Source: a virus
Strand: one strand, 5' to 3'
Length of the DNA: 30,202 nt
Virus record (IMG/VR): IMGVR_UViG_3300002835_012826
Span: 1-30,202 of that record
In this document: positions 1 to 30,202 of the stretch, piece by piece
How the letters are laid out: every line of letters starts with the position of its first letter
How positions within the stretch are numbered: the first letter of the stretch is position 1
Program-made: the position numbers and the translations under genes
Notes under the pieces: model-generated
What the model was told of the DNA's origin: nothing
Seen by the model: only the letters and a program-made list of their open reading frames with translations
The model's database searches: none

Positions 1-19
1 AATGCTCTGTGATATACTG

Positions 20-42
20 GGAGGGGCAACCCTCCTTTTTTT
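20..42 (+). terminator. Rho-independent terminator with GCAA tetraloop
   Basis: A 6-bp GC-rich stem (GGAGGG/CCCTCC) closes a GNRA-type GCAA loop and is followed directly by seven T. It would end transcription of whatever lies left of the window. The next gene starts about 90 nt downstream. Confidence 0.85.
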
Positions 43-174
43 ATGATTAGTTCAGAAACTCCTTATAAGTTGGCAGAAATTATCAGAGACACTTGGCCTC
101 AGATATATAGAGTAACATCAAATAAAAAAGATGAAAAAAGTAGCAGTATTCGGATCCGCAAGAACGAGTCCTGA
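43..174 (+). CDS. Possible 43-residue peptide
   Basis: The ATG directly after the terminator opens a 43-codon frame beginning MISSETPYKLAEIIRDTWPQ. The composition looks protein-like, with an amphipathic helix pattern around residues 8-22. It runs 44 nt into the start of the LOG-family gene, a long overlap for this tightly packed genome, and no Shine-Dalgarno can lie between the terminator T-run and the ATG. It could instead be untranslated leader of the next gene. I do not recognise it. Confidence 0.25.
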   Translation: MISSETPYKLAEIIRDTWPQIYRVTSNKKDEKSSSIRIRKNES

Positions 175-679
175 TTCTGGTCTTTATCAAGCAGTAGAAA
201 AACTTGGTAAAAATATTGCAGCAGAAGGTTGGGTAGTAGTTACTGGAGGTGGTCCAGGAACTATGGAGGCAGCAAACAAAGGAGCAATGAGTGCTTGTAT
301 GGGCAATTCTCTATGTTCTGTTGCAGAAGCAATCTATCTACCCTTTGAAGATGGAGTGAATCCTTATGTTCAAGAATATGAAAAGCATCAGACATTCTAT
401 TCAAGATTGCATACATTCTCAGAATGCGATGCTTTTATTGTGACTCCTGGTGGTATTGGAACTCTTCTTGAGATGGCAATGATTTATCAGTTGGTTCAAG
501 TTAATCATATTGATAAGAAACCGATTATTTGTGTAGGTAGAATGTGGAGAACACTTAAGCATTGGATTGAAGATGAGATGCTTGATAATGGATTTCTTAA
601 TAATGAAGAGATGAAACTAATTCATTATGTTGATAGATTTTCAGAGGCAACTCATTTATTAAAAGGACTTCTTACTTAG
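131..679 (+). CDS. LOG-family (cytokinin riboside 5'-monophosphate phosphoribohydrolase-like) protein
   Basis: This Rossmann-fold protein of 182 residues has the LOG/'lysine decarboxylase-like' signatures: N-terminal VAVFGSAR (residues 4-11), GGGPGTMEAANKGA (39-52) and the nucleotide-binding PGGIGTLLE (106-114). Family members hydrolyse nucleoside 5'-monophosphates to base plus ribose 5-phosphate; many are still annotated as lysine decarboxylases, an activity they lack. An arginine sits at about 92 (FYSRLHTF), but the usual neighbouring lysine of the catalytic RK pair is replaced, so activity or substrate may differ. The length is normal for short LOG proteins. The ATG at 131 has no clear Shine-Dalgarno. 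It is the first solid gene after the terminator at 20-42 and probably leads a run of small auxiliary genes. Family assignment is confident; substrate is unknown. Confidence 0.85.
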   Translation: MKKVAVFGSARTSPDSGLYQAVEKLGKNIAAEGWVVVTGGGPGTMEAANKGAMSACMGNSLCSVAEAIYLPFEDGVNPYVQEYEKHQTFYSRLHTFSECDAFIVTPGGIGTLLEMAMIYQLVQVNHIDKKPIICVGRMWRTLKHWIEDEMLDNGFLNNEEMKLIHYVDRFSEATHLLKGLLT

Positions 680-688
680 TTTAATTAT

Positions 689-901
689 ATGAACTTTACA
701 ATCTTTACAAATACTTCTGATTTGCTATATGATAAGCATAACTACAAATTAGTTAAAAATAATAAGAAAACTATTATTTTTGATAATTGGGAAGATGCAA
801 AATCTTATTGGTTTAAAAATGTATCCCTTGGCAATTTAAATTACTTCGAAATTTTAGATAAAGACACTTTAAATAAAAATGAAAAAAAGAAAGGATTTTA
901 A
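689..901 (+). CDS. Hypothetical protein, 70 residues
   Basis: I do not recognise this gene. It starts 9 nt after the LOG-family stop, encodes a lysine/asparagine-rich soluble protein (start MNFTIFTNTSDLLYDKHNYK) with many aromatic residues and a basic tail (EKKKGF), and ends 3 nt before the next start. It has no membrane segment and no cysteines. The tight spacing and in-order strand argue that it is translated as part of the same transcript. It is typical of the small, poorly conserved early/middle genes of T4-like phages. Confidence 0.65.
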   Translation: MNFTIFTNTSDLLYDKHNYKLVKNNKKTIIFDNWEDAKSYWFKNVSLGNLNYFEILDKDTLNKNEKKKGF

Positions 902-904
902 ATA

Positions 905-1204
905 ATGAAAATGTATAATGAAGAATATTTCTCAGTGATTGAAACTAAAACTGGTAGAAAGATTGCTGATTGTGGTGAAGAAGAAGATGCATTAATGATA
1001 GTTTCTTTTGATCCCCAAAATAGAACTATCACAAAAAATAAATTTTTGATGGGACAAGTTGTTGATATTGAAGTTCAAAAAACATTACCAACTACAAATA
1101 TAGAAAAAGTATATAATAACAATAACTTCACAAAAAACAAAAAAGAACTAAAGCAGCACTATATATCTTTGCCTGAAGGTGAAGGAATTCCAGTCATAGT
1201 ATAA
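905..1204 (+). CDS. Conserved cyanophage hypothetical protein, 99 residues
   Basis: This soluble protein begins MKMYNEEYFSVIETKTGRKI and has an N-terminal core with alternating beta-type residues (EYFSVIETKTGRKIADCG) followed by ALMIVSFDPQNRTI. A low-complexity Asn/Lys stretch (about residues 65-82) leads to a hydrophilic end with LPEGEGIPVIV. I recall proteins with the VSFDPQNRT and LPEGEG patterns in other T4-like cyanophages, but no function is known to me. It starts 3 nt after the preceding stop and its own stop shares one base with the next ATG (TAATG), so it is likely translationally coupled. Confidence 0.7.
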   Translation: MKMYNEEYFSVIETKTGRKIADCGEEEDALMIVSFDPQNRTITKNKFLMGQVVDIEVQKTLPTTNIEKVYNNNNFTKNKKELKQHYISLPEGEGIPVIV

Positions 1205-1395
1205 TGTATCCCAGGAAACATAAACAATTAAAAAATCAAAGAAAGAAAAGGATGTATACGCCCGAAGGGTATATAAATGATCCACCAGATACTAAATGCC
1301 CTTATTGTGGAAAAGAAAAAAAACCTTGTTCTCATATAAACAGTTTATCTCGTGCTTGGGCTAGGCAATCGTGCAAAAAGAAAAACAATAGTTAA
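1204..1395 (+). CDS. Small basic Cys-rich protein, possible zinc finger
   Basis: This 63-residue protein is very basic. An N-terminal Lys/Arg stretch (PRKHKQLKNQRKKR) is followed by CPYCGKEKKPCSH (about residues 33-45) and a last Cys in ARQSCKKK (about 58). The CxxC plus later Cys/His could bind a zinc ion, suggesting nucleic-acid or protein binding; that is inference. It overlaps the preceding stop by one base and is the last gene before a strong terminator at 1449-1488. I do not recognise a family. Confidence 0.6.
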   Translation: MYPRKHKQLKNQRKKRMYTPEGYINDPPDTKCPYCGKEKKPCSHINSLSRAWARQSCKKKNNS

Positions 1396-1448
1396 TATAT
1401 AATATAAGTTAGACATTTTTATGCCTAATACAAATTTAAATTTATTTC

Positions 1449-1488
1449 AATAACCTCTTCGCACAAATGTGTGCTAGGGGTTATTTTT
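1449..1488 (+). terminator. Rho-independent terminator
   Basis: A long hairpin has outer arms AATAACC (1449-1455) and GGTTATT (1479-1485) and an inner GCACA/TGTGC stem, followed by a T-rich run that includes the end of the outer arm. It closes the transcript of the genes at 131-1395; the HNH gene follows. Confidence 0.85.
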
Positions 1489-1519
1489 GTAAGTTTTTTT
1501 ACCAAAAAATAAAAGATTT

Positions 1520-1900
1520 ATGGATGTTTTAAATTCTCCCCAAGACTTTTTATATAATTTGAAAGCTTCTACATCCTCAGAAGCAAAAAGATTATGGAAA
1601 CAATCAATAAAGGAAAAATGGAATCATTCATGTGCTTATTGCGGAACAAAGGATGGAGAATTAACAATAGATCATATAGTTCCTCAAATGAAAGGGGGCA
1701 ACGATCATATAACTAATGTTCTCTGCTGTTGTGAGAAGTGCAATCATTCTAAAGGGCATGAAAATTGGGAAACTTGGTTTCAGAATCAAAAATTCTTTAC
1801 AAGAGAAAGATATGATGCTATACTTCGTTGGCAAAGACAAATGTTGGAAAAGGAATTAACACTCTATAAGTATAAACCAAGGAGAAATAAAGTATTATGA
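1520..1900 (+). CDS. HNH endonuclease
   Basis: This 126-residue protein has a complete HNH (beta-beta-alpha metal) core: a first zinc-knuckle CAYC (residues 38-41), TIDHIVPQ carrying the catalytic Asp-His pair (51-52), the middle Asn in NDHITN (66) and a second knuckle CEKCNHSKG (71-79). Such enzymes nick or cut DNA; in T4-like phages they occur as free-standing, homing-type nucleases or as DNA-processing enzymes. No intron or insertion site can be seen around it, so a homing role is only a possibility. It begins a new transcription unit after the terminator, and its stop overlaps the glutaredoxin start by 4 nt (ATGA). Confidence 0.85.
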   Translation: MDVLNSPQDFLYNLKASTSSEAKRLWKQSIKEKWNHSCAYCGTKDGELTIDHIVPQMKGGNDHITNVLCCCEKCNHSKGHENWETWFQNQKFFTRERYDAILRWQRQMLEKELTLYKYKPRRNKVL

Positions 1901-2133
1901 ATATTAAAATTTACAGCAGATCTGGTTGCCCATATTGTGATAAGATCAAGACTGTTTTGAATCAAAAAGATATTGAGTTTACATCTTATGAATTAGATGA
2001 AGATTTTAATCGAGATGAATTTTATGCAGAATTTGGAACGGGAACTACATTCCCACAAATCATTTATAATGATCAAAAATTAGGAGGTTGTTCCGATGCA
2101 GTTAATTACTTCATCCAAAACAATATCATCTAA
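1897..2133 (+). CDS. nrdC: Glutaredoxin
   Basis: This 78-residue thioredoxin-fold protein starts MNIKIYSRSGCPYC, with the redox dithiol CPYC at residues 11-14. The cis-proline segment TTFPQIIYND and the GSH-binding-like GGCSD (about residues 64-68) are also present. It reduces disulphides in the cytoplasm, and in T4-like phages it is the expected electron donor for phage ribonucleotide reductase during deoxynucleotide synthesis; no RNR gene lies in this window. The length fits phage and bacterial mini-glutaredoxins. It is coupled to the upstream HNH gene by ATGA and abuts the next ATG with no gap. Confidence 0.9.
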   Translation: MNIKIYSRSGCPYCDKIKTVLNQKDIEFTSYELDEDFNRDEFYAEFGTGTTFPQIIYNDQKLGGCSDAVNYFIQNNII

Positions 2134-2319
2134 ATGGGTTCTATAAATAATCCAGACACACTAGAAATGAATAAGGGTGTCGAATTGCTACTTAGAAATA
2201 GGAGGGAGAAAAAAAATTTAGAGACTAAACAGAAAAAGTTTGGTTTTTCGAAAAAAATTTCTCTCTTTACGAGGGAAATTGAAATAAATTTTTTTATTTC
2301 TTTAATTGAAAAAAGATAA
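2134..2319 (+). CDS. Hypothetical basic protein, 50-61 residues
   Basis: The frame begins directly after the glutaredoxin stop. An alternative in-frame ATG at 2167 would give 50 residues (MNKGVELLLRNRREKKN...). The C-terminal part (FGFSKKISLF, then REIEINFFISL) resembles small conserved cyanophage proteins that I recall, all without known function. It is basic and not clearly membrane-bound. A perfect T4-late-like box (TATAAATA, 2142-2149) lies between the two candidate starts, so late transcripts could only use the ATG at 2167. Confidence 0.55.
   Translation: MGSINNPDTLEMNKGVELLLRNRREKKNLETKQKKFGFSKKISLFTREIEINFFISLIEKR
2142..2149 (+). promoter_or_regulatory. T4-late-like promoter box TATAAATA
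   Basis: This is an exact match to the T4 late promoter consensus. It sits 17 nt before the internal ATG at 2167 and about 190 nt before the strongly SD-equipped gene at 2340. It overlaps codons of the 2134 frame, so chance in AT-rich DNA cannot be excluded. Confidence 0.4.
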
Positions 2320-2339
2320 CTCTCTCGGAGGAACTAAAA

Positions 2340-2567
2340 ATGTTAGCAGCAGAACTCACAATTTTTTCTTTGGTTTCATTTTTATTTTTATTGGTTGGTG
2401 GAGTGATTGGTTGGCTAACAAAGCAACATGTATATAGCACGCAACAGTTGCAAGTATATACACATCCAGAAATGTTTGATAATAATGGAAATGTAATTCC
2501 AGATGAAATAATAGCAGTACGATTTGAGAATGACCATGACTACGACGAAGACGAAGACGAAGACTGA
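2340..2567 (+). CDS. Small membrane protein with acidic tail
   Basis: This 75-residue protein has one N-terminal membrane segment (about residues 5-26, FSLVSFLFLLVGGVIGWL) followed by a hydrophilic part (HPEMFDNNGNVIPDE) and a strongly acidic end (DHDYDEDEDED). A canonical Shine-Dalgarno, CGGAGGA, lies 8-9 nt upstream of the ATG. Similar one-TM proteins with an FDxxGNVIPDE-type segment occur in marine T4-like phages; function is unknown to me. It likely sits in the inner membrane of the host with the tail in the cytoplasm. Its 3' end is read in a second frame by the next gene. Confidence 0.75.
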   Translation: MLAAELTIFSLVSFLFLLVGGVIGWLTKQHVYSTQQLQVYTHPEMFDNNGNVIPDEIIAVRFENDHDYDEDEDED

Positions 2568-3102
2568 ACCAAAAACAGTTAAATTGCCTCCAAAACCATT
2601 TGCTTTTGAAGTTCTTTCTTTAGTTTCAAAGCAAAGATCAAATGCCAAAAAAGTAGAACTCCTTAAAGAGTACGAGCATGATTCTTTGAAGGCAATTTTT
2701 ATTTGGAACTTTGATGAGAGTATAATTTCAATGCTTCCCCCAGGTGAAGTTCCATATTTTGGTGATAATGATTTTAAGACTTCAACCATGACTGAAAGAA
2801 TTCAGCAGGCAGTTGATACAATGGGGGATTTGAGTTCAGAATCTATTGGTGCATCGGACCAAAAACATACAGCAATTAGAACCGAGTATACAAAGTTTTA
2901 TAATTTTATTAAGGGTGGCAATGACTCTTTAAGCTCTTTGCGAAGGGAAAATATTTTTATTAATCTTTTAGAAGGAATGCATCCTTTAGAAGCAGAAATT
3001 CTTTGTTTATGTAAAGATAAAAAACTTCAAGAAAAATATAAAATTACAAAGGAATTAGTATCTGAAGCATATCCTGATATTACTTGGGGAGGTAGGAGTT
3101 AA
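2530..3102 (+). CDS. DUF6433-like cyanophage protein
   Basis: This protein has about 190 residues. The body has features I associate with the cyanophage DUF6433 family: an N-terminal helical part, the LPPGEVPY motif, a helix with TEYTKFYNFIKGG, then RRENIFINLLEGMHPLEAEILCL and a terminal PDITWGGR. Function is unknown. The most upstream start is a TTG at 2524; ATG codons at 2530 and 2536 are more likely, and all lie inside the 3' end of the membrane-protein gene, so the overlap is 32-44 nt. The first residues are a Thr-Lys repeat that comes from reading the acidic tail codons of the upstream gene in another frame. It is followed by a TAATG coupling to the next gene. Confidence 0.75.
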   Translation: MTMTTTKTKTKTEPKTVKLPPKPFAFEVLSLVSKQRSNAKKVELLKEYEHDSLKAIFIWNFDESIISMLPPGEVPYFGDNDFKTSTMTERIQQAVDTMGDLSSESIGASDQKHTAIRTEYTKFYNFIKGGNDSLSSLRRENIFINLLEGMHPLEAEILCLCKDKKLQEKYKITKELVSEAYPDITWGGRS

Positions 3103-3359
3103 TGATAAAAATTCTCCATCAAGATTGCGATCCCGAACTTGCAAATGATCGTAGTTTACCATACACGGCATATCTAGTTAATTATGAAGATGATGGAGTT
3201 AAAAAGTATGACATTGTTATTTGTAATAAAAAAATAGATATTTTTGATTATTACTGGGACAAGTATAGAGAAGGATTAAAAAATTTTAAACAAAGTGAGG
3301 GAAGAACTAATCCAAAACTTTGGGGAGTTCAGGTAAAGGAGTCTAAAAAGAAAAAATGA
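3102..3359 (+). CDS. Conserved hypothetical protein, 85 residues
   Basis: This small soluble protein begins MIKILHQDCDPELANDRSLP and has an alternating hydrophobic pattern (YTAYLVNYEDDGVKKYDIVI) followed by an aromatic helix (IFDYYWDKYREGLKNF) and a Lys-rich end. It overlaps the preceding stop by one base (TAATG) and the next ATG by 4 nt (ATGA), so it belongs to one translationally coupled set. Similar small proteins occur in cyanophages; I know no function. Confidence 0.7.
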   Translation: MIKILHQDCDPELANDRSLPYTAYLVNYEDDGVKKYDIVICNKKIDIFDYYWDKYREGLKNFKQSEGRTNPKLWGVQVKESKKKK

Positions 3360-3538
3360 ATGAAGACTTTCAACGTATTCTTAGAGAAGAATTAAAAAAA
3401 GAATTTGAAGAACAGATGGGAGTATCTGTTAATCAAACTGAACTTAAAAAAGTAATAAAGGAATATAAAAAAATTAAAAAATTCCAAAAGACTTCTTTGT
3501 ATCAAGTAATGCAAATGGATAAAAAAGAAAAAAAGTAA
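3356..3538 (+). CDS. Hypothetical charged helical protein, 60 residues
   Basis: This Lys/Glu-rich protein is predicted to be nearly all helix (MNEDFQRILREELKKEFEEQ...), perhaps a short coiled coil, with a Lys-rich end. It couples to the upstream gene by ATGA. Its stop codon lies inside the left arm of the large inverted repeat at 3533-3574, so transcription of this run probably ends or pauses there. No family is recognised. Confidence 0.6.
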   Translation: MNEDFQRILREELKKEFEEQMGVSVNQTELKKVIKEYKKIKKFQKTSLYQVMQMDKKEKK

Positions 3539-3574
3539 TTTCGTAAAATTGTATCAAACTTTACGAAATTACTT
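3533..3574. repeat. 15-bp perfect inverted repeat, 12-nt loop
   Basis: Arms 3533-3547 (AAGTAATTTCGTAAA) and 3560-3574 (TTTACGAAATTACTT) are exact reverse complements around a 12-nt spacer. There is no T-run on the + strand after it, so it is not a classic terminator for the upstream genes. The right arm ends in the first bases of the -35 box TTGACT, so it could be an operator for a repressor dimer or an mRNA 3' stabiliser. Its role is inferred. Confidence 0.8.
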
Positions 3575-3601
3575 GACTATATACAGCAACGGGTCTAGTA
3601 T
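3573..3601 (+). promoter_or_regulatory. Sigma70-like promoter of the riboswitch-peptide operon
   Basis: TTGACT (3573-3578), a 17-nt spacer and TAGTAT (3596-3601) give a good -35 box with ideal spacing and a moderate -10 box. The predicted start, near 3608, would place the RNA 5' end at or just before the riboswitch P1 stem. The -35 box abuts the inverted repeat at 3533-3574. Confidence 0.65.
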
Positions 3602-3604
3602 GAC

Positions 3605-3700
3605 CCTACGTTCATCAGAGACAACTCTGACGCAAGTAGGACGGCGGAACGGAACGTTCATCCCAATGGGACGCAAACCGCCCGAAGGAACGGGACCTAA
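3605..3700 (+). ncRNA. Glutamine riboswitch (glnA / Downstream-peptide RNA class)
   Basis: The leader matches the conserved layout of glutamine riboswitches. P1 is CGTTC (3609-3613) with GAACG (3688-3692). P2 is CAGAG (3616-3620) with CTCTG (3625-3629), loop ACAA. The junction strand ACGCAAGTAGG (3630-3640) carries the conserved GNAAGTAGG core. P3 is GGCGG (3643-3647) with CCGCC (3678-3682), followed by the conserved GAAG (3684-3687) directly before the P1 3' strand. Known members sense L-glutamine in cyanobacteria and cyanophages and usually precede nitrogen-assimilation genes or short peptides, exactly the context here. The long P3 loop contains a partial copy of the aptamer's own 5' half (3655-3677). 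The identification is by motif memory and hand-folding, not by a covariance model. Confidence 0.8.
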
Positions 3701-3707
3701 AAATCTC

Positions 3708-3728
3708 ATTTCTTTGGAGAAATCCTCA
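3708..3728 (+). promoter_or_regulatory. Shine-Dalgarno-sequestering hairpin, likely expression platform
   Basis: ATTTCT (3708-3713) pairs with AGAAAT (3718-3723) around loop TTGG. The Shine-Dalgarno GGAG (3716-3719) lies half in the loop and half in the stem, 8 nt before the ATG at 3728. This would let the upstream aptamer control translation. The direction of control (on or off with ligand) cannot be read from sequence. Confidence 0.5.
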
Positions 3729-3865
3729 TGGCTAAAGTAGTATATCGGGGCATCGAATATGATACTCAGAAACGTATTGAGTACCAACAACAAATGATGC
3801 AACAACCCCAACAATACAACGAAACCTATCGTGGTATTAAGTTTGTAAAAGAGGGGCATAAGTGA
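3728..3865 (+). CDS. DUF4278-like YRG-repeat peptide, 45 residues
   Basis: This is the first gene under the riboswitch: ATG 3728, TGA 3863-3865, with a good GGAG 8 nt upstream. The peptide begins MAKVVYRGIEYD and ends ETYRGIKFVKEGHK, so the short VYRGxxYD/TYRGxxF module occurs twice around a Gln-rich middle (YQQQMMQQPQQY). That two-copy YRG layout is what I know as DUF4278, a family of small proteins in cyanobacteria and their phages; function is unknown. It is coupled to the next peptide by TGATG. Placement after a glutamine riboswitch suggests a role in nitrogen or host-takeover control (inference). Confidence 0.8.
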   Translation: MAKVVYRGIEYDTQKRIEYQQQMMQQPQQYNETYRGIKFVKEGHK

Positions 3866-3960
3866 TGAAAAAACTTAATGTGCTTCAATTAATTAAAGAG
3901 CAAAAGCAGAAAGAGCAACGTCGTCATGAAGCACTTCTTGTAAATGCAGGAGCAAAATAA
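3865..3960 (+). CDS. Basic 31-residue peptide
   Basis: Second peptide of the operon (ATG 3865, TAA 3958-3960). It starts MKKLNVLQLIKEQKQKEQRR and ends HEALLVNAGAK: strongly basic, helical and Gln/Lys/Arg-rich. It overlaps the first peptide's stop (TGATG) and the third peptide's start (TAATG), so all are probably co-translated. Cyanobacterial glutamine riboswitches can control small basic inactivators of glutamine synthetase (IF7/IF17). This peptide is much shorter, and similarity to them is at best general, so I do not assign that function. Confidence 0.65.
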   Translation: MKKLNVLQLIKEQKQKEQRRHEALLVNAGAK

Positions 3961-4046
3961 TGCTTCAATTTATTGTTACCTCTAGTGCAACTATTGTATT
4001 AACAACTATTTTATTATCCGTTTATATTCAATGGTTATATAAGTGA
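3960..4046 (+). CDS. 28-residue single-pass membrane peptide
   Basis: Third peptide (ATG 3960, TGA 4044-4046). Nearly the whole chain is one hydrophobic helix (residues about 3-25, FIVTSSATIVLTTILLSVYI) ending in QWLYK, consistent with a membrane-inserted micropeptide with a cytoplasmic or interfacial end. It overlaps both neighbours by one base. It is too short for family assignment. The ordered TAATG/TGATG couplings support that it is translated. Confidence 0.6.
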   Translation: MLQFIVTSSATIVLTTILLSVYIQWLYK

Positions 4047-4213
4047 TGGATTATCACTACCATTCGGATGATATTGATAAAGATAACAGACCACCTGCTT
4101 GTTATCAATTAACTTATAGGGGATGCAAATATTGGTCTTGCTATAAAATACATCTTCGAGAATGGTTTGAAAAAGTCTTAACTATAGATCCAATATTTAA
4201 TAAGAGGAGTTGA
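4046..4213 (+). CDS. YRG-containing small protein, 55 residues
   Basis: Last peptide of the riboswitch operon (ATG 4046, TGA 4211-4213). It begins MDYHYHSDDIDKDNRPPACY, then has QLTYRGCKYWSCY, a single copy of the LTYRGxxY module seen twice in the first peptide of the operon, and a helical end (LREWFEKVLTIDPIFNKRS). Three cysteines are clustered at residues 19-32. Its stop codon lies in the terminator hairpin. It may be a divergent DUF4278-type protein; function is unknown. Confidence 0.65.
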   Translation: MDYHYHSDDIDKDNRPPACYQLTYRGCKYWSCYKIHLREWFEKVLTIDPIFNKRS

Positions 4214-4229
4214 CTACTCCTCTTTTTTT
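4202..4229 (+). terminator. Rho-independent terminator of the peptide operon
   Basis: AAGAGGAGT (4202-4210) pairs with ACTCCTCTT (4216-4224) around loop TGACT, with T's continuing to 4229. It overlaps the stop codon of the last peptide. The loop also holds most of a -35 box for the next operon. Confidence 0.85.
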
Positions 4230-4238
4230 GTGTAAAAT
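4210..4238 (+). promoter_or_regulatory. Sigma70-like promoter of the thyX operon
   Basis: TTGACT (4210-4215), a 17-nt spacer and TAAAAT (4233-4238) match the sigma70 consensus at 5 of 6 bases in each box. The predicted start near 4245 leaves a leader of about 15 nt before the ATG at 4261. The promoter is interleaved with the terminator hairpin and T-run of the upstream operon. Confidence 0.75.
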
Positions 4239-4260
4239 GATGTGAGAAAGTACTTTTCTT

Positions 4261-4437
4261 ATGGACAAAGACAAACTAAAATTAATTGTCCGTAATCTAG
4301 AGCTTTTGATTGATTCTTTAAAATCAGAAATTTATTCTGATGCAGATTCTTACAAGAATCTAAATTTAAAAGAACCAAAATTGACAGATTACGATGAAGT
4401 TTTTTATGACGGAGATGATGATGGATACCCAGACTAA
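4261..4437 (+). CDS. Small acidic protein preceding thyX, 58 residues
   Basis: ATG 4261 to TAA 4435-4437. It begins MDKDKLKLIVRNLELLIDSL, a helical N-terminus, and ends in an acidic stretch (YDGDDDGYPD). It is the first gene after the sigma70-like promoter, and its 3' end overlaps the thyX start by 17 nt. I recall similar short proteins next to thyX in other cyanophages, but no function is known. The Shine-Dalgarno for thyX (GGAG) is embedded in its acidic codons, which implies translational coupling. Confidence 0.7.
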   Translation: MDKDKLKLIVRNLELLIDSLKSEIYSDADSYKNLNLKEPKLTDYDEVFYDGDDDGYPD

Positions 4438-5149
4438 ATCAATTGTTAAACTGATTTCTGTTACTCAAGGTGCAGGAGAACTTGCAGGAAAATCTGCACA
4501 AGAAGTGATTACTTATACTGCCCGTGTAAGCAACCCAAGTAACCAACTTAAATTTGATACTGCTGCTGGACTTCTACGTTATTGTATTAAGCAAAATCAT
4601 TGGTCTATCTTTGAGCAAGCAGATATGACTCTTGAGATTAATACTACTAGAGGTATCGCAGCTCAAGTGCTTCGTCATAGGTCCTTTACATTTCAGGAAT
4701 TTTCACAACGTTATGCAGACACGAAGCTTCTGACTGATCTTCCCGAGGTTCCTGAACTCCGTAGGCAGGATGAAAAGAATCGTCAGAACTCAACCAATGA
4801 TCTGGATGAGCATACACGAGAGAAGTTTGAGGGAATGATTGAGCAGCACTTTGAAGAGGCACAACGTCTTTACGATAAGATGCTTGAAAAGGGGGTTGCA
4901 AAGGAATGTGCAAGGTTTGTGCTTCCACTCGCAACACCAACAAGAATTTACATGAAAGGCTCAGTAAGGTCATGGATTCATTATATCGATTTGCGTTCTG
5001 CCCATGGAACCCAAAAAGAACACATAGACATTGCAGAAGCAGCACGATGTATCTTTATCTGCCAATTCCCTGATATTGCTGAGGCACTTAGTTGGGAAGC
5101 AGAGAACTGCCCAGAATGCTCTGATGCACCCTCTATTACTATTGAATAA
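4421..5149 (+). CDS. thyX: Flavin-dependent thymidylate synthase
   Basis: ThyX makes dTMP from dUMP using FAD, NADPH and methylenetetrahydrofolate, supplying thymidine for phage DNA replication in the host cytoplasm. The diagnostic RHRX7S motif is complete (RHRSFTFQEFS, residues 85-95 from the chosen start), followed by QRYAD. The C-terminal region has the conserved arginines of SVRSWIHYIDLRS for dUMP binding. Several in-frame ATGs exist (4394, 4406, 4415, 4418, 4421); I choose 4421 because GGAG lies 6 nt before it and it gives 242 residues, a usual ThyX length. The base composition is richer in G+C than the flanking hypothetical genes. A NATAAATA box overlaps its stop. Confidence 0.93.
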   Translation: MDTQTKSIVKLISVTQGAGELAGKSAQEVITYTARVSNPSNQLKFDTAAGLLRYCIKQNHWSIFEQADMTLEINTTRGIAAQVLRHRSFTFQEFSQRYADTKLLTDLPEVPELRRQDEKNRQNSTNDLDEHTREKFEGMIEQHFEEAQRLYDKMLEKGVAKECARFVLPLATPTRIYMKGSVRSWIHYIDLRSAHGTQKEHIDIAEAARCIFICQFPDIAEALSWEAENCPECSDAPSITIE

Positions 5150-5152
5150 ATA
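5145..5152 (+). promoter_or_regulatory. T4-late-like box AATAAATA
   Basis: A NATAAATA match overlaps the thyX stop and lies 23 nt before the ATG at 5176, which is a suitable distance for a phage late promoter. It is supported by motif and position only. Confidence 0.45.
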
Positions 5153-5175
5153 TTTTTATCGTTATTTCATAACAT

Positions 5176-5424
5176 ATGGCAACATACCCTGTTATTCATA
5201 AAGAAACTGGTGAACAAAAAGAAGTGACGATGAGTGTTCACGAATGGGACCAGTGGAAAAAAGAAAATCCAGATTGGGATAGAGATTGGTCTGACCCAGC
5301 AACTTGCCCTGGAAGTGGGGAAGTTGGTGAATGGAAAGACAAGCTTTCGAAATCAAAACCAGGATGGAATGAAGTTCTAACTAGAGCATCTAAGATGCCC
5401 GGTGCTACTGTGAGGAAAAATTAA
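5176..5424 (+). CDS. Conserved W/D-rich small protein, FmdB-like N-terminus
   Basis: This 82-residue protein starts MATYPVIHKETGEQKEVTMS, recalling the N-terminus of FmdB-like/zinc-ribbon phage proteins (MPTYxFxxxxTGExxE), but it lacks the CxxC zinc ligands. It continues EWDQWKKENPDWDRDWSD, CPGSGEVGEWKD and a C-terminal KPGWNEVLTRASKMPGATV. Homologues next to phoH are common in T4-like cyanophages; function is unknown. A NATAAATA box precedes it, and its stop overlaps the phoH ATG by one base, so the two are probably co-translated. Confidence 0.75.
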   Translation: MATYPVIHKETGEQKEVTMSVHEWDQWKKENPDWDRDWSDPATCPGSGEVGEWKDKLSKSKPGWNEVLTRASKMPGATVRKN

Positions 5425-6185
5425 TGGCAAGAAAGAGAAGAAATGGTGATCAACCAATTGGTGTTGGTATGACTGCTAGGCAAATGAAAAGGAGAAAACC
5501 GATAAGTTCGGAACTGCTTATAGATATAGAACCTTTAACAGAAAATCAAAAAAAGTTATTCCAATCATATTCTGAAGGAAAACATTTGGTTGCTTATGGT
5601 GCTGCAGGAACTGGAAAAACATTTATTAGTCTTTATAATGCACTAAAAGAAGTTCTTAATCAAATTACTCCATACGAACAAATTTATGTTGTTCGTTCTT
5701 TAGTTGCCACAAGAGAAATTGGATTTCTTCCTGGAGATCATGAAGATAAATCATCTCTTTACCAAATTCCATATAAGAACATGGTAAAATACATGTTCCA
5801 ACTTCCATCTGAAACTGATTTTGAAATGCTTTATGGCAGTTTGAAGCAGCAAGAAACAGTCAAGTTTTGGAGTACATCTTTTGTTCGTGGAACTACGTTA
5901 GATAATTCAATTATTATTGTTGATGAATTTCAAAATATGAATTTTCACGAATTGGATTCTATCATCACTCGTGTTGGAGAAAATTCAAAGATTATTTTTT
6001 GTGGTGATGCAACTCAAAGTGATTTAACTAAAACCAACGAAAGAAATGGTATTAGTGATTTTATGAATATCTTGAGAAAAATGCCATCCTTTGATATAAT
6101 TGAATTTGGTATTGAAGATATTGTTCGTTCTGGACTTGTTAAAGAATATCTAATTGCAAAAATTGAATCTGGTCTGAATGTCTGA
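5424..6185 (+). CDS. phoH: PhoH-like P-loop ATPase
   Basis: This 253-residue protein has a PhoH domain: Walker A GAAGTGKT (residues 59-66), the region with VVRSLVATREIGFLPGD, Walker B IIIVDE (Asp167-Glu168) followed by FQNM, and the CGDATQSDL sensor motif. PhoH proteins are predicted RNA/DNA-dependent ATPases or helicase-like enzymes. The gene is widespread in marine phages and often quoted as a phosphate-stress gene, although its action in infection is unresolved. The first 40 residues are basic (MARKRRNGD...). It lies between the small gene at 5176 and the exonuclease, overlapping both by 1 and 8 nt, placing it with the replication genes. Confidence 0.92.
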   Translation: MARKRRNGDQPIGVGMTARQMKRRKPISSELLIDIEPLTENQKKLFQSYSEGKHLVAYGAAGTGKTFISLYNALKEVLNQITPYEQIYVVRSLVATREIGFLPGDHEDKSSLYQIPYKNMVKYMFQLPSETDFEMLYGSLKQQETVKFWSTSFVRGTTLDNSIIIVDEFQNMNFHELDSIITRVGENSKIIFCGDATQSDLTKTNERNGISDFMNILRKMPSFDIIEFGIEDIVRSGLVKEYLIAKIESGLNV

Positions 6186-6867
6186 AACTAATTTTAATCA
6201 TGTTGAATTGAATTTACCAGCATTAGAAAGGGAAACAATTGATGGGATTAGATTTTATAAAGTACCTGGAGAAACAAATCTCCATCGGTTAGTTTCTATT
6301 ACCTCAGTAACCAGTCATTTCAATAAAAAAATCTTTGAGGATTGGAGAAAAAAGGTAGGAGATAAAGAAGCAGATAAAATTACAAAACAAGCAACCAGTC
6401 GTGGTACTGATATGCATACTTTGGTAGAACATCATTTAAAAAATGAAGATCTACCTAAAGTTCAACCATTGTCAGATTTCTTATTTAAAATTGCTAAACC
6501 AGAATTGAATAAGATAAATAATATTCACGCACTAGAGAAATCTCTTTATAGTAAAGTGCTTGGAATTGCTGGGACTGTTGACTGTATAGCAGAATATAAT
6601 GGTGAACTAGCAATTATAGACTTCAAAACATCTAAGAAACCAAAACCCAAAGAATGGATTGAACATTATTTTGTACAGGCTGTTGCTTATGCCTGTATGT
6701 TATACGAAATGACTGGAATAGTAACTAAAAAATTAGTTATTTTAATGGCTTGTGAAAATGGAGAATGCGTTGTTTATGAAGAATATGACAAATCAAAATA
6801 CATTAAATTACTCTCAAAATATATTAGAAAGTTTGTTGAAGATCGAACCAATTCCTATGGAAGATAA
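6178..6867 (+). CDS. PD-(D/E)XK exonuclease (RecB/Cas4/MGME1-like)
   Basis: This 229-residue nuclease has the fold's motifs in order: an early RGTDMHTLVEHH (motif I, His near residue 80), GIAGTVDCIAEY with Asp135, the catalytic core IIDFKTSKK (Asp148, Lys150) and the QAVAYACML helix with Gln167. These are the marks of RecB-type nuclease domains acting on single-strand DNA ends, as in Cas4 and mitochondrial MGME1. In T4-like cyanophages a gene of this kind sits between phoH and gp33, suggesting a role in recombination-dependent replication or degradation of host DNA. It has no helicase domain. It overlaps phoH by 8 nt and gp33 by 11 nt. Confidence 0.88.
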   Translation: MSETNFNHVELNLPALERETIDGIRFYKVPGETNLHRLVSITSVTSHFNKKIFEDWRKKVGDKEADKITKQATSRGTDMHTLVEHHLKNEDLPKVQPLSDFLFKIAKPELNKINNIHALEKSLYSKVLGIAGTVDCIAEYNGELAIIDFKTSKKPKPKEWIEHYFVQAVAYACMLYEMTGIVTKKLVILMACENGECVVYEEYDKSKYIKLLSKYIRKFVEDRTNSYGR

Positions 6868-7111
6868 CTTAAGGGAAAAGATTAAGGAAAAGTTTTTATG
6901 CCCCCAGAAATTTTCTCAGGACATTGAACAAATAGTTAAAGTATCTAAAATTAATTATATTGATGCAATTGTCACTTATTGTGAAGAACATAGCATCGAG
7001 ATTGAAACTGTTTCTAAATTGATTTCCAAACCTCTGAAGGAAAAACTTAAGTATGATGCAACAAAATTAAATTTCTTAAAGAAAACAAGTCGTGCTACAC
7101 TTAATATTTGA
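6857..7111 (+). CDS. 33: gp33 late-transcription coactivator
   Basis: This is an 84-residue protein (MEDNLREKIKEKFLCPQKFS...). In T4, gp33 bridges RNA polymerase (beta flap), the gp55 sigma and the sliding clamp to activate late promoters. Identification rests on size, the central helical segment (INYIDAIVTYCEEHSIE), a KLNFLKKTSRATLNI end and the position exonuclease-33-59-32, which follows T4 order. The frame is open much further upstream (to 6752) inside the exonuclease gene; I choose the ATG at 6857 because it gives the usual gp33 length and only 11 nt overlap. NATAAATA boxes elsewhere in the window are its expected targets. Confidence 0.8.
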   Translation: MEDNLREKIKEKFLCPQKFSQDIEQIVKVSKINYIDAIVTYCEEHSIEIETVSKLISKPLKEKLKYDATKLNFLKKTSRATLNI

Positions 7112-7113
7112 TT

Positions 7114-7704
7114 GTGACTCCTTTTGATGTTTATAAAACTTATCTTGCGTTAAAAAATCATTTTACAAAAGATAATTATGATTATTTTAAATATTGTGGA
7201 AAGTCTAGAGCATCTCTAGACTCTTTTCATAAAAGGAAGGATAGATACTTTTTTGAAAGAATGTCCCGTCAAAAAACAGAAGAAGAAATTAAGGCATATT
7301 TTGTTGCTAATTTTATTGAATGCGATGATTCTCAAACCTTATGGATTGGTGAAATTATTAGAGGTGGAGAATCAGTATATAAAGACTGGATGAAAAAAAT
7401 TCAAAGTTTAACTTATTTGTTTAAAACAGAGTCTGAGGTTTTTATAAGAAAAGATAACTTTGACAATCTTTTTGACTGTAAGGATGGACAGCACCCAGAA
7501 TTACTTAAAAAGTATTTGCAGAAAGCATTGTCATTGGAAACATTAGTTATACTTGATACTATATTGAATTACTCTTCAAAGTTTGACAAAAAACTTATAG
7601 ATCCAGTGTGGGAAACCGTTAGTTTAAAAATTAAAAAATATAAACCATTCCTAAATATTGATGAGTCTAAGTGTAAGCAGATTCTTAAGGAGATAGTATT
7701 ATGA
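7114..7704 (+). CDS. 59: gp59 helicase-assembly (loader) protein
   Basis: T4 gp59 loads the replicative helicase gp41 on gp32-coated forked DNA. This protein of about 196 residues begins TPFDVYKTYLALKNHF and continues YDYFKYCGKSRASLDSFHKRKDRYFFE, features typical of cyanophage gp59, with an all-helical, lysine-rich body. No ATG is available at the 5' end: possible starts are TTG 7108 and GTG 7114. I prefer GTG 7114, which follows the gp33 stop (7109-7111) by two bases. It ends in an ATGA overlap with the DUF1825 gene and shares the T4 neighbourhood 33-59-(x)-32. Confidence 0.85.
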   Translation: MTPFDVYKTYLALKNHFTKDNYDYFKYCGKSRASLDSFHKRKDRYFFERMSRQKTEEEIKAYFVANFIECDDSQTLWIGEIIRGGESVYKDWMKKIQSLTYLFKTESEVFIRKDNFDNLFDCKDGQHPELLKKYLQKALSLETLVILDTILNYSSKFDKKLIDPVWETVSLKIKKYKPFLNIDESKCKQILKEIVL

Positions 7705-8033
7705 GTAGATTTTTTGATTCCGAAATGGTCAGAAAATCTATAATCGAATTAGATGCAATTCAACAAAAACTTTTTAAACAAGTTTTAAATCTTTCTTTTT
7801 ATGATAATGATGGCAAGAAAGAGCATCTTGATTTGATGAAAAAGTTTTTAGAAAAGCAAAAACTTTTTATTTTTAGATTATCACTTTCTGAAGATCCAGA
7901 AGCAGTTGAATTAAAGGAAAGAATCCTTGATTCTGCTCGTCTTTTTGGATTAGGTAAAGATGGGACAGTTGAAGAATTTTTTAAACTTCTTGAGTCTCAA
8001 ATTGAGTATCTTGAGAAAACCCTTGACGACTAA
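7701..8033 (+). CDS. DUF1825 family protein
   Basis: This 110-residue helical protein starts MSRFFDSEMVRKSIIELDAI and has the pattern FDxDGKKEHLDLMKKFLEKQKLFIFRLSLSEDPEA, then LKERILDSARLFGL. This matches the DUF1825 family, best known as a conserved protein of cyanobacteria, and is a marker for a cyanobacterial host. Function is unknown. In T4, gp59 lies directly upstream of gp32; here this gene is inserted between them, coupled to gp59 by ATGA, so it may have a task in replication. Its last codons contain the -35 element (TTGACG) of the gp32 promoter. Confidence 0.85.
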   Translation: MSRFFDSEMVRKSIIELDAIQQKLFKQVLNLSFYDNDGKKEHLDLMKKFLEKQKLFIFRLSLSEDPEAVELKERILDSARLFGLGKDGTVEEFFKLLESQIEYLEKTLDD

Positions 8034-8051
8034 CCTGCTTAGTGCTAGACT
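8023..8051 (+). promoter_or_regulatory. Sigma70-like promoter of gp32
   Basis: TTGACG (8023-8028), a 17-nt spacer and TAGACT (8046-8051) form an early-type promoter straddling the end of the DUF1825 gene. The predicted start near 8058 would give gp32 its own leader of about 50 nt in addition to readthrough from upstream. Confidence 0.6.
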
Positions 8052-8052
8052 T

Positions 8053-8105
8053 AATACGTACCGATACGGCACACACTTCTAATACGATTAATACGGAGAA
8101 TACGA
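8053..8105 (+). promoter_or_regulatory. gp32 leader with repeated NATACG motif
   Basis: The 53 nt before the gp32 ATG carry five short repeats: AATACG at 8053, GATACG at 8063, AATACG at 8081, 8090 and 8099. The last ends one base before the ATG, and a GGAG (8095-8098) lies between the last two. T4 gp32 represses its own translation by binding a leader with little structure, so these repeats may be the analogous site (inference). Confidence 0.5.
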
Positions 8106-9041
8106 ATGTCTTTTGCTGATCTTAAAAAGCAATCTAAAATGGGTTCCCTGACCGAGAAACTCATTAAACAAGTAGAAAAACTGAATGATAGTGGTTCCAA
8201 AGATGATGACCGTTTTTGGAAACCTGTTATGGATAAGAGCGGTGTAGGTTCCGCAGTTATCCGTTTCCTTCCTGCCCCCGAAGGTTGCGAACTTCCTTGG
8301 GCACAAGTTTGGTCTCACGCATTCCAAGGTCCTGGTGGTTGGTTGATTGATAACTGCCTCACTACTCTTGGTCAGCAATGTCCTGTTTGTGAAAAGAATC
8401 GTGTTCTCTGGAACTCTGGTTCAGACCGTGACAAAGAAGAAGCACGTAAGCAGAAGCGTAAGCTTTCTTATTACTCAAACATTTATGTTGTTCGTGATCC
8501 TGCCAACCCAGACAATGAAGGTAAAGTCTTCCTTTATAAGTTTGGTAAGAAAATCTATGACAAGATTCTTGCTGCAATGCAACCAGAGTTTGAAGATGAA
8601 ACTCCCATCAATCCTTTTGACTTCTGGACTGGTGCTCACTTCAAACTGAAACTTGTCAAGAAAGATGGTTATTGGAACTATGATAAGTCAGAGTTTGCAT
8701 CTCCTTCTGCACTTCTTGATGGAGACGATGATGAACTTGAGCGTATCTACAAGTCTCTGAATAATCTGAATGATTTTACAGACCCCAAAGAGTTCAAGTC
8801 TTATGATGACCTGAAGAAGCGTCTTGATTATACTCTTGGACTTCGTGGTGTTCCTAAATCTCAAGATCCAGAAGTTGTTGCTGAAGAGGAAGAGTGGGAA
8901 CGTGAACGTCGTGGTGAAACTACTTCTTCGTCCTCTCGTTCATCTACCTTTGATAACGCAGAAGTTCCTTCTTCCAAGTATAGTGATGACGAAGATGAAG
9001 ATGATGCTCTTTCTTACTTCCAGAAACTTGCCGAGTCGTGA
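8106..9041 (+). CDS. 32: gp32 single-stranded DNA-binding protein
   Basis: This 311-residue T4 gp32 homologue coats ssDNA in replication and recombination and recruits gp59. A basic N-terminal segment (MSFADLKKQSKMGSLTEKL) would mediate cooperativity. The core OB-fold carries a zinc site with ligands H71, C84, C92 and C95 (H-x12-C-x7-C-x2-C, close to T4's H-x12-C-x9-C-x2-C), and WSHAFQGPGGW precedes it. The C-terminus is acidic (DDEDEDDALSYFQ) as required for protein contacts. Codon usage is shifted to C-ending and CGT codons compared with neighbours, fitting high expression. It has its own promoter-like site and leader. The stop overlaps the GTG of the next gene. Confidence 0.95.
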   Translation: MSFADLKKQSKMGSLTEKLIKQVEKLNDSGSKDDDRFWKPVMDKSGVGSAVIRFLPAPEGCELPWAQVWSHAFQGPGGWLIDNCLTTLGQQCPVCEKNRVLWNSGSDRDKEEARKQKRKLSYYSNIYVVRDPANPDNEGKVFLYKFGKKIYDKILAAMQPEFEDETPINPFDFWTGAHFKLKLVKKDGYWNYDKSEFASPSALLDGDDDELERIYKSLNNLNDFTDPKEFKSYDDLKKRLDYTLGLRGVPKSQDPEVVAEEEEWERERRGETTSSSSRSSTFDNAEVPSSKYSDDEDEDDALSYFQKLAES

Positions 9042-9277
9042 AATCTCTGATTATTCTTTTTGCAATTTTTATTGCTTCTCCAGCAGAAGCAATAACTTGG
9101 AATCAATTCTGGAGACCATTTAGAGGAGGTGGATACTATTATGCCCCTTCTTATTATGCTCCAAGAGTATATGGCAGTTGCAGAAGGGAAGTCATTCGTG
9201 AAGAGGTAGTTTCTGGAGATGGAAGAATTGAACCTTATGTTAGAACATTTAAAGAGGTTCAATACTACCCCTGCTAA
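9038..9277 (+). CDS. Small exported protein with signal peptide
   Basis: GTG start at 9038 overlapping the gp32 stop by 4 nt; 79 residues. The first 18 residues form a signal peptide (MKSLIILFAIFIASPAEA) with an AEA-type cleavage site. The mature part is short, rich in Tyr/Gly/Arg (GGGYYYAPSYYAPRVYG) and has two Cys. It would be secreted to the host periplasm or inserted in the envelope. I do not recognise it; a role in lysis or superinfection exclusion is conceivable but unsupported. It is the last + strand gene before the convergent minus-strand block. Confidence 0.65.
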   Translation: MKSLIILFAIFIASPAEAITWNQFWRPFRGGGYYYAPSYYAPRVYGSCRREVIREEVVSGDGRIEPYVRTFKEVQYYPC

Positions 9278-9284
9278 TAAAAAT

Positions 9285-9310
9285 CGACCCTTAAAATAAA
9301 AAAAGGGTCG
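9285..9310 (-). terminator. Hairpin downstream of the minus-strand block
   Basis: CGACCCTT (9285-9292) pairs with AAGGGTCG (9303-9310). Read on the minus strand it is followed by a U-rich stretch (complement of AATAAAAAT); on the + strand it is followed by A's. It probably acts as a backup minus-strand terminator and may also protect the 3' end of the + strand transcript. Confidence 0.6.
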
Positions 9311-9357
9311 AAAAAAATTCCCGCAAAATTTTCTCTCATGGGGATTTTGCGGGAATT
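9311..9357 (-). terminator. Rho-independent terminator of the minus-strand block
   Basis: AATTCCCGCAAAAT (9316-9329) and ATTTTGCGGGAATT (9344-9357) form a 14-bp perfect stem. On the minus strand it is followed by seven U (complement of 9311-9317), directly at the stop codon of the 96-residue gene. Confidence 0.85.
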
Positions 9358-9647
9358 TATCTATTATTTCTTGGATTAAATGCTCTCTTAGTATTTCTAT
9401 CTTCAAACTGGGAAGATCTATCATACTTCATCATATTTCTAGTATCTGATACAAATACTGAAACATATTCTGGTCTAAGTAAAAGTAATTTTCTTTTTTC
9501 TTCGTTTAATTTAATTTCATAATCATAATTTGATACTGCAACTGCTTCATTAACAACATTGACAATATTTCCATTACTATCCAAATACTCCAATAATTGG
9601 GCATCCGATTCTATAAAAACTTTTACTCCTGGGATTGGGTATGCCAT
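9357..9647 (-). CDS. Hypothetical protein downstream of gp53, 96 residues
   Basis: Last gene of the minus-strand block, starting 11 nt after the gp53 stop. It begins MAYPIPGVKVFIESDAQLLE and reads as a small beta/alpha protein (LEYLDSNGNIVNVVNEAVAV) with a helical basic part (LNEEKRKLLLLRPEYVSVFV) and an Arg/Asn-rich tail. Its position after gp53 and gp48 suggests a baseplate-related or assembly role, but I recognise no family. Its stop codon lies at the terminator stem. Confidence 0.65.
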   Translation of the reverse strand: MAYPIPGVKVFIESDAQLLEYLDSNGNIVNVVNEAVAVSNYDYEIKLNEEKRKLLLLRPEYVSVFVSDTRNMMKYDRSSQFEDRNTKRAFNPRNNR

Positions 9648-9658
9648 TTTTATTTTAT

Positions 9659-10507
9659 TTATTGAGTTACTTCGTTAGTAAAGTTGAACGTTGGTCTTAT
9701 CTCACCATCGACTAAAGTTCCAGTTATTTCATAAAGTCTATCGGATAAAACAACTTTATTATCTAATACGATATCATTTACATTAATATCAAATTTTTGA
9801 CCATTTCTTAAATTGACTCTTAGGATTCCACTCCAACTTTGAGGCCAATTCGTCAAAGCATTTAATATTGCTACATCATTTGCCCCTGTTTTGTCTGCAG
9901 TTGTTATTTTCAAATATGAAACTGTTGTTCTTATATCTGTTATATTTGTTGTAATTTCTCTACCACTTCTATCATATACTGATAGTCTTTGATTTAAATT
10001 TACCTTTACAATAGTATTTGATTTTGCAGAAGGGAAGGATTCAAGCAAATAACTATTGGAACTTGTATTTGTATTTACTTCAATTGAACTAAACGTATCT
10101 ACTATTAAACCACCTTCTATTAGTACCCTACCAAACTCATCTTTATATTCAACTGTTTCATAATGATGGACATCATATAATACTTCTTCTGATCCATACT
10201 TATCCAAAAGATATTTGTATAATGAATTATTATCTAATGGCCATTGTTCATTATAATTTGTAATATTGTTTGTTAATAGTATTATCCAATCTAACTGAGA
10301 ATTATTATAATATTTTTCCGCAATTTGGTCTGGTCTTTCATTATCTTGTATTTGATAATATGTAAATGCGGTAATTATATTTTTAAAATCTTCTCTTACT
10401 TTTGGTCTTTTAAATATATTTTTTACAAGAGTATATTCATCTATACCAGTTCTTTCATTAAATACTGATGCGTATTTTAAGTTTGGAAGTTCTCTGAAGT
10501 ATGGCAT
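9659..10507 (-). CDS. 53: gp53 baseplate wedge protein
   Basis: This 282-residue protein begins MPYFRELPNLKYASVFNERT. The T4 gp53 signature region is clear: an aromatic segment (ITAFTYYQIQDNERPDQIAEKYYNNSQLDWII) with the pattern 'pe.iA...Y.n..l.W.iLl.N', then NITNYNEQWPLD and a tyrosine-rich YLLDKYG. gp53 joins neighbouring wedges into the baseplate around the hub. Beyond residue 110 the protein has an extra beta-rich domain, making it longer than T4 gp53 (196 residues). It follows gp48 with a 1-nt gap and precedes the 96-residue gene. Confidence 0.88.
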   Translation of the reverse strand: MPYFRELPNLKYASVFNERTGIDEYTLVKNIFKRPKVREDFKNIITAFTYYQIQDNERPDQIAEKYYNNSQLDWIILLTNNITNYNEQWPLDNNSLYKYLLDKYGSEEVLYDVHHYETVEYKDEFGRVLIEGGLIVDTFSSIEVNTNTSSNSYLLESFPSAKSNTIVKVNLNQRLSVYDRSGREITTNITDIRTTVSYLKITTADKTGANDVAILNALTNWPQSWSGILRVNLRNGQKFDINVNDIVLDNKVVLSDRLYEITGTLVDGEIRPTFNFTNEVTQ

Positions 10508-10508
10508 A

Positions 10509-12002
10509 TTAGTAACCTATATCGTCTGGTCCAATTGAATCTAAATCGGGAATTAGATTATTTGCAATATCTGGTTGATAATCAGATTCATATATTGGTT
10601 CAATTTCAGTAAATGACATTCCCATTGTTACCGAAATTGGTTGTCCTGGTGCTTCTTCATCAACATAAGAAGCCCACTGACTTTCTGGAGTATAGTTCAC
10701 ACTAAAACCAGTTAAAGCGCATAGTTTAAATCTATTGAGACCTTTTATTGCACCACCATTGCTCTTATATGTTAATTTAAAGATGTTAGGGGTTCCAAGG
10801 AATAAAGATCCTGCACCAGCACCTGCACCAGCATTTAATTTTCTTGCTGCCATCCCTTGCTTGAAAAATCTAATAATTCTTCTAACATTTCTTGCTTCTA
10901 GTTTACTTCTTGGAGTTAACTTATACCCAAAGTTAAAATCTCTTAGTGTAGGTGAATTAAAGAGTAATTCTAAGTTTGAGTTTGGAACTATGCCAAGACC
11001 TCTTGCTAGTATTGTTTCTGGTGGTACTTCAAATCCAAATTGTTTTGCTGCATATGAAGTTAAAACAGATTTTAACTGTTCTGCTACTGCTTGATTTTGT
11101 AGTGCATTGACTCCACCTGCTTGACTTGCCATAGATAATAGTTGAATTAACTGAGTTGCATCAAAACCAGTAAATGCTCCTGTTGCTTTTCCTGCTGCTA
11201 TTTTTGCAACTGTAGCTGCTGGATTTTTGTTTATATCTGAAATTAATGCTGCTGTCAAATTGTTCATTGAATCTGGGCCCCAAGAAACAGAATTATTATC
11301 TTTTACATCATTGGGTATAGGCAATATTACAATTTTATCTTCCCCCTGAAGAACAGCACTATTTCTTTGCAATCCATTAAGCAAAATATCCTTCAATTCA
11401 CCACTTAAAAATGCCTCTCCTGATGGTGATTTGTATCTATACTGATTTATTTGTAGTATATCTTGTCTAGTCTCCAATAAATCAAATGGGTAAATGAGAA
11501 GTCCTTTTGCTGCCCTTCCAAATAATTCATCTTCATTTCTACTTGGGAATGTTAATGGTTGCCCTGTTCCCAATCCTCCACCGTTAGCACCAGTTAATCC
11601 TCCAGTGTTTGTTTGTGTTGGTTGTGGTAATTGTGATGGTTGTCCAACCACAGGTGCTCTTGCCACATCTAAAAATGATGGTTTTATTGCTCCTCCAGCA
11701 GTCCCTCCCAATACTGCTCTTTTCTTTTTTACTTCATTTTTAATTTCTTGATATAATGCATCTATATTTGCTTGCCCAAATGTGCTCACTGCATTTTGAG
11801 TAAATGATCCATTTCTAAAAATATACTCACAAGGATCATTTAAATCTGGTTGATTGAAAATATTAATTCCTACTCTTCTTACTACATCAACATTCCCATT
11901 TTCTGGATCATATCTCAAATCATAATCTGAGGTTGGGCACGGTGCTCCCTGTTGTCTTTTTAGTGATGTGATTATGAATTCTTTTAAAACTTGCGATGCC
12001 AT
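10509..12002 (-). CDS. 48: gp48 baseplate tail-tube cap
   Basis: This 497-residue protein, longer than T4 gp48 (364), caps the hub and seeds tail-tube polymerisation. The N-terminus (MASQVLKEFIITSLKRQQGA) is followed by a low-complexity Pro/Gln/Gly linker (about residues 115-150). The C-terminal part has the tube-type beta fold: LCALTGFSVNYTPESQWASY, then PISVTMGMSFTEIEPI, the pattern shared by gp48/gp54/gp19-type proteins. The segment SKLEARNVRRIIRFFKQGMA is a helix typical of this fold. It is flanked by the unknown 165-residue protein and gp53 with no spacing, so it is one operon of baseplate genes. Confidence 0.83.
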   Translation of the reverse strand: MASQVLKEFIITSLKRQQGAPCPTSDYDLRYDPENGNVDVVRRVGINIFNQPDLNDPCEYIFRNGSFTQNAVSTFGQANIDALYQEIKNEVKKKRAVLGGTAGGAIKPSFLDVARAPVVGQPSQLPQPTQTNTGGLTGANGGGLGTGQPLTFPSRNEDELFGRAAKGLLIYPFDLLETRQDILQINQYRYKSPSGEAFLSGELKDILLNGLQRNSAVLQGEDKIVILPIPNDVKDNNSVSWGPDSMNNLTAALISDINKNPAATVAKIAAGKATGAFTGFDATQLIQLLSMASQAGGVNALQNQAVAEQLKSVLTSYAAKQFGFEVPPETILARGLGIVPNSNLELLFNSPTLRDFNFGYKLTPRSKLEARNVRRIIRFFKQGMAARKLNAGAGAGAGSLFLGTPNIFKLTYKSNGGAIKGLNRFKLCALTGFSVNYTPESQWASYVDEEAPGQPISVTMGMSFTEIEPIYESDYQPDIANNLIPDLDSIGPDDIGY

Positions 12003-12500
12003 TTATGGTGAGTCCCACACTCTGTATTTTGGTACTTTTTGTCCTCTTTTATCAACAAAACTTTCTGTTGGTAATAATGAGACACCAACCCAATCATTTT
12101 TTGGAACCTTAAACATTTCTGTCACAACACCAGAAAAAAGATACTTGTGTAAGGTTTTTTTAGGCGCATTTGATATTCCTAATTTATTTATCAATGATTT
12201 AGCAACTCCTCCTCTATATTGTGGATTGAGGTAATGTAAATTTGCCCCAACAAAGTATCCTTCTCTTGGATTTACTTCTATGATATATGATAATGGATGT
12301 TGGTCCCACCATTCATATTTTTGTGGATATTTAGCAGAATACAAAAAGAATACTAAGTCACCAGGAATTATAAAATTTGTATCAAATTCATTTATATTTT
12401 TCCTTTGATATGCACTAAGTTCGTTCATTAGTTGGTTTGTCCACCAATTAGTGCTTCTAAATCTTTTTCCTGCTTGTTTTTTTAGTTCTTCGGAAATCAT
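12003..12500 (-). CDS. Conserved T4-like phage protein between gp4 and gp48, 165 residues
   Basis: I do not recognise a named function. It begins MISEELKKQAGKRFRSTNWW and contains IIPGDLVFFLYSAKYPQKYEWWDQHPLSYIIEV followed by GYFVGANLHYLNPQYRGGV. The 'D..PL......GyF.G.NLHYLnP.yR' pattern occurs in conserved virion-associated proteins of T4-like phages. It is basic, soluble and without signal or membrane segment. It starts within the last codon of gp4 (4-nt overlap) and abuts gp48, suggesting a role in virion assembly. Confidence 0.7.
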   Translation of the reverse strand: MISEELKKQAGKRFRSTNWWTNQLMNELSAYQRKNINEFDTNFIIPGDLVFFLYSAKYPQKYEWWDQHPLSYIIEVNPREGYFVGANLHYLNPQYRGGVAKSLINKLGISNAPKKTLHKYLFSGVVTEMFKVPKNDWVGVSLLPTESFVDKRGQKVPKYRVWDSP

Positions 12501-12964
12501 TTTACTGGTATCCCCAATTCTTTTTCTGTTAGAATTCTAAATTCATATTTTCTATCTGCACACCACTCCTTTGCTGCTTTCCATTTTGCTTGATTTACTG
12601 CCCAGGTTTTTACTCTATATGCCCAAGACTTAGTTTTTCTTTTTGGATTTTGTTCTGGCATATTTAAATCTTTTTGTGGTTTTATTTCAACAACTAAAGT
12701 TCTAGGAATACCATTTTTATCTCTGTACTTAACAAAAAAATCAGGAAAATACCTATGAACTTTATTATCAATTGGTGAAATATATGGTATAAAAAATTCT
12801 TCAGATCTCCACTCGTTTACACTTTCTGTAAGATCGCAATATTGCATAAATTTCAATTCATAAGATGATCGATAAACTATATTAGTTGGATCACCTTTAT
12901 ACTTTTCTGGTTTTGATGGTCTAAATTTTCCTTGCCGATACCCAGAATCGTCCTTATGTGGCAT
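12497..12964 (-). CDS. 4: gp4 head-completion protein (TnsA-like nuclease fold)
   Basis: This 155-residue homologue of T4 gp4 (also called gp50) acts in completing the head after DNA packaging and before tail joining. It carries GKFRPSKPEKYKGD, YRSSYELKFM (Glu36), RYFPDFFVKY (Asp75) and VVEIKPQ (Glu93, Lys95), the E-D-ExK order of a TnsA-type nuclease core, then KWKAAKEWCADRKYEFRILTE. The length matches T4 gp4 (150). It is the first gene of the minus-strand block, with a late-like promoter box about 28 nt upstream. Confidence 0.88.
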   Translation of the reverse strand: MPHKDDSGYRQGKFRPSKPEKYKGDPTNIVYRSSYELKFMQYCDLTESVNEWRSEEFFIPYISPIDNKVHRYFPDFFVKYRDKNGIPRTLVVEIKPQKDLNMPEQNPKRKTKSWAYRVKTWAVNQAKWKAAKEWCADRKYEFRILTEKELGIPVK

Positions 12965-12991
12965 ACATAGTATAGATGTTTTCTTAAAGAA

Positions 12992-12999
12992 TATTTATC
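12992..12999 (-). promoter_or_regulatory. T4-late-like box GATAAATA for the minus-strand block
   Basis: On the minus strand the sequence reads GATAAATA, a NATAAATA match, 27 nt upstream of the gp4 ATG. It is the only such box in the 37-bp divergent gap between gp4 and the gp54-like gene. Confidence 0.55.
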
Positions 13000-13001
13000 C
13001 G

Positions 13002-13772
13002 ATGGCAGGACAAGGAGCAGGATATCCTGAGATTGGTCCACTTTATATGTCAACAACTTTGCCTAGAGTAAATCCTACTCTTGCTGGAGCAATAGATGTT
13101 TTTGGTGCCTTATCTCAAACAAGTCAATTTAAAGTATCTCTACACTTGACTAATGGGCAAGGTGGATTGGATGGTGGTGACACTGAATTAATGACTTGGT
13201 TAAAAGATGCAAATTTAACTAGAGATCCAGCACAAAATACATATTATGATTTCTTTTGTTCAGAGGCATCTCTCCCTGGAGCAACTTTTGACGTTACCGA
13301 AGAATCGGGAAGTCGTCAAGGAGTAATTGAGAAATTCCCAATGAGAAGAATATATCCAGAGTTTACGATGACTTTTTATGTCGATAATGATTATCGATTA
13401 ATAAGATTATTTGAAGAGTGGATGAATTATATAAATCCAGTATATACATCTGGTGGAATATATCCAGTATCAGATAAAGGGCAGGGAGGAGCAAAGGATA
13501 GAGACAATTTCTTTAAAGTAAGATACCCAAACACATATAAGAGAATTATTTCTATAACCAAATTTGAAAGAAATTTTAGGGAACAGCCAGGAACTTCTGG
13601 AGGAGCACTTGGAAATCTTCCCACTATAACCTATAGAATGATTGATGCTTTTCCTACCAATATTACTGCTCTACCATTATCATATGAAGGTTCAACAATA
13701 ACAAAAACTACCGTGACATTTGACTATTCAAGATACGTTATCGAAAGAAATGAAGGAACGATACGTCCATAA
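13002..13772 (+). CDS. 54: gp54-like baseplate tail-tube initiator
   Basis: This 256-residue protein is divergent from gp4. It has the tube-protein fold shared by T4 gp19, gp48 and gp54: FKVSLHLTNG near the N-terminus, the strand pair FPMRRIYPEFTMTFYVDNDYRLIRLFEEWMNYI, then RYPNTYKRIISITKFERN and the terminal YRMIDAFPTNITALPLSY. Proteins of this size and pattern serve as initiator of the tail tube on the baseplate in cyanophages. A plain tail-tube protein is the alternative, but the setting among baseplate genes (gp48 and gp53 on one side, gp26 on the other) favours gp54. Confidence 0.75.
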   Translation: MAGQGAGYPEIGPLYMSTTLPRVNPTLAGAIDVFGALSQTSQFKVSLHLTNGQGGLDGGDTELMTWLKDANLTRDPAQNTYYDFFCSEASLPGATFDVTEESGSRQGVIEKFPMRRIYPEFTMTFYVDNDYRLIRLFEEWMNYINPVYTSGGIYPVSDKGQGGAKDRDNFFKVRYPNTYKRIISITKFERNFREQPGTSGGALGNLPTITYRMIDAFPTNITALPLSYEGSTITKTTVTFDYSRYVIERNEGTIRP

Positions 13773-13775
13773 ATA
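13768..13775 (+). promoter_or_regulatory. T4-late-like box CATAAATA before gp26
   Basis: A NATAAATA match overlaps the stop of the gp54-like gene, 28 nt before the gp26 ATG. Motif and spacing suit a late promoter. Confidence 0.5.
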
Positions 13776-13803
13776 CTAATAACTGATTTTTTTATGGGTT
13801 ATT

Positions 13804-14532
13804 ATGCCATTACCAAAAATATCTGCTCCAACATATGAGTTGGATTTGCCTTCATCTGGAAAGACTATAAAATATAGACCATTTTTAGTAAGAGAAGAAA
13901 AAATACTTATTCTTGCATTAGAAAGTCAAGATACAAAACAAATTACTACTGCAATTAAGCAGGTGCTAAAAGAGTGTATTATTACAAAGGGAATTAAAGT
14001 TGAGGAACTCCCAACTTTTGATATTGAATATATTTTCTTAAATGTCAGAGGCAAATCTGTTGGAGAGAGTATTGATTTAATTGTTACTTGTTATGATGAC
14101 GGAGAAACTCAAGTTCCCGTTACTGTTTATATTGATGAAGTAAAAGTACATAAAGACCCCAACCATAAGGTAGATATACATCTTGATAGTAAATTGATTT
14201 TGAGGATGAAATATCCATCATTAGACCAATTCATTAAAAATAATTTTGATTTTAGTTCAGCACAAAGTGAGTCAAATATCGAAAAGTCTTTTGATATCAT
14301 TGCATCTTGTATTGATATGGTTTACAATGATGAAGATTCTTGGGCGGCATCAGATTGTACGAAGAAAGAATTGGTTGAGTTTATAGAACAAATGAATTCT
14401 AACCAATTTAAACTAATTGAAACTTTCTTTGAAACAATGCCAAAATTATCTCATACGATTACTGTTAAAAATCCAAAAACGGGTGTTGAAAATACAGTTA
14501 AGTTGGAAGGACTAACAAGTTTTTTCGGTTAA
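13804..14532 (+). CDS. 26: gp26 baseplate hub subunit / hub assembly chaperone
   Basis: This 242-residue protein belongs to the T4 gp26 family. It begins MPLPKISAPTYELDLPSSGK, followed by TIKYRPFLVREEKILILALESQD, the family's signature, and has DIEYIFLNVRGKSVGESIDL and a helical C-terminal half (KKELVEFIEQMNSNQFKLIETFF). In T4, gp26 helps build the central hub (with gp27, gp5, gp29, gp28, gp51). The length is slightly above T4 gp26 (208). It leads the hub cassette, with a late-like box upstream and the gp51-like gene 2 nt downstream. Confidence 0.87.
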   Translation: MPLPKISAPTYELDLPSSGKTIKYRPFLVREEKILILALESQDTKQITTAIKQVLKECIITKGIKVEELPTFDIEYIFLNVRGKSVGESIDLIVTCYDDGETQVPVTVYIDEVKVHKDPNHKVDIHLDSKLILRMKYPSLDQFIKNNFDFSSAQSESNIEKSFDIIASCIDMVYNDEDSWAASDCTKKELVEFIEQMNSNQFKLIETFFETMPKLSHTITVKNPKTGVENTVKLEGLTSFFG

Positions 14533-14534
14533 TT

Positions 14535-14714
14535 ATGGCTCATATGGAACTTGAGTCATATTTTAGAATTAACTTTGCCTTGATGCAGTTCCATAAATAC
14601 TCATTGACTGAGATTGAAAATATGATGCCTTGGGAACGTGATATTTACGTTGGATTATTGCAACAGCATATAGAAGAAGAAAAGTTGAAACAACAACAAG
14701 CAAATGCCAGTTAG
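14535..14714 (+). CDS. gp51-like baseplate hub assembly protein, 59 residues
   Basis: ATG 14535, TAG 14712-14714. It begins MAHMELESYFRINFALMQFH and continues KYSLTEIENMMPWERDIYVGLLQQHIEEEKLK. The 'fyF..Nf.lm.yh.ysl.eie.m.PwEr.iy..lL..h.eee' pattern is typical of short chaperone-type proteins encoded right after the gp26-like gene in T4-like phages (gp51-like). It probably helps hub assembly in the cytoplasm and is not obviously a virion part. A second in-frame ATG at 14544 would shorten it by three residues. It overlaps the next gene by 11 nt. Confidence 0.72.
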   Translation: MAHMELESYFRINFALMQFHKYSLTEIENMMPWERDIYVGLLQQHIEEEKLKQQQANAS

Positions 14715-16599
14715 TTCCCTGCTATCACCAGAAAAAATTGTAGGAGGAAGAAGAGTATCTCTGGATTCCTTTCAGAACTTTGTTTCTGGTGGTGCTCCAC
14801 TTGGGAGTTCTGTTGTTTCTAGTGCGGCAAATAATGTTGTAGGTTTTCAAAGAGCATCTGTTAGACCAGTAACACCTGATTTAAGTTCAATTGTTAACAC
14901 AATTTCTTCAAATATTCTTAGTCAGGTTTCTAGCCAGATAGAAAGTGTAACTAATATAACCAATAAAAATGTAGATGCAAAAGTACAGCAGGTTCGTTCA
15001 GAGGTAACTAGAGAGATACAACCTCTTTACACAAAGCAAGAAAATAATATAACACAATTACAGTCTGCTGTTACCAATATAACTCAACAGGCAGACTCTA
15101 CTATAACTAAACTTGTTGAAGAATATAGAAAAAAAGTTTCTGAAGTTGATGACGCAAAACCAACTGGAATTCTTGGAAACTTCTTAAAAGTTTTCAAAGG
15201 TGCTTTAGACTTTATTCAGTTTTTTGCAAGTAAGAAAAATTTAGATAATTTAGATTCAAATCTAAAGTCATTACAAAAAATATTTACAGATAGTTTTGAA
15301 GTAGCAAAACTAATTAGAAATACTATTAATAAAATAGTTGAACAACTATCTAATCTTCCTAAAGCATCACCATCCGGAAGTCCAGGATTAAATATTGATT
15401 TAAAGGTTCCCGAACAAGGATTAAAACAAACTGCCCCAAGAGGAATGGGGAACTTAATGAAAAAAGGTGGGATGTTTGCACTTGGTGCTGGTGGATTAGC
15501 AGCAGGAGCAGGTGTAGTTAATGCTCTTTCTGATACAGGAGTTGCACCCGTTCAACAGCAACCAGGATTCCTTGGAGGATTAGTCGAGGGTCTTGGTGGA
15601 ATTGTTGATTCATTTACTTCTGCAGTTAATAGTCTAATCAAAGGTTCTAATGATAAGTCTGGAGGAACTTCTGGTGGAGGAGGAGGTGGGGGAGGTGGTA
15701 CTAAAACTGGTCCTGGTGGTGGTCCTTCTACTGCTCCTGGTGGTCCCACTGGAAAACCAGGAGTTACAACAACTGGAGAAAAGGGAGTTTTAGATTTAAT
15801 TGCCTCTGTTGAACAAGGTCCGGAAGGATATGATAGTTTTAATACAAGTGCAGGAAAAACTCCAGGAAAAGCAACAGAACAAACTATTGGGTGGTTATCT
15901 AAAAATGCAAGAGGAGCGATTGGTAGATATCAACAAATGCCACAATATCTTTTAGAAAGAGCACAGAGAGCTGGATTTGATGCAAATACTAAATTTACCC
16001 CAGAAGTTCAAGATGCTATTACCTTAAATGAACTTAGATCAAGTCATGGACTGAATGAGTTTTTGTCTGGGAAAATAACAGAGGAACAATTTTTACAAAA
16101 ACTTGCCCCAACTTGGAGAGGTCTTCCTCAGGGAGAAATTAATTCTAGAAAACTTGGTGGGACACCAGAAATGACATATCAAGATAGATATGCCAATCGT
16201 AATAAAGCTGGAAAATCATATAGTGTAGTCATAAACGAATTAAAGAGGATTAGGGGGGGTGGAAACCAACCCACTAAAGTTGCTGAAGTGAAAGGGCAAG
16301 GTGGTCCCGATTTACCAGATTGGAAATTATCACCAGAAAAGAGAGAAGAATTAAAAAATATGGCAACTAAGGTTGCTCAGCCACCACCATCCCAAGCAGC
16401 ACCAAGTGTAAATGTGATGCCATTTGATTTCGGCACACAGATGCCACAACAGAAATCTTCTGGTTCACAATCCCCATCTTCTGGTCCTGCGGCACCTGCT
16501 GGAGCACAAGGTCCAACTGCACCATTTTTACCTGCAGGAAACCCAGACAATTTCCTAATTCTTTACTCAAAAATAATCTATAATATTGTTGACGGATAA
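14704..16599 (+). CDS. Baseplate hub protein with muramidase-like domain
   Basis: This is a 631-residue virion protein. The N-terminal third is helical with Ser/Asn/Thr-rich coiled-coil segments (about 45-150). A small-residue hydrophobic stretch (GMFALGAGGLAAGAGVVNAL, about 255-275) could insert in membrane. A Gly/Pro/Thr linker (about 318-355, including a run of nine or more Gly) separates it from a lysozyme-like domain (about 360-520): GVLDLIASVEQGPEGYDSFN with a likely catalytic Glu near 370, then GAIGRYQQMPQYLLERAQRAG and FTPEVQDAITLNEL, typical of phage muramidases. It would open peptidoglycan during DNA entry. The C-terminal 110 residues are Pro/Gln/Ser-rich. It takes the T4 slot of hub/tape-measure genes. 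The enzymatic call is by motif only. Confidence 0.75.
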   Translation: MPVSSLLSPEKIVGGRRVSLDSFQNFVSGGAPLGSSVVSSAANNVVGFQRASVRPVTPDLSSIVNTISSNILSQVSSQIESVTNITNKNVDAKVQQVRSEVTREIQPLYTKQENNITQLQSAVTNITQQADSTITKLVEEYRKKVSEVDDAKPTGILGNFLKVFKGALDFIQFFASKKNLDNLDSNLKSLQKIFTDSFEVAKLIRNTINKIVEQLSNLPKASPSGSPGLNIDLKVPEQGLKQTAPRGMGNLMKKGGMFALGAGGLAAGAGVVNALSDTGVAPVQQQPGFLGGLVEGLGGIVDSFTSAVNSLIKGSNDKSGGTSGGGGGGGGGTKTGPGGGPSTAPGGPTGKPGVTTTGEKGVLDLIASVEQGPEGYDSFNTSAGKTPGKATEQTIGWLSKNARGAIGRYQQMPQYLLERAQRAGFDANTKFTPEVQDAITLNELRSSHGLNEFLSGKITEEQFLQKLAPTWRGLPQGEINSRKLGGTPEMTYQDRYANRNKAGKSYSVVINELKRIRGGGNQPTKVAEVKGQGGPDLPDWKLSPEKREELKNMATKVAQPPPSQAAPSVNVMPFDFGTQMPQQKSSGSQSPSSGPAAPAGAQGPTAPFLPAGNPDNFLILYSKIIYNIVDG

Positions 16600-18569
16600 T
16601 GGCAAAAACAATTTCTTCACCCTTAGTTGCTGCTGCTAATTCCATTTCCTCAATGGGAAATACTTCCAATAAAAATTTTGCGGAGGTAAAAAAAAGTTAT
16701 AAAGGTTTAATTGACTTTTTAGATATTAATGTAGAGCAGATTGAATCAATAAAATTACCAAAACAAAATAAAATAAAAGAATTAGCAAATATAAACATTG
16801 CATCAAATTTTGGTTCTGCTGGAAACCTTTTAAGAAATCTTGCTTCTGGTGCATTTGATGCTGCTAGTTTTGTTAGTAACTTTTTCCCAGGTGGTGGTGA
16901 TGTAGGTAAACCAAAAGGTCCTGCAGGAAAACCAAAAGCACCAACTGCTCTGGGTTCAAAATTAAGATTTAGTGGATTCAGATCAATTGGAATTGCAAAT
17001 GCTATTTTTGCTGGACTTGATTTTGCAACTGGTCTCAAGGAAGGTGAAAGTGTAGGAAAAGCAGCAGCAGGAGCAGGTGGTTCTCTTGCTGGTTCATTAC
17101 TGGGTGGAGCAATTGGGCAAACACTTATTCCAATTCCAGGAGTTGGATTTGTTCTTGGTAGTATGGCAGGTGGACTACTTGGTGGTTATGCTGCAGATAG
17201 AGCAGTTGAAGCAACATCAGGAAAACCAGACATACAGAAAAAACAAGAAGAAAGATTAAAGGCACAGGAAGAACGTCAAAAAGCACTAACACAAGATGAC
17301 AAAAGAGTTCCTTCTCTTCTAAGAAGATTTTCAGAAACTGTTGATAGTTTTGAAAAGTTTGCCAACCAAACATTTAGGTCTGTTATGACTGCTGCTGGTG
17401 CAGAAGATATGCCAATGGATTATGGTATAGATTCATCTATTCTTCCTAGTCCAGAAGAGATGCCAGGAGAGTTGCAAGATATAAGAGCAGAAGGGGGGGA
17501 ATTACCAAGTAAAGAAGTTTCATCTTCATATGGTTGGAGATGGGGAAGGATGCATAGTGGAGTTGATTATCCAAGACCAAATGGTCTCCCAATAAGTGTA
17601 ATTCAACCAGGAAAAGTATCTCAAGCAGGTTGGATTGATGGTTATGGTTATTCGGTAACAGTTTCTCATCCAGGAGGAACTGCTAGTTTTTATGCTCATA
17701 TGAGTAAAATAAATGTTAAGAGTGGTCAGGCAATTGAACCTGGAACAGTAATCGGTAATGTTGGAAGTACGGGTAGATCTACAGGACCACACGTTCATTT
17801 TGAAGTTCTTAGAGGTGGAAAACCAGTATCAATACCAAATAATGAAGGTGACAAATATTTTAGATTTGGAGGAAATGTAAAAGTTGTCTCCAAAAAACCA
17901 GCAGGAATGCAATCTGGAGCACCAACAGCAGTAATAACAGCAGGAAATACTGATACTGATCCAAAAAAAGCTGCCGAAAATATTAAAAAATCTATTGAAG
18001 AACTAAAGAGTAAGGGATATAATGTAGTTATTGTTCCACCGTCTCAACAACAAGGTGGTGTTGGAGCAGCAATAGAAAAAACAGCAAAGCAGTCCGGTGC
18101 TACTGTAGAAAAAGTATCCAATATGGATACAACTTCAATGAAGTCATTGCAGGAAAAATACAAAGGAGCAAGATTTATTGGAGATGGAAATAAAGGCAGT
18201 GAGAATATATTGCAACAAATTCAATCAATGCAAAAAGTAAGAGCAGTTGGTGGATCGGAATTTGATATTAACTCAATGACTCCAGAACAAATACAAGAAT
18301 ATCAACAATATGTTATGGGTGTTCCTACTAATCAAATGGTTCGAGCAGTTGAATCATACCCAGCATATAATGCACCAGGACAATCTTCTATAACTTATAT
18401 ACCAATTATGATGGGTTCTTCTGGTGGAGGTTCTTCACCCCAGAGACCAGTAATTATATCAGGTGGAGGTGGTGGAGGAGGAACAGTTATTCTTCCAGGA
18501 CCAACAGAAGGACAAGTGGTAAATAGTTTAATGAAAACTATGTTGTTAACTAATTTATCAGGTTCATAA
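16599..18569 (+). CDS. Baseplate hub protein with M23 endopeptidase domain
   Basis: This 656-residue virion protein has a Gly/Ala-rich hydrophobic region (about 152-200, e.g. GGSLAGSLLGGAIGQTLIPIPGVGF in pieces), suggesting membrane insertion during infection. It then has a LytM/M23 zinc peptidase domain (about 305-410): SSSYGWRWGRMHSGVDYP with zinc ligands H319 and D323, FYAHMSK (His near 367) and GPHVHFEV with H398 and H400. Such enzymes cut peptidoglycan cross-links. The C-terminal 230 residues include a Rossmann-like segment (AVITAGNTDTDPKKAAENIK) and Gly-rich ends. One-base overlaps (TAATG) tie it to the muramidase-like gene and to gp27, so the two wall enzymes are made together. Confidence 0.87.
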   Translation: MAKTISSPLVAAANSISSMGNTSNKNFAEVKKSYKGLIDFLDINVEQIESIKLPKQNKIKELANINIASNFGSAGNLLRNLASGAFDAASFVSNFFPGGGDVGKPKGPAGKPKAPTALGSKLRFSGFRSIGIANAIFAGLDFATGLKEGESVGKAAAGAGGSLAGSLLGGAIGQTLIPIPGVGFVLGSMAGGLLGGYAADRAVEATSGKPDIQKKQEERLKAQEERQKALTQDDKRVPSLLRRFSETVDSFEKFANQTFRSVMTAAGAEDMPMDYGIDSSILPSPEEMPGELQDIRAEGGELPSKEVSSSYGWRWGRMHSGVDYPRPNGLPISVIQPGKVSQAGWIDGYGYSVTVSHPGGTASFYAHMSKINVKSGQAIEPGTVIGNVGSTGRSTGPHVHFEVLRGGKPVSIPNNEGDKYFRFGGNVKVVSKKPAGMQSGAPTAVITAGNTDTDPKKAAENIKKSIEELKSKGYNVVIVPPSQQQGGVGAAIEKTAKQSGATVEKVSNMDTTSMKSLQEKYKGARFIGDGNKGSENILQQIQSMQKVRAVGGSEFDINSMTPEQIQEYQQYVMGVPTNQMVRAVESYPAYNAPGQSSITYIPIMMGSSGGGSSPQRPVIISGGGGGGGTVILPGPTEGQVVNSLMKTMLLTNLSGS

Positions 18570-19876
18570 TGTCAGTAGCAGTATCACGATTAAGTTTTAA
18601 GCAAGTAGTAATAGAATCAACGGATGGGGAAACCAAAGTTGATGTTACTAACTCACTAATTTTTATTGATTATTTTGAGGATATTTTATCTCCTTGTGTT
18701 ACTATGGAGATGCATTTATTTAATAGTTCGTCTTTACTGAATATTCTACCAATTCGTGGAGGAGAAAGAGTAGCAATTTCTTTAGATACTGCATTTGGTG
18801 AATTTGAACTTGATGGTGAGAATTCCATGTATGTTTATAAAGCTAGTGGAATGAATCAAACAACTACTAGTGAAATGTTTAAATTGAGTTTAGTATCCAG
18901 AGAAGGGTTAACTAATGAAACTGCAAGGTGTCAAAAGAAATATACTGGGAATATCAAAACAACGGTAGAAAGTATATTAAAAGATGTTTTAAAGACTGAA
19001 AAATATAAAGAAGAAAATATAGAGGGAACTGCAAATTCATATGCATTTATTGGAAACCAGAAAAAACCATTTCATATTTTAACTTGGTTGTGTCCAAAAT
19101 CAATGCCGCAATATTCTGGAGGAGTTTCTGGAGGAAATAAAGATGGATTGGCAAAAGGAACCGCAGGATTTTTATTTTTTGAAAATAAAGATGGATTTAA
19201 TTTCAAAAGCATTGATAATTTAGTATCAAATGCAAAACTAGGAGAATCCTCATCAGATTTAAAAAACATACCATATTATTTTTATACAGAAATTAATGAT
19301 CAAAATAAAGTGGTAAATGATTTTAAAATTTTAAATTATAACTTTGAAAAGAATATTGATTTGATGAAATCTCTTAGGGTTGGCATGTATTCAAATAAAA
19401 CATATTTCTATGACTTGTATACTAATACGTTAAATCAATACACATATTACTTAAAGAATGAAATTAAAAATAAATTAGGCACAAATGATGATATTCCAGT
19501 TCCAAAAGGATTTGAGGAATCTATAACAAGATTGATGTTTAGAACATCTGATAGGGGTGTTCTTGATAATCAGGGGGTAACGAAAGATTCCGGAAGAGAT
19601 GTTGCCGATATGGCAAAGGCATTTTCTAGATATAATATTTTGTTCACTCAAGCACTAAATATGAATGTGCCATGTAATATCAATCTAAAAGCTGGTGATG
19701 TAATATATGCAGAATTTCCTGCAATAGAAAGAACAGATAATAAAGAACCAGACAAAGATCAAAGTGGTTTTTATTTAATAAAAGAAGTGAGACACCATTT
19801 TGAAGCACAACAGGTTGTTTCCAGTCTAAGGTTGATTCGAGATAGTTATGGACTTTATGGGTCACAAAATGCTTAA
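18569..19876 (+). CDS. 27: gp27-like baseplate hub subunit
   Basis: This 435-residue homologue of T4 gp27 forms the trimeric hub torus that holds the gp5 spike. Features: N-terminal RLSFKQVVIESTDGETKVDVTNSLIFIDYFEDILSPC in pieces, ILPIRGGERVAI (first tube-like domain), VESILKDVLKTEKYK and FIGNQKKPFHILTWLCPKSMP, the conserved gp27/GpD-type motif, and a C-terminal LKAGDVIYAEFPAIERTDN with FYLIKEVRHHF. Length is close to T4 gp27 (391). It is flanked by the M23 hub protein and, after a 69-residue gene, the gp5-like protein, preserving the 27-5 association. Confidence 0.85.
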   Translation: MSVAVSRLSFKQVVIESTDGETKVDVTNSLIFIDYFEDILSPCVTMEMHLFNSSSLLNILPIRGGERVAISLDTAFGEFELDGENSMYVYKASGMNQTTTSEMFKLSLVSREGLTNETARCQKKYTGNIKTTVESILKDVLKTEKYKEENIEGTANSYAFIGNQKKPFHILTWLCPKSMPQYSGGVSGGNKDGLAKGTAGFLFFENKDGFNFKSIDNLVSNAKLGESSSDLKNIPYYFYTEINDQNKVVNDFKILNYNFEKNIDLMKSLRVGMYSNKTYFYDLYTNTLNQYTYYLKNEIKNKLGTNDDIPVPKGFEESITRLMFRTSDRGVLDNQGVTKDSGRDVADMAKAFSRYNILFTQALNMNVPCNINLKAGDVIYAEFPAIERTDNKEPDKDQSGFYLIKEVRHHFEAQQVVSSLRLIRDSYGLYGSQNA

Positions 19877-19884
19877 GAGAAAAA

Positions 19885-20094
19885 ATGGAACTCCAAAATT
19901 TAATTAACGATATCTGCGAAGAACTAGAAAGTCCTTCAATAAATAGACAGAGAAGCAGATACTTAAAAAATTATCTGTCAGAATTACTGGAATATCAAAG
20001 TAACCATCCAGAAGAAACCGCAGTTCCAACTCATTTAGAGTTATACTGCGATCTAAACCCAGGCGCACCTGAATGCAGAATTTTCGATGATTGA
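19885..20094 (+). CDS. Small acidic conserved protein between gp27 and gp5-like genes
   Basis: This 69-residue protein begins MELQNLINDICEELESPSIN; it is helical for about 40 residues, then ELYCDLNPGAPECRIFDD with two Cys. The C-terminal 'CDLNPxAPECRIxDD' block is one I recall from other cyanophages at the same place. It overlaps the gp5-like start by 8 nt. It could be a chaperone or adaptor for the hub (inference from position). Confidence 0.7.
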   Translation: MELQNLINDICEELESPSINRQRSRYLKNYLSELLEYQSNHPEETAVPTHLELYCDLNPGAPECRIFDD

Positions 20095-22690
20095 AGAATC
20101 TTTATTAAAGTCAAATTTTTTAGGAAGAGACGGATTTGTTTGGTGGATAGGACAAGTGGCACCTGCTGCTGTCTGGAGAACTGAAAAATCAAAATTTGAC
20201 TCAGGAGAAAACAAAAGAGATGACAAAGGCAACCCCAAAATAGGGGAAGGTTGGGCGTATCGTTGTAAAGTAAGGATTGTAGGGTATCACACTTTTGATG
20301 GAGATATTCTCCCAGATAACGATCTTCCTTGGGCACACGTTTCAATGAGTCCAGAAAATGGAACTGCTCAAGGAAGTGTCGGAAAGACAATGATGATTGT
20401 TGGTGGAGAGACTGTTTATGGATTCTTTTTGGATGGAGAAGACGCACAGCAGCCCGTAATTGTTGGTTGTTTGCATAGAAATGAAAGTGCATCAAAGAAT
20501 TTTATTACCCCAGAGTTTCTAGCAAAAGAAAAAAGTTCTCAATTTAAACCATTTACTGGACATCAAGGACCATTGATTCAAGGTCCTACACAAATAAGAG
20601 AAAAGAATCCAGCAATTCAACAAGAACCAACTGTTGCGGCAAATCCAACAGTTGGAATACAAACATCTAGTTTAGTGGGAGATCCAGTACCAGCATCAAG
20701 AGAACAGAATAAACCAGGTTCAGATCAATTAATTCGCAAATCTTTAGCAACACAACAATTTGTACTAAAAGGTTGTGAAATAAAGGTAGTAAGAGAAAAT
20801 GGATGTAATGATAATATAATTGGAAAAATTTCAAAAGTCATTCAAGATTTCGTTGCTTTTGTGAATCGTTTAGAAAAAGCAATTGATACTTATATTGATC
20901 CTGTTTTAAATACATTAGTAGATATAACAACAGAAATAAAAACCTTTGCAACTAGAATTGTTGGGATTGTAAAGTTTATAATCAATAATATGAGAAATGG
21001 TATTATTGGTTTAATTACAAAATTATTCGGAAAGTTTATTGGATTAATTGTTCCACTACCACAACAACCACCAGTTGCTAGTGCAACAAAAAATATTATT
21101 GATATTATTTTTTGTGTTTTTGAAAAATTACTTCCAATATTGATTGATTTCATAATTAACATGCTTACCAATATGGTAGGTAAGGCAATCAATGCTCCAC
21201 TTTGTGCTGTAGAGCAAGCTGTTGGATCAATTTTAGCAAAACTAATTGATGCAATAGATGGACTTCTTTCTCCTATTTTTTCTGGATTGAATTGGTTACT
21301 TGGTGCAGTCGGTCAAGTTAAAGATATCTTGGGTAAAGTGTCTTCAATCGCACAACAGATTTTGAGTTTCCTAGCATGTGATAGATTAAAATGTGAAACT
21401 CCAATTGAATGGTCTCCTTGTGGGGGTCCAGAAAAAAAGGGTTCTGATAGTTGGAATAGAACACTAAAGAGTATGAATGTGCTTAAGGGAATTAACTCTA
21501 ATCTTAGTCTTGCTATGAGTCAGATGTCTCTATTTGGGTATACTGGAAGTTCTCCATATAAAGACTGCACTGAAAAAGCATTAAGACCAAAAAATCAAAA
21601 AGATCAAATTCCTTTACCTCCTGGTGTAATAGCACCCAGATGCATACCACCAGAAGTTGAGATTTTTGGAGATGGTATTAGGGCACAAGCAGTTCCTATA
21701 GTTAATAATTCTGGAAGTATAATTGCAATAGAAATCTTAAATAGAGGTAAAGGATACTCTAAACCACCGACTGTTGTTATAAGAGATAATACCAATCATG
21801 GAAGTGGAGCACAAGCGTCTGCATCTGTAGTAAATGGTGAAGTTACGTCCATTTATTTAAATAATTCTGGTTCTGGATACTGTCCAACTAATTTAACCTC
21901 AATTTTAAAATCTCCAACATATGTGGTTACAGCAAATAAGTATAGTTTTTATGAAGGAGAAACAGTAACTTTTACTATAAATACCGAAAATATTCCAGAT
22001 GGTACTGTTCTCGAATATGAGATTTCTGGTGATATAACTCCAACTGACATTGAAGGTTTATCTAGTTTCTATGGAAGTGTCACATTATCATCGGGAAGAG
22101 CAACTAAATCATTTAAATTCAAACAAGATAGTATCAATGAAAATGCTGAAATAGTAATTTTTGATTTATTAGACAAAGATGGAATAAAAGTTGCCAGAAC
22201 GACAGTAGTTGTAAGTAATGAACTGTCTCCAGTTCTTGCTCCTGCACCAAATAATCCAATAGAATCCCCACCAGGAACATTTATTCCTGGTGATGGTGGT
22301 GGAACTGGATTTGGAAATACTACTACATCAAGACCTATATTCCCTGGAATTGGTACACAAATAACACCAGAAACGGGAATTGGTACTGGCATTGTAGGTA
22401 TCGTAACAAGTGTAATAATTCCAAATCCAGGAACAGGATATACTGGTGGTGATACTATTAATGTAGGTCCTTGTGTTTTTGAAATTATTGTTTCAAGTTC
22501 TGGTGCTATAGTTGGAGTTAAATCAACAACTTGTACAACAGAATTCTCTGATCTACCAACAGCAATTATTAACACAAACACTGGTGAAGGTGCTAGGGCA
22601 TTCCCAGTCCTCACATTGTCACCTAAATTCAATCAACCAGTGGTTACTGTTAATCAAGAAGGAATTATTAAAGTTGTTGATTGCATATAA
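20087..22690 (+). CDS. gp5-like baseplate hub/spike protein without lysozyme domain
   Basis: This 867-residue protein has an N-terminal OB-fold like T4 gp5 and VgrG (about residues 15-130): FVWWIGQVAPAAVWR, GWAYRCKVRIVGYHTFDG, LPWAHVSMSP and FFLDGEDAQQPVIVGCL. No lysozyme domain follows, unlike T4 gp5. A long hydrophobic helical region comes next (about 270-430, segments such as IIDIIFCVFEKLLPILIDFI). Then come two beta modules with a GxGY motif (about 537-605, GSIIAIEILNRGKGYSKPP and GSGY), a Calx-beta-like domain (about 610-705, FYEGETVTFTINTENIPDGT) and a third GTGY module near residues 770-785. Start overlaps the preceding gene (ATG 20087, TGA at 20092). The beta-helix tip is encoded separately downstream. 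Confidence 0.83.
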   Translation: MIEESLLKSNFLGRDGFVWWIGQVAPAAVWRTEKSKFDSGENKRDDKGNPKIGEGWAYRCKVRIVGYHTFDGDILPDNDLPWAHVSMSPENGTAQGSVGKTMMIVGGETVYGFFLDGEDAQQPVIVGCLHRNESASKNFITPEFLAKEKSSQFKPFTGHQGPLIQGPTQIREKNPAIQQEPTVAANPTVGIQTSSLVGDPVPASREQNKPGSDQLIRKSLATQQFVLKGCEIKVVRENGCNDNIIGKISKVIQDFVAFVNRLEKAIDTYIDPVLNTLVDITTEIKTFATRIVGIVKFIINNMRNGIIGLITKLFGKFIGLIVPLPQQPPVASATKNIIDIIFCVFEKLLPILIDFIINMLTNMVGKAINAPLCAVEQAVGSILAKLIDAIDGLLSPIFSGLNWLLGAVGQVKDILGKVSSIAQQILSFLACDRLKCETPIEWSPCGGPEKKGSDSWNRTLKSMNVLKGINSNLSLAMSQMSLFGYTGSSPYKDCTEKALRPKNQKDQIPLPPGVIAPRCIPPEVEIFGDGIRAQAVPIVNNSGSIIAIEILNRGKGYSKPPTVVIRDNTNHGSGAQASASVVNGEVTSIYLNNSGSGYCPTNLTSILKSPTYVVTANKYSFYEGETVTFTINTENIPDGTVLEYEISGDITPTDIEGLSSFYGSVTLSSGRATKSFKFKQDSINENAEIVIFDLLDKDGIKVARTTVVVSNELSPVLAPAPNNPIESPPGTFIPGDGGGTGFGNTTTSRPIFPGIGTQITPETGIGTGIVGIVTSVIIPNPGTGYTGGDTINVGPCVFEIIVSSSGAIVGVKSTTCTTEFSDLPTAIINTNTGEGARAFPVLTLSPKFNQPVVTVNQEGIIKVVDCI

Positions 22691-22720
22691 ACTAAATACA
22701 GAATATACCTTTATTATAAA

Positions 22721-23278
22721 ATGTCGGAACAACAAGCAAAAGAGTGGTGGCAGCAGGGGTTTGGATATAGACTTCAAGGGGGAAATGTAGAATCTGGAAA
22801 GGAAGTATCATATTCTATGATTACCGATGAAGGTACTGGTTTTATGTATTATAAAACTGGGGATTATTGGAATATTAATGATCGTAGTTCTGTTGAAAGG
22901 TGTGGAATAAAACTAAATGATAAAGAAGTTGCAAAGATAATTAAGGCAGATAATGGTGATATTGTTTTTGAAGCTCCAAACGGACAGATCACATTAAAAG
23001 CAAAAAATATCAGAATTATTGCCGAAGATGGTGATGGTGAAATTACTATGCAAGCAGGAAAAATTCTAGAGGCTGATGCACCAACATCAAGACTCAAAGG
23101 AACTAATGTTGATATCACCGCAGTTAGTGGTGCTCAGATTATAGGATCTTATGTTGATGCATCAGCATCCACTCAAGCAACTGTTTCATCTTTAACTGAC
23201 GTAACACAGGGATCTCTTGTTGGCACAGTATTGAATGTTCTCGGTAATGTTAAAAAATTCTTAGAGTATTTCGCATAA
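22721..23278 (+). CDS. Separate beta-helix spike (gp5 C-terminal-like)
   Basis: This 185-residue protein has a short N-terminal helix (EQQAKEWWQQGFGYRL), then GKEVSYSMITDEGTGFMYYK and a run of short beta repeats (GDIVFEAPNGQITLKAKNIR, IIAEDGDGEITMQAGKILEA, RLKGTNVDITAVSG). The 'GxIxLxAxNIxIxAxDG' pattern is that of the triple-stranded beta-helix of gp5/VgrG spikes. It probably forms the membrane-piercing needle on the gp5-like protein. It starts 30 nt after that gene and ends 1 nt before the next ATG. Confidence 0.78.
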   Translation: MSEQQAKEWWQQGFGYRLQGGNVESGKEVSYSMITDEGTGFMYYKTGDYWNINDRSSVERCGIKLNDKEVAKIIKADNGDIVFEAPNGQITLKAKNIRIIAEDGDGEITMQAGKILEADAPTSRLKGTNVDITAVSGAQIIGSYVDASASTQATVSSLTDVTQGSLVGTVLNVLGNVKKFLEYFA

Positions 23279-23279
23279 T

Positions 23280-24152
23280 ATGGCAGCAACAGCATCTATC
23301 GCAAATATTGGAGATAAACTTATAGTAGGTGCAGTTGATACCTCATTTTTAACTGCTTCTAGTAGAATTCTCCCAGGCACTGCAGTTTTGAACGGACCTG
23401 TTTTTATTGGAGCAACTCCGCAGGTAGGAATAGCTCGTGCTACTTGTATGATCGGTCCACCACTTCCTGGTGTTGCTGCCCCAGCATCTTTGGAAGTTAC
23501 TGGAATTACCAATATTATTGGTAGTCTTAATGTTTTTGCTGTAAGTTTATTTACTGGTGTTTGCACAAAACAAGGAGTAACAATTAAAAATGCTCTCAGT
23601 TTAAAAAACTCAATTAGTTTAAGTAACTCAATAAACATCGGAAATGCTCCAAAGATTAATAATGCTCCTTTAATTGTTCATTCAATTGGGTCTTTTGATG
23701 GTATATGTACTGCAGCAGATTTCTTTGCTGGTGGTACTTCATTAGTTCAAACTTATGGGATTGCACTTTCTAAAAAACCATTTGATATTCTTCACCCAAC
23801 AAAAAAAGATCATAGACTTCGTTATGTTTGCTTAGAGGGTCCAGCAGCAGAAGTTTATATTAGAGGATATCTTGATGGGACAAATAAAATAGAACTTCCG
23901 GATTATTGGAAAGGTTTAGTTGATATGAATACAATTGGTGTTCAGTTAACACCAATTAGAATGCATCAAGAATTATATGTTGATAGAATAGAAGATGAAA
24001 ATACAATTTATATTAAAAATAATAATGGTGGAACTATTAAGTGCTATTATACTGTAATGGGAGAAAGAAAAGACACAGAAAGAAACATTCCAGAATATAA
24101 AGGATTGACACCAGCTGACTATCCAGGAGATAATAGTGATTATAAATTATAA
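23280..24152 (+). CDS. Spike/fibre protein with HP-LEGP-type C-terminal domain
   Basis: 290 residues. The N-terminal third is Gly/Ala/Pro-rich beta (ASIANIGDKLIVGAVDT, GTAVLNGPVFIGATPQ, ATCMIGPPLPGVAAPA) and may cap the needle in the manner of PAAR proteins; this is uncertain. A middle part has short repeats (ALSLKNSISLSNSINIGNA). The C-terminal 125 residues contain FDILHPTKKDHRLRYVCLEGP, AEVYIRGYLDGTNKIELPDY and GVQLTPIR, a domain seen at the end of many phage fibres/spikes and often next to a self-cleaving S74 domain; no S74 motif is present here. It ends in YTVMGERKDTERNIPEYKG. It lies between the beta-helix tip and the oxygenase gene. Confidence 0.65.
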   Translation: MAATASIANIGDKLIVGAVDTSFLTASSRILPGTAVLNGPVFIGATPQVGIARATCMIGPPLPGVAAPASLEVTGITNIIGSLNVFAVSLFTGVCTKQGVTIKNALSLKNSISLSNSINIGNAPKINNAPLIVHSIGSFDGICTAADFFAGGTSLVQTYGIALSKKPFDILHPTKKDHRLRYVCLEGPAAEVYIRGYLDGTNKIELPDYWKGLVDMNTIGVQLTPIRMHQELYVDRIEDENTIYIKNNNGGTIKCYYTVMGERKDTERNIPEYKGLTPADYPGDNSDYKL

Positions 24153-24160
24153 TTTAGATT

Positions 24161-24844
24161 ATGAGAAAAACTCATGAAGTTTTTCCTTTAGCAATTCATC
24201 AAACAACAATAAATTGCCACAAAGAGTTTAAGGAAAAGCACTACGAAAGTCTTAAAAAATATTGGTTTAACGGATATGAGCATGAGTCCCCAGAGGCATC
24301 TTCAAGGATATTTGTCCATTTGAATAATCAATATAAACAATTTTTTGATTCTCTTAAAGATGCTTTAGATGAATATTTGGGAGTACTTGGAATTGATTAT
24401 AATTTGATGAATTATCATATAGTCAAATCTTGGGTTGTGTATCATAGGGATGACACAACACCACCATTGGCATTCCATAAACATAATGAAGCAAATATTA
24501 GTTTTGTTTACTACTTAAACACTGACGAGACCTCGGATAAATTCGTCGTAAGTAGAGTTCCAGACAATAATGCAAATCAAGTATGTGAAGGTTGGTTTGA
24601 TGTTGCAGATGAACATAATGTAATGACTGGATTTAATAAATTTAACTGCAATCATTATACTATAACTCCCCATGAAGGAACAGTTTTAATAATGCCAACT
24701 GGAACTTACCATCATACTAAAAAATCAGTTCCAAGAATATCTCAGAGATGTGCTATTGCTGGAGATTTGAGAGTAACTCTTAAACCAGAATATTATAAAC
24801 ACCATCAAGGATGCACTCACCCATCTCAATGGTTGGAATTATAG
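24161..24844 (+). CDS. 2OG-Fe(II) oxygenase
   Basis: This 227-residue protein is of the 2-oxoglutarate/iron dioxygenase family. It shows PLAFHKHNEANISFVYYLN with metal ligands His106/His108, then a beta core to EGTVLIMPTGTYHHTKKSVP with the distal His (about 185) and RISQRCAIAGDLRV with the 2OG-binding Arg. This matches the 'FHxHxxAxISxVYYLN...H...R' layout of phage prolyl-hydroxylase-like enzymes. The likely reaction is hydroxylation of an unknown substrate. It sits among spike and fibre genes, 8 nt after the previous one, so the substrate may be a virion protein (inference). Confidence 0.83.
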   Translation: MRKTHEVFPLAIHQTTINCHKEFKEKHYESLKKYWFNGYEHESPEASSRIFVHLNNQYKQFFDSLKDALDEYLGVLGIDYNLMNYHIVKSWVVYHRDDTTPPLAFHKHNEANISFVYYLNTDETSDKFVVSRVPDNNANQVCEGWFDVADEHNVMTGFNKFNCNHYTITPHEGTVLIMPTGTYHHTKKSVPRISQRCAIAGDLRVTLKPEYYKHHQGCTHPSQWLEL

Positions 24845-24846
24845 TA

Positions 24847-24854
24847 AATAAATA
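24847..24854 (+). promoter_or_regulatory. T4-late-like box AATAAATA
   Basis: A NATAAATA match in the 41-nt gap after the oxygenase gene, 31 nt before the ATG at 24886. Good position for a late promoter of the fibre genes. Confidence 0.55.
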
Positions 24855-24885
24855 TTAAAAAAATTGTCTTTTAGTATCTTTTAAT

Positions 24886-26637
24886 ATGTCAATATCACAA
24901 GAAATCATCAATGAGATGAAGCAAGATTTGGAAAGAAAGATAAAGGCAAGAGAGGGTGTTTTAGATAGGTTAGCAATAGCAGATATTGAAATTGACCAAT
25001 TAACTGGAGTCATTAAAGGATTGGACTCCGCATCTTTGCCATTCATTAATAATATAAATCAGGTAGTGCCTTCAATTCAATCTGCATATGATGCAAGAAT
25101 AGCAGCAGATTGTAGAACTGATTTAATCTGGGAAGAAGGGAAATCATTTACAGGTTCAGTCACTAGTGGTTCTGGTGATGGTGCAACCACAACCCAAGTT
25201 ACATTTACTCCGTATACAGTAGCAAAAAATAAAAATACTGCTGATTTTGAACCATTTCAAGGAATAAAATATTATAGTAAACCATCACAAAGAGACTATG
25301 GATCATCATTAGTTGCAGAATTTGATGCTCTTGTCTCTCAAGGATCAACTGTAGTTGGTATCGTTGGTATAGATGGAGATCCAGTAACAAGTGTTCCAAG
25401 TGCAATTCAAATTAATGATACTTTGATAGATTCTTTTGATAATCCAACAATTTTTACAACTGGAGATTTACCAGAAGTTATTGGATTTGGTACAACTGAG
25501 ATAGTTGGAATAGTTACCACTTTAATTTGTGGCATCAATACTGGGTCCAATATCCTTAGAAATTTTGGAGCAGGAAATATTGGTATAGTTAGTGTGGGAA
25601 TGGTGGTGATGGATCCTGTAGTAACTGGAAATGATCCTAGTTTTAGTGGTACACTATCAACTACTGGGTGGACTAGAATTACTGGGTTTGGGACAGCAAA
25701 TCAAATTATAGAATATTATAATCCTTCTGGCATTTTGACAACATCAACTTTGACTGTTCCTACATTAATATTAGATAAACCAGCAATAAATTATTTGGAA
25801 GAGGGAGAGTTTAGAGTTGGAATATTAACTCAAGTTCCAGCATTGTTTATATCTACTGCGGCATTAGCTTCATATGGAAGTACGCAAATGTATGTACTAA
25901 GAAATGATCGAGATATTGATGCAGGATTTGATTACTTAAAGAGTCCAAATACACCATTAAAAATTGGAATAATGGGGTCTGGAGACGTTGGTGTTGGAAA
26001 TAGTGTTTTTTATGACACTTCCGGAAAACCAAATGAAACTCAAAGATATAATCCAAATAAAACTTTTATTGATCCAACAATAAAAAATAGGAATGACTGT
26101 TTATTTAAGAATGATGGCACTCCAAGAAAAAATGCAACCTGGGATAGTGATAGAAAAGAGTGTACACTAAGAGATGAACCTGCAGTTGGTGCAGGAAGAG
26201 TAAATTATAATATTGGCACTACCCAGTGGCCAACATTGACAGTATGTACAGGAGGAGGAGAATCCCCAGTAATTTGTACTACTACATATCCTCCAGAAGG
26301 AACAGTTGTCACAATTGGAGGAACTGCTGGACCAACTATTTCTTATGCAAGTACTGGTCCGACAGGGAGAAATCCCAATAGTGCTGCTTGTAATGCACTA
26401 AATTCGGCAATAACAAATGCCGAATCCAATTTAACTAATGTCATAAATCAAAATAGACCACAGGCAGAGGCACTTGTGAATAGATCAGAAGTTCTTAGAA
26501 ATAGAAGATCAGAGAAAGAACTTTATGCTTGGTCTTTATTGGTATCTGCAGCAAGATTAAGAGAAGAAATAGAATTACTCAAAAAACAAATATCAGAAAT
26601 GGAAAGTTTTGATTTTACTCCATATGAAATGATTTAG
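24886..26637 (+). CDS. Large virion structural protein, 583 residues
   Basis: Not assigned to a T4 gene. It begins MSISQEIINEMKQDLERKIK, an N-terminal helical/coiled-coil segment (1-75), then a long beta-rich region with Gly/Thr/Asn-rich strands (e.g. IVGIVTTLICGINTGSNI, VGIVSVGMVVMDPVV in parts), a Cys-containing stretch (NDCLFKNDGTPRKN, RKECTLRDE), and a C-terminal coiled coil (about 510-575, AACNALNSAITNAESNL to LREEIELLKKQISEME). The helix-beta-helix layout fits an elongated trimeric tail or fibre-attachment protein. A late-like box precedes it and a tail fibre follows 61 nt later. Confidence 0.7.
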   Translation: MSISQEIINEMKQDLERKIKAREGVLDRLAIADIEIDQLTGVIKGLDSASLPFINNINQVVPSIQSAYDARIAADCRTDLIWEEGKSFTGSVTSGSGDGATTTQVTFTPYTVAKNKNTADFEPFQGIKYYSKPSQRDYGSSLVAEFDALVSQGSTVVGIVGIDGDPVTSVPSAIQINDTLIDSFDNPTIFTTGDLPEVIGFGTTEIVGIVTTLICGINTGSNILRNFGAGNIGIVSVGMVVMDPVVTGNDPSFSGTLSTTGWTRITGFGTANQIIEYYNPSGILTTSTLTVPTLILDKPAINYLEEGEFRVGILTQVPALFISTAALASYGSTQMYVLRNDRDIDAGFDYLKSPNTPLKIGIMGSGDVGVGNSVFYDTSGKPNETQRYNPNKTFIDPTIKNRNDCLFKNDGTPRKNATWDSDRKECTLRDEPAVGAGRVNYNIGTTQWPTLTVCTGGGESPVICTTTYPPEGTVVTIGGTAGPTISYASTGPTGRNPNSAACNALNSAITNAESNLTNVINQNRPQAEALVNRSEVLRNRRSEKELYAWSLLVSAARLREEIELLKKQISEMESFDFTPYEMI

Positions 26638-26698
26638 TAATGATTTGTAAGGCAACTATATATTATAAGAAGAATTATCCTATTACAAAAAGTAAGTA

Positions 26699-29600
26699 AT
26701 GGCAGACAGATATCCTTTAATTGCTAATCCTGATACTAAACAGATAGAGGAATTAGCATCTTTTGATAATTTAAATTTAACTAATAATAGTATTGTTGGT
26801 GCCACAACAATTACTTCAAATCAATTTATTGGAGATCTGGCAGGAACTGCTACAACTTCAACCTTTCTAGCAAATGCATCAAATATTATTACTGGAGTAA
26901 TAAATCCATCCAGATTAAGTGGAACTTATAATATCGGTGTCACAACATCTCTTTTTCTGCAAAATGCAGCAAATGTATTATCTGGAATACTTCCAAGAGA
27001 AAGATTAGGTGGTGAATATGATATTAATATCACTGGAACTGCTTCTACAGCAAATGCTTTAACTGATGGTTCTCAAATTTTAGATGGTGTTATTCCAATT
27101 GAAAGACTTACTGGAGTTTATAATATTGATATTACCGGAACTGCTTTTAATGCAGTTGGTGCAGCAACATCAATTTCAATTGGTAATTCAAGTCTATCAC
27201 CAGCAGAAAAGCACTACGTTTTATACTCGGAATATACCGACAGAGATGCTAGTGTTTATACTGATTCCAATTCTTTAGTTTATATTCCTTCAACAAATAG
27301 ACTTGGAATTAATTCAGATAGTCCTTCCTACAATTTAGATGTACACGGAATTGCAGGAATTACCACATTACTAGCCAATAATGCAAATATCACTAATCTG
27401 AGTGGTCTTGTTGGAGTTGATACAATTACGAGTGACACATTAGCAGAAGCACTTGGATTTAATGTTGGTCTAACAACATTTTTAAATCTTAATGTTGAAG
27501 AACAAACCACTTTAAATGATTTAAATGTAACTGGAATTGCAACGATTGGAAATATTACATTTTCTTCCCTTGATAGTTCTCTGAATTCCCCACAAATTAA
27601 TGCAACCAATACCAATACAACAGGAATTGCAACCTTTAATTCAATTTCTATTGGTTCAACTGAGATAATAAATTCTGCAAGATTTTTTGTAAATCTTGCA
27701 GGAATTGACACTTCAACAAAATCCATATTAGTTGATTCTTTAGACGTTGGATTTTTCCAAGATCTCACATTGTCTGGTGTCGGAACACTATCTGGCAATG
27801 TCTTAATTACCAATGGTGTTAACGTTAATGGAGAATCAGTTTTAGAAGATCTTACAGTTACTGGTGTAACTTCGTTCACTTCAGTAAATGCAGATACTCT
27901 TAATGTATTAGAATATCTTGGAGATGGATCAACTTTATCTGGAATCGTAACTTCTGTTGTTGCCGGCATTGGTGTTACACTATCTCCTGCTGGAGGTACT
28001 GGTCGTGTGACAATTTCTGCTTTTAGACCAATAGGTAAAACTATTTTTGTATCACAATCAGGAAGTGATTCAAATACTGGATTAGCAGAGAACGATACAA
28101 AACGTACAATAAAAGCAGCAGCAGCAATTGCACTATCAGGAGATACAATTAAAGTATTCCCAGGAATATATGTAGAAAATAATCCAATTATTCTTGGAAG
28201 AAATGTTGCTGTAGAAGGTGCAGAACTTCGCAACTGTATCGTAAGTCCACAAAATCCAGGATTGGATTTATTCCACGTAAACAATAGTGTTCACATTACT
28301 GATTTAAGTTTCCAGGGACAAGAATCACAAAATGGAGCAGCAGTAGTTGCATTCCAACCATTATCTGGTGTTGCTTCTGATAGATTTTTTGATGCTGCAA
28401 GAATGATTCGTTTGAATCTAGATTATATTGCTAGAGAAACAGTTGGTTATTTGACAAGCACTGATTATAATGGTGGCACATTCTCAATGGGAATTGGAAC
28501 TGCCCAAAATTGTGCAGAAGATATTAAATCTATTTTTAAAGCAGTTTGTCACGATATTACAAGAGGTGGAAACTCAAAATGTGTAGGAGCAGGAAAGTCA
28601 TATTATACAGAAGTAGGAGCACTTCAGCATATTGTTGGTGTTAAAACAGAAACCATTGATGGTATTCGTTATGCTGCAGGAATTGCTCGTGCTGTAATTA
28701 ATAATTCCACCTGGGGAGGAAAGGCAGTAGGAGTACAAACTAATGTTACTGCTGCTGTTTACAATAATGTAGTTGGAGTGGTTACAATTACAGCAACAAA
28801 CCACGGACTAACAGTTGAAGATTCTGTTAGAGTTGCTGGTTTAGGATTTACTTGTCCATCTGGTCCAGGAACACTTTTCTATCCATCAGGAAATCTTGGA
28901 AATATTTTCTCAGTTAAGAGAGTAATAAATTCAAATCAATTTGAAGTTATAGTTGGACAATCTACACTTCCACACACTTACGTTTCTGGTGGAACTGTTC
29001 AAAAATATAGCAATTACCAAAATACCTTTACTCAAGTAAAAGATCTGGCAATGCAAGCAGATCCAGTTACAGGATTTAATAACGGACTAAATGGATGTGC
29101 CAACGTAGTTTCTGCAATTTATTCTTGTGTTGGTGTAGTAACAACAATAATTAACCAAGGACTTAGTGTTCTTGGTACAGGAATTAATACCACTTTCCCA
29201 GGAAATGCAGGAGCAGGAACGACTATTCCAAATCATCCATCATTCTCTCCTGGAGTTGGACCAATTACTCAAGGTCCTTACGTAAGGAACTGTACTAACT
29301 TTATTCCTAAGAGCATTGGAATGAAAATTGATGGTTTTGCTGCAGAACTAGGAGATAAAGATGATATTGGTGTTACTGGTTCTATGTCAGTTGACTCTTA
29401 TACTCAATATAATCAAGGTGGTATTGGGGTTTCCATTACTAATGGTGCATATGCACAGTTAGTCTCTATCTTTACAATTTGTGATGATGTTGCAATTTAT
29501 ACTGGTTCTGGTGGGCAGTGTGATATTACAAACTCAAACTCTTCTTTTGGTACTTATGGACTTGTTTCAGAAGGAGTTGGTGATGAAACAACGAAATCAA

Positions 29601-30202
29601 TATACAGATATACTGGAAAAGTAGTTCAAAATGCAGGAAGAGGACAAAACGAAGTCATTATTTCAGGGGTGGGAACAAACCGTCCATATGATGGTCAATC
29701 AATATATTTCGACACACTATATAAAACTATTGCAACAATCAAAGTAACAAATGGAGGTTCTGGGTATCTACTTGCACCAAGAGTTACAATTGATTCTCCA
29801 ACTGGACCTAATGGAATTACGGCACAAGCAACGGCAACTATAGTAAATGATTCCGTTACAGAAATAACTGTGATTACCAATGGAACTCAATATATTTCTG
29901 CACCAAATATTACAATTGCTCCTCCACCTTCTGGTGTTACTGCAACAGCAGAAGTTGATGCATTAGAACCACTTTATTATACAGTTCAAAGTGCTACTTT
30001 ACCTTCTGCAGGTATTTCAACTGTCAGTTTGACACAAAACCTAAATAATACAGTAAGTTCTGGAAGTATCGCATATTTCTCAAGAGTAAGTTTACAACTT
30101 GCTTCTTCTCATGCTTTTGAATTCATTGGTGCCGGAAATGCTATTGAAGGTGCAAGACCTGCTCAAGGTGGAGTAACCATTCAAGAAAATGAAGTTGTAC
30201 AA
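26699..30202 (+). CDS. Tail fibre protein, open at the right edge (partial)
   Basis: The frame stays open from ATG 26699 to the window end (1168 codons, no stop), so only the N-terminal part is seen. It begins MADRYPLIANPDTKQIEELA, then GxLxGTA-type repeats (QFIGDLAGTATTSTFLANAS) and three copies of a module LxGxIPxxRLxGxYxI (26888-27148). A region typical of fibres (GINSDSPSYNLDVHGIAGI) follows, then a pectin-lyase-like beta-helix start (KTIFVSQSGSDSNTGLAEND, TIKAAAAIALSGDTIKVFPG, residues about 445-530). Near the right side lie two GxGY/SAPxI beta modules (about 29735-29960). It would be the host-recognition fibre or its shaft. The 61-nt gap before it has no clear promoter. Confidence 0.85.
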   Translation, partial: MADRYPLIANPDTKQIEELASFDNLNLTNNSIVGATTITSNQFIGDLAGTATTSTFLANASNIITGVINPSRLSGTYNIGVTTSLFLQNAANVLSGILPRERLGGEYDINITGTASTANALTDGSQILDGVIPIERLTGVYNIDITGTAFNAVGAATSISIGNSSLSPAEKHYVLYSEYTDRDASVYTDSNSLVYIPSTNRLGINSDSPSYNLDVHGIAGITTLLANNANITNLSGLVGVDTITSDTLAEALGFNVGLTTFLNLNVEEQTTLNDLNVTGIATIGNITFSSLDSSLNSPQINATNTNTTGIATFNSISIGSTEIINSARFFVNLAGIDTSTKSILVDSLDVGFFQDLTLSGVGTLSGNVLITNGVNVNGESVLEDLTVTGVTSFTSVNADTLNVLEYLGDGSTLSGIVTSVVAGIGVTLSPAGGTGRVTISAFRPIGKTIFVSQSGSDSNTGLAENDTKRTIKAAAAIALSGDTIKVFPGIYVENNPIILGRNVAVEGAELRNCIVSPQNPGLDLFHVNNSVHITDLSFQGQESQNGAAVVAFQPLSGVASDRFFDAARMIRLNLDYIARETVGYLTSTDYNGGTFSMGIGTAQNCAEDIKSIFKAVCHDITRGGNSKCVGAGKSYYTEVGALQHIVGVKTETIDGIRYAAGIARAVINNSTWGGKAVGVQTNVTAAVYNNVVGVVTITATNHGLTVEDSVRVAGLGFTCPSGPGTLFYPSGNLGNIFSVKRVINSNQFEVIVGQSTLPHTYVSGGTVQKYSNYQNTFTQVKDLAMQADPVTGFNNGLNGCANVVSAIYSCVGVVTTIINQGLSVLGTGINTTFPGNAGAGTTIPNHPSFSPGVGPITQGPYVRNCTNFIPKSIGMKIDGFAAELGDKDDIGVTGSMSVDSYTQYNQGGIGVSITNGAYAQLVSIFTICDDVAIYTGSGGQCDITNSNSSFGTYGLVSEGVGDETTKSIYRYTGKVVQNAGRGQNEVIISGVGTNRPYDGQSIYFDTLYKTIATIKVTNGGSGYLLAPRVTIDSPTGPNGITAQATATIVNDSVTEITVITNGTQYISAPNITIAPPPSGVTATAEVDALEPLYYTVQSATLPSAGISTVSLTQNLNNTVSSGSIAYFSRVSLQLASSHAFEFIGAGNAIEGARPAQGGVTIQENEVVQ
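26888..27148 (+). repeat. Three protein-level repeats in the tail fibre
   Basis: Copies start at 26888 (ITGVINPSRLSGTYNIG), 26978 (LSGILPRERLGGEYDINITG) and 27080 (LDGVIPIERLTGVYNIDITG), spaced 90 and 102 nt. The module LxGxIPxxRLxGxYxIxITGTA is known from phage tail-fibre shafts. Copies 2 and 3 are more similar to each other than to copy 1. Confidence 0.85.

Follow-up and report, generated by a model that had tools for sequence, protein, structure and literature searches.

A predicted dumbbell-shaped double glutamine-I riboswitch with a circularly permuted inner aptamer in the leader of cyanophage genes

The leader at positions 3609-3693 of a virus record of 30202 bases (the window, i.e., the whole stretch that was analysed) is in all likelihood a double glutamine-I riboswitch of dumbbell shape, in which two aptamers predicted to bind glutamine have one P3 helix in common and the inner aptamer is circularly permuted. 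The outer aptamer is proposed to keep the normal strand order and to end in P3, the far end of which would open into the permuted aptamer. In the latter, P1 would be a closed hairpin (GAACG-loop-CGTTC), and the P3 strands would form the open ends. Because P3 is common to both aptamers, two three-way junctions would sit on a single stem, back to back. The strands of the inner half follow each other in the order P3-P1(3')-P1(5')-P2-J2/3-P3, which is a circular permutation, as the P1 3' strand GAACG at 3647-3651 precedes the 5' strand CGTTC at 3655-3659.

The window carries a compact form of the element without an embedded gene, and 3609-3693 fits an ordinary outer glutamine-I aptamer with a second, permuted aptamer at the tip of its P3 (Table 1). 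An initial annotation had read the leader as a complete glutamine aptamer with a partial copy of itself in the P3 loop. The motifs on which it was based are all present where they had been placed, within one base: CGTTC at 3609-3613 and 3655-3659, GAACG at 3647-3651, 3652-3656 and 3688-3692, GCAAGTAGG at 3632-3640, GAAG at 3684-3687, CAGAG/CTCTG at 3616-3620/3625-3629 and TCCC/GGGA at 3661-3664/3668-3671. The outer half is indeed a complete aptamer in order, with P1 CGTTC/GAACG followed by A and P2, the loop E GTA/GAA beside P3 and the linchpin pair 23-60; the loop-E motif of the glutamine-I aptamer is named in the accessible text of PMC6698751, and its 3' strand is GAA or AAA in an alignment of 57 diverse elements. 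The second block does lie inside the P3 of the outer aptamer, where the inner aptamer is also found in relatives. The register of P3 had been given as GGCGG/CCGCC, and the relatives favour GG-A-CGG/CCG-C-CC. The third GAACG (3652-3656), which had been taken for a further P1 strand, falls in a loop that is variable among relatives. GGAACG occurs eight times in the window (mean of shuffles 2.74, largest 7) and CGTTCA 11 times (shuffle mean 5.7); CGSAAGTA occurs once, which, taken alone, is no excess over chance.

Table 1. Positions of the leader features and flanking elements in the window
Feature	Positions	Strand	Basis or remark
Dyad GGGTC-TAGTAT-GACCC with -10-like hexamer (3596-3601)	3591-3606	+	7 nt before the aptamer; by reading
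Outer P1 5' strand CGTTC	3609-3613	+	Pairs with 3688-3692; picked by RNAalifold on 57 relatives
Outer P2 hairpin TCAGAG/CTCTGA	3615-3630	+	3/3 counted pairs vary on both sides, 100% paired
Outer position 23 (C), pairs with G3693 as linchpin	3633	+	Paired 57/57: C-G 41, G-C 16
Loop-E 5' strand GTA, partner GAA 3684-3686	3636-3638	+	Invariant in the 57-element alignment
Common P3 5' strand GGACGG	3639-3644	+	Pairs with 3678-3683, A3641-C3681 mismatch
Inner P1 3' strand GAACG, first in the chain (permuted)	3647-3651	+	14/14 changed inner P1 complementary; RNAalifold
Inner position 60 (G), pairs with C3674 as linchpin	3652	+	Paired 55/57: G-C 44, C-G 11
Inner P1 5' strand CGTTC	3655-3659	+	14/14 changed inner P1 complementary; RNAalifold
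Inner P2 hairpin TCCC-AAT-GGGA	3661-3671	+	Loop holds a gene in many relatives
Inner J2/3 CGCAAA including inner position 23 (C3674)	3672-3677	+	57-element alignment
Common P3 3' strand CCGCCC	3678-3683	+	P3 pairing counts in relatives
Loop-E 3' strand GAA, G3687, outer P1 3' strand GAACG 3688-3692, outer position 60 G3693	3684-3693	+	
TCTCATTTCTTT, candidate switching strand against P1	3704-3715	+	Can pair with GAAGGAACGGGA 3684-3695; minimum free energy fold
Candidate Shine-Dalgarno GGAG	3716-3719	+	By reading
Downstream 45-codon ORF, YRG-type peptide	3728-3865	+	PHROG 5049, E 3e-11

Relatives of the element are numerous. A scan of IMG/VR with a pattern that covered the 5' part only, and was blind to the inner block, returned at least 120 stretches. 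Among the 120 that were listed, the nested element is complete in 99; a further 14 are single aptamers with a P3 hairpin of their own, one runs past the contig end and six are of other kinds. Of these six, three (L076 and L103, which are one sequence, and L104) are nested elements whose inner P1 has changed, L036 carries a gene in its inner P1 loop, and the last two are a degenerate locus (L002) and an apparent chance match (L075). Since 99 of the 120 listed loci of an inner-blind scan contain the full nested element, chance is excluded as the origin of the half copy, a reading the initial annotation had considered. Its suggestion of a decayed tandem aptamer is contradicted by the same 99 loci, and hundreds of relatives show conservation and covariation of the inner parts. 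Five further scans added loci; the one with the inner pair fixed in its pattern gave 81 matches, and the counts of the other four are lower bounds. In a loose parse, all parts were found in order in 403 of 417 cores (viral loci and the window), a count that includes a few true tandems (L389, L399, L423), and several of the 14 failures lie at a contig edge. A stricter parse dropped 33 of 411 cores, several of them solely for the spelling CGCAC.

Fifteen phage isolate records, a non-random selection from 298 BLAST hits, were read, and the element is present in all of them. It is compact in S-PM2, Bellamy and S-CAM7, carries a gene in the inner loop in S-RIM2, S-H38, SynMITS9220M01, S-SKS1, S-BM1, KBS-M-1A, ACG-2014a and S-SM1, and has genes in both loops in P-RSM4, S-CAM1, P-SSM4 and S-TIM5. 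Among 386 cyanobacterial genomes, RF01739 matches 72, and a dumbbell model matches 10, all with hits of 50-60 nt and at most 39.3 bits that correspond to single aptamers, a weak negative with about ten candidates scored per genome; a search of three cyanobacterial genomes gave no match. Among the matches listed by a scan of the genome collection, most were due to chance, and three nested-looking loci (L475, L550, L562) were rejected: like L389, L399 and L423, they are true tandems, in which two glutamine aptamers of the ordinary kind follow each other and either copy has a P3 hairpin and a GTA/GAA to itself.

The arrangement of the two halves is decided by covariation. In the bound glutamine-I structure, the linchpin pair G23-C60 closes P1 (excerpts of PMC11477058). 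Read as a dumbbell, the 57 aligned elements keep the outer linchpin in 57 and the inner one in 55 cases; in the crossed pairing of a plain tandem, in which the first CGTTC (3609-3613) would pair with GAACG 3647-3651 and the second (3655-3659) with GAACG 3688-3692, the same rows keep them in only 36 and 34 cases and thus fail in 21 and 23. Among 307 distinct parsed elements, both linchpins are kept by 297 in the dumbbell and by 179 in the crossed pairing, and when loci first found with the inner pair fixed in the pattern are left out, the counts are 273 and 173 of 283. The linchpin is broken in 10 of the 307 in the inner half and in none in the outer half. Outer and inner linchpin types occur in all four combinations, even inside single P3 classes, with flips that recur within several of them, and several independent flips are therefore likely. 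The inner P1 was scanned with nine combinations allowed at its variable pair, and with the other loci this gave 14 distinct elements with a changed inner P1 (C-G in 12, A-T in two, mismatched in none), all 14 of which remain complementary within the inner hairpin. RNAalifold, to which no structure was supplied, drew the outer and the inner P1 of the dumbbell on the 57 relatives; it did not predict P3 there.

A plain tandem is extremely unlikely in the window and is ruled out for the family by the linchpin and inner-P1 covariation. It could be argued for on the grounds that the sub-cut-off Rfam matches align both halves in this way, that published tandem glutamine riboswitches are common (157 doublets and four triplets in the accessible part of PMC9481103) and that both linchpin positions of the window are compatible with it too. 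However, changes in the inner P1 are compensated within the inner hairpin only, each half of a tandem would keep just one strand of loop E, and the true tandems carry their own P3 and loop E per copy. Membership among the tandems, i.e., self-contained aptamers in series, is rejected on the same linchpin and inner-P1 covariation and on this comparison. The initial annotation had further suggested that several P1 pairings compete as a built-in switch. In such a kinetic switch, dumbbell and tandem pairings would be mutually exclusive states that alternate, and the tandem half would be the first to form as the RNA is made. This reading would suit the full complementarity of either P1 register in the 57-element alignment and the fact that the 5' half is transcribed first; yet variants such as CAACG/CGTTG or AAACG/CGTTT persist despite losing full tandem pairing, and the linchpins are not preserved in the tandem register. 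It is therefore regarded as very doubtful, although a passing competition while the RNA is transcribed keeps a small probability, and three competing P1 pairings are not borne out as a conserved feature by the linchpin counts and the 14 complementary inner P1 hairpins.

The compensatory changes in P1 and P3 that the initial annotation had proposed to look for were found in part. They are present in the inner P1 (14/14) and in the P3 class with strands of 10/9 nt, where 160 of 225 cells pair in 25 distinct combinations (permuted mean 139.5, maximum 152 in 5000 permutations). The outer P1 shows no covariation because its strands are invariant in the 57-element alignment, and in the 8/7 class, to which the window belongs (eight combinations), P3 pairing is not above permutation (4351/5000). 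The same is true of the 10/10 class (2064/5000), and in the 7/6 class 341 of 5000 permutations reach the pairing. The P3 helix carries regular A-C or C-A mismatches; in L104 and L624 of the 8/7 class, it reads GGAAGG/CCTTCC and is fully paired. By nearest-neighbour energies, which contain no ligand or tertiary terms, the enforced dumbbell of the window leader lies at -29.7 kcal/mol vs. -39.7 kcal/mol for the free minimum, and the free minimum is likewise the more stable fold in all four isolates that were folded.

No Rfam family matched the window at its gathering score. The Glutamine model (RF01739) reached 31.5 bits (cut-off 35) on 3653-3696, where strands of both aptamers are mixed, and 17.5 bits on 3609-3651, so that the check proposed earlier gave no significant glutamine riboswitch match. 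The window fails the cut-off because the Rfam model does not describe the dumbbell topology. Glutamine-II (RF01704) was rejected, with 23.2 bits vs. a cut-off of 33 and a pairing that is nested and not a pseudoknot. The inner half has the P1, the P2, the ligand-contact bases and the linchpin of glutamine-I, and the contact positions named in the accessible text of PMC6698751 are all invariant in it in the 57-element alignment. Instead of the loop E GTA/GAA, a short A/C step is found in the window and in most P3 combinations, and since loop E is missing, the inner half is glutamine-I-like and not a standard member. This bears on a third explanation, according to which the outer aptamer alone binds glutamine, and the inner unit serves as a structural cap with an aptamer sequence retained by descent. 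The missing loop E and the ten broken inner linchpins, vs. none in the outer half, speak for such a cap; against it stand the invariant contact positions and the covariation of the inner linchpin, which serves the bound state only according to the consulted part of PMC11477058. Taken together, this cap is considered rather unlikely.

Two glutamine sites remain the preferred reading of the dumbbell. The glutamine-contact nucleotides C1, G59, C58 and G22 and the pair 23-60 are present in both halves, for which reason two sites that are coupled via P3 would be expected. The coupled sites are predicted to control the translation of the small gene downstream, which encodes the YRG-type peptide at 3728-3865. 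Its resemblance to Pfam DUF4278 is weak (19.5 bits, below the cut-off of 25.3). A Shine-Dalgarno-like site followed by ATG lies within 80 nt downstream in 362 of 378 elements. The computed minimum of the window leader (-39.7 kcal/mol) does not contain the dumbbell; it contains a hairpin of 3684-3695 with 3704-3715 just before the Shine-Dalgarno site. In elements of the G60 class, the P1 3' strand pairs with the segment before the Shine-Dalgarno site at -6.84 kcal/mol (permuted mean -6.52, lowest -6.74). In the C60 class, this pairing is absent (-2.56 vs. -2.58 permuted), and the Shine-Dalgarno site has a possible partner in the bases that follow P1 (-3.48). The covariation of the switching hairpin is slight in the G60 class and none was found in the C60 class. 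Glutamine-II switches of the hosts are described as ON switches in the part of the literature consulted, which proves nothing for the phage.

Many relatives carry genes inside the aptamers. Of 403 loci, 206 have short P2 loops in both halves; the loop is of ORF length in the inner half of 106, the outer half of 48 and both halves of 30, and the remaining 13, all at most 160 nt from a contig end, lack the outer 5' end. For 126 of 127 long inner P2 loops and 73 of 74 long outer ones in the strict set, an ORF starting with ATG covers at least 80% of the loop, with a median length of 53 and 67 codons, respectively. Pooled dN/dS is 0.14 for the inner (266 pairs) and 0.32 for the outer genes (116 pairs), the pairs not being independent, and the embedded small genes are, judged from these sequence comparisons, under purifying selection. 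With the 3' end placed without using P2, 273 of 306 cells are paired between the P2 ends that enclose inner genes, and 5000 permutations average 215 and never exceed 239; for outer genes, the signal is weak (138 of 168 vs. a permuted mean of 132.6, reached by 156/5000). Members of the inner set match PHROG 504 and members of the outer set PHROG 6471 or 13397, none of which has a known function, and no embedded protein scored over the cut-off in Pfam. The ORFs are annotated as hypothetical proteins in 15 of 16 cases in the isolates, the exception being the inner ORF of S-CAM1.

The embedded genes and the aptamers also seem to use the same bases. The last codons of the embedded gene and its stop (UGA or UAA) would be the conserved bases of J2/3, P3 and loop E. 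Inner genes commonly end in WDAND or IDAKAD, which is GACGCAAACGAC and its variants read as codons, and a stop TGA/TAA within the loop-E strand is found in 118 of 120 gene-bearing elements vs. 94 of 185 compact elements that spell it by chance. At the other end, the start codon would lie in or beside the P2 5' strand, and a weak Shine-Dalgarno sequence would overlap the inner G59-G60, so that P2 is proposed to mask the start codon and the inner P1 to mask part of the Shine-Dalgarno sequence. Because of these overlaps, ligand-bound folding and translation of the embedded gene would exclude each other. It is a tentative but serious possibility that a single stretch of RNA serves as sensor, ribosome binding site and coding sequence at once, i.e., a permuted aptamer pair on one stem with genes in the P2 loops and mutual exclusion of binding and translation.

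Two further observations concern the loops. On the reverse strand of L036, an ORF of 189 codons lies in the inner P1 loop of the dumbbell, and both hairpin ends are intact. Homing and HNH endonucleases in PHROG match it weakly (3e-8, 1.5e-4), and no Pfam family does so over the cut-off; a mobile gene seems to have invaded this riboswitch. A palindrome, TTCGCTATT..AATAGCGAA, serves as P2 in many elements, both inner and outer (e.g., L005, L358 and L572, the last of which is S-PM2). In the loci collected, 120 copies stand beside CGTTCA and one elsewhere, within a longer P2 of L262, which suggests a cassette that is favoured as P2 or is spreading.

Downstream of the leader, the window contains a ThyX-like thymidylate synthase gene and a phoH gene, a neighbourhood that recurs in Synechococcus phage S-PM2. 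The dyad at 3591-3606 is a possible promoter, with which the RNA would start at around 3608. A TATAAT-like hexamer with at most two mismatches lies upstream of the element in 240 of 257 distinct upstream stretches of relatives, at a distance of 7 nt in 127. The inverted arms that flank it vary and stay complementary (327 of 740 positions paired in 148 distinct arm pairs; shuffled maximum 277), a count with a possible bias, as the hexamer was set by best match. Hexamer and arms could represent a promoter that contains a dyad, or else a hairpin that is transcribed. Directly upstream of the leader is an AT-rich inverted repeat (3531-3576), perhaps the terminator of the preceding gene. Elsewhere in the window, a DprA-like recombination protein is encoded at 131-679 and an HNH endonuclease at 1520-1900, and at 23066-23172 the plant MIR172 model reaches 35.3 and 32.9 bits on the two strands, short of its cut-off of 70. 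The cause is a long inverted repeat within an ORF, a palindrome that probably fits the model by chance.

The element can be compared with several known RNAs. Its outer half resembles glutamine-I (glnA RNA, RF01739) in P1 CGTTC/GAACG, P2, the GTA/GAA loop E, P3 and the linchpin 23-60 (accessible parts of PMC6698751 and PMC11477058); unlike there, the P3 tip of the phage element holds a second, permuted aptamer, and no match reaches the gathering score. Glutamine riboswitches are already known in cyanophages according to the available parts of PMC9964418 and PMC9602691, and glnA matches such as the 99-nt one in S-CREM1 are listed in the former as single ordinary elements. Glutamine-II (Downstream-peptide RNA, RF01704) is described, in the source text consulted, with a long-range pair of the C23-G60 type, the same pocket and a small peptide gene after it; it is a pseudoknot with the P1 3' strand inside the last hairpin, whereas the phage element is nested apart from the single linchpin pairs. 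Tandem glutamine riboswitches also have two aptamers for the same ligand per leader, but the phage halves are interlocked on one helix and not serial; some of the doublets counted in PMC9481103, as far as its accessible part goes, may be such dumbbell elements. Like permuted hammerheads, twisters, 5S rRNAs and group II introns, the inner half has the same core with another opening point. A translated small ORF that interacts with riboswitch control is also described for the uORFs at B12 riboswitches of Mycobacterium tuberculosis in the accessible part of PMC11260477, where the uORF adjoins the switch in the leader; in contrast, the phage gene sits in an aptamer loop, and aptamer bases are its last codons. 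In agreement with the initial annotation, which knew of no description of the nested arrangement, none of the shared P3, the permutation or the loop genes was found in searches of the open literature; a mention is possible in Ames and Breaker 2011, Klahn 2018 and Ren 2015.

If the fold holds in solution, it would be a natural circularly permuted riboswitch aptamer, a kind that is absent from the 2023 list of natural circular permutations, which names hammerhead, twister, 5S rRNA and group II introns and no riboswitch aptamer in the consulted part of PMC10085705. Two aptamers for the same ligand on one helix would then have a direct physical route to coupling or cooperativity, unlike serial tandems. 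Genes within aptamer loops would mean that the aptamer is coding sequence too and that its conserved bases are under RNA and protein constraint. The fold would also explain that such RNAs are split or missed by standard covariance models. Isolates that carry it (S-PM2, S-RIM2, P-SSM4) make the dumbbell testable in existing laboratory systems, and it offers a handle on how cyanophages read the nitrogen state of their hosts.
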